This document shows, one piece after another, positions 1-64,000 of a stretch of 64,000 bases of DNA. The notes under the pieces were generated by a model. That model was not told the origin of the DNA. It searched no databases and worked only from the letters and a program-made list of their open reading frames with translations. A program made the position numbers and the translations under genes. Where the stretch lies: contig NZ_CP040098.1 of assembly GCF_005377625.1 (NCBI RefSeq), positions 310,001-374,000 on the forward strand, in the 5' to 3' direction. This DNA is from Desulfoglaeba alkanexedens ALDC (GTDB taxonomy: Bacteria; Desulfobacterota; Syntrophobacteria; Syntrophobacterales; DSM-9756). Every line of letters begins with the position of its first letter. Positions within the stretch are counted from its first letter, which is position 1.

Positions 1-306
1 CATCCATTCGATGGCCCGCGTCGGCTGGATCCGATCCTTGCGCCACCACTCCAAGTCGAAAATATGGTCGAGCTGTTCCACGCGGGCCATGGCCAGGAGG
101 GGGAGCGCATCGTCGGGCCCGATTTCTTTGACCGTAAGATAGAAATCCTGCGCCGGGAGCGCCGCCGCCACCGCTTCCCCGTCCTTTCGGCCGAGAAGCA
201 GGTTCATGCGTTCCCGGGCGGGAAGCACCATCAGATGGCGCGAAACCTCGCGAGGTTCCGCCTTCTCCAACCACTTGGCACCGAAGTCGATGATATTTTG
301 ATCCAT
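1..306 (-). CDS. DUF6178-like protein, N-terminal part (runs off the left edge)
   Basis: Minus-strand reading frame open from an ATG at 306 to the window edge, 102 codons with no stop. The protein begins MDQNIIDFGAKWLEKAEPRE and continues with LMVLPARERMNLLLGRKDGE and an acidic/aromatic stretch ending HIFDLEWWRKDRIQPTRAIEW. I recall this layout from the DUF6178 family, proteins of roughly 500 residues common in Desulfobacterota and of unknown function; that match is from memory. An AGGAGG lies 14 bases before the ATG, a long spacing, but no better in-frame start is visible. It is divergent from smsC. No signal peptide or membrane segment is visible in the part present. Confidence 0.55.
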   Translation of the reverse strand, partial: MDQNIIDFGAKWLEKAEPREVSRHLMVLPARERMNLLLGRKDGEAVAAALPAQDFYLTVKEIGPDDALPLLAMARVEQLDHIFDLEWWRKDRIQPTRAIEWM

Positions 307-498
307 GAGCTTTCGTGAAGCCTCCTGCAAACGACAGGGAACCCGCTTTCTTATTTCGCGGACCGAGCAAGAAGTCAAGATCGGAGCCATCGGAGCGGAA
401 GGCTTGGAAACACTTGCTTAAAAGCCGGCAAATGCTTAGGTAAGAGGCACGACGGCGGCGCTCGGATGTACGAACCAACACCACTCCAGGAGACCGAA

Positions 499-1266
499 AT
501 GCTTCTCATCGAAGACCTTCAAGTGGAACTGGCCGGAAACGTGATCCTCAAACATATCGATCTCGAGATCAAGCCGGGGGAAACCCATATACTTTTCGGA
601 CCCAACGGCTCGGGAAAGACTTCGCTCCTCATGACCATCATGGGTTACCCGCAGTACAAGGTGATCGCGGGGCGGATCGTCTTCAGAGGGGTGGACATCA
701 CGGACAAACCCATCAACGAGCGCGCCCGGATGGGAATCGGCATGGCTTACCAGCGCCCGCCCACCATCCACGGCCTCAAGACGCGCCAGATGGTTCAGAT
801 CTGCGCCGGGCGGCCGGACCTACCGGTGGATGAGCTGGCCCGCAAGGTGAACTTCAGCGACTTCTTGGAACGGGATATCAACGCCGGCTTTTCGGGAGGC
901 GAAATCAAGCGATCCGAACTCCTTCAGCTGATGGCCCAGAACCCGGACCTCCTGCTCTTCGACGAACCGGAATCGGGGGTGGACCTCGAAAACATCTCGC
1001 TCGTTGGAAACACCATCGCTCAGCTGCTGGAAAAGGAATTCGTGCCTTCCCAGGAAAAGACCATGCTCCAGAAGAAGCGCGAACGGCGTAAGATGGGACT
1101 CATCATCACCCACACCGGCTACGTACTCAACTACCTGAACGCCGACAAGGGCCAGGTGCTCTATAATGGGATTTTGAGCTGTGCGGACAATCCCCGCGAC
1201 ATTCTGAAATGCATCAGCGAACTGGGATACGAGGAGTGTGTGCGATGTACGCTCGCGAGCAACTGA
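499..1266 (+). CDS. smsC: SUF-like minimal system ATPase SmsC (SufC family)
   Basis: 255-residue ABC ATPase of the SufC type, the energy-coupling subunit of an Fe-S cluster scaffold in the cytoplasm. Visible are Walker A GPNGSGKTS, Q-loop YQRPPT, signature FSGGEIKRSELLQ, Walker B LLLFDEPESGVD and a switch histidine in IITHTG. The signature with EIKRSE and the DEPESGVD box are typical of SufC rather than transport ATPases. The ATG at 499 is chosen over one at 466 because CCAGGAGACC lies just before it. The gene overlaps the next by 22 bases. With only a SufBD-like partner and no sufS, sufU or sufE nearby, the pair fits the two-gene SMS system of anaerobes; sufC is the alternative name. Confidence 0.9.
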   Translation: MLLIEDLQVELAGNVILKHIDLEIKPGETHILFGPNGSGKTSLLMTIMGYPQYKVIAGRIVFRGVDITDKPINERARMGIGMAYQRPPTIHGLKTRQMVQICAGRPDLPVDELARKVNFSDFLERDINAGFSGGEIKRSELLQLMAQNPDLLLFDEPESGVDLENISLVGNTIAQLLEKEFVPSQEKTMLQKKRERRKMGLIITHTGYVLNYLNADKGQVLYNGILSCADNPRDILKCISELGYEECVRCTLASN

Positions 1267-2471
1267 GGGAGAAAGCCCTGAAGGCGGTGAACAAGGCGGC
1301 CGCTATCGGACCCGACGTTCATCTGGAAGAATTCGACAAGCGACCGGTGGCGCATGAATACATGCCCGACGAGAAACTGCGGATGCTTCCCGCCGAAGAG
1401 CAGAAGCGGCTGATCATGGCGGGACTCGACCTTTCCGAAAAGGAACGGGCCGGGACCTATTTTCAGAAGGACAGCACCGTGGTTCACTGCAAGTCGAAGC
1501 AAAAGGGCATCGAGGTCATGTCCATCCGCAAGGCCCTGGAAAGCCACGAGTGGATCTACGACTACTACTGGAAACTGATGGCGGTGGATACAGACAAGTA
1601 CACGGCGGCCGCCGAGTTGGACCTTCACGACGGCTACGTGATCCGGGCCCTTCCTGGGGAAAAGTCCGTCTATCCTGTCCAGGCGTGCCTTTATATCGAC
1701 AAGGAAGGCCTGCAGCAAAACGTCCACAACATCATCATCGCGGAAGAAGACTCGGAGCTCCACATCATCACGGGGTGCTCCACGTCGCCTCACACCCGGA
1801 GGGCCGCCCACGTGGGCATTTCCGAGTTCTTCGTCAAGAAGAACGCCAAGTTGACCTTCACCATGATTCACAACTGGGCCGAAGAGATGATCGTGCGCCC
1901 CCGATCGGTGGCCCAGGTGGAAGAAGGCGGGCTGTTCATCAACAATTACATCTGCATGAGGCCCGTTCGATCTTTGCAGATGTATCCCACCACGCACCTG
2001 GTGGGAGAAAATGCCGTGGCCCGGTTTTACAGCATCATCGTGGGGAGTCCGGAGACCGAATACGACGTGGGCGCCCGCGTTTACCTGAAAAAACCCGGTT
2101 CCCGCGCCGAGGTCGTGGCTCGAACCATCAGCAACGGCGGAAAGATCATCTCCCGAGGACATCTCATCGGCCAAGTGCCCGACATCAAGGCTCACCTGGA
2201 ATGTAAAGGGCTGATCCTGAACGGAGGCCTCATCCACGCCGTGCCGGAACTGGAAGGGCACGCAGACGGCGTGGAGATGTCCCACGAAGCGGCGGTGGGA
2301 AAGATCGCGCAGGAAGAGATCATGTACCTCATGTCGCGGGGGCTGAGCGAAGACGAAGCCACTTCCACTATCGTCCGCGGCTTCCTGAGCGTGGACATTC
2401 CGGGGCTTCCACCGCAGCTCAAAGCCGAAATCGACCGCGCCATCGAGGCGAGCGACAAGGACGTGATGTAG
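1245..2471 (+). CDS. smsB: SUF-like minimal system scaffold SmsB (SufB/SufD family)
   Basis: 408-residue SufB/SufD-family protein, predicted to form the Fe-S assembly scaffold with SmsC. The central part shows the family's beta-helix style (EDSELHIITGCSTSPH, VGISEFFVKKNAKLTFTMIHNW), followed by SRGHLIGQVPDIKAHLECKG and the C-terminal helical region MSHEAAVGKIAQEEIMYLMSRGLSEDEA, which carries the MSRG signature. It is somewhat shorter than SufB (about 470-490). The start at 1245 has GAGGAG eight bases upstream and lies inside the end of smsC, indicating translational coupling. A longer frame from 1209 is less likely. Only one SufBD paralogue is present, so it probably acts as a homodimer; that is inferred from the known SMS type. 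Confidence 0.88.
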   Translation: MYAREQLREKALKAVNKAAAIGPDVHLEEFDKRPVAHEYMPDEKLRMLPAEEQKRLIMAGLDLSEKERAGTYFQKDSTVVHCKSKQKGIEVMSIRKALESHEWIYDYYWKLMAVDTDKYTAAAELDLHDGYVIRALPGEKSVYPVQACLYIDKEGLQQNVHNIIIAEEDSELHIITGCSTSPHTRRAAHVGISEFFVKKNAKLTFTMIHNWAEEMIVRPRSVAQVEEGGLFINNYICMRPVRSLQMYPTTHLVGENAVARFYSIIVGSPETEYDVGARVYLKKPGSRAEVVARTISNGGKIISRGHLIGQVPDIKAHLECKGLILNGGLIHAVPELEGHADGVEMSHEAAVGKIAQEEIMYLMSRGLSEDEATSTIVRGFLSVDIPGLPPQLKAEIDRAIEASDKDVM

Positions 2472-2600
2472 CAGCCGTGCCCGCGTTCGCCCATGCGTTC
2501 TGCTTCGAGGGCACGAAAACCCGCGGGGCGACTGGGACGCTCCGGCCCGGTTCCGAGACGGGGCCTGGGTCTACCAGGGACAAAAGAAAGGGCGGAAGAT

Positions 2601-2918
2601 ATGAAAAGTCTATTGGCCGTATGGCTGGCTTTGATAATGGTGAGCGGGTGCTTCACCCAAGCGGTCCGAGCGGAAGAGCAAGAAGCGCCCTACGAGGTGC
2701 CCGCGGCCGAACCGCCTTCCCCGGAACTGATGCTCGTGGATGTTTTCATCGTCCGCCCGGTGGGGCTGGCGGCCTGCGCCGTGGGCCTCCTTGGGAGCAT
2801 CGTGGCCATGCCCTTCGCCTCCCTATCGGGAAACGATCGGGAGGTGAGCCGCCGGCTCATCGCGGAGCCGTTCGCCTACACCTTCACCCGGCCGGTGGGT
2901 CACTTCGAACGCAAGTGA
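2601..2918 (+). CDS. small predicted lipoprotein of unknown function
   Basis: 105 residues. An N-terminal hydrophobic segment (LLAVWLALIMVSGC) ends in a lipobox-like VSGC with Cys17, so export and lipid attachment are plausible. The mature part has a conserved-looking core: VDVFIVRPVGLAACAVGLLG, IVAMPFASLSGN and a C-terminal AYTFTRPVGHFERK. I know similar small proteins (RPxGL..., PF..L.GN..., YTF.RP.G) as conserved hypotheticals in many Proteobacteria, with no assigned role. The ATG at 2601 has GGCGGAAGAT just before it; a longer frame from 2493 would remove the signal peptide from the N terminus. It follows smsB by 129 bases and may share its transcript. Confidence 0.75.
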   Translation: MKSLLAVWLALIMVSGCFTQAVRAEEQEAPYEVPAAEPPSPELMLVDVFIVRPVGLAACAVGLLGSIVAMPFASLSGNDREVSRRLIAEPFAYTFTRPVGHFERK

Positions 2919-2985
2919 AAGGGGCGGACCGGCGACTTTTCCGACCAACCGCCACGCCTTCAGCAAACGAGACCTCTGCACTACG

Positions 2986-3022
2986 CCGCAACCGGCGGGC
3001 CCAACGCCCCCGCCGGTTGCGG
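2986..3022. terminator. strong hairpin between convergent genes, possible bidirectional terminator
   Basis: A perfect 14-base inverted repeat, CCGCAACCGGCGGG (2986-2999) and its complement (3009-3022), with a 9-base loop. It lies between the 3' ends of the lipoprotein gene and the minus-strand fusion oxidoreductase. No U-tract follows on either strand, so intrinsic termination is not proven; it could instead protect the 3' ends. Confidence 0.5.
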
Positions 3023-3041
3023 GCCCAATGCCCGCCTGCGG

Positions 3042-6000
3042 CTACCCCGCGGTACCGAAGACCCTGACCTTCTTCCAAAGCGACTCCGCCCGGAAGAAAT
3101 CCTTCCATTCCGGCACGACGCTTCCCATCTCTTCCAGAATCGCCTCACGCCCCTTTGGAAACGCCAGGCCCTGGGCCGCCATGATGCGGGTCATCACGTC
3201 CCAGTCCGGAAGCGCTTCGCCCTCTGGAACCATGGCCTGTTCCAGCGGGAGGAGGCGCCCTTCCTGGTTGATCACGAGCCCCGGGGCTTCCCCGAACGCG
3301 GCGGCGGGCAGCACCACGTGGGCGAATTCCACGGCGGGGCCGACCACGTTGTCGACAAGAGCGATAAACTCCAATTGCTTCAGACTTTCCAGCCGAGCGC
3401 CATGGGACGCCTCGGTCAGGAACACGCTCTCCTGGACGAGAAGCCCGCGGAGCCTTCCGCTGTCGATGCCATCAATCACGCCGAACGACGCGGCTTTCGG
3501 AAGCGCCGGCACATCCCACAGTTCTCTCAGCCGTTCCAAGGCGCCCGCGTCGGACGCGGGTACGAATCCCGGCAGGCGCTCCGGGCTGACGCCGGCCAGC
3601 AGGGCGCCCAGGCCGTTCACCGTATCCAGGCACGGATACCACCCGCCGCCCAAGTCCTCTCCGGTGCACTTTCCGAAGAGCGCCAGGCCCGCCACGGCCT
3701 TGAAAAAGGCCTCAGCATCGCCGGGACTCATGGACCTGGCCGGCGGTACGGCGAAAACCACCGCAAACGTTTTCCACTGCTGCAGCATCTTCCGGAAGGC
3801 CTCGTAGGCTTCCGCCGGAATCCAGGCTTCCTTCGGATCGAACGGTTCGCCTTTGAGCCAACCGCGAACCTGGGCGACCGCCGCCGGATCCAGCCCTTCG
3901 CTCCGCCCTTCCAGTGCCCAGGCCAAGTCGGCCATCAGCTTGGGCCATACCTCCGGTGGCGCCACCAGCGACCGGAACGCAAAGGGCGTCAACCCGTCGG
4001 CTGCCTCACCGATCTGCAGCAGCGGCACATTCCGACGCCTCACGGTTCGTCGGATGAGGGTGGCCACAACGGGTGAGCGTTTTTCCAGTTCGTCTCCGAT
4101 CACGAGGAAGCCTTCGGCGTGTTCCAGGTCGGTCATGGGCCTGGACATGGCTCGCACACCCAGGATCTGCCGGCTGAGTTCCACCAACGCCTCCGCGGCG
4201 GCTCGACCAGGGAAATCCACCAGGTGCGTCCCGAAGCCCAGGCGCATCCATTTTTCCAGCAGGTACAGCGATTCCAGAGAAGCGGCCGGCGACCCCACGG
4301 CCCCCACGGCCTCCGCGCCGTAGCGGTCCGCCACGCTCTTCAACCCCTGGATCACCGTCTCCACGGCCTTCCCCCAGGACACCGGGACCAGCGATCCGTT
4401 CTCCCTGACCAGAGGCCGGGTGATCCGATGGGTCTTCCAGTGCATGTCGTAGGACCGAAAGCGGCCGCGCTTGCACGTGGACGCCCGGCCGGGCGGCGCG
4501 TCTCTTCCGTCGGCGATCCAGACCAAGCGGTTTCCTTTGACCTTCAGTTCCAGCTCGCAGCCGCATCCGCAGTGGATGCAATGAGTGAAAACCCCCCTCC
4601 ACTCGAGGCGTTCCACGGCGCGCCCCTGCCGGCGTTCCATGAGTGCCCCCGTGGGGCACAGGTCCACGCAAAGCCCGCAGGAGACGCAGCGGTCGTTGAA
4701 CCTCGGCCAGTCCTTGAAGTCAATGGCGTAGGAACACTGGAGCGTATCGCAAGCCACCTTGCAGCGTTCACAGCGAATGCACTTGTTGGGATCCAGGGCG
4801 ATCTCCGGGTGCGTGTCCACAGCGGCCACCCTCTGGAAGTGAATCTTCTTGCTCGGCTGATTTCTCCAGTCCACCTGGAACTCGTTCATGAGTTCCCGGA
4901 GCCGGCAGTCGAAGGCCGCCGAACAGCCGCACTCCAGGCAGCGTTCGGCTTCCCGTCGGGCCTGTTCCTCGCTCAGCCCCAGTTCCACTTCCATGAAACT
5001 GCCGACCCGCTGCCCCACCTGGACTTCCGGCATGCGTTCCCTCGGAATGGTCTTGTAGGCTCCGAAAGGTTCCCGATCCACGTGGTCCAGGTCGCCCTTG
5101 CTGATATTGAAGTGAAGCGGTTCCGGCTGGACTTCGTTCACCTGGAAATACCGGTTCAGAGAATAGGCCGCCTTACGGCCGTCGGCCAGAGCAGCCACCA
5201 CGGTCATGGGACCCCGGAAGAGATCGCCGCCTACGAAGACCATTTCATGGCCCGTATGCATGCTTCTCGGATCGCCTCCGATGGTGCTCCAGCGCGTTAC
5301 CGGAAGCTCCGCCATGGCAGGATCCTGATCCGGAAGAAGCACTTCGGGAAACTGCCCGATGGCGCTGATCACTTGGTCCACGTCGAGGACGGCCTCGGAT
5401 CCCTCGATGGGTACCGGACGGCGCCTTCCGCCGGCGTCCGGTTCACCCAGTTCCATACGCAGAAATTCCAGCTGCTGAACCTTACCGCCTTCGCCGATGA
5501 CCCGGGTGGGCGCCGCAAGGAGTTGAATGTCCACCCCCTCCGCTTCCGCCGCCTCGATTTCTTCGTGGCTCGCCGGCATTTCCTTTCGGGACCGCCGGTA
5601 CAGGATAGTCACCTTTTCGGCACCCATCCTCAGGCACGTGCGGGCCGCATCGATGGCCACGTTGCCTCCGCCGATCACCACCACGCGCCGGCCCCCTTTA
5701 ACCGGCCTTCCGGCAGCCACATCTTCCAGGAAGGTGACCCCGCTAACCACGCCCTCCAGATCTTCCCCCACGATCCCCAACTTCCGGGTACCCCAGGCGC
5801 CGATGGCGAGAAAGATCGCTTCGTAGCCTTCCTTCTTCAGGTCGTCCAGGGTGAAGTCCTTACCCCAGCGGACCCCCGTCTTCACCTCCACGCCCAGGCT
5901 CAAGATCCCGTCGATCTCCCAGTCCAGAACTTTCTTCGGAAGCCGGTATTCGGGAATCCCGTAGCGGAGCATGCCCCCGAGCTTGTCCCGGGCTTCAAAG

Positions 6001-6665
6001 ATCGTCACGCCGTGACCCAACGCTCTCAGGTAATAGGCGGCGCTCAACCCCGCCGGCCCGCCGCCCACGATGGCCACGTGCCGACCCGTGCCGGGCGGCA
6101 CCGTGGGCAGGATCCGCTCCCCGCTTCTCATTTCGAAGTCGGCCAGGAAACGCTTGCAGTGATTGATGTTGACCGCTTCGTCTACCAGGAGCCTGCGGCA
6201 CTGCCCTTCGCAGGGGTGAGGGCAAACGCGGCCGATGGTCGCGGGCATGGGTATCTTTTCCTTGATGAGCCGAACCGCCTCCTGGTATTCCCCGTGGCGG
6301 ATGAGCGCCAGGTAGCCCTGGATGTCCACGTTGGCCGGGCAGGTGAGCGAACAGGGCGCTACGCAGTCGCCGTAATGCGTGTCCAGGATAAGCTCCAGCA
6401 GGAGCTTCCGGGTCTTATCCAGGTTCGCGCCGGTCGTTGTCACGTCCATGCCTTCCACCACGGGCGTGCTGCACGCCGCCTTGAACTGCTGCTCGCCCGC
6501 CACCGCCACCACGCACAGACGGCAATTCTCCAGGGGTTTGAGAAGCGGGCTGTAGCAGAGGGTGGGGATGTAGACACCTTCCCTGCGAGCGACATCGAGA
6601 ATCGTGCTTCCCTCGGGAGCCTGAACCGTTTTGCCGTCAAGCCGAATGGTCACCGTCTTTTCCAT
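3042..6665 (-). CDS. fusion oxidoreductase: 2Fe-2S ferredoxin, GltD-like FAD/NAD(P) module, 2x4Fe-4S, molybdopterin-type domain
   Basis: 1207 residues, cytoplasmic. Domains in order: a NuoG-type 2Fe-2S domain (Cys37, 48, 51, 65); a glutamate-synthase beta-like module with N-terminal Fe-S cysteines (about 101-156), a first dinucleotide fold VAIVGGGPAGLSAA (198-210) and a second VVVIGGGNVAIDAA (328-341); extra cysteines near 576-587; a ferredoxin-like pair CIRCERCKVAC (629-639) and CVSCGLCVDLCP (660-671); then a bis-MGD enzyme-like domain opening with a 4Fe-4S site (Cys696, 699, 703, 731). Where formate dehydrogenases carry the catalytic Sec/Cys, this protein reads LVDFPGRAAAEAL (815-827), with no cysteine. 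It therefore probably moves electrons between NAD(P)H, Fe-S centres and a partner rather than reducing a substrate at molybdenum. GGAGGAACTCT precedes the ATG. Substrate unknown. Confidence 0.85.
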   Translation of the reverse strand: MEKTVTIRLDGKTVQAPEGSTILDVARREGVYIPTLCYSPLLKPLENCRLCVVAVAGEQQFKAACSTPVVEGMDVTTTGANLDKTRKLLLELILDTHYGDCVAPCSLTCPANVDIQGYLALIRHGEYQEAVRLIKEKIPMPATIGRVCPHPCEGQCRRLLVDEAVNINHCKRFLADFEMRSGERILPTVPPGTGRHVAIVGGGPAGLSAAYYLRALGHGVTIFEARDKLGGMLRYGIPEYRLPKKVLDWEIDGILSLGVEVKTGVRWGKDFTLDDLKKEGYEAIFLAIGAWGTRKLGIVGEDLEGVVSGVTFLEDVAAGRPVKGGRRVVVIGGGNVAIDAARTCLRMGAEKVTILYRRSRKEMPASHEEIEAAEAEGVDIQLLAAPTRVIGEGGKVQQLEFLRMELGEPDAGGRRRPVPIEGSEAVLDVDQVISAIGQFPEVLLPDQDPAMAELPVTRWSTIGGDPRSMHTGHEMVFVGGDLFRGPMTVVAALADGRKAAYSLNRYFQVNEVQPEPLHFNISKGDLDHVDREPFGAYKTIPRERMPEVQVGQRVGSFMEVELGLSEEQARREAERCLECGCSAAFDCRLRELMNEFQVDWRNQPSKKIHFQRVAAVDTHPEIALDPNKCIRCERCKVACDTLQCSYAIDFKDWPRFNDRCVSCGLCVDLCPTGALMERRQGRAVERLEWRGVFTHCIHCGCGCELELKVKGNRLVWIADGRDAPPGRASTCKRGRFRSYDMHWKTHRITRPLVRENGSLVPVSWGKAVETVIQGLKSVADRYGAEAVGAVGSPAASLESLYLLEKWMRLGFGTHLVDFPGRAAAEALVELSRQILGVRAMSRPMTDLEHAEGFLVIGDELEKRSPVVATLIRRTVRRRNVPLLQIGEAADGLTPFAFRSLVAPPEVWPKLMADLAWALEGRSEGLDPAAVAQVRGWLKGEPFDPKEAWIPAEAYEAFRKMLQQWKTFAVVFAVPPARSMSPGDAEAFFKAVAGLALFGKCTGEDLGGGWYPCLDTVNGLGALLAGVSPERLPGFVPASDAGALERLRELWDVPALPKAASFGVIDGIDSGRLRGLLVQESVFLTEASHGARLESLKQLEFIALVDNVVGPAVEFAHVVLPAAAFGEAPGLVINQEGRLLPLEQAMVPEGEALPDWDVMTRIMAAQGLAFPKGREAILEEMGSVVPEWKDFFRAESLWKKVRVFGTAG

Positions 6666-7018
6666 AGAGTTCCTCCGCCGGTTTCTTCGGGTATGGGCCC
6701 TGCCCGTTCACCACCTATTCCCAGGGCTGCGGCCGCTTCCAACGTGCAACCGGCCGCCGCAGGACAAGACTCCTTCACGACCGCTGATGGCCTCCCAGGG
6801 CTGCTTCGGAAGGGCCGAGTGTCGCCGGAGGTTGACAAGAGATTGAACCGCAGCAAGGAAAGATAAATTCCGAGAACAGAGGGAACGTTCAAGGGTGCCG
6901 GGCGCTCAAGGCTGACAGCTGAAGGGTGCGACCAAGGGAGTCGGAGTTTCGAAAAAAGCCACCGCCTGGACTCATCCCAGTCGGTTTGCGCCGGATCGCT
7001 TCAGGGGGTTCCGGTGCG
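6666..7018. other. 353-base intergenic region, no gene recognised
   Basis: Lies between the 5' end of the fusion oxidoreductase and the 3' end of the receiver gene, both on the minus strand, so it should hold the oxidoreductase promoter. I see no convincing -35/-10 pair, hairpin or short gene. A 12-base direct repeat TCCCAGGGCTGC occurs twice near 6718 and 6795 and may be chance. Confidence 0.4.
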
Positions 7019-7423
7019 TCATCCGCCGGTTCCCCGCTGAAGGAGCAGTTCGATGTTGTGCCGGAGCGCCTGGGGATCCACCGGTTTTTCCATGAAGATG
7101 TCGGCCGCGATCCAATCCATGTCTTCCTCTACCGTCCGCGTGTAACCCTTTTCGGTTTCCGGCTGGGCGGAAACGATGATGATGGGCAGCTTCCGAAGGG
7201 CGTCGTCCTGGCGGATCTTCACCGCGAAGCGCAACCCTTCGTCCATGGTGGCCATCATGATGTCCAGAACGAGCAGATCGGGTTTTTCCGATTCGATGAG
7301 GCGATGGCCGTCCTGAGTGTTGCTGGCGGTAGCCACATCATAGCCGAAGCGCTTCAAAATGGCACTGGTGATCTCCAGGAAACTGGGATCGTCGTCGATG
7401 ATCACTATCTTCTTCCCGCTCAT
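7019..7423 (-). CDS. single-domain response regulator (CheY-like receiver)
   Basis: 134 residues, a receiver domain only. The acidic pocket is DDDP near residues 10-13, the phospho-acceptor is the aspartate in LLVLDIMM near residue 54, and the switch residues are the serine in IIVSAQ and the lysine in MEKPV. No DNA-binding or enzymatic output domain follows, so the signal must pass to another protein or feed back on the kinase. The gene starts directly after the stop of the adjacent histidine kinase, making the two a cognate pair and operon. Confidence 0.9.
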   Translation of the reverse strand: MSGKKIVIIDDDPSFLEITSAILKRFGYDVATASNTQDGHRLIESEKPDLLVLDIMMATMDEGLRFAVKIRQDDALRKLPIIIVSAQPETEKGYTRTVEEDMDWIAADIFMEKPVDPQALRHNIELLLQRGTGG

Positions 7424-9487
7424 TCATTCTCCCTTCCCTTCTGAATTGTACCACTCATCTCTTTCCCCAATCCGAGGCAGCTCGATGATGAATCGTACCC
7501 CCCGGCCGGATTCGCTTTCGACCCGGATCCGCCCTCCATGGCGCTCCACGATCGTTCTGGTGATGAAAAGACCCAGGCCTGTTCCCCGCGTGGCGGACCT
7601 GCGCGATGACGGCAATCGCTGGAACCTTCGGAAAAGTCTGTCTCGATGTTCCTGAGGGATGCCGGGGCCGCTGTTCCAGACTTCCAGCCGGCACCGTTCG
7701 CCGGCCGCCGCCCCGGACACTTCGATTATTCCACCCTTCTCCCCGTATTTCAACGCGTTGCTCAAAAGGTTGGTAAAAACACTCCGGAACAGCTCGGGAT
7801 CCACCCTCCATTCCAAATCTTCGGCAAGTCGGACCTGCACGCGCATGTCCTGTTCGCGGACCGCGGCCACCAGGCCGGCGAGCACCGGTTCCACCACTTC
7901 CGAACGGATCCGGCATCGGCGAGGCCGAACCGGCAGCTCGTCCTTCTCGATCCGCGAAAGATCCAGGTAATGCCGGATCATTTCCATGGACTGGTCCAAG
8001 TTCCGGCAAATAGCTTCCACCATGGCCGACTGTTCCGCGGACAGCTCCCCGAAAATCTTTTGGCGCAGCGCGTTGGCACTCATGATACTGTTGGCGATGG
8101 GAGATTTGAGTTCATGGGTGACGAAGCTGAGCATTTCCATGTAGTGTCGGTTCAGCCGCTCCAGGTTGCGATTAGCCTCGTTCAGGCGTTCGTTGGCCTC
8201 AACCAGGGCGTCCATATGCTCCTTCAATTCCGTCAGATCGTGAAAGTAACCGACGATCGCGAAGTCTTCCCGGCCTTCGTACAGAATGGTGGCCGAAAGG
8301 CGAATGGGGATGGTTCGGCCGTCCTTGGTGCGCACTTCCGTGTTGTAGTCCACCAGGATGCCCGGCCCCCCGTGGCCGTCGCCCAGAATGGCCTGCTTGA
8401 TGGCTTGAGCTTCCCCCGGGGGGTAAATGTCCTGGACGTTCAGCTGGTAAAGCGCTTCCGCCCGCGAGTAACCCAGCAGCCTCTGGGCCCCTCCATTGTA
8501 AAGGATGATCTTTCCCGAACGGTCGTTTGCCATGATACCGTCCGGGCAGGCCTCCAGCAGGCGTTCTTCGAACTCGTAGCGTTGCCGGAGCTTTTCCTGG
8601 TAGAGTCGGACTTCGGTGGCCATGAACTGGAAGGCGAACAGCAGCCGCATGAGTTCGTCGCTGCCCGACCTCCGGTTCAGTGCGCAGTCCCGACAATAGT
8701 CATAAGGGATCGAAACCGCACCCAGCTCCGACTGGGAGTCCGCCTCCAGAAGAGGGCAGAAGCCCGGCGTTTGATTGATCCGGGCCAAGGCGGGTTCATG
8801 GAGCTCCTTCCGGCAAAGCGGTGTTTCCTGGATTTCGCTTGCCACCTCGTCCAGGTCCCCGCGGGCGAGAGACCGTGTCATGCGAAGCAGCCGATCCACG
8901 GGCCGGGTGATGAGGCCCGAAAACCAGCGCGAAAGGAAAAAGCCTGCACACAGGACCATGGCCGTGAGCGCCCCCAGCAGGCGCACCAGCCGCATCGAAA
9001 GATCGTCCAAGAAGGCGGTTCGTACCCCAACGCGAACCAGGACCCGTTTCCGGCCGGATCCTTCCGGCAGCAAGATACGCGCCTCACAAATTCTCCCCGC
9101 CGGCGTCTTGAAAATGGAGAAGTCGCCTTCACCCCGGCGGTGAGGATCCACGGACGCCGCCTCATGGCCCGCTTTTTCGGCTCGAAACAGCACCTCCCCT
9201 TCCCGTTCGGGATCGCGCCCTTCCACGTATACCAAGTTCGGAATCAGCCGGACCAGTTCCCCGGCGCGCTCGACCCATGGCCCGGACCCGGGTTCCCCTG
9301 GAAGCCGTTCCACTTCCGCCCCCACTACTTCAGCCACTCGCGCCGCCTCAACCCGCGCGTCCCGCTCCACAGAAGGCAGCACGCCGAAGCGAATCCCTCC
9401 CCATCCGGCCGACACGACCAGCACGATCATCCCAAGGGTGACCAGGGTGATTTTTGTGCGGAAATTCAGCCGGTTCACAAATCCCAT
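7424..9487 (-). CDS. membrane sensor histidine kinase with PAS domain and a cysteine-rich linker
   Basis: 687 residues from ATG 9487. A TM segment (about 12-32) is followed by an extracytoplasmic sensor region (about 40-160), a second TM segment (about 168-186), a HAMP region (SGLITRPVDRLLRM), a linker, a PAS domain (about 305-420, PDGIMANDRSGKIILYN), a coiled linker, HisKA with His458 in FVTHELKSP, and HATPase with N-box LLSNALKYG and G-box GTGLGLF. The linker between HAMP and PAS holds Cys225, His230, Cys244, Cys265 and Cys268 (the last two as CRDC), unusual for this position and suggestive of a metal or Fe-S site. A TTG at 9541 would add 18 residues before the first TM. The gene is coupled to the receiver gene downstream. 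Confidence 0.87.
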   Translation of the reverse strand: MGFVNRLNFRTKITLVTLGMIVLVVSAGWGGIRFGVLPSVERDARVEAARVAEVVGAEVERLPGEPGSGPWVERAGELVRLIPNLVYVEGRDPEREGEVLFRAEKAGHEAASVDPHRRGEGDFSIFKTPAGRICEARILLPEGSGRKRVLVRVGVRTAFLDDLSMRLVRLLGALTAMVLCAGFFLSRWFSGLITRPVDRLLRMTRSLARGDLDEVASEIQETPLCRKELHEPALARINQTPGFCPLLEADSQSELGAVSIPYDYCRDCALNRRSGSDELMRLLFAFQFMATEVRLYQEKLRQRYEFEERLLEACPDGIMANDRSGKIILYNGGAQRLLGYSRAEALYQLNVQDIYPPGEAQAIKQAILGDGHGGPGILVDYNTEVRTKDGRTIPIRLSATILYEGREDFAIVGYFHDLTELKEHMDALVEANERLNEANRNLERLNRHYMEMLSFVTHELKSPIANSIMSANALRQKIFGELSAEQSAMVEAICRNLDQSMEMIRHYLDLSRIEKDELPVRPRRCRIRSEVVEPVLAGLVAAVREQDMRVQVRLAEDLEWRVDPELFRSVFTNLLSNALKYGEKGGIIEVSGAAAGERCRLEVWNSGPGIPQEHRDRLFRRFQRLPSSRRSATRGTGLGLFITRTIVERHGGRIRVESESGRGVRFIIELPRIGERDEWYNSEGKGE

Positions 9488-9805
9488 GTTGAATATCCGC
9501 GGTTTCGAGCGAGGGCATATAAAGGATGGTCGCATGCACAAGACGGCGGCCTAAGCGCGATGATTGCGTTCTTTTTAGCACAAACCGGCCTTCCCGTAAT
9601 CGCGCTTTTTCACCCGCTCAGAAGGTTCGGAATCCACAGTGTGAACGGCGGCCATAAGGTGATAATCAAAAGGTCGATCAGCAGGACCGCCGCAGACGGG
9701 AACATTCCATCGCGGCCTCCCGACCGGACCGCGTGCCGCCCGAAACGATCGAATCCTTCCGCCGCCGCCCGCCACACCAGGCGCCGAACCCTTTATCGCC
9801 GCCGT
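9488..9805. other. 318-base intergenic region, no gene recognised
   Basis: Between the histidine kinase 5' end and the stop codon of the TIM-barrel gene. It is G+C-rich with many CGG/CCG runs near 9755-9800. I see no convincing promoter, hairpin or RNA gene; the promoter of the kinase operon should lie here. Confidence 0.35.
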
Positions 9806-10663
9806 TCAAGCCGCCTGCCCGGACTCCCCGGGAAGAAAACCCTCCTTCCTTAAGTACACCGCCGACCCCAGGACCAGTTCCTCCGCGTCCCGATCCGCCG
9901 ATTCCATCTCCACAGTCACGTATCCTTCGTAACCCGAAGCCAGGACCGAACGAAGAAACCGGGGAATATCCAGGACACCTTCACCGAGTTGCGTGCGCCG
10001 GTGTTCACTTCCTTCCACCAGGTCGCCCAGGTGGATCTGACCCGCATACGGCTTCAGCCGATCCCACGCCTCGCACGGATCTTCCCCCGCAAAGGCCAGG
10101 TGCGCGGTGCCGAAGTTCACCCCGAGGGCCTCGTCGCCATCGAATTCCTTGAGGAGCGCCAGCATCTGTTCGCTGTTTTCCACAAGCATCTCAGGGGTCG
10201 GTTCGACGAGCACCCTCACCGCCAACTTCCTGGCCAGAGGCAGCACGCGGTGGAGGTCGGCCACGAACAGCCGCCAGGCTTCCCGCTGGTTCATGCTTTG
10301 AGGGATCTTGCCGCCTGGAAAGATGGATATGGAAGGAACCCCGAGAGCGGCGGCCAGCCGCAGGCAGTCCAGGGTATAGCGGATACGGAGTTCCCGCTCC
10401 TTCCAGTCTTCCTCAATCCATGACGGGTGGTGCCCGTCTCCCAGCGCCGAAACCCTCCCCGCTCCCAAGCCGACGACCTTTAGCTTTCGCCGTTCAAGAC
10501 ATTCATGCAGCGTGGAAATCTCGGAAGCCTTGAAGTCCTGAGGAAAGACGTGGGGGCGGTCGGCCATGAGTTCCATCGCTTCGAACCCCGCCTTCGCCAC
10601 GCAATCGACCGCTTCCTTAAGCGAGCGCATTTTGAAGATGGACGTGCTGTACGCGAATTTCAT
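9806..10663 (-). CDS. sugar phosphate isomerase/epimerase-like TIM-barrel protein
   Basis: 285 residues of the AP-endonuclease-2/xylose-isomerase-like barrel family. Visible are the N-terminal strand MKFAYSTSIFKMRSL, AGFEAMELMADRPH, an acidic strand end in RVLVEPTPEMLVEN, VNFGTAHLAFAGEDP, GQIHLGDLVEGSEH and the C-terminal YEGYVTVEMESAD. These Glu, His and Asp positions are the usual metal ligands. The ATG at 10663 matches the family N terminus; an open frame upstream to 10762 belongs to the preceding gene's region. It follows the acyl-CoA synthetase by 28 bases, so both are probably one transcript. The substrate cannot be told from sequence. Confidence 0.78.
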   Translation of the reverse strand: MKFAYSTSIFKMRSLKEAVDCVAKAGFEAMELMADRPHVFPQDFKASEISTLHECLERRKLKVVGLGAGRVSALGDGHHPSWIEEDWKERELRIRYTLDCLRLAAALGVPSISIFPGGKIPQSMNQREAWRLFVADLHRVLPLARKLAVRVLVEPTPEMLVENSEQMLALLKEFDGDEALGVNFGTAHLAFAGEDPCEAWDRLKPYAGQIHLGDLVEGSEHRRTQLGEGVLDIPRFLRSVLASGYEGYVTVEMESADRDAEELVLGSAVYLRKEGFLPGESGQAA

Positions 10664-10691
10664 GGGTTTCTCTTGCACCCCTTTCTGAAGT

Positions 10692-12776
10692 TTACGGGCG
10701 TTTTTCCGAAGACGTCGACGGCTGTCGCCCCTTTTTGACCGCCCGCCAGTCCACGGCTTCACACCCGTTTTGGCGGATGAAAACCGGGTTCAGGTCCAAT
10801 TCGCGGATTTCTGGAAAGTCGTTGAGGATCCAGGAAACGCGGCTGACCAGGTCGGCCATGGCTTCCTGGTCCAGCGGCGGCCGCCCTCTCACGCCCTGCA
10901 TCAGGGCCGAGCCGCGGCATTCCTCCAGTAACCCCCGGGCGTCTTCCCGGTCGAACGGCGCCACCCGAATGGCGGTTTCACGGAACACTTCAACGTGGAT
11001 CCCCCCCAGCCCGGTGACCACCACGGGGCCGAACTGATCGTCCTGTCGGCCTCCCACCAGCCACTCCAGTCCCGGTTCGACCTGCTTCTGCAAAAGCACG
11101 GCGGGCCCGAAACGTTCGAGGGAGCGGTACGCCCGTTCCAGCTGTGAAACGCCGGAAAGGTTCATCACGACCCCGCCCGCATCCGTTTTGTGAACCACAT
11201 GGGTTTCGGCCGTCTTGAGCACCACCGGGAAGCCCATCTCCCGAGACGCTTCGAGGAGCGCTTCCAAGCCGCGAACCATTCTCCACGGCACAAGGGGAAT
11301 TCCATAAGCTTCGAGCACGCCCGCCAGGACGTCCGCCGGAAGGAGCCCTTCGCCGGTCGCCTCAACGAACTGCTTGGCCCGCGGAACGTCAATTCCAGAG
11401 GGACGTTCTCGGGCGAAGACCATCGGTGGCCCGTCCCGGCGGTCCCTGTTCAAAGCCAGGGCACGAAGGGCTTCCCGGGGATCCGTCCAGATGGGAAAGG
11501 TCATCGACCGGCGGCTGACCGTCGTTTCGCCGACCGTTGAAAAGACGCAGACGACCACGGGTTTTCCGTGGGTCGCCATGAGTTCGCCCAGGCTACGGAT
11601 CAGGCGCCGGGACTCTTCCGTATCGAACAGCCCCCAATAATTGTAAATAAAGAGCACCGCGTCGATGTCCGCCCTCGTCAGCGTCTGTTCCGCCAGTGAT
11701 CTGTAGAGTTCCAGGTCGAAGATATCTCCCATGTCCAGGGGGTTATGAAACCGGATCACCCCGGCCCTGGCCCGGCGGGATATCATCTGAATCAATTCAT
11801 CCGGAAACGGCGGCAGCTCGAAGCCAAATTCCTCGGCCGCGTCCGCCGCCATCACGGCATGCCCGCCGGAACGCGAAATCACGGCGAGCCTTCGGCCCCG
11901 CATGGGCGGCAGAAGAAAGCCTTTCACGGCGTTCATCGCATCGTCCTGCTCAAAGACCCGCGTGATGCCGCACTGACGGAAGGCGGCCTCCACCACCTTG
12001 TCGTCCGAAGAAAGTGAAGCCGAGTGGGACAGGGCGATCACCGCTCCAGCTCCGCCCCAGTTGGACTTGTGAACTACGAAGGGCTTGGAAGAACGGGCCG
12101 CGATCTCTATCAACCGCCGCCCTTGGGCGATGCCTTCCAGATAACAGAAAATAACCTCCGTTTCAGGATCGGACGTGAGATACTCCAGGAGGTCGTTTTC
12201 GTTCACGTTGAACTTGTTTCCGATGCTCGCGAACTTACCGAATCCCACGTTTTCCGCGGCGCACAGGTTGATCATCGTGGCGCCGACCCCCCCGCTTTGC
12301 GAAACCAGCGCGACCCGGCCCAGCGGCGCTTCCGCCCGCATGGGCATGAAAGGCACCGCCAGCCCGTTTTTTCGATGGATCACCCCGATGCAGTTGGGAC
12401 CGATCATGCGCATCTGATAACGGTCGAGGATTTCCTGGATTTGCTGTTCCAAGGAAAGCCGCTCCTCACCCAATTCACGGAATCCGGCCGACTCAACGAT
12501 CACCCTACGAATGCCCCTTTGCCCGCATTGTCGGAGCACCTCCGGCACCACCTGGGCCGGAACCAGCACCGCCGCCAGATCCACCGGCTCGGGCAGCTCC
12601 AGGACGTCCCGGTAAATCCTGTGCCCGGCCAACACGCCCCCTTTCGGCCCCACCAGGTAGATCACGCCCTGGTACTGGAATTCCATGAGGTTGAACACGA
12701 TCGCCCGACCCAAGTTTGTGGGAGAAGAGGAAACGCCGACCACCGCAACGCTTTCGGCATTGAAGAAGTGCTCCAT
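10692..12776 (-). CDS. acyl-CoA synthetase (ADP-forming), single-chain
   Basis: 694 residues, cytoplasmic. Interconverts an acyl-CoA plus ADP and phosphate with acid, CoA and ATP, an energy-saving step in fermenters and syntrophs. An N-terminal CoA-binding Rossmann domain (AVVGVSSSPTNLGRA) is followed by succinyl-CoA-ligase-like domains with MIGPNCIGV, ALVSQSGGVG and the phospho-histidine region ALSHSASL. The C-terminal third is an ATP-grasp domain (GFPVVLKTAETHVVHKTDAG, LLQKQVEPGLEWLVGG, ELDLNPVF). Alpha and beta parts are fused in one chain, as in bacterial Acs/Pat-like forms without an acetyltransferase domain. ATG 12776 is preceded by CAGGAGAGACTGAAC. The acyl substrate (acetyl, propionyl, aryl) is not predictable. 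Confidence 0.87.
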   Translation of the reverse strand: MEHFFNAESVAVVGVSSSPTNLGRAIVFNLMEFQYQGVIYLVGPKGGVLAGHRIYRDVLELPEPVDLAAVLVPAQVVPEVLRQCGQRGIRRVIVESAGFRELGEERLSLEQQIQEILDRYQMRMIGPNCIGVIHRKNGLAVPFMPMRAEAPLGRVALVSQSGGVGATMINLCAAENVGFGKFASIGNKFNVNENDLLEYLTSDPETEVIFCYLEGIAQGRRLIEIAARSSKPFVVHKSNWGGAGAVIALSHSASLSSDDKVVEAAFRQCGITRVFEQDDAMNAVKGFLLPPMRGRRLAVISRSGGHAVMAADAAEEFGFELPPFPDELIQMISRRARAGVIRFHNPLDMGDIFDLELYRSLAEQTLTRADIDAVLFIYNYWGLFDTEESRRLIRSLGELMATHGKPVVVCVFSTVGETTVSRRSMTFPIWTDPREALRALALNRDRRDGPPMVFARERPSGIDVPRAKQFVEATGEGLLPADVLAGVLEAYGIPLVPWRMVRGLEALLEASREMGFPVVLKTAETHVVHKTDAGGVVMNLSGVSQLERAYRSLERFGPAVLLQKQVEPGLEWLVGGRQDDQFGPVVVTGLGGIHVEVFRETAIRVAPFDREDARGLLEECRGSALMQGVRGRPPLDQEAMADLVSRVSWILNDFPEIRELDLNPVFIRQNGCEAVDWRAVKKGRQPSTSSEKRP

Positions 12777-12991
12777 GTTCAGTCTCTCCTGGTTTTCCGG
12801 TGCAACAGTCAAGCCGGTTCCGCGGTGTTTTCGGGGACCGACGGACGGCGCCGCTTCGAACACCGCGTCCACTATGGACTCCGTCGCGGTACGTCTCAAG
12901 CGGAAAGCCGGAAAGGCTTCCGATGCAGGATGCCACAACTTTCCGTGTGCGTGAAGTTTGATTTGGGACCACCCGGCAGCGCACAATCACC

Positions 12992-13020
12992 TTGACACGC
13001 AACGGCCCCGCCGTTACAAG
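12992..13020 (+). promoter_or_regulatory. candidate promoter for fabD
   Basis: A perfect -35 TTGACA at 12992-12997 and a -10-like TACAAG at 13015-13020, spacer 17 bases, ending about 38 bases before the fabD ATG. The -10 is a four-of-six match. Confidence 0.5.
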
Positions 13021-13058
13021 CGGGCGAGTTTCAGCGCTCTCCCTTGGAGGCATGAGGT

Positions 13059-13985
13059 ATGCCTATGAAACAATGGGTCTTTCTATTTCCCGGCCAGGGA
13101 TCCCAGTACGTGGGCATGGGACGGGACTTCCACGACACCTACCGTGAAGTTCAGGAACTTTTCGAAAGAGCCGAAGATATCCTTCAAATGCAAATTCGGA
13201 GGCTCTGCTTCGAGGGTCCGGAAGACGTTCTAACCCAGACGGAAAATGTCCAGCCCGCCATCACGGTGGTCAACCTGGCCTGCCTGACAGTCCTCGGGCT
13301 GCACGGCATCAGCCCTGCAGCGGCCGCCGGCCACAGCCTGGGCGAATACAGCGCGCTTCATGCCGCGGGCGTTTTGAGCCTCGACGATACGCTCCAGCTG
13401 GTACGCTGGCGAGGCCGTTTCATGCAGGAAGCCGCCGTGGAAACACCGGGAGCCATGGCGGCCGTCATGGATCTGGACGAGAGGAAGTTACAAGAAGTCT
13501 GCCGCCTCTGCGACGTGGAAGTGGCCAACATCAACTGCCCGGACCAAACGATCATCACCGGGACCACGGAAGCGGTAGACCGGGCGATAACCGCCAGCCA
13601 GGAAGCAGGGGCCAGGAAATGCATACAGCTCAACGTGAGCGGCCCCTGGCACAGCCGCTGCATGGAAGCCGCCCGCCGGAAGTTCGAACTCGTCGTCCGC
13701 AGGTGCGTTTTCGAAGACCCGAAAATCCCCGTGGTCAGCAACGTGGATGCAACGCCGCTCAACGGCGCTCACGAAGCCCCCGAGAAGCTGATCCGCCAAT
13801 TGTGCAGCTCGGTCCTTTGGAAACATTCCATGGAATGGTTCCTGGCGAACGGCTACCGCTATTTTGTGGAAGTGGGCCCGAAGAAGGTGCTGCGAGGGCT
13901 CATGCGAAAGATCGACCGGTCCGTGGAAGTGCTCAACGTGGAAGATACGGCCACCCTCGCATCCTTCCTCCAAGCCAACCGCTGA
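13059..13985 (+). CDS. fabD: malonyl-CoA:acyl carrier protein transacylase
   Basis: 308 residues, usual length for FabD. It moves the malonyl group from CoA to ACP in fatty acid synthesis, in the cytoplasm. Seen are the oxyanion-loop motif LFPGQGSQYVGMG (9-21), the nucleophile elbow GHSLGEYSAL with Ser93, the substrate arginine in RWRGRFMQEA, and the catalytic His in GPWHSRCM. GGAGG lies eight bases before the ATG at 13059; an ATG at 13065 is possible. The gene stands alone here, without other fab genes, and is divergent from the acyl-CoA synthetase. Confidence 0.95.
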   Translation: MPMKQWVFLFPGQGSQYVGMGRDFHDTYREVQELFERAEDILQMQIRRLCFEGPEDVLTQTENVQPAITVVNLACLTVLGLHGISPAAAAGHSLGEYSALHAAGVLSLDDTLQLVRWRGRFMQEAAVETPGAMAAVMDLDERKLQEVCRLCDVEVANINCPDQTIITGTTEAVDRAITASQEAGARKCIQLNVSGPWHSRCMEAARRKFELVVRRCVFEDPKIPVVSNVDATPLNGAHEAPEKLIRQLCSSVLWKHSMEWFLANGYRYFVEVGPKKVLRGLMRKIDRSVEVLNVEDTATLASFLQANR

Positions 13986-14005
13986 AAATCAAAACGACGT
14001 CTCCG

Positions 14006-14383
14006 TCAGGCCGAGGGATCAATCCAGGGTGTAGCCCCGTTCCCCCGAATGATGGCCACAAGCCTCCCACCTTCGAAGCGAAGCGTGTGCACGAAATCGG
14101 TTGGGCCGAAGTTGTAGATCCATTCCTCGACGATTTTCTTGTCGTAGCCTCGGGACGTTCGGATGATCCGTTCCCCGACCGTCTGTTCGTATAGAGGCGG
14201 GCCGCATTTGGCCAGGACATCGATCTTGAGTTCCCCGATCAGCACCAGCCGGGTGCCGCAGCGCAGGGACGGTATGGAATCTTCGGACTCGATCGCAGGG
14301 GTTCCCACGACAAGCCAAAGCACCAGCACAACGACCGCCCTCGCGGCTCTCCACCCAGCCCTCCCCCTCTTTTGAATATCCAT
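14006..14383 (-). CDS. exported DUF2845 family protein
   Basis: 125 residues. An N-terminal basic segment followed by a hydrophobic stretch (AARAVVVLVLWLVVGTPA) looks like a signal peptide, so the protein is likely periplasmic. The mature part CGTRLVLIGELKIDVLAKCG, then IVEEWIYNFGPTDFVHTLRF and EGGRLVAI, matches my memory of DUF2845, small exported proteins with two conserved cysteines whose role is unknown. It is convergent with fabD, with a 20-base gap, and stands alone. Confidence 0.72.
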   Translation of the reverse strand: MDIQKRGRAGWRAARAVVVLVLWLVVGTPAIESEDSIPSLRCGTRLVLIGELKIDVLAKCGPPLYEQTVGERIIRTSRGYDKKIVEEWIYNFGPTDFVHTLRFEGGRLVAIIRGNGATPWIDPSA

Positions 14384-14565
14384 GCGAAACCTCCCGGAAG
14401 ACGCCTCAGAACCCCGTCTGCTCAGTCCCCGATTTTTTTATACTAAATCACCAGCGGCCGTTTGGCATAGCACGTTTCGCCGGTGGCCTCGACCCCGCGG
14501 AGACTCCGCCTATCCCGAGGCGCCGTCCGGGATTTCAATCCGCCGTCTGGGCGGACCGGCGTCGA

Positions 14566-16590
14566 TCAAGCTTTTCCCGCCACAACCTCAAAGGCTTTCA
14601 CGACGAGCTCCTGCGGTATGTCCCGCACGCGTTCCACCTCGCCGGGTGCCTTGGGGATGATCCAAACCGGCCCCCTGGCGTCTTTTTTCTTGTCCTTCAT
14701 GAGCGCCTGGACCAGCGCGGCGGGAGGAGCCTCCAGGGGGCTTCGGATCGGCAGTCCGAAACCCTCCAGCACCGAAACCAGGCGATGTTCCAGGGAGGGT
14801 TCCGTTTTCCCGAGGAGGGTTCCGAGTCTGACAGCCACCCGCATGCCGAGCGCCACCGCCTGGCCGTGGGGAACCGAGTAGTCGCTCAGAACCTCGATGG
14901 CGTGGCCTCCCGTGTGCCCCAGGTTCAGAAGCTGGCGCAACCCGAAATCCCTTTCATCTTCCATGACGATCCGCGCCTTGATGGCTAGGCACCTTCGGAC
15001 GATTCTTTCCGTAACGGAATCGGGCAGAGGATACCCCGCCCGGCGCGAAGGGGCTCTTGAGACAAGGTCCTCCAGGTTGCCGAACAGGTCCTCTGAATCC
15101 AGCAGTCCGTACTTGATGACTTCCGCCATGCCGTTTTGCCATTCTGCTTCGGGCAGGCTTCGGCAGACAAACGGGTCCACCAGGACGCCTGCCGGGTGGT
15201 GGAAGCTTCCCACGAGGTTCTTGCCGCTGGGCAGATCCACCCCGGTTTTCCCCCCCAGGCAGCTGTCCACCTGGGCCAGCAGGGTCGTCGGCACTTGGAT
15301 GACGGGAATGCCTCGCATATAAACGGCCGCCAGAAACCCCACGACGTCCCCCGTCACGCCGCCGCCCACCGCCACCAGGATCGAACCCCGATGGGCGCCC
15401 TGCCGCACCATGTCTTCGGCAAGCCGTTCCACAGACGCCAACCGTTTCTCGCTCTCTTTCGCCTCCCAGAAGATGGTAGGAACTTCCCGGCCCAACGATT
15501 CCAGTTCCGTTCCTAAATGCTCCTGAAGCGCCGCATCCACCACGGCCACCGGCTCGAACCGTGCAAAGTGCCGATGGAGCAGTTCCTTGAGGCGGGAAAA
15601 GCTTTGAGACTCGATCCAGACACGGCTCGTGGACGCATCCTCAGAGTGAGCGGCGAGTCCCGCTTCCTCGATGCCTTCCGGAAACACGATGCGGCACCCC
15701 AGCCTTCCCGGGTTGGAGTTCTTTCGGCCGTTGTGCCAGTCGAGCAGACGGTTGGTTTCCTCCAGCGCCTGCCGGCAGAAATCGCCGAAAAAGTCGGCCG
15801 TATCCCGAAAGGTGCGGGCGAAGGCTTCCCGGTCGCTCCGTTTCATTTGGTCCACGGTCTGGAGGAAGGCGTCCTGGAGGGCCTCCAGCGCTTCCGCCTT
15901 GAACGGATTGTCCATGCCGATGGCCCCGTAAAGGGCGGGATCCTGGGCAAAGATGCGCCCGATCAGATCCACTTCCAGACGGTAGATGGGACTGGTGTAA
16001 TTCAGGCTTTCCGCCACGTCCACCCGAAGGCGCCGGAGGGTGTGACCCAGCACCACGGTGGTGAGGTGCGGAAGGAGCTGGATGACGGTCATCATCCGAT
16101 CGTGTTCTTCCGGCGTGCACACATGGAGCTTCAGTCCTTCGCTTTCGAGGGTCCGGGTCAGCCATTCCCAGGCGTCCCGGGCGACGCGTTTCCCCGGACA
16201 GACGATCATGGTCTGCCCGGAGACGGTGGAGACATAAGGCCCGAACATGGGGTGGAGCCCCACCACCGAAGCGGGGGAGGCCTCCATGGTCTTCATGACG
16301 TCCACCTTGAGGGAACAGATATCGACAAGCAGCTGACCGGGACGCGTCAGGGAAACGAGCGGGCGGATGATTTCTTCCGCATTCTGAAGAGGCAGGCTGA
16401 AAAGCACCACGTCCGCGCGCGTGACGACTTCTTCGTTGGCCGGGGACGTAGCGCGGTCGGAAATCAGCACCTCACATCCCCGGCTTCTAAAAAAACGGTG
16501 GAAAAGCCGCCCCATGGCCCCTAGGCCCCCCACGATGCCCACCAGGGGAAACCGGGGCCAGGTAAAGTCTCCGCTTGCACCCTTCTGCAT
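14566..16590 (-). CDS. bifunctional prephenate dehydrogenase / 3-dehydroquinate synthase fusion
   Basis: 674 residues. Residues about 15-290 are an E. coli-like TyrA dehydrogenase without chorismate mutase: NAD-binding GIVGGLGAMGR (18-28), catalytic His113 in GLHPMFGP, EHDRMMTVIQ, and SPIYRLE with Arg204. Residues about 300-674 are a complete AroB: AVGGGVTGDVVGFLAA (407-422), VPTTLLAQVDSCLGGKTGVD (433-452), NGMAEVIKYG with Glu490 and Lys493, LNLGHTGGHAIE and HGQAVALGM. All key AroB residues appear present. One protein thus serves step 2 of the shikimate route and the tyrosine branch. ATG 16590 has AGGAGG four bases before it; a TTG at 16611 overlaps that site and is rejected. It is the second gene after DAHP synthase. 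Confidence 0.9.
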   Translation of the reverse strand: MQKGASGDFTWPRFPLVGIVGGLGAMGRLFHRFFRSRGCEVLISDRATSPANEEVVTRADVVLFSLPLQNAEEIIRPLVSLTRPGQLLVDICSLKVDVMKTMEASPASVVGLHPMFGPYVSTVSGQTMIVCPGKRVARDAWEWLTRTLESEGLKLHVCTPEEHDRMMTVIQLLPHLTTVVLGHTLRRLRVDVAESLNYTSPIYRLEVDLIGRIFAQDPALYGAIGMDNPFKAEALEALQDAFLQTVDQMKRSDREAFARTFRDTADFFGDFCRQALEETNRLLDWHNGRKNSNPGRLGCRIVFPEGIEEAGLAAHSEDASTSRVWIESQSFSRLKELLHRHFARFEPVAVVDAALQEHLGTELESLGREVPTIFWEAKESEKRLASVERLAEDMVRQGAHRGSILVAVGGGVTGDVVGFLAAVYMRGIPVIQVPTTLLAQVDSCLGGKTGVDLPSGKNLVGSFHHPAGVLVDPFVCRSLPEAEWQNGMAEVIKYGLLDSEDLFGNLEDLVSRAPSRRAGYPLPDSVTERIVRRCLAIKARIVMEDERDFGLRQLLNLGHTGGHAIEVLSDYSVPHGQAVALGMRVAVRLGTLLGKTEPSLEHRLVSVLEGFGLPIRSPLEAPPAALVQALMKDKKKDARGPVWIIPKAPGEVERVRDIPQELVVKAFEVVAGKA

Positions 16591-16680
16591 AGGTCCTCCT
16601 CGGTTTGTCAACCCGCATGACTCGGCACGGGCTCCCGGCCCGCCGGCCGATGAGTCGAAAAAAGACGGCGCACGGTCCCC

Positions 16681-17754
16681 TCACGCACCCGCTTCCACCT
16701 TTTCACCGGCTCTCACCTGGTGCGCCCCGGGAACCAACAGCAGCTCCCGCCCCACCGCCTTCGCCACCGGGCGAAGTCTCTCGATGAGATTCGCCATCCC
16801 TTCGGGTGTCAGCGACTGGGCGCCGTCGCTGAGTGCCTCGTGGGGACGGACGTGAACTTCGATCATCAATCCATCGGCACCGGCGGCGACGGCGGCCAGG
16901 GTCATGGCCGGAATGAGGTCCACGCGCCCCAGAGCGTGGCTCGGGTCCACGATGACGGGAAGATGCGTGAGCTGCTTGAGCAGCGGCACGGCGCTCAGGT
17001 CCAGCGTATTTCGAGTCTCCGTTTCGAAGGTCCGGATGCCGCGTTCGCAGAGGATCACCTTGCCGTTTCCGCGGCTCATGATGTATTCCGCCGACATCAA
17101 GAATTCCTTAATGGTCGCCGACATTCCCCGCTTAAGGATCACCGGCTTATCCAGCTGGCCAACTTCGGTGAGGAGCCGAAAGTTCTGCATGTTGCGGGTA
17201 CCGATCTGGAGGACGTCCGCGTACTTGTAAACCAGCAGCAGATCGCGGGGATCCATTATTTCGGTGACGACGGGCATGCCGGTCCGTTCCCGGACGTCGC
17301 TCATGAATTTCAGCGCCATCTCGCCCAGCCCCTGGAACGAGTAGGGCGAAGTCCGGGGCTTGAATGCGCCGCCCCGCAGAAGCGGGATGCCCAGTTCATG
17401 GAGGGCGTCGGCGATCTCTTCCAGCACTTCCCGGCCTTCCACCGCGCAGGGACCGGCGATGATGGGAATCGCCTTTCCACCGAATTCGCAATTTGGGCCG
17501 ACCTGGAACCTCGTGTTGTCTTCCTTGAATTCCCGGCTCACCAGTTTGTAGGGCCTCAGGATGGGGTGAGCCGATTCCACACCGGCGAAAGACGTATACG
17601 GAATTTCCTGGAGAATGTCCCGGTCGCCGATGAGACCGACGATGGTACGGCGTTCTCCCTTGGAAATGTGGGTTTTCAGCCCCAGCTTTTCCATTTTCAT
17701 GACGAGTTCCCGCAGTTCGTCTGCGGTGTGATCGGGTTTCATGACGATGATCAT
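16681..17754 (-). CDS. aroF: 3-deoxy-7-phosphoheptulonate (DAHP) synthase, type I-beta with N-terminal regulatory domain
   Basis: 357 residues. Condenses phosphoenolpyruvate and erythrose 4-phosphate, the first step to chorismate. Residues 1-70 (MIIVMKPDHTADEL...GLKTHISKGERRTIVGLIGD) form the ferredoxin-like feedback domain of the type I-beta enzymes; the barrel follows with IAGPCAVE, LLRGGAFKPRTSPYSFQG, LQIGTRNMQNF, ILKRGMSATIKE, GKVILCERGIRTFE and IVDPSHALGR, which hold the PEP, phosphate and metal ligands. AAGGAGGG lies before ATG 17754. It is followed 90 bases later by tyrA-aroB. A leader peptide and hairpins precede it, so both end-product inhibition and attenuation are likely. Confidence 0.95.
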   Translation of the reverse strand: MIIVMKPDHTADELRELVMKMEKLGLKTHISKGERRTIVGLIGDRDILQEIPYTSFAGVESAHPILRPYKLVSREFKEDNTRFQVGPNCEFGGKAIPIIAGPCAVEGREVLEEIADALHELGIPLLRGGAFKPRTSPYSFQGLGEMALKFMSDVRERTGMPVVTEIMDPRDLLLVYKYADVLQIGTRNMQNFRLLTEVGQLDKPVILKRGMSATIKEFLMSAEYIMSRGNGKVILCERGIRTFETETRNTLDLSAVPLLKQLTHLPVIVDPSHALGRVDLIPAMTLAAVAAGADGLMIEVHVRPHEALSDGAQSLTPEGMANLIERLRPVAKAVGRELLLVPGAHQVRAGEKVEAGA

Positions 17755-17793
17755 GGCCTTGCCCTCCTTGCGGTTGTGGGGTGTGTCAACGAT

Positions 17794-17899
17794 GAGCGTT
17801 CCGTTCCCGAAACGCTCAGAAACACCGAAGGCCGTGGTGGACGCCACGGCCTTCAAAAGCAAAAGCCGTGGGATGCTTGAAGGTCAGCCCACGGCTTTC
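17794..17899 (-). promoter_or_regulatory. attenuator-like set of mutually exclusive hairpins ahead of DAHP synthase
   Basis: Read on the minus strand after the leader peptide: segment 1 GAAAGCCGTGGG (17899-17888), segment 2 CCCACGGCTTTT (17872-17861) followed by GCTTTT, segment 3 GAAGGCCGTGG (17854-17844), segment 4 CCACGGCCTTC (17837-17827). Segments 1:2 (11 bp, loop 15) and 3:4 (11 bp, loop 6) can form together, while 2:3 pair over 7 bp (CCACGGC/GCCGTGG) and exclude both. A further CCGTGGG copy inside the leader, just after the aromatic codons, could also pair with segment 2. A third stem GAGCGTT/AACGCTC is at 17817-17794. The U-rich stretch follows 1:2, not 3:4, so which stem terminates is unsettled. 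Confidence 0.75.
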
Positions 17900-17925
17900 A
17901 GGATCTTTGTGCTCGCATCGGCAGC

Positions 17926-18015
17926 TCAGATCATCGGCGGACCAACCCCCACGGGGCAGTAATACCACCGAAAATAAAAATACACGCCGGCCGCCGAAAC
18001 GGAATCGAACTGCAT
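17926..18015 (-). CDS. aromatic leader peptide of the DAHP synthase operon
   Basis: A 29-codon minus-strand frame from ATG 18015 to TGA 17926. It encodes an aromatic run, YFYFRWYY, at residues 12-19: four Tyr, two Phe and one Trp in eight codons, then CPVGV. GAGGG lies eight to nine bases before the ATG, and a good promoter lies 30-60 bases upstream. The placement before the DAHP synthase gene and in front of competing hairpins is what is expected of a ribosome-stalling control peptide sensing charged tRNA(Tyr), tRNA(Phe) and perhaps tRNA(Trp). The peptide itself probably has no other function. Translation is inferred, not shown. Confidence 0.82.
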   Translation of the reverse strand: MQFDSVSAAGVYFYFRWYYCPVGVGPPMI

Positions 18016-18053
18016 TTTTTGAGCCCTCTTCATTGGAAAAAGATAGCATGTGT

Positions 18054-18083
18054 TTTATACATGCGCCGCGAAGAGGACGTCAA
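18054..18083 (-). promoter_or_regulatory. promoter of the aromatic leader/DAHP synthase operon
   Basis: On the minus strand, -35 TTGACG (18083-18078) and -10 TATAAA (18059-18054) with an 18-base spacer. Transcription would start near 18047, about 30 bases before the leader peptide ATG. It lies back to back with the rplM promoter on the other strand. Confidence 0.7.
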
Positions 18084-18120
18084 GCAAAAAGATGATCGCC
18101 GCAACGTCGCGGATTTGCTC

Positions 18121-18149
18121 TTGACAGCCCTGAATCGATCTTCTATAGG
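18121..18149 (+). promoter_or_regulatory. promoter of rplM-rpsI
   Basis: A perfect -35 TTGACA (18121-18126), 17-base spacer and -10 TATAGG (18144-18149). A start near 18156 leaves a leader of about 38 bases before the rplM ATG. Confidence 0.78.
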
Positions 18150-18193
18150 AAAGTGCTTCGAGTTCAGGACCTTCTTCGTGATGGAGAGTTTCA

Positions 18194-18622
18194 ATGAAGA
18201 CAGCCAGTTCAAAGTTTGACGCGACCGGTCGCAAGTGGATCCTGGTGGATGCCGAGGGGCAGGTGCTGGGCCGCCTGGCGAGCCGGATCGCCACGCGCCT
18301 GAGGGGCAAACATCTTCCAACGTTTACACCGCACGTGGATACGGGCGATTTCGTGGTGGTCATCAACGCGGAAAAGGTCCGGATGACGGGACGCAAGTGG
18401 GACCAGAAGGTCTATTACCGTCACAGCGGGCACATGGGCGGCATCAAGGCCACACCGGCCCGGAAGATGAACAGGGAACATCCGGAGCGGCTGATCCACC
18501 TGGCGGTCCGGGGAATGCTGCCCAAAAACCGCCTGGGACGTTCACTCCTAAAGAAACTCAAGGTTTACCGCGGGTCCAACCACCCGCATGAGGCTCAGCA
18601 ACCGGAAAAGACAGCGCTTTAG
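18194..18622 (+). CDS. rplM: 50S ribosomal protein L13
   Basis: 142 residues, the usual length. It is an early-assembly protein of the large subunit binding 23S rRNA. The sequence carries the L13 landmarks [51 protein letters not shown] and [16 protein letters not shown] 18194 follows GGAGAGTTTCA. It is paired with rpsI in the common rplM-rpsI operon; in several bacteria L13 represses this operon, but I see no clear leader structure in the short space to the promoter. Confidence 0.97.
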
Positions 18623-18654
18623 TCCGCTGCAGACATCCGAGGGAGACAACACAG

Positions 18655-19047
18655 ATGGCAGAACAACGGTTTTACGCGACGGGGAAGCGCAAGTCCGCCA
18701 TAGCGCGGGTCTGGCTCCAGCCCGGCTCCGGTCGTGTGTTCATCAACAAAAAGCCTATTGAAGAATATGTCCGGCGCGAAACCAGCAAGATGGTCATCCA
18801 TCAGCCGCTTATGCTCACCGGCACTTACGGAAAACTCGATGTGTTCGTCAACGTAACGGGCGGCGGCATTTCGGGCCAAGCCGGAGCCATCAAGCACGGG
18901 ATCTCCAAGGCGCTCCTCGAGTACAACCCGGAGTTCCGCGAAGTCCTGAAGCGCGCAGGCTTTCTCACCCGCGACTCCCGCGTGAAGGAACGGAAAAAAT
19001 ACGGCCAACGCGGAGCGCGCGCCCGCTTCCAGTATTCGAAACGTTAA
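18655..19047 (+). CDS. rpsI: 30S ribosomal protein S9
   Basis: 130 residues, standard size. The extended C-terminal tail, ending RARFQYSKR, reaches the P-site tRNA in the small subunit. Landmarks are [20 protein letters not shown] near the N terminus, [21 protein letters not shown] in the middle and [20 protein letters not shown] at the end. It follows rplM by 32 bases, with GAGGGAGAC before its ATG. A terminator-like hairpin follows at 19104-19139. Confidence 0.97.
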
Positions 19048-19103
19048 CGGTCTTTCTCGGCAACATCGATTCGATCCGGCTCCACATGGGAACCGATGTC
19101 GTT

Positions 19104-19139
19104 CAGGGGCACGCGCCGGAGGCGCGCCGCCCCTGTTTG
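19104..19139 (+). terminator. terminator after rplM-rpsI
   Basis: Two-part stem: CAGGGGC (19104-19110) with GCCCCTG (19129-19135), and inside it CGCGCC (19112-19117) with GGCGCG (19121-19126) around a GGA loop. TTTGTT follows directly. This separates the ribosomal operon from argC. Confidence 0.65.
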
Positions 19140-19197
19140 TTATGGAGCCGCGCCGCGCCATGGGCCGCGGCCGTTACGAGGGATCCAGGAGAGCGCC

Positions 19198-20238
19198 ATG
19201 CTTCGCGTCGCCATCGCAGGAGCTTCCGGTTACACGGGCTTTGAACTGATCCGCCTGCTGTCCACCCACCCCCGGGTGGTTCTTTCAACCGTCACGTCGC
19301 GCACCAGCGAAGGGCAGCGCCTGGACGAAGTCTACCCGGCATTTCGCGGCCACTGCCACCTGACCTTTCACGGCACTGATCCGGACCGACTCGCCGAAGA
19401 CGCCGAATTGGTCTTCACCGCCCTTCCCCACCGGGCCGCCATGGGGCTCGTCCCGGAGCTCCTGCAGCGGGGCCTGAAAGTGGTCGACCTCAGCGCCGAT
19501 TTTCGCTTTCGCGACGCCGCCCTTTACGAGATGTGGTACCAGGAACACACGGCCCCACACCTCCTTTCCGAAGCCGTCTACGGCCTCCCCGAACTCTACC
19601 GGGACGCCATCCGCACGGCCCGCCTGGTGGGAAATCCCGGCTGCTATCCCACAAGCATCATTCTCGCCGTGGCGCCGCTTCTGGCTCAAGACCTCATCGT
19701 TCCCGAAACCATCCTCGCCGACTCCAAGTCCGCGGTGTCGGGAGCCGGCCGCGGGCTTTCCCTCACCACACATTTTTGTGAAGTAAACGACGGCCTCAAG
19801 GCGTACAAAATCGGCGGGGAACATCGTCACACGCCGGAGATCGAACAGGAATTGAGCCGGCTCGCCGGCAGACCGCTCAACGTCACCTTCACGCCGCACC
19901 TGGTTCCCATGAGCCGAGGCATTCTGAGCACGGTCTATGCCGAACTCAAAGCGGGAACTCCGCCTGAATCGGTGGACGCCGCCTTCGCGTCTTTCTACCG
20001 GAACGCCCGCTTCGTCCGACTCTGCGGCTCCAAGGCCCTTCCCTCGACACTCCAGGTCCGGGGGTCCAATTACTGCGACCTGGGATGGAAGGTGGACATT
20101 AGGACCGGACGCGTCATCGTGGTTTCCGCCATCGACAACCTCACCCGGGGGGCTTCCGGGCAAGCCGTCTGCAACATGAACCTCATGGCCGGCTTCGAGG
20201 AAGACGAGGGACTCCGGGAAGCCCCGTGGCAGCCTTGA
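19198..20238 (+). CDS. argC: N-acetyl-gamma-glutamyl-phosphate reductase
   Basis: 346 residues, typical ArgC. It reduces N-acetylglutamyl phosphate with NADPH in arginine synthesis. Seen are the nucleotide-binding start MLRVAIAGASGYTGFELIRL, the catalytic cysteine in VGNPGCYPTS, the segment KSAVSGAGRG, the GGEHRHTPEIEQEL region and HLVPMSRGILSTVY. The start at 19198 has CCAGGAGAGCGCC before it and matches the family N terminus. Other arginine genes are not in this window. Confidence 0.96.
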   Translation: MLRVAIAGASGYTGFELIRLLSTHPRVVLSTVTSRTSEGQRLDEVYPAFRGHCHLTFHGTDPDRLAEDAELVFTALPHRAAMGLVPELLQRGLKVVDLSADFRFRDAALYEMWYQEHTAPHLLSEAVYGLPELYRDAIRTARLVGNPGCYPTSIILAVAPLLAQDLIVPETILADSKSAVSGAGRGLSLTTHFCEVNDGLKAYKIGGEHRHTPEIEQELSRLAGRPLNVTFTPHLVPMSRGILSTVYAELKAGTPPESVDAAFASFYRNARFVRLCGSKALPSTLQVRGSNYCDLGWKVDIRTGRVIVVSAIDNLTRGASGQAVCNMNLMAGFEEDEGLREAPWQP

Positions 20239-20341
20239 ACGACACCCCCGTTCCACCGTGGCACCGGCTAGATTCGGCGCCCCGCGTAGGCTCCCGATGG
20301 GTGGGGCGGCGGCGTGCTTCATGCCGGTGTAACGGTTTTCC

Positions 20342-21136
20342 GTGAACGTTCGCATCAAGCGAAACTTCAAGCTCGTGCTCGAATACGACGGGGCCGGCTA
20401 CCACGGCTGGCAGCGCCAGCATGGGGTACTCACCGTCCAGGAAGTCCTGGAATCCAGGCTCTCCGTGATGGTGGGGCAACCCGTGACCGTGCGGGCTTCA
20501 GGCCGGACCGACGCCGGAGTGCACGCACTCGGTCAGGTCGTCAGTTTCAATGCCGCAACGCGCCTCCAGCCTGAAGACTTCCTGCGAGGCCTGAACGCGT
20601 TGCTTCCTCCCGACATCGTCGTGCTGCAGGCCGAGGAAATGCCCCATGCGTTCCATGCCCGTTACTCGGCCACAGGGAAGCTCTACGAATACCACATCCT
20701 CAACCGCCCCGTGCCTTCGGCGCTGGAGCGGCGCCGGAGCTGGCACGTGAAAGAGCCATTGAACGACGAAGTCATTGAGGCCTGCCTGAAGATCGCCTGC
20801 GGCGTCCATGATTTCGCGGCGTTCATGGCGGCCGGTTCCACCGTGAAATCCACCGTCCGCGAACTCAAAGGCGCGCGCCACCGCCGGCCCGACCACGATC
20901 ACCTGGTCTTTTCCTTTGAAGCCGACGGCTTTTTGCGGCATATGGTGCGTAACCTGGTCGGCACCCTGGTGGAAGCAGGGAAGGGGAAGCGCACCGCCGA
21001 AGAGTTCAAGGCCGTCCTGGATGGGAGAGACCGCCGCAAGGCCGGGGTTACCGCCCCGGCTCACGGCCTCTACCTGGTCCGCGTCTTCTACGACGACCGC
21101 CAACCCCGGAAAATGCATGGAGGCGACAACCAATGA
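20342..21136 (+). CDS. truA: tRNA pseudouridine(38-40) synthase
   Basis: 264 residues, standard TruA length. It isomerises uridines 38-40 in the anticodon stem-loop of tRNAs. The catalytic aspartate is in ASGRTDAGVHALGQVV; also seen are LVLEYDGAGYHGWQRQ near the N terminus and FLRHMVRNLVGTLVEAGKGK near the C terminus. The start is GTG at 20342; no strong ribosome-binding site is seen. The stop overlaps the next gene's ATG by four bases (ATGA), a coupled pair with the aminotransferase. Confidence 0.95.
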   Translation: MNVRIKRNFKLVLEYDGAGYHGWQRQHGVLTVQEVLESRLSVMVGQPVTVRASGRTDAGVHALGQVVSFNAATRLQPEDFLRGLNALLPPDIVVLQAEEMPHAFHARYSATGKLYEYHILNRPVPSALERRRSWHVKEPLNDEVIEACLKIACGVHDFAAFMAAGSTVKSTVRELKGARHRRPDHDHLVFSFEADGFLRHMVRNLVGTLVEAGKGKRTAEEFKAVLDGRDRRKAGVTAPAHGLYLVRVFYDDRQPRKMHGGDNQ

Positions 21137-22335
21137 AACCGGCACAGAGGGTGTCCCAGATCCAGCCGTCGGCGACCTTCGCCATCTCTGCAAAAGCCAA
21201 GGCTCTTCGGCAGCAGGGAAAACACGTGATCAGTTTCGGAGTCGGCGAACCCGATTTCAGGACCCCCCACCACGTGAACCAGATGGCGGTTCAGGCCATC
21301 CGTCGGGGACAAACCCGCTACACGGTGGTCGGAGGCATCGACGAACTGAAAGACGCCGTCCTCCTGGAAATCGAAACCGGCTACGGGCTCGAGTTTTCGC
21401 GCGAGAACGTGCTCGTTTCCTGCGGCGGAAAACATGCCCTCTTCAACCTGTTCCTGGCGCTCCTGGACCCCGGAGACGAAGTGATCATCCCCAGCCCCTA
21501 CTGGGTCTCCTATCCGGACATGGTTCGCCTCGCGGGCGCAACCCCCGTTTTCGTTCCGTGTTCGGAATCCACCGGGTTCAAGATGGAACCGGCAGGCCTG
21601 CAACGGGCGATTTCACCCAAGACCCGCATGCTCATCATAAACAGCCCGTCCAATCCCACAGGCGCCCACTATCGGCGGCATGAACTGGAGGCGTTGGCCG
21701 AAGTGCTCCGCGCCCATGACGGCATCGCCCTCGTCTCCGACGACATCTACTACCGGATCCTGTTCGACGGCGAGGAATGGGTGAATTTCGCCATGCTAGG
21801 GGAGGACCTTCGCGAACGGACGTTCATCGTGAACGGGGTGAGCAAGACTTACGCCATGACGGGCTGGCGGATCGGATACCTGGTGGGCGATGCGGAAGTG
21901 GTCAAGGCGGCCAATAAGATCCAGGGACAGTCCACCAGCAACCCGTGTTCCATGGCCCAATGGGCCGCGGTGGCCGCACTGCGGGGTGACCAGGGATGCG
22001 TCACCCATATGGTCTCGGTATTCGAAGAACGCCGGCATTACGTGCTCCAGCGCCTGAACGACATTCCGGGCGTCACCTGCGCCGTGCCCGCCGGAGCCTT
22101 CTACGTTTTTCCCAACGTGAGCGCCTTCTACGGAAGCCGCGTGGGCGGGCGCACCATCGACGGATCCGCGGGTCTCGCGGACTATCTACTGGAAACGGTG
22201 CACCTGGCCGTGGTTCCGGGAAACGCCTTCGGGGAAGACCGATGCATCCGTCTTTCTTACGCACTTTCCATGCAGGACCTCGAGGAAGGCTTCGACCGCC
22301 TGGCCTCGGCGCTTAAAGCCCTCCAGCCCGCCTGA
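21133..22335 (+). CDS. pyridoxal phosphate-dependent aminotransferase, aspartate type (class I)
   Basis: 400 residues, fold-type I subgroup I-gamma aspartate aminotransferase-like. Seen are ISFGVGEPDFRTPHHV near the N terminus, LVSCGGKHALFN, IIPSPYWVSYPDMV, INSPSNPTGAHY with the asparagine that contacts PLP, the aspartate/tyrosine in LVSDDIYYRILFDG, the PLP-binding lysine in NGVSKTYAMTGWRIGYL and a C-terminal RLSYA with the carboxylate-binding arginine. Best guess is aspartate or prephenate/aromatic aminotransferase (aspC-like); the substrate cannot be fixed. It overlaps truA by four bases and ends before a clear terminator. Confidence 0.93.
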   Translation: MKPAQRVSQIQPSATFAISAKAKALRQQGKHVISFGVGEPDFRTPHHVNQMAVQAIRRGQTRYTVVGGIDELKDAVLLEIETGYGLEFSRENVLVSCGGKHALFNLFLALLDPGDEVIIPSPYWVSYPDMVRLAGATPVFVPCSESTGFKMEPAGLQRAISPKTRMLIINSPSNPTGAHYRRHELEALAEVLRAHDGIALVSDDIYYRILFDGEEWVNFAMLGEDLRERTFIVNGVSKTYAMTGWRIGYLVGDAEVVKAANKIQGQSTSNPCSMAQWAAVAALRGDQGCVTHMVSVFEERRHYVLQRLNDIPGVTCAVPAGAFYVFPNVSAFYGSRVGGRTIDGSAGLADYLLETVHLAVVPGNAFGEDRCIRLSYALSMQDLEEGFDRLASALKALQPA

Positions 22336-22386
22336 GTCGCTGCCGAGCGGCCCGCGCATTTCCGGTGAGGACTTCGCACAATCAGC

Positions 22387-22419
22387 AAGGCCCGTCTCCC
22401 AAAGACGGGCCTTCTTCTT
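22387..22419 (+). terminator. Rho-independent terminator after the aminotransferase gene
   Basis: AAGGCCCGTCT (22387-22397) pairs perfectly with AGACGGGCCTT (22403-22413) around a five-base loop, and CTTCTT follows. It ends the argC-truA-aminotransferase transcript or transcripts. Confidence 0.85.
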
Positions 22420-22469
22420 GTTCCCAAGCTCCAGCTTCGGAACACAACTGTGCAGAAGCTCCAGCTTCG
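22420..22469. repeat. dispersed repeat A, copy 1 (GTTCCCAAGCT palindrome type)
   Basis: A 50-base block that recurs in reverse orientation at 36227-36276 with one mismatch. It contains a near-palindrome GTTCCCAAGCTccAGCTTcGGAAC, a spacer ACAACTGTGC, then AGAAGCTccAGCTTCG. The core resembles intergenic GTTCCCAAGCTGGAGCTTGGGAAC palindromes seen in many genomes. Confidence 0.8.
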
Positions 22470-22513
22470 CTCCCCATGAGGCCGCGACCCATGCGAACCC
22501 GCTACAAAATTCA

Positions 22514-22569
22514 TGGTAGCGTAGAAAATAATAGACCTAATATTTGATGGCTAATTCTATTTCCCCTCC
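22514..22569. repeat. dispersed repeat B, copy 1
   Basis: A 56-base block beginning TGGTAGCGTAGAAAATAATA and ending ATTCTATTTCCCCTCC. It recurs in the same orientation at 33640-33695 with only a few differences. It is A+T-rich against a G+C-rich genome. No coding frame is shared between the copies. Confidence 0.8.
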
Positions 22570-22691
22570 TTTTCATTGACAGAAAACGCAGGGCTGGAGT
22601 AGAGAGCAGATAACCCGTTTCATCAAGTAGTTACGCAATATTGGTGGCATTTCCGGGTGGATGCGCGTTGGGTGCAGATCTTTTGCTTCTT

Positions 22692-22715
22692 GTTCCCAAG
22701 CTGGAGCTTGGGAAC
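22692..22715. repeat. perfect 24-base palindrome, repeat A core
   Basis: GTTCCCAAGCT, two bases (GG), AGCTTGGGAAC: an 11-base perfect inverted repeat. The same 24 bases occur at 36253-36276. Together with copies A and B it fills most of the 518-base space 22336-22853 between the aminotransferase and livK; no gene or clear livK promoter is seen there. Confidence 0.8.
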
Positions 22716-22853
22716 GAGGGGAAACAGAGCTGATGCGCTTGCTGCTTCAAGGCCATCTGGATCTACCTCAGAGGGTCACCCTGGATGTCGTTCTAAAAGA
22801 TCCGCACCCATGCGCGTTCGTGCCTTCATGACAACTTGAAGGAGGAGGAGATC

Positions 22854-23984
22854 ATGCAAAGAAAGAGTCTTCTGGCTTCGGCAATGACAGCGGCATTTCT
22901 GATCGCGGCGTTTCTGAGCCCGGTTCAGGCTCAGGACACCGTCAAGATCGGAGCGTACCTCCCGATGACCGGCACGGTCGCATCCTACGGGCAGATGGAA
23001 TGGGACGGCATCCAGATCGCCCACGAGATGAAACCGGAAGTGTTGGGAAAGAAGATCGAACTGATCCTGGTGGATACGAAGAGCGACAAGATCGAAGCGG
23101 CCAACGCGGTGAGCCGCCTTGTGGAGAAGGAGAAAGTGGTCGGGATCATCGGGGAGGCCATCAGCGGGAACACCATGGCAGGAAACCCCATTTCCGAAGC
23201 GGCGAAGGTGCCTTCGGTGAGCCCCACGGCGACGAACCCTCTGGTGACTCAGGGCAAGCACTACGCCTTCCGGGCTTGCTTCATCGACCCGTTTCAGGGT
23301 GAGGTGGCCGCCCGGTTCGCATTCAACGAACTGAAAGCCAAGACGGCCGCGGTCATCATCGACATCGCTCAGGACTACTGCGTGGGGCTTGGCAACTTCT
23401 TTGTCAAGGAATTCGTAAAGCTGGGCGGTGAAATCCTTTCCACCACCTACATCCAGACCGGCGACCAGGATTTCTCGGCGCAGCTTTCCGCCGTGCAATC
23501 GACCAATCCGGACGTCATCTACGCTCCCAACTACTACACAGAAAACGCCCTGATGGCTAAGCAGGCCAGGGACCTCGGCATCAAGGCCCCTATCCTGACC
23601 GGTGACGGCGCCCAGGTTGACGCCTTGATCGACATCGGCGGCGAGGCGGTGGAAAACATGTACTTCACCGGCCATTTCCATCCGGAAGCGGCCACGACAG
23701 AACGCGGTAAAGAATTCATCGCGCGCTTCAGGAAGAAATACAACAAGGACGTGGACGCGTTCGTTGCACTGGGAGCCGATGCGTATTTCCTGCTGGTTGA
23801 AGCCATCGAGAAGGCCGGCTCGACGGAAGGCCCCAAGGTTCGTGACGCCCTGGCTACCATAAAGGATTTCCAGGGGGTTTCGGGGGTCATCAACATGGGC
23901 GAAGACGGAAACCCCATCAAGAGCATGGTGATCAACAAGGTGGAAGGGGGCAAGTTCGTGTACGTGACCACCGTCAACCCCTAG
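22854..23984 (+). CDS. livK: branched-chain amino acid ABC transporter, periplasmic binding protein
   Basis: 376 residues with a signal peptide (MQRKSLLASAMTAAFLIAAF...SPVQAQ), so periplasmic. The mature protein starts DTVKIGAYLPMTGTVASYG, typical of LivJ/LivK-type type I binding proteins; also ISGNTMAGNPISEAAKVP and SPTATNPLVTQGKHYAFRAC. ATG 22854 is preceded by AGGAGGAGATC; an ATG at 22836 would displace the signal peptide. It is the first gene of livKHMGF and is separated from livH by 265 bases with a hairpin. The ligand is probably Leu/Ile/Val, but the family also binds amides, urea and aromatic acids. Confidence 0.92.
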   Translation: MQRKSLLASAMTAAFLIAAFLSPVQAQDTVKIGAYLPMTGTVASYGQMEWDGIQIAHEMKPEVLGKKIELILVDTKSDKIEAANAVSRLVEKEKVVGIIGEAISGNTMAGNPISEAAKVPSVSPTATNPLVTQGKHYAFRACFIDPFQGEVAARFAFNELKAKTAAVIIDIAQDYCVGLGNFFVKEFVKLGGEILSTTYIQTGDQDFSAQLSAVQSTNPDVIYAPNYYTENALMAKQARDLGIKAPILTGDGAQVDALIDIGGEAVENMYFTGHFHPEAATTERGKEFIARFRKKYNKDVDAFVALGADAYFLLVEAIEKAGSTEGPKVRDALATIKDFQGVSGVINMGEDGNPIKSMVINKVEGGKFVYVTTVNP

Positions 23985-24009
23985 GATGAGTACCCAAGGC
24001 CTGTCATGA

Positions 24010-24049
24010 AGAGAAGCAGGGTCGGCTCATGGCCACCCTGCTCTTTTTT
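24010..24049 (+). terminator. terminator-like hairpin between livK and livH
   Basis: GCAGGGT pairs with ACCCTGC around an 11-base loop, extended by flanking AGAG/CTCT, and a run of six T follows at about 24043-24048. It lies 26 bases after the livK stop. Partial termination here would give more binding protein than permease, a usual arrangement. The rest of 23985-24249 shows no gene. Confidence 0.75.
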
Positions 24050-24249
24050 GCGCCATCTTTTCCTTCGGCGCGTGATTTCCGGATACTCTGCTCTGCCCCG
24101 CCGCTTGAAGGCGCACCCTCGACCGACCCAGAGCGGAACCGGCGTCGCGGGGGCCGCCGGCGGCCCGCCGCCCCTCCGGTCTATGGCGGTACTCGGCCAT
24201 CCGATGCGTTTAATGACTCGACGGCCATCGTCGCAAAAAGGATGAACCG

Positions 24250-25143
24250 GTGACTCTTACCATCTTTTCCCAGCAGTTGATCAACGCGGTTTCCCTCGGA
24301 AGTCTGTACGCGCTGGTCGCCATTGGCTACACCATGGTCTACGGCATTTTGCGCCTCATCAACTTCGCCCACGGCGACCTTCTCATGGTTTCGTCCTACG
24401 CGGCCATCTACGGCATCACCATCTTCATGCTGCCCTGGTACGTGAGCTTTCCGCTGGCGATGGTCTTTACGGGCGTGGTCGGCATCCTGCTGGACCGGGC
24501 GGCCTACAAGCCCCTGCGGGATGCGCCCCGCATCTCGCTTCTCATTTCGGCCATCGGGGCTTCGTTTCTGCTGGAGAACCTGGCGCTGGTGATCATCGGG
24601 GGGATTCCCAAGGCCTTTCCCCGGCCGGACATGTTCGCTCGGGTCATCACGGTCCTTGGCGTCCGCATCCAGGTCCTGACCCTTTACATCCCGACCCTCA
24701 CCCTCATACTGCTCTTCGGCCTGCTGTTCATCGTCTACCGCACCAAAACGGGCAAGGCCATGCGGGCTGCGTCCAAGGACTTCGAAACCACCCGGCTGAT
24801 GGGCATCAACCTGGACCGCATCATAGCCGTGACCTTTCTTCTGGGTTCCACGCTGGCTGGAGCCGGCGGCATCATGTGGGCCATGAAGTACCCGCAGGTA
24901 AATCCCTTCATGGGCGTGATCCCTGGGCTCAAGGCCTTCATTGCGGCCGTGTTGGGGGGTATCGGCAACATCATCGGAGCTGTCATCGGGGGATTTCTCC
25001 TGGGTCTCGGCGAAATCCTTCTGGTGGCGCTGTTTCCGGGCATGGCGCAGTTTCGGGACGCCTTCTCCTTCGTGATCCTTATCCTAGTCCTTCTCTTCAG
25101 GCCCACGGGGATCATGGGAGAGCCCATCACCGACAAGACCTGA
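24250..25143 (+). CDS. livH: branched-chain amino acid ABC transporter, permease LivH
   Basis: 297 residues, almost all hydrophobic: about eight membrane segments. Family landmarks are SLGSLYALVAIGYTMVYGILRLINFAHGDLL at the N terminus (split here by length: ALVAIGYTMVYG, RLINFAHGDL), the cytoplasmic EAA-like loop KTGKAMRAASKDFETTRLMG, and VLGGIGNIIGAVIGGFLLG. The start is GTG at 24250 with AAGGATGAACC before it. It forms the membrane channel with LivM. Confidence 0.92.
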   Translation: MTLTIFSQQLINAVSLGSLYALVAIGYTMVYGILRLINFAHGDLLMVSSYAAIYGITIFMLPWYVSFPLAMVFTGVVGILLDRAAYKPLRDAPRISLLISAIGASFLLENLALVIIGGIPKAFPRPDMFARVITVLGVRIQVLTLYIPTLTLILLFGLLFIVYRTKTGKAMRAASKDFETTRLMGINLDRIIAVTFLLGSTLAGAGGIMWAMKYPQVNPFMGVIPGLKAFIAAVLGGIGNIIGAVIGGFLLGLGEILLVALFPGMAQFRDAFSFVILILVLLFRPTGIMGEPITDKT

Positions 25144-25163
25144 TGTAGCGGGAGGAAGCGGCC

Positions 25164-26204
25164 ATGAACCACAGCCGAAGAAACCTCGTCCTCAACGCCC
25201 TCAGCCTCGCCGCCCTGTTCAGCGTTCTCTACCTTTTCAAGCGTTACGGCACCGAGTACCAGGTGCGCATCCTGAACAACATGGGCATCTTTATCACGAT
25301 GGCCGTGAGCTACAACCTGGTCAACGGCGTCTGCGGGCTCCTGCACCTCGGACCGAACGCCTTCATCACCATCGGGGCTTACACGTCTGCGCTGCTCACC
25401 ATGTCGCCGGCGGAAAAACAGATGAGCTTCATCATCGAACCCCTCATCTGGCCTCTCAGCGTCGTCCAGGCTCCGTTCGTCGTCTCGCTTCTGGCCGGCG
25501 GCGTGACGGCCACCCTTTTCGCGTTTCTGATTTCCTTTCCCGTGCTGAGGGTCCGCGGCGACTACTTGGCCATCGTAACGCTGGGATTCGGCGAGGTGGT
25601 GCGCGTCATGTGCAATGCCCTTCAGAGCGTCACCAACGGGCCCCTCGGCATCAAAGGACTCACCCCCTACACCGATCTGTGGTGGTCCTGGGGGGTCGCC
25701 GTTTTCAGCATCATCGCCATTACCAAGCTCATCAACAGCAGCTACGGCCGTGCCATGAAGGCCATCCGGGAAGACGAAATCGCCGCCAAGGCCATGGGCA
25801 TCGATCCATTCAAGCATCTGATGCTGGCCTTTCTGGTGAGCGCCTTCTTCGGGGGGATCGCCGGAGGCCTCCTGGCCCACCTGATCACCACCATCTCCCC
25901 GACGCTCTTCACCTTCTTTCTGACGTTCAACCTCCTGATCATCATCGTGGTCGGCGGACTGGGAAGCACCACCGGGGCCGTGATCGGCGCCGTCCTTTTC
26001 ACCTGGGGGGGCGAAGCGCTGCGGGTGGTGGAAAGCCCCATGGATTTCGGCCTATTTGTGATTCCGGGCATCCCCGGAATGCGGATGGTCATCTTCAGCG
26101 TCATCCTCATGGCGGTCATCATCTTCGCCCGGCGCGGGATCATGGGCCGAAACGAGTTCAGTTGGGACGCCCTGTTCAGAAGACTGCGCCTGAGCGGACG
26201 ATAG
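25164..26204 (+). CDS. livM: branched-chain amino acid ABC transporter, permease LivM
   Basis: 346 residues, about eight to ten membrane segments. Landmarks are MAVSYNLVNGVCGLLHLGPN, FLISFPVLRVRGDYLAIVTL, GFGEVVRVM, the coupling loop SSYGRAMKAIREDEIAAKAMG and VVGGLGSTTGAVIGAVL. GGAGGAAGCGGCC precedes the ATG. It follows livH by 20 bases and precedes livG by 12, so this is one operon. Confidence 0.93.
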   Translation: MNHSRRNLVLNALSLAALFSVLYLFKRYGTEYQVRILNNMGIFITMAVSYNLVNGVCGLLHLGPNAFITIGAYTSALLTMSPAEKQMSFIIEPLIWPLSVVQAPFVVSLLAGGVTATLFAFLISFPVLRVRGDYLAIVTLGFGEVVRVMCNALQSVTNGPLGIKGLTPYTDLWWSWGVAVFSIIAITKLINSSYGRAMKAIREDEIAAKAMGIDPFKHLMLAFLVSAFFGGIAGGLLAHLITTISPTLFTFFLTFNLLIIIVVGGLGSTTGAVIGAVLFTWGGEALRVVESPMDFGLFVIPGIPGMRMVIFSVILMAVIIFARRGIMGRNEFSWDALFRRLRLSGR

Positions 26205-26216
26205 AGGACGGGTTTC

Positions 26217-26990
26217 ATGAGCGACTTTTTCAAACTGGACCGGCTGGTCATGCAGTTCGGCGGCCTGACCGCCGTCAGCAATTTTTCCATCGAGATCCAG
26301 CCCGGAGAGCTGGTGGGGCTCATCGGTCCCAACGGAGCCGGGAAGACTACGGTGTTCAACATGATCACCGGCTTCTACGCTCCGACCACGGGGCGGGTGA
26401 TTTGGCAGGGTGAAGACATCACGGGCCTGAAGGTTCATCGGATCACCGCCAAGGGCATCGCCCGGACCTTTCAGAATATCCGGCTCTTCACCGACATGAC
26501 GGTTCTCGAAAACGTCATGGTCTCGCTTCACCACAGGCTGCGGTCCCATTTCTGGGAAGCCATGCTTGGGCTTCCCCGCTATCTGAAGGAAGATCGAAGG
26601 ATGATTCAGGATGCCCGCACGTTCCTGGAGGACCTGAACCTGGTCCACCTGACCGACGAAAAGGCCGGCGCCCTTGCCTATGGTCAGCAGAGGCGGTTGG
26701 AGATCGCACGCGCTCTCGCCACCCACCCCAAGCTGCTCCTTCTGGACGAACCTGCAGCAGGCATGAATCCTCAAGAAACGAGGGAACTGGCCAAGCTGGT
26801 CCAGGACCTGCGGTCGCGGTACGCACTGACGATTTTTCTCATCGAGCACGACATGAAGTTCGTTATGGGACTCTGCGAACGGATCAAGGTGCTCGACTAC
26901 GGCGTCACCATCGCCGAAGGCACCCCCGCTGAAATCCAGAAGAACCCCGAAGTGATCAAGGCGTACCTGGGGGAACCGAAGCATGCTTGA
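26217..26990 (+). CDS. livG: branched-chain amino acid ABC transporter, ATPase LivG
   Basis: 257 residues. Walker A GPNGAGKTTVFNMI, Q-loop ARTFQNIRLF, signature LAYGQQRRLEIARAL, Walker B LLLLDEPAAGMNPQE, switch His in FLIEHDMKFV. The signature begins YGQQ instead of SGGQ, the normal LivG form. It lies in the cytoplasm on the inner face of LivHM. It overlaps livF by eight bases. Confidence 0.94.
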   Translation: MSDFFKLDRLVMQFGGLTAVSNFSIEIQPGELVGLIGPNGAGKTTVFNMITGFYAPTTGRVIWQGEDITGLKVHRITAKGIARTFQNIRLFTDMTVLENVMVSLHHRLRSHFWEAMLGLPRYLKEDRRMIQDARTFLEDLNLVHLTDEKAGALAYGQQRRLEIARALATHPKLLLLDEPAAGMNPQETRELAKLVQDLRSRYALTIFLIEHDMKFVMGLCERIKVLDYGVTIAEGTPAEIQKNPEVIKAYLGEPKHA

Positions 26991-27687
26991 AATCCAAGAC
27001 CTGCACGTATACTACGGGGGCATCCACGCCCTCAAAGGCATCAACCTCACGGTGAAGGAAGGCCGGATCGTCACGCTCATCGGCGCCAACGGCGCCGGAA
27101 AAAGCACGACGCTCCGGACCATCGCGGGATTGGTGAGACCGAGGCAGGGGACGATCCGCTTCAACGGCGCCGATCTGTCCCGGACACCAACCTACCGGAT
27201 CATCCGCCGGGGAATCGGCGTGGCCCCTGAAGGCCGCCGCGTCTTCTCCAACCTCACGGTGCTGGAAAACCTGGAACTGGGCGCATACAACCGAAGCAAG
27301 GCGGAGTACCTTGAGCAGCTGGAATGGGTCTATACGCTGTTTCCACGGCTGGAAGAACGGCGAAAGCAGCTGGCGGGAACATTGAGCGGTGGCGAGCAAC
27401 AGATGTTGGCCCTGGGGCGGGCGCTCATGAGCCGCCCCAAGCTGGTGCTCCTGGACGAACCCTCGCTGGGGCTCGCCCCACTGGTGGTGGAAGAAGTCTT
27501 CAATGCCATCGAAACCGTCAACCGGCAAGGCGCCACCATCCTGCTGGTGGAACAGAACGCCATGGCTGCCCTGAACGTCGCGCACTACGCCTATGTCCTG
27601 GAAACCGGTCGCATCACCCTGGAGGGAGTGGGCAGGGAACTGCTCAAAGACGAAAGAGTGCGAAAAGCCTACCTGGGGGAAGACTGA
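26983..27687 (+). CDS. livF: branched-chain amino acid ABC transporter, ATPase LivF
   Basis: 234 residues, standard LivF size. Walker A GANGAGKSTTLRTIAG, signature LSGGEQQMLALGRALM, Walker B LVLLDEPSLGLAP, and LLVEQNAMAAL where the switch histidine is replaced by glutamine, as is normal in LivF. Its start lies within the livG 3' end (ATG at 26983). Last gene of the operon. Confidence 0.95.
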   Translation: MLEIQDLHVYYGGIHALKGINLTVKEGRIVTLIGANGAGKSTTLRTIAGLVRPRQGTIRFNGADLSRTPTYRIIRRGIGVAPEGRRVFSNLTVLENLELGAYNRSKAEYLEQLEWVYTLFPRLEERRKQLAGTLSGGEQQMLALGRALMSRPKLVLLDEPSLGLAPLVVEEVFNAIETVNRQGATILLVEQNAMAALNVAHYAYVLETGRITLEGVGRELLKDERVRKAYLGED

Positions 27688-27736
27688 CGCCGGCTCAGCC
27701 CCGGCAGACGCCGCACCGAACGGAAGGCCGGAAAGA

Positions 27737-27767
27737 GCGGGCGCCCGCACCGATACGGGGCCCGCTT
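27737..27767. terminator. hairpin between convergent livF and serC
   Basis: AGCGGGC near 27737 pairs with GCCCGCT near 27760 across a 17-base loop, which itself is G+C-rich. It lies in the 83-base gap between the two convergent genes. No strong U-tract follows, so function as a terminator is only likely by position. Confidence 0.4.
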
Positions 27768-27770
27768 GTA

Positions 27771-28856
27771 TCAGCCGTTTTTCTTTTCGAAGTCTTTCAT
27801 GAAATGCACCAGGGCTTCCACTCCTTCCAGGGGCATGGCGTTGTAGATGGAAGCCCGGCAGCCTCCCACCGAACGGTGCCCCTTGAGTCCTCCGAGCCCC
27901 GCCCGTGTCGCTTCTTCGATAAACTTCTGTTCCAGTTCCGGGGTGGGCAGCCGGAAAGTCACGTTCATGGCGGAACGGGATTCCGGGGAAGCGGTGCCTC
28001 GGTAGAAATCCGTCTCATCGATGCACGCGTAAAGCAGATCCGCCTTCCGCCGATTGATGTCCTCCATGGCCGCCACACCGCCCACGGTTTCTTCGAGCCA
28101 TTTCAAAACGAGCCCCACCACGTAGATGGCGAAACATGGAGGTGTATTGAAAAGGGAATTCTTTTCCGCGTAGGTGGTGTACCGGAACATAGTGGGGAGA
28201 TCGGCGGGGACCCGTTCCAGCATGTCTTCGCGAAGGATCACCAAGGTCACTCCCGCGGGGCCGGCGTTTTTCTGCGCCCCGGCGTAGATGAGTCCGAACG
28301 GCTCCGGATCGAAGACCCGGCTCAAGATGTCGGAGGACATGTCACTCACCAGGGGCACACCGCCCGTTTCGGGAAACCTCTTCCACTGGGTACCCCGGAT
28401 GGTGTTGTTGGATGTGATGTGAAGGTAGGACGCATCGGGATTGACGGGAACGGTTTCGGGAATGTAAGTGTATTCCCGATCTTTGGAACCGGCCACCACG
28501 CGCACGTCCTTTCCGAGAATCTGGGCTTCCTTGATCGCCTTGGTGGACCAGGTGCCGGTATCCACGTAGTCCAGGGGTTTTCCGGGCAGCGCCAGGTTCA
28601 TGGCCACCATGGGAAATTGCATGCTGGCCCCGCCCTGGAGAAAAAGCACCCTGAAGCGGTCGCTCAGATTCAGCAGGCGCCGGGTCCGGGCCACCGCATC
28701 GTTCAAAACGTCGTCAAACCACTTGGAACGGTGGCTCACTTCCATGATGGACATTCCTGAACCCTTGTAATTGAGAAGCTCCGCCTGTATTTCCTGGAGA
28801 ACGGGCAAGGGGAGAACGGCCGGTCCCGGGTTGAAGTTGAAAATCCGATCGGTCAT
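27771..28856 (-). CDS. serC: phosphoserine aminotransferase
   Basis: 361 residues, standard SerC. It makes 3-phosphoserine from 3-phosphohydroxypyruvate and glutamate with PLP. Seen are IFNFNPGPAVLPLPVL, LNYKGSGMSIMEVSHRS, LFLQGGASMQFPMVAMNL, SDMSSDILSR, the PLP lysine in YAGAQKNAGPAGVTLVI, TMFRYTTYAEKNSLFNTPPCF and the C-terminal GHRSVGGCRASIYNAMP. AAGGAGGGTTCAAGC precedes the ATG. It is divergent from the HesA-like gene. Confidence 0.97.
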   Translation of the reverse strand: MTDRIFNFNPGPAVLPLPVLQEIQAELLNYKGSGMSIMEVSHRSKWFDDVLNDAVARTRRLLNLSDRFRVLFLQGGASMQFPMVAMNLALPGKPLDYVDTGTWSTKAIKEAQILGKDVRVVAGSKDREYTYIPETVPVNPDASYLHITSNNTIRGTQWKRFPETGGVPLVSDMSSDILSRVFDPEPFGLIYAGAQKNAGPAGVTLVILREDMLERVPADLPTMFRYTTYAEKNSLFNTPPCFAIYVVGLVLKWLEETVGGVAAMEDINRRKADLLYACIDETDFYRGTASPESRSAMNVTFRLPTPELEQKFIEEATRAGLGGLKGHRSVGGCRASIYNAMPLEGVEALVHFMKDFEKKNG

Positions 28857-29018
28857 GCTTGAACCCTCCTTGGAACCATTGAAAGTGTGTTCTTTGATAC
28901 ATCGACCTGGGCGTCAATAGCCGGAGGTATGGCCACAGGCTCCAACGTCGAAAGACCGAAGCTGGTACGCTAACGAGGGCCCCTCCTTTTGTCAATCGGA
29001 ATCAAGGATGTTTTCCCT

Positions 29019-29855
29019 ATGAAACTTCGAGAACTCGCCCATACCGTTTCCTACGGAGGTGAAGACAGGCTGGTGGTGGAGGATGGGACGGTCCTCGCAT
29101 GGGCCGAAAGGGAAAAGATCCCCCCTTGGGAGGCTCAGAACTCCTTTCTGGAAGAGGGCGTTCTTCCCCTCCGTTACCTCAAGAATCTCCAGGGGATCGA
29201 TCTGTCCGATCAGCAGCGTCTCGGCCGATCGAGCGTCTTCATCTGCGGGTGCGGCGGCCTCGGGGGCGTCATCGCTCACCTTCTGGCCCGCTGCGGTGTG
29301 GGGCATCTCCGGATCGCCGACGGTGACCGCTTTGAACTCACCAATTGCAACCGCCAGTGGTTCTGCCACAGCGGAAGCCTGGGCCGGTCCAAGGCAAGGG
29401 CGGGAGCCGAGCAGCTCGCAGCCATGAATCCCCTCATCCGGATCGAAGCCATGGAAGACACGTTTCGAAGCGAAACCGCCGCCGTGATGCTGGACGGTGC
29501 GGACGCAGCCATGGACGCCCTGGACAACCTTGAAACACGTTTTTTCCTGGAGGAAGCCTGCCGCGCGCGCGGCATTCCTTTGGTGCACGGAGCGGTTGCG
29601 GGATGGTGGGGACAGTTGGTCACGCTGCTTCCGGATTCCCGGTGTTCCCTTTCGGATCTCTACGGCGGGCGAAAGCGGCGCGATCCTGCCGAAGAGGCCA
29701 TGGGGGTGTTGGGGGTCACTGCAAGCCTGGTGGGAAGCCTCCAGGCGATGGAAGCGCTTCGCCTGCTGCTGCACCGAGCGCCGGCCTATGCCGACAGGTT
29801 CGTCTATTTTGACGGGGACAGTGGGCTCATCCACGCCATGGCTCTTTCCCCTTGA
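29019..29855 (+). CDS. HesA/MoeB/ThiF family adenylyltransferase (E1-like), divergent
   Basis: 278 residues. An N-terminal region of about 70 residues is followed by the E1 nucleotide-binding fold: FICGCGGLGGVIAHLLARCG (75-93), the acidic loop RIADGDRFELTNCNRQ (98-113), LGRSKARAGAEQLAAMNP, and the Mg-site DALDNLETR (166-174). The two CxxC pairs that bind zinc in MoeB and ThiF are missing; only Cys209 is near that position (PDSRCSLSDLYGG). It would adenylate the C terminus of a ubiquitin-like sulfur carrier (ThiS/MoaD type), but none is near. Start 29019 is favoured over a TTG at 28989. It lies between serC and pepA; its pathway is unknown. Confidence 0.78.
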   Translation: MKLRELAHTVSYGGEDRLVVEDGTVLAWAEREKIPPWEAQNSFLEEGVLPLRYLKNLQGIDLSDQQRLGRSSVFICGCGGLGGVIAHLLARCGVGHLRIADGDRFELTNCNRQWFCHSGSLGRSKARAGAEQLAAMNPLIRIEAMEDTFRSETAAVMLDGADAAMDALDNLETRFFLEEACRARGIPLVHGAVAGWWGQLVTLLPDSRCSLSDLYGGRKRRDPAEEAMGVLGVTASLVGSLQAMEALRLLLHRAPAYADRFVYFDGDSGLIHAMALSP

Positions 29856-29897
29856 TTCCGGCTCTGTTATGTTCGAGGCGATGGAGGGTGAGGAAAC

Positions 29898-31415
29898 ATG
29901 CAGATTCAGTGGTCCGTACTACCGCCGGAAGAATGTTCATCGGAAGCCGTGATCTTTTTCGTTCCTAAAAATGCGAAGGCTTTGCCGGCGGCCTTCACCG
30001 CGTGGGCCGGCCGCGCCGCGCCCTGGATTCTCACATCCCGGGCGCTTCACGACTTTCAGGCTGAACCGCAGCGGGTGGAGGTGCTCTACAGCCCCGCCGA
30101 AGCCCGTATTCCGAGGGCGATCGTGGCCGGCTTGGGTGAAGAAAAGGAAATCGATTTGGAAAAGCTCCGGGGAGCGGCCGCCGCGGCTTTCCGAAAAGCC
30201 AGAGACCTCAAACTTCGCAGCGTGGGTATTCCCCTCCAGGCGCTGGAAGGGTTGCCTTTTCCATTGGAAAAGGCTCTTGAAGAAGCCGTGACTGGAGGGC
30301 TTTCCGGACTCTACCGCTACGATGTGTTGAAGACCCGGGACCGGGATTCTTTGCACCATTTGGAAGGCCTCCAGCTCTTTTCGACCGATGACCCGGAACC
30401 GGCCCGGCTGGAAGCCGTAGCCCGGGCCGAGGCCGTGATCGCCGGCATCTATATGGCCCGGGACCTCACCACGGCCCCTTCCAACGACCTCACGCCCACC
30501 CGCATGATGGAGGAATCGCGGAAGCTCGCCGAGCGCCATGGATTCGCACTGGAAGTGATCGACCAGGCCGGAGCGCGGGAACTGGGAATGGGGGCGTTCA
30601 CGGCTGTGGCTCAGGGAAGCCTGGAACCCGCCTATTTCATCGTCATGGAACATGCCCCCGAAACCCGCCGATCCGATCCTCCGCTGGTGCTGATCGGCAA
30701 GGGGATCACCTTCGACACAGGTGGCATCTCCATCAAACCCAGCCAGAACCTGGAAGCCATGAAGCACGATATGGCCGGCGCCGCTGCGGTGTTGGGAGCG
30801 ATGGAAGCCATCGGCAGGCAAGACATCCAGCGCCGGGTGGTGGCGCTCCTTCCGTGCACGGAAAACATGCCCGACGGCAAAGCCTACAAGCCGGGGGACG
30901 TGCTGCGGACCCTGGCGGGACTCACCGTGGAAGTCATCAGCACCGACGCCGAGGGGCGACTGATCCTCTGCGACGCCCTGGCTTACGCTCAACGCTTCCA
31001 GCCCGCCGCGGTTCTGGACATCGCGACGCTCACGGGCGCCTGCATCGTGGCGCTCGGCGACCAGGCGGCGGGAATCATGGGAAACCGGCAGGAACTGGTC
31101 GAAGCCGTGAGAACGATGGGCGACGCGGTGGGGGAGCGTTTCTGGCCGCTGCCTCTCTGGGATCTCTACTTTGAAAGCATCAAAAGCGACGTGGCCGATT
31201 TCAAGAACGTGGGCGACCGGAAGGCGGGCACCATCATCGGCGGCATCTTCCTCAAGCAGTTCGTCCCCGACGTTGTTCCGTGGGTCCACCTGGACATCGC
31301 TGGAACCGCCTGGGCCGACAAGGATCGGGAAGCCATCCCCAAGGGAGCCACAGGGTTCGGCGTGCGGACGCTGTTTGAGGTTGTCCGGGGCTGGGAGGAA
31401 ATCCGGCCGCGTTGA
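29898..31415 (+). CDS. pepA: leucyl aminopeptidase (M17 family)
   Basis: 505 residues, normal PepA length, cytoplasmic. An N-terminal macro-like domain (about 1-160) is followed by the metal-dependent catalytic domain: VLIGKGITFDTGGISIKPSQ with a metal-ligand Asp and Lys, MKHDMAGAAAVLGAM, VALLPCTENMPDGKAYKPGD and the M17 signature written STDAEGRLILCDALAYAQ (usually NTDAEGRL). VLDIATLTGACIVALG follows. GAGGAAAC precedes the ATG. It removes N-terminal residues from peptides and in some bacteria also binds DNA. Confidence 0.95.
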   Translation: MQIQWSVLPPEECSSEAVIFFVPKNAKALPAAFTAWAGRAAPWILTSRALHDFQAEPQRVEVLYSPAEARIPRAIVAGLGEEKEIDLEKLRGAAAAAFRKARDLKLRSVGIPLQALEGLPFPLEKALEEAVTGGLSGLYRYDVLKTRDRDSLHHLEGLQLFSTDDPEPARLEAVARAEAVIAGIYMARDLTTAPSNDLTPTRMMEESRKLAERHGFALEVIDQAGARELGMGAFTAVAQGSLEPAYFIVMEHAPETRRSDPPLVLIGKGITFDTGGISIKPSQNLEAMKHDMAGAAAVLGAMEAIGRQDIQRRVVALLPCTENMPDGKAYKPGDVLRTLAGLTVEVISTDAEGRLILCDALAYAQRFQPAAVLDIATLTGACIVALGDQAAGIMGNRQELVEAVRTMGDAVGERFWPLPLWDLYFESIKSDVADFKNVGDRKAGTIIGGIFLKQFVPDVVPWVHLDIAGTAWADKDREAIPKGATGFGVRTLFEVVRGWEEIRPR

Positions 31416-31457
31416 CGGGGCGGTTCGCTCGCTGTTCGCAGAACATGCGCCAAGGAA

Positions 31458-31479
31458 GCCCTCGACTTCAGTCGGGGGC
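31458..31479. terminator. hairpin overlapping the ftsH stop, between convergent pepA and ftsH
   Basis: GCCCTCGAC (31458-31466) pairs with GTCGGGGGC (31471-31479), one wobble pair, loop of four bases. It spans the ftsH stop codon and lies 43 bases after pepA. No U-tract follows. Confidence 0.35.
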
Positions 31480-33456
31480 AATTGACCCCTTCACAGACTC
31501 CCCGCCGCTCTCCCCGGTTTCCGCCGACCCGCCCTTTTCCCGGCGCTGGTTTCTGCCGGCGGCGCGCACTTCTTCGGCAAACCGCTTCAATTCCTCCCCT
31601 TCCAATACTTCCTTCTCCAGGAGGATGCTTGCCAGGCGATCCAGATACTCGCGCTTTTCCATGAGGATGAACCGCACCTTTTGATGGGCTTCTTCCATGA
31701 GGACGGCCATTTCTTCATCGATTTCCTGGGCGGTTCGCTCGCTGAACTCCCGGACCCTGGGACCCGCCACGTCCAGAAAAGGCGAACGGGGTTCGCGGGT
31801 GAAGGTGAGGAGTCCCAGGCGGCTGCTCATCCCGTATTCCATGACCATGCTGCGGGCGATGTCCGTCGCCCGCTGCAGGTCGTTCTGGGCCCCGGTGGAA
31901 ACGTCCCCAAAGACGATCTCTTCCGCCACACGGCCGCCGAGAAGCACGTAGAGGCGGTCCAGGAGCTCTTCGCGGGTCATGAGGTAGCGGTCTTCCGTGG
32001 GCAGTTGCTGGGTATAGCCGAGGGCTGCGATTCCTCGAGGAATGATCGAGATCTTGTTCACGGGATCGGCGTTTTTCACGCTCATGGCCACCAGGGCGTG
32101 GCCCGCTTCGTGATAGGCGACGATTTTCTTTTCGTGGGGATTCATCGCCCGGTTCTTCTTTTCAAGGCCGGCGATGATCCTGTCGATGGCTTCCTGGAAT
32201 TCCGCCATGCCGACCACGTCTTTTCCCCGGCGGCCGGCCAGGAGGGCCGCCTCGTTGACCAGGTTCGCCAGGTCCGCCCCCACAAACCCCGGCGTCATGG
32301 CGGCGATCTTGTGGAGATCCACATCGTCGTCGAGCTTGACGTTCCGCGAATGGATCCGCAGGATGGCTTCCCGCCCCCGGATGTCGGGCTTGTCGATGGC
32401 CACATGGCGGTCGAAGCGGCCCGGGCGAAGCAGCGCCGGGTCGAGGATTTCCGGGCGGTTGGTGGCGGCCATGATGATAACGCCCGAATTGGGCTCAAAA
32501 CCATCCATTTCCACTAGGAGCTGGTTGAGGGTCTGTTCGCGCTCATCGTGACCGCCCATGGGATTCAAGCCCCGCGCCTTGCCCAGCGCATCCAGCTCGT
32601 CGATGAAGATGATGCAAGGGGCGTTCTGCTTGGCTTGGCCGAAGAGATCCCGGACCCGCGCGGCTCCCACACCCACAAACATCTCCACGAAATCGGAGCC
32701 GCTCATGCTGAAAAACGGCACTCCGGCTTCCCCGGCCACGGCCTTGGCGAGAAGCGTCTTTCCGGTCCCGGGCGCTCCCACGAGAAGCACGCCCTTCGGG
32801 ATTTTCGCTCCAATTTTCTGGAATTTTTCCGGCGTCTTGAGAAATTCGACAATTTCCTGGAGTTCCGCCTTGGCTTCATCGATCCCGGCCACGTCCTCAA
32901 AGGTGACCCCCACTTCCTTTTCCGCGTAAATCTTCACCCGGGCCTTCCCCACGGAAAGAACCCCCTGAGGCCCGCCGCCCATCCGCCGGATAAGGAAACT
33001 CCAGAACAGAATGAAGACCGCCATGGGGAGCAGCCACGAGAGGATGGCGGCCACAAGGCGGCTTTCCAGCCTCCCGGTGTACTTGACGCCCTGTTCATCC
33101 AGGAGTTTCACCAAGTCCGGATCGTCCACGCGGACCGTGACGAAATATTTATCCGTTTGGTCGTCCGGGGAAAACATCTGGCCGCGGATCTTGTCGGTTT
33201 CGATGACGACGTTTTTAACCCGGCCTTCCCGAACGTGCTGTTTGAATTCCGAATAGGGGATCTTAAGCATCTGCTGTTCGAAGAAGTAGTTCTGGAGGAA
33301 AGACACCGCCAGGAGGGCCAGTAGGAAATACCAGAACGAAAATTGGACCTTCCGGCGCGACGGGTCCTGGGATCCATCCCCACCGCCCATCGATCCTTTC
33401 AAGCGATCCATGATGTCTTTCAAGCCGCCCGAGCCTTTCTCGGATTTATTGGCCAT
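31468..33456 (-). CDS. ftsH: ATP-dependent zinc metalloprotease FtsH
   Basis: 662 residues. Membrane AAA+ protease that degrades misfolded membrane and regulatory proteins. Two TM segments (about 33-52 and 130-150) flank a periplasmic domain; then AAA domain with Walker A GAPGTGKT, Walker [12 protein letters not shown], pore loop [14 protein letters not shown], second region of homology [21 protein letters not shown], and the zinc site [10 protein letters not shown] with a downstream acidic ligand. The ATG at 33456 has AGGAG eight bases before it, whereas for the ATG at 33462 the site is only two bases away. Confidence 0.96.
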
Positions 33457-33639
33457 GACCATTGCTCCTGCAAGGTTCCCTGTTCACAATGTCTTTGCCG
33501 CCGTCAAAAGATATTCTACACCCGTTGACCGGAGATCGCAGGCGGCCGGGGCTTCGAGGCGACGCGTTCGACCTTTCGATACGGCGTTTCGGCGAGGGCT
33601 CTCCGCGATGGAAGCCGCTTGTAAGCATCGGCGATTTTT

Positions 33640-33695
33640 TGGTAGCGTAGAAAATAATAGACTTAGTATTTGATGCCAAATTCTATTTCCCCTCC
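33640..33695. repeat. dispersed repeat B, copy 2
   Basis: Same orientation as 22514-22569, starting TGGTAGCGTAGAAAATAATA. The two copies differ at a few positions only. It lies between ftsH and the dppC remnant, in a 490-base stretch without an intact gene. Confidence 0.8.
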
Positions 33696-33792
33696 CCTTG
33701 TGGGAGGGGAGTAAGGGGAGGGGAATGTAACTGATTGACATACGTTGATTTTCTCACCCTCACCCCAACCCTCTCCCATCAAGGGAGAGGGG
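33689..33792. repeat. two C/G-rich inverted repeats next to repeat B
   Basis: CCCCTCCCCTT (33689-33699) pairs with AAGGGGAGGGG (33713-33723). Further on, CCCTCTCCC (33769-33777) pairs with GGGAGAGGG (33783-33791), preceded by CTCACCCTCACCCCAA and followed by AATTTTTT. The second is of the CTCACCC...CCCTCTCCC type of dispersed intergenic repeat seen in many bacteria, and its T-run could terminate a plus-strand transcript. Confidence 0.7.
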
Positions 33793-33961
33793 AATTTTTT
33801 GACCTTCGTTAACCTTTCTGGTTCAGGTTTACATTTAGGGCGCTAACAATTTTTCGACAATGTGGGTATTTTCTGTTAACGAGTCAAGCACTTCGTGGAA
33901 CTCGCCCCCTCAGATCTCGGGCGGTGACCTGGCATTCCCCTAAAAAAGAAGGCTGAAAAGG

Positions 33962-34120
33962 CAACCGACCACCCCGAAATGGAGTGCCATGCCCGCCAAC
34001 GGCAGGGCGTCGATTCTTCGAGCCTGGTGGGCCGTCACCTTCCCGGGCGTCATGATCCTTCTGGCCGTGCTCGGCTTCAACCTGCTCGGAGACGGGCTCC
34101 GGAACGCGCTGGACCCCTGA
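33962..34120 (+). pseudogene. 3' remnant of a dipeptide ABC transporter permease (dppC/oppC type)
   Basis: A plus-strand frame ending at TGA 34118-34120 encodes the unmistakable C terminus of DppC/OppC permeases: [20 protein letters not shown] then [13 protein letters not shown]. Upstream the frame reads [17 protein letters not shown], which still resembles the family (P.WG.M...GR..L), but a stop occurs at 33941-33943 and before that the sequence is repeat DNA. About 80% of the gene, any dppB and the binding-protein gene are missing. An internal ATG at 33989 could at most make a 43-residue fragment. It is in the correct order and orientation before dppD. Confidence 0.82.
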
Positions 34121-34146
34121 TTGCGGGAATAAAAGAGGATGCCCCC

Positions 34147-35121
34147 ATGTCTCAACCGCTGCTTCAGGTGAAACACCTCAAGACCTATTTCTTTACGGAA
34201 CGCGGGGTGGCCAAGGCCGTCGACGACGTGACCTTCGATCTTCTTCCGGGCCGGACGCTCGGTGTGGTCGGCGAATCGGGGTGCGGAAAGAGCGTGACGG
34301 CGCTGTCCATCATGCGGCTGATTCCCGAGCCGCCGGGTCGGATCGCGGAAGGCGAGATCCTTTTTGCCGGAAAAGAGCTGCTGAAACTTTCGGAAGAGGG
34401 CATGCGCCGGATCCGGGGGAACCAGATTTCCATGATCTTCCAGGAACCCATGACCTCTCTCAACCCGGTGTTCCGCATCGGGGAGCAAATCGCGGAAGTG
34501 CTCCAGCAGCACCAGCGACTTCGCAAACGGGAGGCCCTGGATCGATCGGTGGAACTTCTCAAACGGGTGGGCATTCCTTCGGCGGAAAGCCGCGTGAACG
34601 ACTACCCGCACCAGATGAGCGGCGGGATGCGCCAACGGGTGATGATCGCCATGGCTATCGCATGCAATCCGCGTCTCATCATCGCCGATGAGCCGACCAC
34701 GGCCCTGGACGTGACCATTCAGGCCCAGATCCTGGAACTCATGAGGGAACTCAGGGAGACCACGGGGACCGCCGTGCTGCTCATCACCCACGACCTGGGG
34801 GTGGTGGCCCAGACCGCCGAAGACGTGGTGGTGATGTACGCGGGCAGGATCGTTGAATCCACAACGGTGAAGGCCCTCTTCCATGATCCCCTGCATCCCT
34901 ACACCCAGGGGCTCTTGCGTTCTATCCCCGGAACCACGGACTCGGATGAAAAACAGCGGCTGGAAGCCATTCCCGGGGTCGTCCCTAACCTTCTGGCACT
35001 GCCGCCGGGCTGCAAATTCAACGACCGGTGTCGCTACGCCTTCGACCGCTGCGTTAAGGAGGAACCCGGACTCCTTGTTCCGAAACCCGGTCATACGGTA
35101 AGGTGTTGGCTTTATGCATGA
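34147..35121 (+). CDS. dppD: dipeptide/oligopeptide ABC transporter ATPase, DppD type
   Basis: 324 residues. Walker [17 protein letters not shown]-loop [13 protein letters not shown], signature [16 protein letters not shown], Walker [15 protein letters not shown], switch His in [11 protein letters not shown], and the C-terminal oligopeptide-family Fe-S-like motif [26 protein letters not shown] precedes ATG 34147. The reading frame is intact although the permease gene in front is truncated. It overlaps dppF by eight bases. It may serve another transporter or be on the way to loss. Confidence 0.9.
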
Positions 35122-36142
35122 TGGATGGAAAACCAAAACGATGGGCCATCAGGAAACGGCAACCGACCTGGTCGTGTTGGAGGACGTGAAGAAGTACTAT
35201 CCGGTCACCGGCGGGGTGTTGCGGCGGGAAATCGGGACCGTAAAAGCCGTGGACAGGATCGACCTCAAAGTCCGCCGCGGCGAAACGCTCGGACTGGTCG
35301 GCGAAAGCGGGTGCGGCAAGTCCACGCTGGGCCGGGTGATCCTGAAATTGGAGGACCCGACGTCGGGAAAGATCTTCTTCGACGGGCAGAATCTTGCGAA
35401 TGTCTCCCGAAAAGCCATGCGCCCGCTCCGCCGCAAGATGCAGATCATCTTCCAGGACCCCTACTCTTCTCTCAACCCCAGACAGGCGGTGGGCCGGATC
35501 ATTTCCGAAGGGCTTGTCATTCACAACGCCGGGTCCTTCTCGGAACGCCAGGAGCGTGTCCGCTACCTGATGGAACTGGTGGGCCTGCGGCCTGAAGTGA
35601 TCGACCGCTATCCCCATGAATTCAGCGGCGGACAGCGCCAGCGGATCGGTATCGCCCGCGCCTTGGCCCTGCAGCCGGAACTGATGATATGCGACGAACC
35701 CGTCTCCGCCTTGGACGTCTCGATCCGGGCCCAGGTCATCAACTTGCTCATGGACCTGCAGCAGGAATTTCATCTGACCTATCTTTTCGTTTCCCATGAC
35801 CTTTCCGTGGTCCGACACATCAGCGACCGGGTTGCCGTCATGTACTTGGGACGGCTGGTGGAACTGGCCGACAAGAAAGAACTGTACACCAATCCGCTGC
35901 ACCCTTACACTCAGGCGCTGCTGGAAGCCATTCCGATCCCGGACCCGGAAGTAAAGAAAGATTTCAAGGGCCTGGTGGGCGATCTTCCCAGTCCGCTCAA
36001 CCCGCCTCCGGGCTGCCATTTTCATCCCAGATGCCCGTACGCCATGGATGTGTGCCGAGTAAAAGTCCCCGCTTTCGTGGAAGTCCATCCCCGGCACCAT
36101 GTACGCTGCTTCCTCTTGAGCGGTCAAACCCAGGACAACTGA
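35114..36142 (+). CDS. dppF: dipeptide/oligopeptide ABC transporter ATPase, DppF type
   Basis: 342 residues. Walker [17 protein letters not shown]-loop [12 protein letters not shown], signature [16 protein letters not shown], Walker [15 protein letters not shown], switch His in [12 protein letters not shown], and the C-terminal [14 protein letters not shown] motif of the family. The start at 35114 overlaps dppD; ATG 35141 is a possible alternative. It is intact, with no frameshift, and is followed by repeat DNA instead of more transporter genes. Confidence 0.9.
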
Positions 36143-36168
36143 AAAGGTGTCTGAGAATACTCTGCACT

Positions 36169-36299
36169 GTTCCCAAGCCCCACCATCCACCTCGTTCCCA
36201 AGCTCTGGCTCGGGCACGGCCTCAATCGAAGCTGGAGCTTCTGCACAGTTGTGTTCCCAAGCTGGAGCTTGGGAACAAGGGGGATGCTATAGCTTGGGA
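36169..36299. repeat. cluster of repeat A units, including inverted copy 2
   Basis: GTTCCCAAGC occurs at 36169, 36194 and 36253. Bases 36227-36276 are the reverse complement of 22420-22469 with one difference, and 36253-36276 is the same perfect palindrome as 22692-22715. A decayed half, AGCTTGGGAGCAAGG, follows at about 36290. The 311-base space between dppF and the channel gene holds nothing else recognised. Confidence 0.8.
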
Positions 36300-36453
36300 G
36301 CAAGGGCAACCGACCTATAGTGATGGTGGTCACCTGCGGAGACATGAAAAGTGTGTGAACCCATGGCTCGGCCGCATTGATTTTGATGGACGCCTCCCCT
36401 AGAATTCGTTGGACGTTGAAAGCCCGCTCACTTCTCACGCGCAGGTCGAGTAC

Positions 36454-37479
36454 ATGAATTCCGGTGTTGGCGTCATCGGGCGTCGGCTTCTCCTGCTTTC
36501 GCTTTCGTTTCTGGGAATCCTGCTGGTCGGGACGGCCGGCTACATGATAGTCGCCGATTTCAGCTTTCTCGACGCCCTCTACATGACGGTCATCACGTTG
36601 ACCACCGTCGGCTTCGGTGAAGTGCGCCCGCTCGACCCGGCGGGGAGACTTTACACGATCCTGCTCCTCTTCATGGGTGTCGGATTTGTCGCCTACCATA
36701 CGGCCTCATTCGGCCAGCTTCTCATGGACAGCAACCTGCTCGAAATCTACCGGAGGCGTCGGGTGCGCAAGAAACTGAAAGAAGTAACCAATCACTATAT
36801 TATCTGCGGTTACGGGCAAATGGGCAAAATCATCGTCAGGGAACTCAACCGCCACAAGGTCCCGCTGGTGGTCATCGACACGCTGGAATCGGATCTCCTG
36901 CGGCTCCAGGAAATAGGCTTGCCTTACCTTGCCGGCGACGCGAGAGACGAAGAGAATCTCCTGGCGGCCGGCATCGAGCGAGCCAAGGGCCTGGTTTCCG
37001 TTGTGGCTCACGACACGGACAACGTCTTCATCGTCCTCACCGCCAGGGATTTGAACCGGAATCTTTTCATCTGCGCCCGGGCCATGACGTCGGGGATCGA
37101 AAAGCGGCTCATCAAGGCGGGCGCGGACCGGGTCGTTTCCCCTTACGCCGGGGGCGCCATGCGGATCGCTCAGAACATTCTTCGCCCCACCGTCACCGAT
37201 TTCCTGGAACTGGCCCTCTCCGGCGACGGCATGGCTCTCAGCATGGAAGAACTCACCATTCCCGGGGAAGCGCCGCTTGTCGGAAAGATGCTCATGCACT
37301 CCGGCATCCGCAGTGATTTCAACCTGATCATCGTGGCCATCAAGCGATCCGACGGCACCATGATCTACAATCCATCGCCCCATGAGACACTCCAGGGGGA
37401 CGACACTCTGGTAGCCATCGGACCCAGGGACAACCTGGACCGCTTCGCGGACCAACTGGGCGGGAAATCCCCACAATGA
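36454..37479 (+). CDS. two-TM potassium channel with cytoplasmic RCK (TrkA-N/TrkA-C) domains
   Basis: 341 residues. TM1 (LLLLSLSFLGILLVGTAGYM), a pore helix with selectivity filter TVGFGE (usual TVGYGD), TM2 (LLLFMGVGFVAYHTASF), then an RCK domain with the Rossmann motif YIICGYGQMGKIIVREL and VVIDTLESDLLRLQE, and a TrkA-C domain at the end (PLVGKMLMHSGIRSDFNLIIVAI). It resembles MthK-like ligand-gated channels; it lacks a second pore. A TTG frame from 36409 adds 15 residues; I prefer ATG 36454, although its ribosome-binding site is weak. It stands alone after repeat DNA. Confidence 0.88.
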   Translation: MNSGVGVIGRRLLLLSLSFLGILLVGTAGYMIVADFSFLDALYMTVITLTTVGFGEVRPLDPAGRLYTILLLFMGVGFVAYHTASFGQLLMDSNLLEIYRRRRVRKKLKEVTNHYIICGYGQMGKIIVRELNRHKVPLVVIDTLESDLLRLQEIGLPYLAGDARDEENLLAAGIERAKGLVSVVAHDTDNVFIVLTARDLNRNLFICARAMTSGIEKRLIKAGADRVVSPYAGGAMRIAQNILRPTVTDFLELALSGDGMALSMEELTIPGEAPLVGKMLMHSGIRSDFNLIIVAIKRSDGTMIYNPSPHETLQGDDTLVAIGPRDNLDRFADQLGGKSPQ

Positions 37480-37526
37480 TCCCACCGGCGCGCTGGGGCG
37501 AAGGAAATATCAATGAAAGTAACTAG

Positions 37527-37555
37527 TTGACAAGCATTACCTGATATCCTATAAG
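37527..37555 (+). promoter_or_regulatory. promoter of the beta-oxidation operon
   Basis: -35 TTGACA (37527-37532), 17-base spacer, -10 TATAAG (37550-37555), about 84 bases before the thiolase ATG. Both boxes are near consensus. Confidence 0.78.
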
Positions 37556-37638
37556 GGTTTTCGGCTCAACAAGCCGGGTTCCTTTCCCTCCCAACCCAAG
37601 TTTCGTACTTACAAATCCAGCTCCCTATGGAGGTTGCC

Positions 37639-38820
37639 ATGCATCAAGCGGTCATTGTGAGCGCAGTCCGAACGCCGGTCGGAAGTTTCGGCAGGTCGTT
37701 GTGTACCGTTTCCGCCGTAAAGTTGGGTGTCATTGCGGTGAAGGAGGCGCTGGCGCGGATCGGCCTTTCGGGGGAACAGGTGGACGAGGTGATCCTGGGG
37801 AACGTGCTCCAGGGCGGCCAGGGGCAGAATCCAGCCCGGCAGGTCGCCATACATTCAGGGATTCCCTACACCATCCCCGCCTATACCATTAATAAGGTCT
37901 GTGCCTCCGGTCTCAAATCGGTAGCCCTGGCGGCTCAGGCCGTCATGCTCGGTGACGCCGAGGTGGTGGTGGCGGGAGGCATCGAGAACATGAGTGACGC
38001 TCCGTATGCGCTGCCGCAGGCCCGCTGGGGGCACCGGATGGGCGAAGGTCGCCTGGTGGACCTCATGATCCACGATGGACTGTGGGACATCTTCTACGGC
38101 TACCACATGGGGATCACCGCTGAAAACATCGCGGAACGGTTCGGTGTGAGCCGGGAAGACCAGGATCGTTTTGCTTTGGAAAGTCATCAGAAGGCGGAAG
38201 CCGCCATCCGAAGCGGCCGGTTCAGAGACGAGATTGTGCCGGTTTCGATCCCTCAGAAGAAGGGCGATCCGGTGCTTTTCGATACCGATGAGCATCCGAG
38301 GTTCGGCACGACCCTGGAAGCGCTTTCGAAACTGAAGCCGGCGTTCAAGCCCGGTGGAACAGTCACCGCCGGGAACGCCTCGGGAATCAACGACGGCGCG
38401 GGCGCCATTGTGGTCATGTCCGAACGGAAGGCCGCGGACCTGAATCTAACGCCGCTCGCCTGCATCCGTTCCTACGCATCGGCCGGAGTCGATCCCGCCA
38501 TCATGGGCACCGGCCCCATTCCGGCCAGCCGCAAGGCGCTGGAAAAGGCCGGCTGGACCGTAGATGACCTGGATCTCATCGAGGCCAACGAGGCGTTTGC
38601 GTCTCAAGCCATCACCGTCAATCGAGAAATGGGCTGGGACACATCCAAGGTCAACGTGTACGGCGGCGCCATCGCGTTAGGTCATCCCATCGGCGCTTCC
38701 GGCGCCCGGATCCTGACCACTCTGCTCTACGAAATGAAGCGACGGGGCGCCCGAAAGGGACTGGCCACATTGTGCATCGGAGGCGGGCAGGGTCTCGCCA
38801 TGACCGTGGAAGCCCCCTGA
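37639..38820 (+). CDS. acetyl-CoA acetyltransferase (thiolase)
   Basis: 393 residues, standard thiolase II. It cleaves acetoacetyl-CoA or a short 3-ketoacyl-CoA, or runs in reverse. The nucleophilic cysteine is in [15 protein letters not shown], the catalytic histidine in [16 protein letters not shown] and the second cysteine in [16 protein letters not shown] is also present. ATG 37639 is chosen since GGAGG lies five bases before it; an ATG at 37627 overlaps that site. First gene of a three-gene set with enoyl-CoA hydratase and acyl-CoA dehydrogenase. atoB-like by length and motifs. Confidence 0.95.
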
Positions 38821-38902
38821 ATCAAGCTCAGGAAGCCAACCTCTGGATCGCCCGAAGGCTGAACCATTAAACCTGAGCTCAAGCGAAAGGCGAGGTGATT
38901 GT

Positions 38903-39694
38903 ATGGCTTACGAGAACATCCTTTTCGAAGTTCAAGACGGGATAGCACTGCTCACCTTCAACCGGCCTAAGGCTCTGAATGCTCTGAATCCCCAGACTCT
39001 GGAAGAAGTGAGAGATGCTGTGGAGCGGGTTCGACAGGACGACGCCCTCCGGGTTCTGGTATTCACCGGCGCCGGTGACAAGGCGTTTGTGGCCGGCGCG
39101 GACATATCGGAACTCCAGAAGATGAACCCACTGGAAGCTCGGCTTTTCGCCGAGCGCGGACAGGAGATTGTTTTCAGCCTGGAGGCGCTGCCCAAGCCGG
39201 TCATCGCCTGTGTCAACGGGTTCGCCTTGGGCGGCGGCTGCGAACTGGCCATGAGCTGCGACTTCATCTACGCTTCGGAACGGGCGCAGTTCGGCCAGCC
39301 CGAGATCAATCTGGGCATAATTCCCGGCTTTGGAGGCACTCAGCGCCTGGCCCGGCTGATCGGTAGAGCCAAGGCCAAGGAAATATGCATGACCGGCGAG
39401 CGTATCAGCGCTCAGGAAGCCAAGGCACTGGGCCTGGTGGCCAAGGTCTTTCCAGCAGAAACCCTCCTGGAGGAAACCCTCAAGGCCGCGCGCAACCTGG
39501 CGGAAAAGAGCCGCGTAGCCCTCAGAGCCATCAAACAGGCGGTGGACCGGGGGATGGACGTGGACCTGAAAACGGGTTGCGCCTTCGAAGCGGAGGCGTT
39601 CGGCGTCTGCTTCGCGGGTCAGGACGCCAGGGAAGGAACCACCGCCTTCCTGGAAAAACGGAAGCCTCATTTCACTGGCACCTTCACGAACTGA
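38903..39694 (+). CDS. enoyl-CoA hydratase (crotonase)
   Basis: 263 residues. The oxyanion hole residues lie in KAFVAGADISEL and in FALGGGCELAMSCDF; the two catalytic glutamates lie in GCELAMS and in GQPEINLGIIPGFGGTQRLARLIG. Hydrates crotonyl-type enoyl-CoA esters. It follows the thiolase by 82 bases with AGGTGATTGT before its ATG. With thiolase and acyl-CoA dehydrogenase it supports butyrate-type beta-oxidation or its reverse; a 3-hydroxyacyl-CoA dehydrogenase is missing from this cluster. Confidence 0.94.
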   Translation: MAYENILFEVQDGIALLTFNRPKALNALNPQTLEEVRDAVERVRQDDALRVLVFTGAGDKAFVAGADISELQKMNPLEARLFAERGQEIVFSLEALPKPVIACVNGFALGGGCELAMSCDFIYASERAQFGQPEINLGIIPGFGGTQRLARLIGRAKAKEICMTGERISAQEAKALGLVAKVFPAETLLEETLKAARNLAEKSRVALRAIKQAVDRGMDVDLKTGCAFEAEAFGVCFAGQDAREGTTAFLEKRKPHFTGTFTN

Positions 39695-39781
39695 CGTGTT
39701 TCACGCGGCCCGCCGCAGGCGGCCTTCAAACTACCGGCTACCGAAACCTGATAAATACGTGTTGCGCACGGAGGAGCTGAC

Positions 39782-40930
39782 ATGAATTTCGAGCTGACCG
39801 AAGAACAAAGAATGATTCAAGACATGGCCCGCAAGTTCGCCGAGCGTGAGATCGCTCCGGTCGCCGCCGAACTGGATCGCACCCATCGCCATCCGGAAGA
39901 GATCGTCAAGAAGATGGGGGAACTGGGCCTCATGGGCGTCACCATTCCCGAGGTCTATGGGGGGGCCGGAATGGACTACGTGAGTTACGCGCTGGCGACC
40001 ATGGAGATTTCCAAGGCATGCGCATCCTGCGGCGTGATCATGAGCGTGTGCAACAGCCTCTACAACTTCCCGGTCTATGCATTCGGGTCCGAAGAACAGA
40101 AGCAAAAGTACCTCCGGCCCGTCGCCAGCGGCGAAGCCCTGGGCTGCTATGGACTGACGGAATCCGGAGCGGGTTCGGACCCTGCCGCCATGAGAACGAC
40201 AGCGGTGCTGGACGGCGATGAATGGGTGATCAACGGAGAAAAGAAGTTCATCAGCAACGGAAACGTTGCCCGCTACTGCGTGCTCGCGGCCGTGACGGAC
40301 CGGAGCAAGGGCTACAAGGGCATCAGCTCCTTTGTGATGGACCTGGAGAGCACGCCCGGCTTCCGCGTGGGGAAATTGGAAGAAAAGCTTGGGATCAACG
40401 CCACTGGCACCGCCGAGCTCGTTTTCGAAGACGCCCGGGTTCCCAAGGAGAACCTCCTCGGCAAGGAAGGCGAAGGCTTCAAGCAAATGCTCACCACCCT
40501 GGACGGCGGCCGCATCGGCATCGCCTCTCAGGCCATCGGCATCGGCCGTGCGGCGCTCCAAACCGCCATCGAATACAGCAAGACCCGGGAACAGTTCGGT
40601 CGCCCCATATCGAGTTTCCAGGCCATCCAGTGGAAGATCGCCGACATCGCCACGCAGCTGGACGCCGCGGAACTGCTGACCTTGCGAGCCGCGTGGCTGG
40701 AACAGAACGGCCGGCCCTACGAAAAAGAAGCGGCCATGGCCAAGATGTATGCTTCGGACACGACCATGTGGGCGACGGTCGAATGCCTCCAGATCCTGGG
40801 CGGCTACGGATACTGCAAGGAATATCCGATGGAACGACACCTGCGCGACGCCAAGATCACCCAGATCTACGAAGGCACCAATGAAATCATGCGGCTGGTG
40901 ATCGCCAGAAACATCGTGGGAAAGAAGTAA
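39782..40930 (+). CDS. acyl-CoA dehydrogenase, short-chain (butyryl-CoA type)
   Basis: 382 residues, FAD-dependent. Landmarks are LTEEQRMIQDMARKFAEREI, GCYGLTESGAGSDPAAMRT, WVINGEKKFISNG, GGRIGIASQAIGIG, REQFGRPISSFQAIQWKIAD, LQILGGYGYCKEYPMER and YEGTNEIMRLVIAR with the catalytic glutamate, placed as in short-chain enzymes. Electrons leave through electron-transfer flavoprotein, but etfAB are not in this window. ACGGAGGAGCTGAC precedes the ATG. A strong terminator follows. Confidence 0.95.
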   Translation: MNFELTEEQRMIQDMARKFAEREIAPVAAELDRTHRHPEEIVKKMGELGLMGVTIPEVYGGAGMDYVSYALATMEISKACASCGVIMSVCNSLYNFPVYAFGSEEQKQKYLRPVASGEALGCYGLTESGAGSDPAAMRTTAVLDGDEWVINGEKKFISNGNVARYCVLAAVTDRSKGYKGISSFVMDLESTPGFRVGKLEEKLGINATGTAELVFEDARVPKENLLGKEGEGFKQMLTTLDGGRIGIASQAIGIGRAALQTAIEYSKTREQFGRPISSFQAIQWKIADIATQLDAAELLTLRAAWLEQNGRPYEKEAAMAKMYASDTTMWATVECLQILGGYGYCKEYPMERHLRDAKITQIYEGTNEIMRLVIARNIVGKK

Positions 40931-40950
40931 CCTCCGGCTCGCAAACAAAA

Positions 40951-40987
40951 AACCCGGGAAGCTCTCTGTAGCTTTCCGGGTTTTTTT
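40951..40987 (+). terminator. Rho-independent terminator of the beta-oxidation operon
   Basis: AACCCGGGAAGCT pairs with AGCTTTCCGGGTT (one mismatch) around a short loop, then a run of seven T. It also lies downstream of rpsU on the other strand, 140 bases away. Confidence 0.9.
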
Positions 40988-41125
40988 CAGCGACAGGCAA
41001 GCCGTTCCAATGACGGGCGCGGTCTTGGTCTTGGAGATACATCAAAGAGCGTTACCGCGCGGTAGGGTTTCACCTTGGGCCCGTGGCGTCCGAAGCTTGG
41101 AAGGTCACTCCCACAGGCCCCGTCT

Positions 41126-41320
41126 TCACGCCGCGCCGACCAGTCGACGCATCCGACGCTGGATCCGCTTGATGGCCTTCTTGCGCTTGATGCGCCGTCG
41201 TTCGCCCTTGGAAAGATAGTAATTGTGGCGGCGCAGCACGGGCTGCACGTTCTTCTGAAAATCTTTCCGAAGTTTACGGATCTTTTTTTCGAAACTGTCT
41301 CTCGTCTCGAATTCCGCCAT
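41126..41320 (-). CDS. rpsU: 30S ribosomal protein S21
   Basis: 64 residues, strongly basic. Landmarks are SFEKKIRKLRKDFQKNVQPV, RRHNYYLSKGERRRIKRKKA and RRMRRL. S21 sits near the anti-Shine-Dalgarno region of 16S rRNA and is needed for initiation. It follows fusA by 221 bases on the same strand; a weak pair TTGATG-17-TGTATT in that gap may be its own promoter. The N terminus MAEFETRDSFEKK is somewhat longer than the E. coli form, as often in Desulfobacterota. Confidence 0.93.
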   Translation of the reverse strand: MAEFETRDSFEKKIRKLRKDFQKNVQPVLRRHNYYLSKGERRRIKRKKAIKRIQRRMRRLVGAA

Positions 41321-41541
41321 CCAGTTTTCACCTGCCTTTCAACAACAAAAGAGCCCCTTTCGGACCCCCTGTCCCGAAGTCTTGGGAACGCTCCCCGGCG
41401 AATCCACAGCCGGCCGCCTCCCGTCCCAATACACTTGCCTGCACAAATGCCATCAACCGAAAATTTAATTTAGCACACAGGATAGCGCAATAACAAGGAA
41501 AAAGCGCCTCCATGCCCGATACAGCCGCAAAGCTTCCAGGC

Positions 41542-43593
41542 TCAGAAGCTCTTCGGCTCACAGAGCAGGTCGAAATGAGAGAACTGCATACTGAAGGTAG
41601 CCCGCCCCTGGGTGGCGCTTCGCAGAGTCGTCGAATACCCGAACATCTTGGAAAGCGGCACCATGGCTTCAACCACCTGGACGGCCTTTCGCGCGCTGAT
41701 CCCTTCGATACGACCTTTCCTCAGGTTGAGATCCGCGATCACCTCGCCCAGGAATTCTTCGGGCACCAGGATCTCAACGGCCATGTACGGTTCCAACAAG
41801 GTGGGGTCGCCCTGTCTGAACGCGTCCCGAAACGCCATGGCGGCGGCCACCCGAAAGGCGAGTTCCGTAGAAATACCTTCCTGCGCCTGGCCGCCCACGA
41901 GGGTTACCAGCGTGTCCGTCACCGGGTACCCGAGGATCTCCCCGCTCGTCAGCGCATCGCTCACGCCTTCTTCCACGGCTCCAAGGAAGGCGTCGGGTAT
42001 CGAACCGTCTCGAACCCGGCTCTCGATCAGGTTCCCCTTGTTCCTGCCCCGCGGGCTCAGAAACAGTTCCACGCCGGCAAACTGGCGGGAACCGGAGATC
42101 TCACGGTCGAACACTCCGAGGCCCCGGGCTTCCTTTTGAATGGTTTCCCGGTAAACGACCTGGGGTTTGCCCACGTTGACATTCACGTTGTATTCGCGCT
42201 GCAGGCGGGTCACGATGATCTCCAGGTGCAACTCCCCCATGCCGCTGATGACCATCTGTCCCGTGTCTTCGTTTTCCTGGAAAAGGAAGGTGGGATCTTC
42301 TTCGGCCAGCCGCTGCAGGGCTTCCAGCAACTTGTCCTGGTCAGCCCGGGTCTTGGGCTCAACGGCGGTTGAGATCACCGGCTGATAAAACTCGATGGAT
42401 TCCAGTAGGATTGGATGATCAGGGTCGCAGAGGGTATCCCCGGTGGTGGCCGACTTCAGGCCCATCAGCGCCACGATGCTGCCCGCTTCGGCTTCCTCCT
42501 GCCGCTCCCGCTTGTTGGCGTGCATCTGGAAAATCCTGGAAAGCCTCTCGCGTGTTCCCTTGGTAACGTTGTAAACCATGTCCCCCGCACGCACCTTGCC
42601 GGAGTAGATGCGGGCGTAGGTGAGCTTCCGCCCCTGGTCCATGAAAATCTTGAACGCCAGTGCCGCAAAGGGTTCCGAAACACTGCTCAGCCGCTTCTCC
42701 GGTTCCTTGGTGACCGGATGGATCCCTTGAACGGGCGGCACGTCCATGGGACACGGAAGGTAATGGCCGATGGCGTCCAGGAGGGGCTGAATGCCCTTGT
42801 TCTTCAAAGCCGAACCGCACAATACGGGGACCATTCTAAGTTCCAGGGTGAGCTTCCGGATCACCGGGATGAGTTGGGCCGAATCGATGGGGAGCCCCTC
42901 GAGATAGCGTTCCATGAGTCCGTCGTCCCACTCGGCCACCCGCGCCACGAGCTCCTCGCGCGCCTCGCGGGCCGCGTCCAGAAGCTCCGGCTCGATCTCA
43001 CCGTATTCGTAGCTGGCCCCCAGCGTCTCGTCGAACCAGGTCACCTGCTTCATTTCCAAAAGATCGATCACACCGCGAAACTCGGCTTCCCGGCCCACGG
43101 GAAGCTGCAGCAGAAGCGGATTCGCCTTCAGCTTCTCCCGCATCTGGTCCAAAACGGCCGGCAGATCGGCACCGATCCGATCCATCTTATTGACGAACGC
43201 GATCTTGGGGACGTGATACTTGTCGGCCTGGTGCCAGACCGTTTCGGACTGGGGTTCGACGCCGCCCACACCGCAAAAGACGGCGATGGCTCCGTCGAGG
43301 ACTCTGAGGGACCGCTCCACCTCAATGGTGAAGTCTACGTGCCCGGGAGTATCGATAAGGTGGATTTCGTGGCCCTTCCAGTGACAGGTGGTAACGGCGG
43401 AGGTGATGGTGATACCCCGTTCCTGTTCCTGCTCCATCCAATCCATCACCGCCGTGCCCTCGTGGACTTCTCCGATCCTGTGGGATCTTCCGGTGTAATA
43501 GAGGATCCTTTCAGTGACGGTGGTCTTGCCGGCATCGATGTGAGCGATGATGCCTATGTTTCGGATTGCCTTCAGCTTTTGTAGCTCGGCCAT
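41542..43593 (-). CDS. fusA: translation elongation factor G
   Basis: 683 residues, slightly short for EF-G (about 690-700). GTPase that moves tRNAs and mRNA after peptide bond formation and helps in recycling. G1 AHIDAGKTT, switch I with [18 protein letters not shown]3 DTPGHVDF, G4 NKMD, then domains II-V ending [17 protein letters not shown]. It is not in the str operon but alone with rpsU. With one EF-G visible here I cannot say if it is the main translocase or a second paralogue; a search of the full genome would decide. Confidence 0.95.
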
Positions 43594-43626
43594 ATCGTTT
43601 TTCCGTAAGGATGAGTTGAAAGGCGC

Positions 43627-43654
43627 AGGTCCGGCAGACCCCTGCGCCCTGACC
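43627..43654 (-). promoter_or_regulatory. hairpin in the fusA 5' leader
   Basis: GCGCAGG and CCTGCGC form a stem (about 43622-43629 with 43640-43648) around a nine-to-ten-base loop, some 30 bases before the fusA ATG on the minus strand. A second short palindrome, CGGCTGTCGCAGCCG, lies at about 43685-43699. Either could affect fusA translation; no known motif is recognised. Confidence 0.3.
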
Positions 43655-43735
43655 CTGTGAGGAGGCGGCGGCTTCGGGTTCCGCGGCTGTCGCAGCCGTT
43701 GATCTCAAACCGGTTTCTAATTAAAATATTTTGTG

Positions 43736-43741
43736 TATAAT
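43736..43741 (+). promoter_or_regulatory. -10 element TATAAT for the small cysteine-rich gene
   Basis: A perfect TATAAT in an A+T-rich island (43715-43748) about 83 bases before the ATG at 43824. The -35 (TTTCTA, spacer 16) is poor. Confidence 0.45.
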
Positions 43742-43823
43742 AAAAGGATGGGTCGGCGTAGCCACGACGTTTGAACGTCCCATCGTCCATGCCGAATCGC
43801 TTTCAACCGCACGGGAGGAGGAT

Positions 43824-44042
43824 ATGACCAGAGTCATACAGAGCCGCGCCAAGCCGTCTCCATACCAGGCGAGTGTCCGCCACCCCGTTCCCAATCCCGT
43901 CATGTGCCGGGAAGGACGAGGGGTGAGAAACTTTTCCTGTTTTCATTACGACAGGTGCCTCGACAAGGCGGCGAAAGGGATGTGGAGCGGCTTTACGTGT
44001 CACGAATGCCCGTTCTTTCAAGGCCGCGACGAGCCATCCTGA
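43824..44042 (+). CDS. small cysteine-rich protein of unknown function
   Basis: 72 residues. Five cysteines at 28, 39, 45, 59 and 62 in the pattern C-x10-C-x5-C-x13-C-x2-C; the core reads RNFSCFHYDRCLDKAA, then WSGFTCHECPFF. This resembles short zinc-ribbon-like proteins I remember from Desulfobacterota, all uncharacterised. GGAGGAGGAT lies just before ATG 43824. It has its own -10 element and is followed by a terminator-like hairpin, so it is a single-gene unit pointing away from fusA and towards rplQ. Cytoplasmic; no signal peptide. Confidence 0.72.
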   Translation: MTRVIQSRAKPSPYQASVRHPVPNPVMCREGRGVRNFSCFHYDRCLDKAAKGMWSGFTCHECPFFQGRDEPS

Positions 44043-44070
44043 GCATCCGGCATCATCGGCCTGGAAATAC

Positions 44071-44103
44071 GGAAACCCGCCTTGATCATCCGGGCGGGTT
44101 TCC
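44071..44103. terminator. bidirectional terminator-like hairpin between the cysteine-rich gene and rplQ
   Basis: GGAAACCCGCC (44071-44081) pairs with GGCGGGTTTCC (44093-44103) around an 11-base loop. It lies between two converging genes: 28 bases after the cysteine-rich gene and 88 bases after rplQ, the last gene of the ribosomal string. Confidence 0.65.
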
Positions 44104-44190
44104 CCATTTCGCGGACGCGCCCCCTCGAGACCCCTCCGCCCGATCGTTCGACCGTGGATCATAGGGCAATGCCGACGTCCCTTCCTGCTT

Positions 44191-44598
44191 TCAATCTTTC
44201 GCCGCGGATTGAGAACCTGCCTTGGAACCGACCGGCTTGTCGCCTTCCGGCAGCAGTTCGATCAGGCACATGGGAGCGGCATCCCCCCGCCGGAAACCCA
44301 TCTTGACGATTCGAGTGAACCCACCGGGCCGGTTCTGATACCGTGGCCCCAGTTCGGCGAAGAGCTTATGCACCACACCCTTGTCACGAACCACGGAGAG
44401 TACCTGCCGCCGAGCGTGCAGGTCGCCGCGCTTTCCCAACGTGATCATCCAATCGGTCCAACGGCGCAGTTCCTTCGCCTTCGGCACGGTGGTGTAAATC
44501 CTTTCCTCATCGAGCAGGGAAGTCACCATGTTGCGAAACATGGCGAGGCGGTGACTGGAGTTCCGATTCAGTTTTCTCCCGGATTTCTGGTGCCGCAT
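44191..44598 (-). CDS. rplQ: 50S ribosomal protein L17
   Basis: 135 residues. Typical N terminus [20 protein letters not shown], then [24 protein letters not shown] and the C-terminal [20 protein letters not shown]. It lies near the peptide exit tunnel. It starts two bases after the rpoA stop, the usual rpoA-rplQ end of the alpha operon. The tail [17 protein letters not shown] is a low-complexity extension. Confidence 0.97.
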
Positions 44599-44600
44599 GG

Positions 44601-45611
44601 CTACTCTTCTTCCTTTCTGCGTGCCTCGATCTCTTCCCGACTGGGAAAACTATCCAGTTTCATACCGAGCGACAACCCCATTTCACTGAGGATCTCCTTG
44701 ATTTCGTTAAGCGACTTGCGGCCGAAATTCTTCGTCTTGAGCATCTCGCCTTCCGACTTCTGAACCAATTCTCCGATGTAGCGGATATCGGCGTTCTTGA
44801 GACAATTGGCCGAACGAACCGAGAGTTCCAGTTCATCAACACTCCGGAACAAGTGTTCGTTGAAAGGCGGCTCCTCCTCGGTGTACTCGTCCTCGGAGGG
44901 TTCCACGCCTTCCTCGAAATTGATGAAAACCGACAACTGTTCTTTCAGAATCTTCGCCGCAAAGGCCAGCGCGTCTTCGGGCGTAACGCTGCCATCCGTC
45001 CAGATCTCTATGGTCAGCTTGTCGTAATCGGTGCGCTGTCCGACGCGTGCCTGGGTAACGACGTAATTCACCTTCTGGATCGGCGAATAGACCGCATCAA
45101 TGGGAATCGCCCCGATGGGGAGATCTTCGCTGGTTTCCCAATCCGCAGGCACATAACCTTTGCCATCCTTGACGGTCAATTCCATGCGCAGCTTCCCGTC
45201 CTTGGCAAGGGTACAGATATGCTTTTCCGGGTTGAGCACCTGTAGGCCCGAGTTACCCCGAATGTCGGCGGCGGTGACGACCCCTTCGCCCTCCTTTTCG
45301 ATCAGGAACGTCCTGGGCGTTTCCCCCTTGACCTTCAGGCGGACTTCCTTGAGATTCAAAATGATGTCCGTAACGTCTTCAAGCACCCCGGGCACCGATG
45401 AAAATTCATGGAGGACGCCGTCGATCTTCACGTCCGTAATGGCGGCGCCTCTCAAGGAGGAAAGCAGCGTCCGCCGCAGGGCATTTCCCAGTGTGGTTCC
45501 GAAGCCCCGTTCCAGCGGCTCACAGATGAACTTTCCATGTCGATCGGGTCGTTCTCCCGCTTCCACTTCCAAGCGTTTAGGCCGAATCAAGTCGCGCCAG
45601 TTTTTCTGCAT
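44601..45611 (-). CDS. rpoA: DNA-directed RNA polymerase alpha subunit
   Basis: 336 residues. The N-terminal assembly domain has [26 protein letters not shown] and [22 protein letters not shown], and the C-terminal domain (about 255-325) has [22 protein letters not shown] and [15 protein letters not shown], which contacts upstream promoter DNA and activators. Length is close to the 330 of most proteobacteria. It lies between rpsD (124-base gap) and rplQ, as in the alpha operon. Confidence 0.98.
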
Positions 45612-45735
45612 ATCCTGTCCTCATCTTCCGGAATTGGCTGGAGCCTCCAACGCCCGCTCCAAATCCAAAAATCCGGATCGGGCGCTTCACATCATCCTGC
45701 GCCCGGATCCGGCTATAACTCGCTCAGCGCGTGAA

Positions 45736-46362
45736 TTACTTGGAGTAGAATTCGACGACCAACTGTTCCTGGACGGGCAGATTCATCTCCTCCCGGGTCG
45801 GGATCGACCGGAAGACGCCCTGGAATTTCTCCTTGTCCAGTTCGAGCCAGGCGGGCACCCCACGGCGGGGCACCGCATCCAGGGCTTCCGTGATCGCTCC
45901 GATCTGCCGGCTCTTTTCCCTGACCGCTACCACGTCCCCGGGCTGCAACAGATAGGACGGAATATTGACCTTTCGGCCGTTGACCAGGAAGTGGTTGTGA
46001 CGGACCATCTGCCGGGCCTGGGATCGGGAATTGGCGAACCCGAGCCGATAGACCGTGTTGTCGAGCCGCCGCTCCAAAAGCACGAGGAAGTTGGTACCCG
46101 TCACCCCCTTCTGCCGGTCGGCTTCCTTGAAATAGTTCTTGTACTGTTTTTCCTGCAGCCCGTAGATGCGCTTGATCTTCTGCTTTTCACGCAGCTGCAG
46201 CCCGTAGTTGGACAACTTCCCGCGCCTCTGCCCGTGCTGACCCGGAGGGTAACTCCGGCGTTCGAGTGCACACTTGTCAGAGTAACAACGGTCCCCTTTC
46301 AGGTAGAGCTTCATATTTTCGCGCCGGCACAGCCGGCACACCGGGCCTGTGTTACGAGCCAA
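45736..46362 (-). CDS. rpsD: 30S ribosomal protein S4, zinc-binding form
   Basis: 208 residues. The N terminus [15 protein letters not shown] with a later [12 protein letters not shown] supplies four cysteines of a zinc site, the C+ form. The S4 RNA-binding domain shows [20 protein letters not shown] and [17 protein letters not shown]. The start codon is TTG at 46362, supported by AGGAGG seven bases before it and by the family N terminus. S4 nucleates small-subunit assembly and in E. coli represses the alpha operon; no such pseudoknot was identified here. Confidence 0.97.
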
Positions 46363-46422
46363 GTCCTGTCCTCCTGTATGTCCTCGTCGCCCTCAATGCC
46401 AACCCAAAAACCAGCGAACGCC

Positions 46423-46815
46423 TCAAACCCGCCTCCTCTTGGGCGGACGGCAGCCGTTGTGCGGGATGGGCGTCACGTCCCGGATGACGGTGACGTTCAG
46501 ACCGGCGGCCTGCAGGGCCCTGAGCGCGGCCTCCCGCCCCGAACCCGGACCCTTCACGTACACTTCCACGCTCTGGAGTCCGTGTTCCATGGCGGCCTTG
46601 GCGGCGGACTGGGCCGCCACCTGGGCCGCGAAAGGCGTGCTCTTGCGCGATCCCTTGAAACCCTGGCTCCCGCCGCTCGCCCACGATATGGCGTTGCCGC
46701 TGGTATCCGTGATGGTGATCACCGTGTTGTTGAACGTGGAACGAATGTGAGCAATGCCGTTTTGGATATTCTTGCGTTCCTTTTTCTTGCGCGGACCGCC
46801 TTTTGCCTTAGCCAT
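46423..46815 (-). CDS. rpsK: 30S ribosomal protein S11
   Basis: 130 residues. Landmarks [61 protein letters not shown] and the C-terminal [18 protein letters not shown] are diagnostic. It lies in the platform of the small subunit near the E-site codon. 18 bases after rpsM and 60 before rpsD. Confidence 0.98.
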
Positions 46816-46833
46816 TTCGCCTCCACCCCGTCT

Positions 46834-47205
46834 CTATTTCTTTCGTTTTCCGATGACCGACCTGCGAGGACCTTTCCGTGTGCGTGCGTTGGTATGCGTT
46901 CGCTGGCCGCGCACCGGCAGGCCGCGCCGGTGACGCAATCCCCGATAACATCCAAGGTCCATCAGGCGCTTGATGTTCATGGACACTTCCGATCGGAGAT
47001 CGCCTTCGACCTTGTAGTTGGCGTCGATCACCTGGCGGATGGCGTTGATTTCCTCTTCCGTCAGATCGTCCGTTTTCACACCGGGGTCAACGTTGGCCTG
47101 TTTCAATATTTTTGCGGACGTCGACCGGCCGATGCCATAGATGTACGTCAGCCCGATCTCGATGCGCTTGTTCTTCGGTAAATCGATGCCTGCGATCCGT
47201 GCCAA
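46834..47205 (-). CDS. rpsM: 30S ribosomal protein S13
   Basis: 123 residues. Landmarks [39 protein letters not shown] and the C-terminal [20 protein letters not shown], then [13 protein letters not shown]. It contacts the P-site tRNA and 16S head. The start is TTG at 47205, supported by GGAGG eight bases before and by the invariant ARIAGI beginning. Follows rpmJ. Confidence 0.97.
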
Positions 47206-47219
47206 AGCCAGCTCCTCCC

Positions 47220-47333
47220 TTAACCCTGTCTCTGTTTGTGCTTCGGATTTTCACAGATGACGCGCACCTGCCCGTGGCGCCGAATGATCTTGCACTTCCG
47301 ACACATGCGCTTCACCGACGCTCGCACTTTCAT
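47220..47333 (-). CDS. rpmJ: 50S ribosomal protein L36, zinc-binding form
   Basis: 37 residues: [20 protein letters not shown] then [13 protein letters not shown]. Cys11, Cys14, Cys27 and the histidine in NPKHK form the zinc site of the C+ form. It is a normal spc-operon end protein. The longer open frame upstream (to 47438) belongs to the infA-rpmJ spacer. It lies 46 bases after infA and 14 before rpsM. Confidence 0.96.
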
Positions 47334-47379
47334 ATGCACCCGCTCCCTTCGGCAATCGGCATTTGCTGATACACAGCAC

Positions 47380-47601
47380 TCAACCCTTGGAACGATAGAC
47401 GATCCGACCCCGCGTGAGATCATAGGGCGAGAGCTCAACCGTGACCTTGTCCCCGGGCAGAATGCGAATGAAATGCATCCTCATCTTCCCGGAAATGTGC
47501 GCGAGAACTCTATGGCCATTCTCAAGCTCCACACGAAACATGGCGTTCGGAAGGGGCTCGATGACGGTGCCTTCCACCTCAATCGCGTCTTCTTTGGCCA
47601 T
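47380..47601 (-). CDS. infA: translation initiation factor IF-1
   Basis: 73 residues, a single S1-type OB fold: [60 protein letters not shown] and [13 protein letters not shown]. It occupies the A site during initiation. It has its own promoter (47663-47691) in the space after map, so infA-rpmJ-rpsM-rpsK-rpsD-rpoA-rplQ may be transcribed at higher level than secY-adk-map. Confidence 0.98.
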
Positions 47602-47662
47602 ATGGATATCTTTCTCTCAGATTCTGATAGCTTAGCAGAAAAGCTCTCTTCAGAAGCGATGC

Positions 47663-47691
47663 ATTATATACAGTGCTCCGCCGGCTGTAAA
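47663..47691 (-). promoter_or_regulatory. promoter of infA and the alpha-operon genes
   Basis: On the minus strand, -35 TTTACA (47691-47686), 17-base spacer, -10 TATAAT (47668-47663). The start would be near 47656, leaving about 55 bases of leader before infA. Part of the -35 region lies at the map stop codon. Confidence 0.78.
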
Positions 47692-47696
47692 GCTCT

Positions 47697-48446
47697 TTAG
47701 AGGACCGTCAGGATTTCGGGGCCGTTTTCGGTGATCGCCACCGTGTGTTCGTAGTGCGCCGACAGCTTCCGGTCCCGCGTGACCGCCGTCCACCCATCCT
47801 CCAGAATTTCGATTTCCGGTCCTCCCTCGTTGATCATCGGTTCGATGGCGATCACCATTCCGGGCTTGAGTTTCACGCCCCTGCCCGGAGGCCCATAATT
47901 GGGAATCTGAGGGCTCTCATGGAGGCTCTTTCCAATCCCATGGCCCACGAATTCTCTGACCACTGAATACCCGTGGTGTTCCACATGAGCCTGAACCGCA
48001 TGGGAGATATCCGAAAGCCGATTGCCCGGGACCGCCTTTTCAATGGCCTTCCCTAGGGATTCCTGGGTCACCCGGCACAGACGGCGCGCGGCTTCGGAGA
48101 CGTCTCCCACGGCTACGGTCACCGCCGCATCCCCATAGTAGCCGTCCAGAAGAATCCCGTAATCCACACTGATGATGTCTCCTTCCACCAGCTCGCGTTT
48201 CCTGGACGGCATCCCGTGGACGATTTCTTCATTTATGGATGTGCACAGCGCGTACGGGAACCCATGATAGCCCTTGAAGGCCGGGACCGCCCCGTACTTT
48301 GCGGCCAGTTCCTCACTCAACGCATCCAGTTCCCAGGTGGTGACCCCCGGCCGAACACGCTCCTTCACCGCTTCGAGAACCTCCGCCACGATCAGGCAGG
48401 AGCGCCGGATCTTCTCAATTTCGCGTTTGGACTTGAGAATGATCAT
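47697..48446 (-). CDS. map: methionine aminopeptidase, type I
   Basis: 249 residues. Removes the initiator methionine. The five metal ligands are seen in ISVDYGILLDGYYGDAAVTV (two aspartates), HGIGKSLHESPQIPNYG (His), GMVIAIEPMIN (Glu) and SAHYEHTVAITENG (Glu). HGMPSRKRELVEGD and GYHGFPYALCTSINEEIVHG are family markers. It starts nine bases after adk, with GAGGCGTTTT before the ATG. Confidence 0.97.
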   Translation of the reverse strand: MIILKSKREIEKIRRSCLIVAEVLEAVKERVRPGVTTWELDALSEELAAKYGAVPAFKGYHGFPYALCTSINEEIVHGMPSRKRELVEGDIISVDYGILLDGYYGDAAVTVAVGDVSEAARRLCRVTQESLGKAIEKAVPGNRLSDISHAVQAHVEHHGYSVVREFVGHGIGKSLHESPQIPNYGPPGRGVKLKPGMVIAIEPMINEGGPEIEILEDGWTAVTRDRKLSAHYEHTVAITENGPEILTVL

Positions 48447-48455
48447 AAAACGCCT

Positions 48456-49097
48456 CTACCCCAGCACCGCGACGATTCGACCGAAAATCTCGTCGATATC
48501 CCCCACACCGTCGATCCGGCGCAGCTTGCCCTGATTGTCGTAATAGTTGATCAAGGGCTCCGTCTGGTCCGAGTAAACCTTGAGTCGCGAGGTCACCGTC
48601 TGCACGTTGTCGTCGTCGCGCTGGTAGAGTTCGCCGCCGCACTTGTCGCAGATCCCGTCCTTTTTGGGCGGATCGAACTTCACGTGGTAGCCCGCTCCGC
48701 ATTCACGGCACGTGCGCCGCCCGGTCAGGCGTTCCACCAGCTCGTCGTTGGGGACCTCGATGCAGACCACATGGTCGATCTTCTGGCCCAGTTGGTCAAG
48801 CATGCCGTCGAGCGCTTCAGCCTGGCTCACATTCCTGGGAAACCCGTCCAACATGTAACCCTTGGCGCAATCGCCCTGTTGAATCCGTTCCTTAACCAGC
48901 CCGATCACCACGCTGTCGGGAACCAGTTCCCCTTTATCCATGTATTTCTTGGCCTCCAGCCCCAAGGGGGTTCCCGCCTTGAGGGCTGCCCGGAGCATGT
49001 CGCCGGTTGAAATCTGGGGAATCCCGTACTTGTCGATCAGCCTCTTGGCCTGCGTTCCTTTTCCGGCTCCCGGGGGACCCAACAAGATGATGTTCAT
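48456..49097 (-). CDS. adk: adenylate kinase with zinc-type lid
   Basis: 213 residues. Phosphate loop LLGPPGAGKGTQAKRL (about 4-19), NMP-binding region QISTGDMLRAALKAGTPLG, DGFPRNVSQAEALD, and a LID with four cysteines (CRECGAGYH and CDKCGGELYQR) that bind zinc, as in Gram-positive and Desulfobacterota enzymes. ATG 49097 matches the family start and has GGGAGGAGAGAGGC before it; the longer frame to 49166 is spurious. It keeps ATP, ADP and AMP in balance. It lies between secY and map. Confidence 0.97.
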   Translation of the reverse strand: MNIILLGPPGAGKGTQAKRLIDKYGIPQISTGDMLRAALKAGTPLGLEAKKYMDKGELVPDSVVIGLVKERIQQGDCAKGYMLDGFPRNVSQAEALDGMLDQLGQKIDHVVCIEVPNDELVERLTGRRTCRECGAGYHVKFDPPKKDGICDKCGGELYQRDDDNVQTVTSRLKVYSDQTEPLINYYDNQGKLRRIDGVGDIDEIFGRIVAVLG

Positions 49098-49214
49098 GCC
49101 TCTCTCCTCCCTTCCGCAACTCCGACTGGTTACCTGCTGCCTTCCACCCCTCCCCCACAAAAGCACGAGGAGTCCTCCGACTCCTCATGAGCATTCCCTT
49201 TCCCAAATCCAGCA

Positions 49215-50522
49215 TCATCGCCGGCCCTTGACTCTCCCCTTCTTGAGAAATCCCTCGTAGTGCCGGCTCAACATGTGAGCCTCGATCTGAGCCACCGTAT
49301 CCATCGCTACGCCCACCACGATAAGGAGCGCAGTCCCACCGAAGTAGAAGGGCACGTTGAATTCTTGGATCAGAACCGTCGGCAGCACGCAGACCGCCGA
49401 TACGTAAAGGGCGCCTCCGAGCGTGATGCGGCTCAACACCCGGTCGATGAATTCCGCGGTGGAATGCCCGGGCCGGATGCCGGGAATGAATCCGCCGTAC
49501 TTTTTCATGTTCTCGGCCACATCCACCGGATTGAACACGATGGCCGTATAAAAGTAACAGAAGAAGATGATGAAGCCCACGTACAGGATGTTGTAGAGCC
49601 AATGTCCGGGAGTCAAGGTCCGGGCCACCGCTTCCATCCACGGCGTCTTGATGAAGTTGGCGATGGTGGCCGGAAACATGATGATCGATGACGCGAAGAT
49701 CGGCGGAATGACCCCGGCGGTGTTGATCTTGAGGGGCAGGTGCGTGCTCTGGCCGCCGTACATACGCCTGCCCACCACCCGCTTCGCATATTGGACCGGA
49801 ATCCTCCTCTGGCCCCGCTCCATAAAGATGATGGCCCCCACGATCACCACCATGGCCACTAGAAGGATCAAGGCGACAAACACGCTCATTTCACCGGTCT
49901 GGATGAGCCGTACGGTGTTGACCACCGCTCCCGGCATCCCGGCCACGATTCCGGCGAAGATGATGAGCGAAATCCCGTTTCCGATTCCCCGCTCGGTGAT
50001 CTGTTCCCCGAGCCACATGATGAACGCCGTCCCCGCCGTCAGGGTGATCACGGTGATCAGACGGAAACCCCAGCCCGGATAGATCACCACGGATTCCCCG
50101 CCGGGACCCGTCATCCCCTCAAGGCCGAAGGCGATCCCGAAGCCCTGGATGATGCTCAACAGCACCGTACCGTAGCGCGTGTACTGAGTGATCTTCTTCC
50201 GCCCGGCTTCCCCTTCCTTCTTCAGCTGTTCCAGGTGCGGGATCACCACCGTGAGGAGCTGCAGAATGATCGAGGCGCTGATGTAAGGCATGATGCCGAG
50301 CGCGAACACCGAAAGCCTTTCCAGGGCTCCCCCTGAAAACATGTTGAACAGACCGAGGAGTGTGCCCTGCGCGGCCCCGAAAAAGGCCGCGAGCGCTTCG
50401 CCGTTGATTCCCGGAGTGGGGATGAACACCCCGATCCGGTAAACGGCAAGGAGAAGCAACGTGGTCCCGACCCGCTTCTTGAGCTCGGGGATCTTTCCTA
50501 TGTTTTGAAAACCCGTCAGCAC
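49215..50522 (-). CDS. secY: preprotein translocase subunit SecY
   Basis: 435 residues, ten membrane segments. It is the pore of the Sec translocon. Landmarks [94 protein letters not shown] and the C-terminal [20 protein letters not shown]. The start is GTG at 50522 with AAGGAATAATCC before it, three bases after the rplO stop. Confidence 0.97.
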
Positions 50523-50525
50523 GGA

Positions 50526-50981
50526 TTATTCCTTTTTGACTGGGATCAACTGGACCTGCCCACCGGCTGCACGAACCTTCTCCACCGCCGACGCGCTCGC
50601 CCGGTGAACGCGCACCGTAACCGGACGGTCCAGGCTTCCGGATCCGAGGAGTTTCACCGGAGCGTCGGCCTTGGAAATCAGCCCCGCCCTCGCCAGCTCC
50701 ACCGGCCCAACCTCACTGCCTTCGGCAAACCGCCCCAGAGCTTCAACATTGACGATGCTGTACGCCTCGCGGAAGATATTGGTGAATCCACGCTTGGGCA
50801 CCCGGCGCTGCAACGGCATCTGGCCCCCTTCGAACCATGGAGCCGTCCCGCCCCCGGCCCGGGATTTCTGGCCTTTGTTCCCTCTACCGGCCGTCTTGCC
50901 GAGCCCGGATCCATTGCCGCGTCCAACTCTCTTTGCTTTTCGCCTCGCCCCCGGGACGGGAGCCAGTTCATTCAGCCTCAT
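50526..50981 (-). CDS. rplO: 50S ribosomal protein L15
   Basis: 151 residues. Basic N-terminal tail LNELAPVPGARRKAKRVGRG, then GSGLGKTAGRGNKGQKSRAG, FEGGQMPLQRRVPKRGFTNI and the C-terminal KVRAAGGQVQLIPVKKE. Late-assembly protein of the large subunit. GGAGATAATC precedes the ATG; it lies between rpmD and secY. Confidence 0.97.
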   Translation of the reverse strand: MRLNELAPVPGARRKAKRVGRGNGSGLGKTAGRGNKGQKSRAGGGTAPWFEGGQMPLQRRVPKRGFTNIFREAYSIVNVEALGRFAEGSEVGPVELARAGLISKADAPVKLLGSGSLDRPVTVRVHRASASAVEKVRAAGGQVQLIPVKKE

Positions 50982-51015
50982 GATTATCTCCAGCTCGTGG
51001 CTTTGGATGTTGCGG

Positions 51016-51198
51016 CTAGGCTTCCCGCACCTCGACCAGGTGGTTCACCTTCACCACCGCACCCACGATCGGGGGGGTCGCATATAGCGTCACTTCCCTG
51101 TTGAGCCTGGTCAGTCCCAAGGCCTTCAGGATCTTTCGATGCTTCTCGGGCCTGCCGATGGGACTCCGCACCAGCTTGACTTTGATGGCCTGTGCCAT
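51016..51198 (-). CDS. rpmD: 50S ribosomal protein L30
   Basis: 60 residues: IKVKLVRSPIGRPEKHRKIL, KALGLTRLNREVTLYATPPI, VGAVVKVNHLVEVREA. Standard size and the invariant LVRSPIG start. AGGAGTGAGGGC precedes the ATG. It lies 21 bases after rpsE in the usual spc order. Confidence 0.97.
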   Translation of the reverse strand: MAQAIKVKLVRSPIGRPEKHRKILKALGLTRLNREVTLYATPPIVGAVVKVNHLVEVREA

Positions 51199-51219
51199 GC
51201 CCTCACTCCTTTTCCGCCT

Positions 51220-51720
51220 CTAGGCACGCAGTTCCTGCGGTTCCCGCCCCCGGGTCCTGCCGATCGCTTCCGCACTCCTCAGCTGCCTCAGTCCTCCCAG
51301 CGTCGCTTTCACCACGTTGTGCGGGTTCCTAGACCCGATGCATTTGGTGAGCACGTCGCGGACGCCCGCCGCTTCCATCACCGCGCGAACCGCCCCGCCG
51401 GCGATCACACCGGTTCCCGGCGACGCCGGCTTCAACACCACACTGGAGGCCCCGAACCGGCCGAGGACGTCATGGGGGATAGTGCCGTCCATCAGGGGCA
51501 CCTCAAACATGTCCCGCTTCGCGGTATCAAGTCCCTTTCGGATGGCTTCCGGGACTTCGTTGGCCTTACCGAGTCCGAAGCCGACCCGTCCGTTGCCGTC
51601 GCCGACCACGACGATGGCGCTGAAGGAAAACCGCCGGCCGCCCTTGACCACCTTCGCCACTCGGCTGATATGGACGATTTTGTCGATGATCTGCGTTTCG
51701 CTGGATTCAAATGCTGCCAA
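51220..51720 (-). CDS. rpsE: 30S ribosomal protein S5
   Basis: 166 residues. Double-stranded RNA-binding N-terminal part [40 protein letters not shown], then [20 protein letters not shown] and the C-terminal [18 protein letters not shown]. It guards decoding accuracy and mRNA entry. The start is TTG at 51720, supported by GGGGAGG seven bases before. A TTG here shortens the acidic N terminus compared with some relatives. Confidence 0.96.
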
Positions 51721-51750
51721 GATCGAGCCTCCCCCTGGCTTGTGAGTATC

Positions 51751-52122
51751 CTAGAAGTCCAATCCCGCCTTGCGGGCGCCGTCAGCGACAGCCCGAATGC
51801 GGCCGTGATAAATGAAGCCGTTCCGGTCGAAGACCACCTGCCGGATGCCACGTTCCATGGCTTCCCTGGCGATTCGTTCGCCCACCCGTTCGGCGCTTTG
51901 CACCTTGCCCCCGGACTTCTCATCCAAGTCCGGATCCTTGAGCAACGTTGACGACGCAGCCAGCGTAACACCCCGGGTATCGTCGATGATCTGAGCGTAG
52001 ATGTGCTTGGCGCTCCGGAACACGGTGAGACGCGGTCGATCGGGGGTTCCCTTGACCTTCGTTCGGATGCGCTTCTTCCGTTTCAGTCGAGCCTGTTCCC
52101 GCGGATTCTTTTTCGATGTCAT
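51751..52122 (-). CDS. rplR: 50S ribosomal protein L18
   Basis: 123 residues. Basic tail [20 protein letters not shown], then [60 protein letters not shown] and [20 protein letters not shown]. It binds 5S rRNA. 17 bases after rplF. Confidence 0.97.
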
Positions 52123-52139
52123 GTCAGCCTTCCTTCGCC

Positions 52140-52682
52140 CTACTTCTTGGCGCCGGCCTTGCCCGCCTTCCGCCGCACGGTTTCATTGGCGTAACGAATG
52201 CCCTTTCCCTTGTAGGGTTCGACCGGCCGCAACGCCCGAATCTTCGCCGCGGTCTCCCCCAAGAGTTCCCGATCAATGCCTTCCAGCCCGATGACCGTCT
52301 GCTTTTCGACCTTGGCGGTCACCCCTTCGGGCAGCTCGTACTGGACCGGGTGGGAATAGCCGAGCGTCAGCGTGAGGATGTTCCCGCTTGCATCCGCCCG
52401 GTATCCGATGCCGTGTATCTCCAGCACCTTCCGAAAGCCCTCGCTCACCCCGGTGACCATGTTGCCCACCAGAGCTCGCATCAGGCCGTGCATGGCCCTC
52501 GACCGGCGCGATTCGTCGCGCCGGAGCACCATGAGGCTGCCGCCGTCCAGCTGGACGTCGATCTCCGGCGGAATCTCTCGGCTCAACGACCCCCTAGGCC
52601 CGTTCACCCTCACCACGGTCCCTTCCCTCTGGACCGTAACCCCCTGGGGGATTTTGATCGGGTTCTTCCCCACTCGAGACAT
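52140..52682 (-). CDS. rplF: 50S ribosomal protein L6
   Basis: 180 residues: [40 protein letters not shown], the GYRAD and [20 protein letters not shown] region, and the C-terminal [20 protein letters not shown]. It lies near the factor-binding site of the large subunit. It follows rpsH by 61 bases. Confidence 0.97.
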
Positions 52683-52743
52683 AACCAGACTCCCTCCCTG
52701 AAAAAACCGCCGGCGCCGCTTTGCGCCGCAGCGGGGCTCACCG

Positions 52744-53142
52744 CTACCACACGGAACAGAGCACTTCCCCGCCCACTCGGTTGGCGCGCGCGTCCCGGTC
52801 GGTCATGATCCCCTTCGACGTCGACAGGATGGCGATACCCAAGCCGTTAAGCACCTTCGGGATTTCATCGTGGCCCACGTAGACCCGGCGGCTCGGCTTG
52901 CTGATCCGTTCCATACCGGTCACCGCCGCTTCCCGATCGGTGCTGTATCTCAGGTGGACCCTGAGCACCCCCTGCTTGTTGTCCTTGATGAGCTTGTAAT
53001 GCTTGATGTAGCCCTCTTCCTTCAGGATCCGGGCGAGTTCCGTCTTGAGCCGCGACGCCGGGATGTCCACCTTGTCGAATCGAGCCCGCTGCCCGTTTTT
53101 GATCCTGTTCAAGAAATCGGCGATCGGGTCCGTCATAGCCAT
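52744..53142 (-). CDS. rpsH: 30S ribosomal protein S8
   Basis: 132 residues: [20 protein letters not shown] near the start, [20 protein letters not shown], and the C-terminal [20 protein letters not shown], then [11 protein letters not shown]. It binds the central domain of 16S rRNA and in E. coli represses the spc operon through a site near rplE; no such site was checked here. GGAGACCTGATCT precedes the ATG. Confidence 0.97.
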
Positions 53143-53177
53143 AGATCAGGTCTCCTTCTCATCCTCTCCCGCGAGTC

Positions 53178-53363
53178 TTACCAGCTCGACTTCACCACCC
53201 CGGGCAGCTCGCCGTTGAGCGACATCTTCCGAAAGCAGATGCGGCACATTCCGAACTTCCTGAGGTAGGCCCGGGGCCGACCACAAAGAGGGCATCGGTT
53301 GTAAGCCCTGACGCGGAACTTGGGCGTTCGCGTCGCTTTAGCAATCATGGATTTCTTCGCCAC
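53178..53363 (-). CDS. rpsN: 30S ribosomal protein S14, zinc-binding type Z
   Basis: 61 residues, the short zinc form: [40 protein letters not shown] and [20 protein letters not shown]. Two CxxC pairs (CPLC and CRIC) bind zinc. The start is GTG at 53363, which fits AAGGAG six bases before it and the family start; the frame from 53381 adds six odd residues. It follows rplE by 21 bases. Confidence 0.96.
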
Positions 53364-53384
53364 AAAACACTCCTTGTCCAAGGC

Positions 53385-53924
53385 CTATTTCTTGAAGGGC
53401 ATGCCCATGAGCTGCAAGAGAAGACGGGCCTCATCGTCGGTTTCCGCCGTGGTAACGATGGAGATGTTCATGCCCTTGATCTTGTCGATCTTGTCGTAGT
53501 CGATTTCCGGAAAGATGATCTGTTCCTTCACCCCCAGCGTATAGTTGCCGCGGCCGTCGAACGCCTTGGGGGACACCCCGCGGAAATCCCTCACCCGGGG
53601 CAAGGCCACGTTGACCAGCTTGTCGTAAAAATCGTACATGCGGTTCGCGCGCAGGGTCACCATGCAGCCGATGGGCATCCCTTTTCTCAGTTTGAAAGCG
53701 GCGATACTCTGGCGCGCCCGCGTCACCACCGGTTTCTGCCCGCTGATGAGCGCCAGTTCTTCGGCGGCCGAATCCAGAATCTTGATGTTCTGGATCGCTT
53801 CACCGAGCCCCATGTTCAGCACGATCTTGCTCAACCTGGGAATCTGCATCGGGCTTTTGTACTTGAAGGTTTCCGCCAGCTTGGGCGCCACTTCCTGAGT
53901 GTAAAACTCGCGCAATCGTGCCAT
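53385..53924 (-). CDS. rplE: 50S ribosomal protein L5
   Basis: 179 residues: [80 protein letters not shown] and the C-terminal [20 protein letters not shown]. It binds 5S rRNA and touches the P-site tRNA. GGAGGCGTTAG precedes the ATG. Confidence 0.97.
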
Positions 53925-53958
53925 CTAACGCCTCCCGTCCCCCCGATCGGCGTGGACG

Positions 53959-54291
53959 TCATCCGTCGATGACTTCGCCGCATTTCTTGCAGAAACGCAC
54001 CTTGCGGCCGTCTTCGAGGACCTTATAGCCCACTCGGGTAGGATCCGTGCACTTGGAACAAATGAGCATCAGGTTGGATACGTGAATGGGGGCTTCCTTT
54101 TCCAGGATCCCTCCCTGCCGGCTGTGAGGTCCGGGCCGCATGTGGCGCTTCACCATGTTAAGCTTTTCCACGATGACCCGGTCCTTCTTGGGCAGAAGGC
54201 GCATCACCTTGCCGCTCTTGCCTTTCTCCTTGCCGGCGATCACCATCACGGTGTCGTTCTTTCTGATCCGATACTTCTTCACCACAGCCAT
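53959..54291 (-). CDS. rplX: 50S ribosomal protein L24 with C-terminal zinc-type extension
   Basis: 110 residues. KOW domain [40 protein letters not shown], then [20 protein letters not shown]. The C-terminal third holds two CxxC pairs (CSKC and CKKC), typical of bacterial L24 forms with a small zinc ribbon. ATG 54291 is preferred; a GTG at 54306 in the same frame is possible. It starts the assembly of the large subunit. Confidence 0.95.
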
Positions 54292-54312
54292 GGCACCGAA
54301 CTCCACTTCCCG

Positions 54313-54681
54313 CTACAGGACTTCCGGAGCGAGCGAAATGATTTTCATGAACTGCTTGGCCCTCAGTTCTCTCGCCACCGGACCGAAGATCCGGGTTCCG
54401 ATGGGTTCCCTGGCCGCGTTGATGAGAACCGCGGAATTGTCGTCGAACTTTATGTAAGACCCATCGGAGCGGCGAACTTCCTTACTGGTGCGCACCACGA
54501 CGGCTCGCAACACATCGCCCTTCTTCACCTTGGCGTTCGGAATGGCTTCCTTGACGGACACCACGATGATGTCCCCCACCGTCGCATAACGCTTCCGCGA
54601 GCCGCCCAGTACCTTGATGCAGTAAAGCCGCTTTGCTCCGGAATTATCGGCGGCGTTGAGCTGAGTTTCCGCCTGGATCAT
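54313..54681 (-). CDS. rplN: 50S ribosomal protein L14
   Basis: 122 residues: [80 protein letters not shown] and [20 protein letters not shown]. All standard L14 landmarks. It forms intersubunit bridges with 16S rRNA. GGGAGCAGAAG precedes the ATG. Confidence 0.98.
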
Positions 54682-54746
54682 CTTCTGCTCCCTTTCACTA
54701 CAAGCACTCTAGCCGTCCTGGACTCCGTGACCCCGACCGCTTCCGG

Positions 54747-55019
54747 TCAACCGGCCGCGCGTTTGAGGATCTCCAACACCACCCAGTGTTTGTCCTTGCT
54801 CAACGGCCGGCTCTCCAGCACCAGCACCTGGTCGCCGATCTGACAGGCGTTGGCCTCGTCATGAGCCTTGAAAGTGCTCTTGCGGCGCACATACTTCTTG
54901 TAAACCGGATGCCGAACCAGCCGCTCCACCCTGACCACCACGGTCTTGTCCATCTTGTTACTCACCACCGTGCCGACCCGAGTTTTCCTTCGAGATTTCC
55001 CCTCTTGCCGCTCTTCCAT
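54747..55019 (-). CDS. rpsQ: 30S ribosomal protein S17
   Basis: 90 residues, an OB fold: [60 protein letters not shown] and [21 protein letters not shown] primary 16S-binding protein. The ribosome-binding site is weak (GGGGCTTATTCT before the ATG), perhaps because of coupling with rpmC 22 bases upstream. Confidence 0.97.
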
Positions 55020-55041
55020 AGAATAAGCCCCTTGGGAGTCT

Positions 55042-55233
55042 TTACGACTTTTCCTTTTCGCGAAGCACCGTCAGCACGCGCGCCACGTCCCTGCGGTACT
55101 TGCCCAGTTGCGCCGTATTTTCCAGCTGCCCGGTCGCGTGCTGAAATTTGAGGTTGAAAAGCGCCTCGCGAATCTCGGCAAGCTTCTGCCGAAGTTCCTC
55201 CTGGCTCATATCCCGCAATACCCTGGCTTTCAT
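55042..55233 (-). CDS. rpmC: 50S ribosomal protein L29
   Basis: 63 residues, two helices: [60 protein letters not shown]. It sits beside the peptide exit tunnel near the trigger factor site. Its ATG overlaps the rplP stop (ATGA), so the two are translationally coupled. Confidence 0.97.
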
Positions 55234-55646
55234 AGCACATCCTGCCTCGAAACAAAGCGCGTCGGGATGGGCAGCTTGTGCGCGGCCAGCCTACAGGCTT
55301 CGCGTGCCACCTCTTCCGGTACGCCCTTCAATTCATAGAGAATCCGTCCCGGTTTCACCACGGCCACCCAGCCTTCCGGTGGACCCTTGCCTTTGCCCAT
55401 CCGGGTCTCGGCGGGCTTCTTGGTGTAGGGCTTGTCCGGAAAGATGCGAATCCAGATTTTGCCGCCGCGCTTCACGTGTCGGGTGATGGCCACACGAGCG
55501 GCTTCAATCTGCCGGGACGTGATCCAGCCCGGTCCCAGCGCCTTCAGCCCGTAGTCGCCGAAATTCAGCTGATGGCCGCGGTAAGCCATACCGCGGCGAC
55601 GCCCCTTCTGCTGCTTTCTATATTTGACCCGTTTCGGTGCAAGCAT
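55230..55646 (-). CDS. rplP: 50S ribosomal protein L16
   Basis: 138 residues: [80 protein letters not shown] and [20 protein letters not shown]. It organises the A-site region. ATG 55646 follows GAGGGGTTTGTGAA; the frame reaching 55730 is an upstream extension of no value. 91 bases after rpsC. Confidence 0.98.
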
Positions 55647-55737
55647 TTCACAAACCCCTCTGGCAGCATTTGCTCCCTGGCGGCCGCTGCGCGCCGGGTT
55701 CCGCCGCGGCGGCACCCGGCGCCGGCACATCCTGCGC

Positions 55738-56364
55738 CTACGCGAGGACCTCGCCCTTGAAGATCCACACCTTGACGCCGATCACGCCGTAGGTCGTCTT
55801 CGCAACCGCCGTGGCATAGTCGATGTCGGCTCTCAGCGTGTGAAGTGGAACCCGTCCCTCACGGTACCATTCGCGGCGAGCCATTTCCGCTCCACCCAGC
55901 CGCCCGGCACAGGCCACCCGAACCCCCTTGGCTCCGAATTTCAGCGATGAAGTCACCGCCCGCTTCATGGCGCGCCGAAAGGCCACCCGGCGTTCCAGCT
56001 GCAGGGCGATGTTTTCCGCCACCAGCGTGGCGTCCAGCTCGGGCCGCCGTACTTCCTGGATGTCGATAAGGATCTCCCTCTTGAAGCGCTTTTCGAGGTC
56101 CCTTCTCAGCGCCTCGATTTCGGCCCCCTTCTTTCCGATCACGATCCCGGGGCGGGCCGTGAAGATCCTGATCTTGGCCTTGTTGGCGGCCCTTTCGATT
56201 TCAATCTTCGCGATGCCCGCATGGTACAGCCGCCCCTTGATGTAGTTGCGGATCATGCGGTCTTCGTAAGCGAGTTTGGCATAATCCTTCGTGGCGAACC
56301 ACTTGGAATCCCACGTCTTGATCACGCCAAGCCGAAATCCGGTCGGGTGCACCTTCTGTCCCAA
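55738..56364 (-). CDS. rpsC: 30S ribosomal protein S3
   Basis: 208 residues: [22 protein letters not shown] domain with [40 protein letters not shown], and the C-terminal [40 protein letters not shown]. It lies at the mRNA entry. The start is TTG at 56364, supported by GGAGG six bases before and the invariant GQKVHP beginning. Confidence 0.97.
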
Positions 56365-56484
56365 ACTTCACCTCCAAAAACGTCCCTACGGCTGATTTCC
56401 GATTCCATCCATGGGCCGGACCGCCGCGGCACCCATCGCCCGCGACCCCCAATCCGGCCTCCGCACGCTCTTGACTCCGGCCCG

Positions 56485-56817
56485 CTACCTCTCTTCCAGC
56501 ACCACCGTAATGTGGCTCGACCGCTTTATAACCCTCGTCGCACGCCCCATGGCCCTGGGCCGCCACCGCTTCAGGCGCGGGCCCTCGTCCACGTGAACGT
56601 TTTTCACGAACAGGTTGTCCATGTCCATGACGCGCGAGTTTTCCGCGTTGGCCATGGCCGAACGCAGGGTCTTTCCGATGTAACGGGCGCCCTTCTTCGG
56701 CGTGTACTTCAGGATGGTCAGCGCCTCGCCCAACGGCTTGCTGCGAACAAGGTCCGCCACCAGCCTGGCCTTTGTCGGTGAAATCCGGATGTATTTCGAC
56801 ACCGCCCTCATTTCCAT
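56485..56817 (-). CDS. rplV: 50S ribosomal protein L22
   Basis: 110 residues: MRAVSKYIRISPTKARLVAD, LVRSKPLGEALTILKYTPKK, then NAENSRVMDMDNLFVKNVHV and GPRLKRWRPRAMGRATRVIK. The hairpin lines the exit tunnel. The start region reads GTG-ATG and overlaps the rpsS stop; ATG 56817 is chosen, but GTG 56820 or the later ATG 56811 are possible. 120 bases of G+C-rich spacer separate it from rpsC. Confidence 0.96.
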   Translation of the reverse strand: MEMRAVSKYIRISPTKARLVADLVRSKPLGEALTILKYTPKKGARYIGKTLRSAMANAENSRVMDMDNLFVKNVHVDEGPRLKRWRPRAMGRATRVIKRSSHITVVLEER

Positions 56818-57104
56818 CACTTCTTCCCCTTCACCTTGGACTTCCTGTCGCCGGCATGCCCGTAGAACGTCCGCGTCGGAGCGAACTCACCGAGCTTATG
56901 GCCCACCATGTTCTCGGTGACGAAAACCGGGATGAACTTCTTCCCGTTGTGCACCGCCAGGGTCAGGCCCACGAACTCGGGCACGATGGTGGACCGTCTG
57001 GACCAAGTCTTGATCACTCTTCGGTCGCCCGTTTCGCGCGCTTTGTAGGCCTTTTGCATGAGATGGTCGTCAATGAACGGTCCCTTTTTCAGAGAGCGAG
57101 GCAC
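56817..57104 (-). CDS. rpsS: 30S ribosomal protein S19
   Basis: 95 residues: [80 protein letters not shown]. It lies in the head of the small subunit. The start is GTG at 57104, supported by GGAGGAAAAG right before it. It overlaps rplV by a base or more. Confidence 0.97.
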
Positions 57105-57119
57105 CTTTTCCTCCTTCGC

Positions 57120-57941
57120 TTACTTCCTGCGGCGAATGATGAGCTTATCGCTCGGTTTGGTCTTGCGCGTCCGATACCCCTTAGTCGGCTTGCCCCACGG
57201 GGTGCACGGATGCCGCCCCCCGGAACTGCGGCCTTCGCCGCCCCCCATCGGGTGATCGACGGGGTTCATGGCCACGCCGCGGACCTTGGGGCGGCGTCCC
57301 AGCCAGCGCTTCCGCCCCGCCTTGCCGACGGACAGGTTCTCGTGTTCGATGTGGCCCACCTGACCGACGGTGGCCCGACACACGACGGGAACCATCCGCA
57401 TTTCCCCCGAGGGAAGCCGCAGGATGGCATGCCGGCCTTCCTTGGCCATGAGCTGCGCCCCGCTTCCGGCGGACCGCACCAGCTGCCCGCCTTTTCCCGG
57501 CTTCATCTCCACGTTGTGGACGACGGTTCCCAGGGGCATCCTTTCCAGCCGCAGGCAGTTTCCCGGCTTGATATCCGCCGTGTCGCTGCTCACCACCGTA
57601 TCGCCCACCTTCAACCCAACCGGAGCGAGAATGTAGCGCTTCTCACCGTCCAGGTAATGCAGCAGAGCAATGCGCGCGGAACGGTTCGGGTCGTATTCGA
57701 TGCTCGCCACCTTCGCCGGGACGTTTTCCTTCTCCCGCCGAAAGTCGATGATGCGATACAGTCGCTTGTGCCCACCGCCCCGGTGCCGCACCGTGATCCT
57801 TCCGTAGCAGTTTCGTCCGCCGTTTTTCTTCAGCGGTTCAACGAGGCCCTTTTCCGGTTCCTTCCGGGTGACGTCTTTAAAATCCGGATAGGTCACGAAT
57901 CGACTGCCCGGGCTTCTTGGCTTCACTTTCCTTATGCCCAT
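57120..57941 (-). CDS. rplB: 50S ribosomal protein L2
   Basis: 273 residues: [80 protein letters not shown], and the C-terminal [20 protein letters not shown] with the conserved histidine near the peptidyl transferase centre, then [20 protein letters not shown]. It starts 67 bases after rplW. Confidence 0.98.
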
Positions 57942-58008
57942 CGGTATCCCTCTTTGCCCTCAATCGAAAACGCATCGGGCCCGGGACGGAGTCCAGCCGC
58001 TCCATCCA

Positions 58009-58302
58009 TCACACGCCCTCGAAGAATTCCACACTCTGGCCCGGCTTGATCTTCACCACCGCCTTCTTCCAGTCCGACGTTTTCGTCATGTGCCGTCCGA
58101 CCCGCTTCATTCTTCCCTTCACAGTGGACGTCCGCACTTCCAGCACATCCACCTTGAAGATCTTCTCCACGGCCTGCTTGATTTCGATCTTGTTGGCTCG
58201 CCGGTCCACTTCAAAGCTCAGCTGATTCAGGGCGTCCTTGGCGGCGGTGGTCTTTTCGGTGATCACCGGGCGTTTCAGAACCTGATAGGCTTTGCCACTC
58301 AT
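58009..58302 (-). CDS. rplW: 50S ribosomal protein L23
   Basis: 97 residues: [60 protein letters not shown]. It forms the docking site for trigger factor and SRP at the tunnel exit. Its ATG overlaps the rplD stop by four bases (ATGA), so both are coupled. Confidence 0.97.
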
Positions 58303-58922
58303 GATCCCAACGCCTCCTCTATCTTCGAGACGGTCTCCCGGGTCAGCAGCACGCTGTGGTGGTTCAGGAGATCGTACACGTTCAACCCTTCGCTCCGCAG
58401 GACCTTGGTCCGAGGAATATTGCGCGCGGACTTCTCGATCACCTCGTCCCGGCGGTCGATGACCACGAGCGGCTTTTCGGCTTCAAAGCGCCTGAGCATC
58501 TCGGCGAAGGTCTTGGTCTTGATTTCCGCCAGGTGGAGGCTGTCCACCACGGTGAGTTCCCGATCCAGCAGCTTCTGAGAAAGGGCCATTTTCAGGGCCT
58601 GCCTGCGCAACTTTTTGGGTACGCGCATCTCGTAGCTCCGCGGCTGCGGACCGTGGACGATTCCGCCGCCCCGCCAGAGCGGCGACCGGATGGTCCCGGC
58701 GCGTGCGCGCCCGGTGCCCTTCTGCCGCCACGGCTTCCGACCGCCGCCGGAGACTTCGCTCCGTCCCTTCGTCTTTGCGGTTCCCGCGCGGCGCTTGGCC
58801 AACTGATACAGCACCACTTCGTGAAGCACGTGAGGCTTGACCGGAACCCCGAAGATATCGTCCCTGAGTTCCAACTGACCCACCACTTCCCGGTTCATAT
58901 CGTACACGTCCACAATAGCCAT
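58299..58922 (-). CDS. rplD: 50S ribosomal protein L4
   Basis: 207 residues: [40 protein letters not shown], the tunnel loop [20 protein letters not shown], and [40 protein letters not shown]. In E. coli L4 represses its own S10 operon; no such leader was recognised before rpsJ here. 41 bases after rplC. Confidence 0.97.
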
Positions 58923-58963
58923 GGTGATCCTCTAGTTCTGCCGTCTCGGCGGTCGCTGCAGCC

Positions 58964-59596
58964 TCACTTCACCCGGTTCGATTTCCGGAGAAACACGATC
59001 CCGTTGGACGAACCGGGCAAGGCGCCCTTGATCAGGATCAGGTTCTCTTCGGGCCGCACATCGACGATTCGCAGGTTCAGCGTGGTGACCCTCTTGTTCC
59101 CTTTCTGGCCGGCCATCTTTTTCCCCTTGATAACCCGGCCGGGGTAGGTGGCGCATCCGGTCGAACCGGGCTCACGGATGTTCTTGCAGCCATGGGTCAC
59201 AGGTCCCCGGTGAAACCCCCAGCGCTTGACGGTTCCGGCAAACCCTTTCCCCTTGCTGTTTCCCATAACATCGATACGCTCGCCGATTTCGAAGACGTCC
59301 GCACCGAATTCCTGCCCCGTTTCGTAGCCTTCAGGGTCTTCCACCTTGACTTCCTTAAGGATTTCGAAGCACCCCTTGCCGGCCTTTTCCATGTGACCTC
59401 TGAGCGGCCGATTCACCCGGCTCTCCTTGCGCTTTCCAAAGCCCAACTGCAGCGCCGCATAGCCGTCGCGCTCCGGTGTCTTCACCTGAGTGATCACGCA
59501 GGGGCCGGCCTGAACCACGGTCACCGGCAGCGAGTGACCGTCGTCCCCGAAAACCTGCATCATCCCCAGTTTTCGCCCGATCAATGCTTTCACCAT
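58964..59596 (-). CDS. rplC: 50S ribosomal protein L3
   Basis: 210 residues: MVKALIGRKLGMMQVFGDDG, VTVVQAGPCVITQVKTPERD, IDVMGNSKGKGFAGTVKRWG, FHRGPVTHGCKNIREPGSTG, the loop that approaches the peptidyl transferase centre, and KMAGQKGNKRVTTLNLRIVD. Starts large-subunit assembly. It lies 40 bases after rpsJ. Confidence 0.97.
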   Translation of the reverse strand: MVKALIGRKLGMMQVFGDDGHSLPVTVVQAGPCVITQVKTPERDGYAALQLGFGKRKESRVNRPLRGHMEKAGKGCFEILKEVKVEDPEGYETGQEFGADVFEIGERIDVMGNSKGKGFAGTVKRWGFHRGPVTHGCKNIREPGSTGCATYPGRVIKGKKMAGQKGNKRVTTLNLRIVDVRPEENLILIKGALPGSSNGIVFLRKSNRVK

Positions 59597-59636
59597 GATT
59601 CCGCTCTCTTTCCCATGAAGGCCCGGAGTCTCGAGC

Positions 59637-59942
59637 CTAGAGCTTTATCTCCACGTCCACACCGGCGGAAAGATCGAGTTTCATCAAGGAATCCACCGTC
59701 TGCTGCGTCGGCTCCAGGATATCCAGCAGCCGCTTGTGGACTCGAATCTCGAACTGCTCCCGAGACTTCTTGTCGATGTGAGGCGAACGTAGAACCGTGT
59801 AGCGGTGGATCTTGGTGGGCAGAGGTATCGGCCCCGCAACCCCGGCCCCGGTCTTCCTCGCGGTGGCCACGATCTCACCGGCCGCCTGATCCAGCAGCTT
59901 GTGGTCGTAGGCCTTCAGGCGAATGCGTATCCTTTGATTCAT
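59637..59942 (-). CDS. rpsJ: 30S ribosomal protein S10
   Basis: 101 residues: [60 protein letters not shown] and [20 protein letters not shown]. The head protein that also acts as NusE in antitermination. Three ATG codons in a row (59948, 59945, 59942); I pick the last to match the family start. The ribosome-binding site is weak. 88 bases after tuf. Confidence 0.97.
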
Positions 59943-60030
59943 CATCATGATCGCCGTTCCAATCTGGGATGATCCCCGTCCTGCGGTGGCCGGCCCGGAG
60001 ATCCTTCAGTACGGTTCAAAGAAATCGGTT

Positions 60031-61224
<1,194 letters not shown>

Positions 61225-61380
61225 CGCCTCTCCTCCTCAATCTGAACCGTTGACTGCAGAACCCGTTCCGTTCGTCATCACAAAAATCGCTTATCACCGG
61301 GAGGACGCCGGTCCGTCGTTCCAGGCAGCGCCGCCGGTTCCGGATGGCCGGGCCTCCAAACGGGATCCCGGCCGACTTCC

Positions 61381-61851
61381 CTACCAGCGATAGTGAGCGA
61401 AGGCCTTGTTGGCTTCAGCCATCCGGTGCGTGTCCTCGCGCTTCTTGATGGCTCCCCCGCGATTCTGCGAAGCGTCGGCCAGTTCGCCTGCCAGCTTCTG
61501 CATCATGGTCTTCTCGGACCGCTGCCGGGCGTGGTTGATGATCCAGCGCATGGCCAGGGCGTCCCGCCGTTCGTAACGCACTTCCACGGGAACCTGGTAC
61601 GTAGCTCCGCCGACCCTGCGGGATTTGACTTCAATCACCGGCCGCACATTCTCCATGGCCTTGTGGAAGACCTCAAGGGGATCCTGCTTCGAACGCTGCT
61701 CGATCAAGTCGAAGGCTCCGTAGAGGGTTCTTTCGGCCACGCTCTTCTTGCCGCGGCGCATGAGGTTGTTTACGAACTTCGCCACGAGCTTGCTGTTGAA
61801 CTTGGGATCCGGCAGAATCTCGCGCTTCGGGACTTCTCTTCTTCTTGGCAT
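61381..61851 (-). CDS. rpsG: 30S ribosomal protein S7
   Basis: 156 residues: [80 protein letters not shown] and the C-terminal [20 protein letters not shown]. It starts assembly of the 16S head. 87 bases after rpsL and 156 bases before tuf. Confidence 0.98.
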
Positions 61852-61938
61852 TCCCTTCCTCGACTGGTCCGGTCATCAATGGCAAAAGATAGGCCATGGC
61901 CCGGCGGGCCATGGCCCCCATCCTACCCGGGAATCCGG

Positions 61939-62310
61939 CTACTTGGGTCGCTTTGTACCGTACTTGGATCGGCCCTGCCTGCGGTCGCCGACCCCCAACG
62001 CATCCAGGGTTCCGCGAATGATATGATAACGCACGCCGGGAAGGTCCTTCACGCGGCCGCCTCGAATCAGAACCACCGAGTGCTCCTGGAGGTTGTGGCC
62101 GATGCCCGGGATGTAGGAAGTGACCTCGATGCCGTTGGTCAGGCGCACGCGGGCGATCTTGCGCAGCGCCGAATTGGGCTTCTTGGGGGTCGTGGTGTAG
62201 ACGCGCACGCACACCCCCCGCTTCTGAGGGCACCGCTGCATGGCGGGCGTGCTCGATTTCTTCTTGATCTGCTTTCTGCCTTTCCTCACCAGTTGGTTGA
62301 TCGTGGGCAT
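61939..62310 (-). CDS. rpsL: 30S ribosomal protein S12
   Basis: 123 residues: [100 protein letters not shown]. The TTTPKKPN loop (Lys43 region) reads as streptomycin-sensitive type. ATG 62310 fits the family start; the frame to 62346 is extra. First gene of the str set, 149 bases after rpoC. Confidence 0.98.
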
Positions 62311-62459
62311 TGTCCACTCTCCGATCCTTCTGTGTTGCCGCGTCAAGGGTTCCCCGGCGGCCCGCCTGTCTTTTGGGCTCGGAAATCCTTTCTATCTACA
62401 GATAGCCCCGCGGGTTGTCAAGCTCTTTTAAGCCTGAGCCCGCCCGCATTCCTTGGGGA

Positions 62460-64000
62460 TCATTTCCTGATGTCGCGGTAGCGTTTCATGCCGCTGCCTG
62501 CAGGAATCAGGCGCCCCATGATCACGTTTTCCTTCAACCCTTCCAGGTGGTCGACCTTGCCGGCCGAAGCCGCGTCGGTGAGCACCTTGGTGGTTTCCTG
62601 AAACGACGCCGCGGAAATGAAACTGTGGGTGCTGAGCGACGCCTTGGTGATGCCGAGAAGCAGCGGCTCGGCCACGGCCGGTCTTTTCCCTTCCGTTTCC
62701 AGCTTGGCGTTCACGTCTTCAAAGATGGGCTTTTCCACCTGTTCGCCGATAAGGAAATCCGTGTCGCCGGGGTCCGTGATCCGCACGCGCCGGAGCATCT
62801 GCCGCACGATGACCTCAATGTGTTTGTCGTTGATCTTGACGCCCTGCAGCCGGTAGACCTGCTGGACCTCATCGACCAACCACTTGGCGAGTTCCTTTTC
62901 CCCCAGGATGCTCAGCACGTCGTGCGGATTCCGGGATCCGTCCATGAGGGCTTCGCCGGCCCGCACGTAGTCGCCTTCATGTACGCTGATATGCTTCCCC
63001 TTGGGAATCAGGTACTCGCGCGGTTCCCCGACTTCCGGCGTAACGACCACCTTGCGCTTTCCCTTGGTGTCCTTCCCGAAGCTCACCACGCCGTCGATCT
63101 CCGCGATCACCGCATTTTCCTTGGGCTTTCGCACTTCAAACAGTTCGGCGACGCGCGGCAGACCTCCCGTGATGTCTTTGGTCTTGGTGGTTTCCCGCGG
63201 GATCCTGGCGAGAACATCGCCGGGGAAGACCACGTCGCCTTCGTTCACCATGAGGATGGCGCCGACAGGCATGAAGTATCGGGCGTGCCCCCCGTCGCCG
63301 ACTTTCATCGTCCTGCCGCGTTCGTCCTTTATGGAAATCCGGGGGCGCATGTCCGGATCGCGGCTTTCCACCACCACCTTGCAGGACTTACCGGTCACGG
63401 GGTCCAGCTTTTCCTGCATGGTCTGGCCTTCGAGGATGTCCCCGAACTTCACGGTCCCAGGGACCTCCGTGAGGATGGGCAGCGTGAAGGGGTCCCATTC
63501 CGCAAGGAGTGTTTCCGCGTCCACCGCCTGGCCGTCCGGAACCTTGAGCTTGGCGCCGTAGACGATGACATACCGTTCCCGTTCCCGTCCGGTCTCGCTC
63601 ACGATGGCGATCTCTCCGTTGCGGTTCATCGCCACCAAGTCCCCTTCCCGATTTTTAACGGTGTGAAGATTGACGAAACGAACGGTTCCCGGGTACCGGT
63701 TGGTGATCGAAGTCTGCTCAATGCGCTTGCTCGCGGTCCCACCGATGTGGAAGGTCCGCATGGTGAGCTGTGTTCCGGGTTCCCCGATGGATTGCGCGGC
63801 GATAATGCCGATGGACTCGCCGATCTCCACCATCTTTCCGTGAGCCAGGTCCCGACCGTAACACTTCGCACAGACCCCGCGCCGGCTCTTACACGTAAGC
63901 ACCGAACGAATCAAGACCTTTTCGACGCCGGCGTCTTCGATCCGTCGAATCCCCTGCTCATCGATCTCGGTTCCCGCCGGCACCAGGATTTCCCCTGTCA
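62460..64000 (-). CDS. rpoC: DNA-directed RNA polymerase beta' subunit, C-terminal part (runs off the right edge)
   Basis: About 513 codons of the C-terminal region, with the N-terminal two thirds outside the window. Seen are a zinc-finger segment ([21 protein letters not shown]), the bridge-helix/trigger-loop side residues [27 protein letters not shown], and near the end [20 protein letters not shown] followed by [15 protein letters not shown] and [20 protein letters not shown]. The frame stays open to base 64000. It is followed on the same strand by rpsL, the common rpoBC-rpsLG order. Confidence 0.97.

Follow-up and report, generated by a model that had tools for sequence, protein, structure and literature searches.

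The window, by which we mean the whole 64,000-nucleotide stretch of the Desulfoglaeba alkanexedens ALDC genome analyzed here, contains a single open reading frame on the minus strand (14566-16590) that encodes 674 residues plus stop and joins a prephenate dehydrogenase (TyrA) domain to a 3-dehydroquinate (DHQ) synthase (AroB) domain, both scoring above their Pfam cut-offs. The initial annotation had delimited the same frame and read it as a single TyrA plus AroB protein. Our analysis agrees and places it on the minus strand; both domains are complete, and neither was found separately in the genome. The 674 codons begin with an ATG at 16590, preceded by the Shine-Dalgarno sequence AGGAGG (16595-16600, minus), which has a predicted duplex energy of -11.8 kcal/mol. 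The gene directly upstream in the operon is aroF (16681-17754, minus, start at 17754), which encodes a type I DAHP synthase with a ferredoxin-like N-terminal domain (PF00793, PF18152, NF006421). Just downstream of the fusion gene lies a small DUF2845 gene (14006-14383, minus); no similar counterpart was found in the loci of the relatives compared.

The TyrA half comprises residues 1-290 (15721-16590, minus). Its PDH_N (45.9 bits, Pfam cut-off 26.5) and PDH_C (57.5 bits, cut-off 22) matches fall within the first 261 residues of the fusion protein, and its best structure match by sequence is 2PV7, the dehydrogenase of the Haemophilus influenzae T-protein. The authors of that structure name Ser179, His200, Asp206, His248, Asp249, His260, Tyr288, Arg297, Gln301 and Tyr306 (PMC2954222). 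In our alignment, Ser179, His200, His248, Asp249 and His260 correspond to S93, H113, H163, D164 and H175, and Tyr288, Arg297, Gln301 and Tyr306 to Y203, R212, Q216 and Y221, all of which are conserved in the TyrA half. The TyrA motifs had been described as intact on the basis of His113 and Arg204. His113 is indeed the catalytic histidine (Escherichia coli His197, H. influenzae His200), but Arg212 is the residue that lines up with the substrate-binding arginine (E. coli Arg294, H. influenzae Arg297), and Arg204 is another conserved arginine, in the motif SPIYR. The gating residue Asp206, which is said to be invariant in bifunctional chorismate mutase/dehydrogenase enzymes (PMC2954222), is replaced by Tyr119, consistent with the lack of a mutase domain in the fusion protein. 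The TyrA half is of the T-protein type, and its substrate would be prephenate rather than arogenate, going by the T-protein class only.

The AroB half spans residues about 324-674 (14569-15621, minus), with DHQ_synthase and DHQS_C, both above their Pfam cut-offs, in residues 376-636. It matches the NCBIfam aroB model TIGR01357 at 313.8 bits (cut-off 305) over positions 3-342 of 344 and falls below the cut-off of TIGR04425. Active-site residues were assigned by what we take to be the corresponding Aspergillus nidulans numbering. The metal ligands E490, H559 and H575, together with K448, K457, N458, K493, K538, R552, N556, H563 and K635, are invariant in the five fused proteins, two split ones and 16 other AroB sequences, so that every DHQ synthase residue we checked is present, in line with the earlier description of the AroB motifs as complete. 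The equivalent metal-binding histidine has been discussed for Aro1 (PMC9074039). Counting against a fully working enzyme, the N-terminal hairpin of AroB seems to be shorter throughout the lineage, whether the protein is fused or split. The AroB half would be expected to convert DAHP to 3-dehydroquinate.

An AlphaFold2 model built on a 44-sequence alignment had a mean pLDDT of 89.5, with the two domains mostly above 90. Values below 50 were confined to residues 1-6 and 293-321; the latter stretch is the interdomain linker (15628-15714, minus), which is predicted to be disordered and is 8-27% identical among the fused proteins, compared with 52-61% for the domains. The pTM of 0.63 fits two domains that would have no fixed mutual orientation. 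The top PDB fold matches found with Foldseek were AroB structures, with a TM-score by target of about 0.86; 2-deoxy-scyllo-inosose and valiolone synthases were also among the matches.

Ahead of aroF we identified a candidate leader peptide ending in ...GVYFYFRWYYCPVGVGPPMI (17926-18033, minus). It is rich in tyrosine, phenylalanine and tryptophan, with the aromatic run VYFYFRWYY, and its frame ends VYFYFRWYYCPVGVGPPMI, after which come two GC-rich hairpins (17825-17898, minus), the second terminator-like with its stem at 17856-17825. An aromatic leader occupies the same place in all seven genomes that share the locus and in two genomes of another family; runs resembling FYFYYGWY, with hairpins, are present in the leaders of six relatives and the two other-family genomes, and the hairpin pair between leader and aroF recurs in relatives. 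A search of Rfam returned nothing credible, including in the leader and hairpin region before aroF. Leader and hairpins together are a strong candidate for an aromatic attenuator, and their arrangement supports a model in which charged aromatic tRNAs would attenuate the operon. The placement of the fusion gene after a DAHP synthase gene and an aromatic attenuator, as the initial annotation had it, is therefore retained, with aroF directly upstream and an attenuator-like leader in front. Because they share an operon behind this leader, aroF, tyrA and aroB are probably produced together. The further proposal that the protein links early-pathway flux to tyrosine output holds as far as a shared gene and operon. 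A terminator-like hairpin with a T-run also lies between aroF and the fusion gene (16667-16689, minus); chance alone would account for as many such sites as the region holds.

Searches with the fusion protein, PF01761 and PF20463 each gave a single match in the genome (one contig of 3.37 Mb, estimated to be 97% complete). The initial annotation had asked whether a stand-alone aroB or tyrA exists elsewhere; a search across the whole genome found no second copy of either, and the fusion protein is its sole TyrA and sole intact DHQ synthase. Chorismate mutase is encoded separately in pheA, which is followed by aroD, aroE and aroA. Directly upstream of pheA we found the remnant of a gene for AroB' (PF01959), the DHQ synthase II of the DKFP route (3105188-3105565 of the genome contig, corresponding to 7189-7566 of the extracted locus L153): residues 1-38 are followed by a frameshift, residues 39-71, a loss of ~206 residues, and residues 278-330. 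The other seven genomes of the family all carry an intact AroB', and in the four relatives examined its gene is likewise upstream of pheA. All seven also encode a homologue of its partner AroA' (TIGR01949), at about 260-280 bits, below the cut-off of 299; no AroA' match was found in the D. alkanexedens genome. Many genomes of the order seem to encode the classical DAHP/AroB route and AroA'/AroB' homologues together. With its alternative DHQ synthase reduced to a remnant, D. alkanexedens must draw all of its dehydroquinate from the fused AroB, if the organism is prototrophic; its lineage dropped the alternative dehydroquinate route.

We mapped the TyrA-AroB domain order, as had been proposed, counting fusions over 39 genomes of the order. 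The same fusion is open in four other genomes, three of the genus Desulfacinum (G162, G187 and G395) and one of a third genus (G316), whose fused protein is 720-725 residues long with a long linker. Two further genomes of the third genus (G211 and G334; loci L087 and L088) have separate tyrA and aroB genes that overlap by 8 bp (ATGCCTGA). The gene order argC-rpsI-rplM / aroF-tyrA-aroB / fabD is kept in all seven (five fused, two split). Other genomes of the order often have aroF-tyrA, with no aroB close by. In a metagenome-assembled genome (MAG) of the Desulfobacterales (L003) the order is aroF-tyrA-aroB, and tyrA and aroB share 4 bp (ATGA). Phylogenies of AroF, TyrA and AroB are congruent: D. 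alkanexedens branches first, and the second and third genera are sisters (ultrafast bootstrap 85, 100 and 93 in the three trees, and 100 for the concatenated alignment). The split pair, G211 and G334, is nested beside the fused G316. One fusion followed by one fission makes two events and separate fusions make three. In the split proteins, AroB carries an extra N-terminal stretch of several dozen residues ahead of its core and TyrA ends in a tail, which is what a cut linker would leave. The smaller number of events and these linker-like extensions favor a single ancestral fusion with a later fission in G211 and G334. The split genes of these two species also show that function does not depend on fusion.

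Among the matches listed from 395 genomes of the phylum (the best ~155), no other TyrA-AroB fusion was found beyond the Desulfacinum-related genera, and screening by the open-frame length of PF01761 matches revealed none among the matches listed from about 150 genomes of each of two other phyla; the survey was drawn from outside the Pseudomonadota, Bacillota and Actinomycetota. The longest AroB frames in other genomes were either AroK-AroB fusions or upstream open frames that did not match TyrA, and Nostoc matches to both halves were separate nearby genes, in what we take to be the scytonemin cluster. One MAG contig entitled Tatlockia sp. (L056) gave a TyrA match scoring like the cyanobacterial ones, and its title may be wrong.

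Several known fusions resemble the protein in part. Like the AroQ-TyrA T-protein of enteric bacteria, it has a TyrA of the same class, with 2PV7 as the nearest solved structure and the equivalents of Tyr288, Gln301 and Tyr306 in place. By contrast, it has no chorismate mutase domain, its partner is a C-terminal AroB and Asp206 is replaced by Tyr119; it scores 220.9 bits against the AroQ-TyrA model NF008400 (cut-off 273), with the match starting at model position 101. In the TyrA-EPSP synthase fusion (tyrA-aroF in Jensen nomenclature; PRK14806), TyrA is likewise N-terminal to a non-adjacent enzyme of the common pathway, but that partner is the enzyme of step 6, whereas here it is DHQ synthase, step 2. 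The corresponding model (NF011381/PRK14806) matches the TyrA part only, at 40 of the required 902 bits, and aroA is a separate gene. AroB is also the C-terminal half of the bifunctional AroK-AroB (PRK13951, PRK14021), whose partner is instead shikimate kinase; our protein has no SKI domain and scores far below the cut-offs of NF010627 and NF010556. The pentafunctional AROM enzyme of fungi has a DHQ synthase domain in common with the fusion, but AROM covers the consecutive steps 2-6, with AroB N-terminal and without TyrA. None of the matching NCBIfam models covers the TyrA-AroB pairing. Song et al. (2005; PMC1173090) list TyrA fused with AroQ, EPSP synthase (their AroF), HisHb, ACT and REG, as well as a four-domain Archaeoglobus protein, and mention aroB only in the context of gene order. 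The parts seen of an archaeal fusion survey (PMC11237513) and of the GapMind paper (PMC7311316) do not mention the pair. The suspicion that the pairing was not a described enzyme is upheld to the extent that we found no published description or name for it in the open-access literature and that the main survey of TyrA fusions lists other partners.

The reading we favor, with a probability of roughly 86%, is a bifunctional enzyme whose two active sites are independent and which arose by fusion of neighboring tyrA and aroB genes and benefits from their co-expression. In this model, tyrA and aroB would have become neighbors and then fused before three genera close to Desulfacinum diverged from one another. 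The N-terminal half would use NAD+ to oxidize prephenate to 4-hydroxyphenylpyruvate, and the C-terminal half, with NAD+ and a metal ion bound, would turn DAHP into 3-dehydroquinate. A flexible linker would separate the two sites, each acting independently of the other. Judging from their conserved residues, we infer that both halves are active. The pathway places DHQ dehydratase, shikimate dehydrogenase, shikimate kinase, EPSP synthase, chorismate synthase and chorismate mutase between AroB and TyrA. The two activities are non-consecutive, as originally pointed out, and the five enzyme steps plus chorismate mutase that separate them make direct channeling implausible. Stoichiometry and co-expression are the likeliest purpose of the fusion; its selective benefit would lie in making the two halves at 1:1 within one probably attenuated aromatic operon that also encodes DAHP synthase.

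Cross-regulation between the halves is possible but unsupported. In one such reading, the TyrA half would be a tyrosine sensor and the protein an allosteric device: tyrosine bound in the TyrA active site would throttle AroB and so bring step 2 of the shared pathway under end-product control. Regulatory or partner domains fused to DAHP synthase are a known control device, and the residues of the tyrosine site of H. influenzae TyrA (R297, Q301, Y306, Y288 and H260) are present as R212, Q216, Y221, Y203 and H175. However, prephenate binding requires these residues in any case, the halves are separate in two close relatives, and the disordered, poorly conserved linker and the pTM of 0.63 imply no interface. 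To our knowledge, no end-product control is usually described at step 2. We consider a sensor unlikely. The same disordered linker (293-321) would suit a precursor from which the cell makes two enzymes, by linker proteolysis or internal initiation. Codon 302 is an in-frame GTG with some Shine-Dalgarno complementarity (-9.3), and the fused gene of one Desulfacinum genome has an ATG at codon 296. The five fused genes do not conserve either start, though, and most of them have no plausible Shine-Dalgarno sequence, which leaves such a division of the product a slim prospect.

The AroB superfamily includes the 2-deoxy-scyllo-inosose and valiolone synthases seen among the fold matches, and the AroB half could in principle have drifted to another sugar-phosphate cyclase reaction. 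Its scores above the TIGR01357 and below the TIGR04425 cut-offs, the conservation of all the DHQ synthase residues checked and the want of another intact DHQ synthase in the genome make such drift very improbable. Finally, the initial annotation had named a sequencing error at the junction as what would undo its reading. The one thing that speaks for a sequencing or assembly artefact is the closeness of tyrA and aroB in relatives. Against it, separate records show the fused frame uninterrupted in five genomes spanning three genera, four of them besides D. alkanexedens and in two further genera; there is no length-modulo-3 shift across the junction, and GC3 is even along the gene. The chance of an artefact is practically negligible.

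Collectively, these data show that TyrA-AroB is a real fusion, inherited within a small group of sulfate-reducer relatives and probably bifunctional, in which familiar enzymes are paired in a new way. Aromatic-pathway fusions often join consecutive or regulatory steps. Here step 2 is joined to a terminal branch, and selection must therefore have acted through expression, stoichiometry or regulation, not through channeling. Annotation pipelines that name the protein after its best hit will leave one of the two fused enzymes out of sight. For the family, the locus amounts to a small natural experiment among close relatives: the two enzymes are fused in some, encoded by genes that overlap by 8 bp in others, or unlinked, and a second dehydroquinate route is present or absent.
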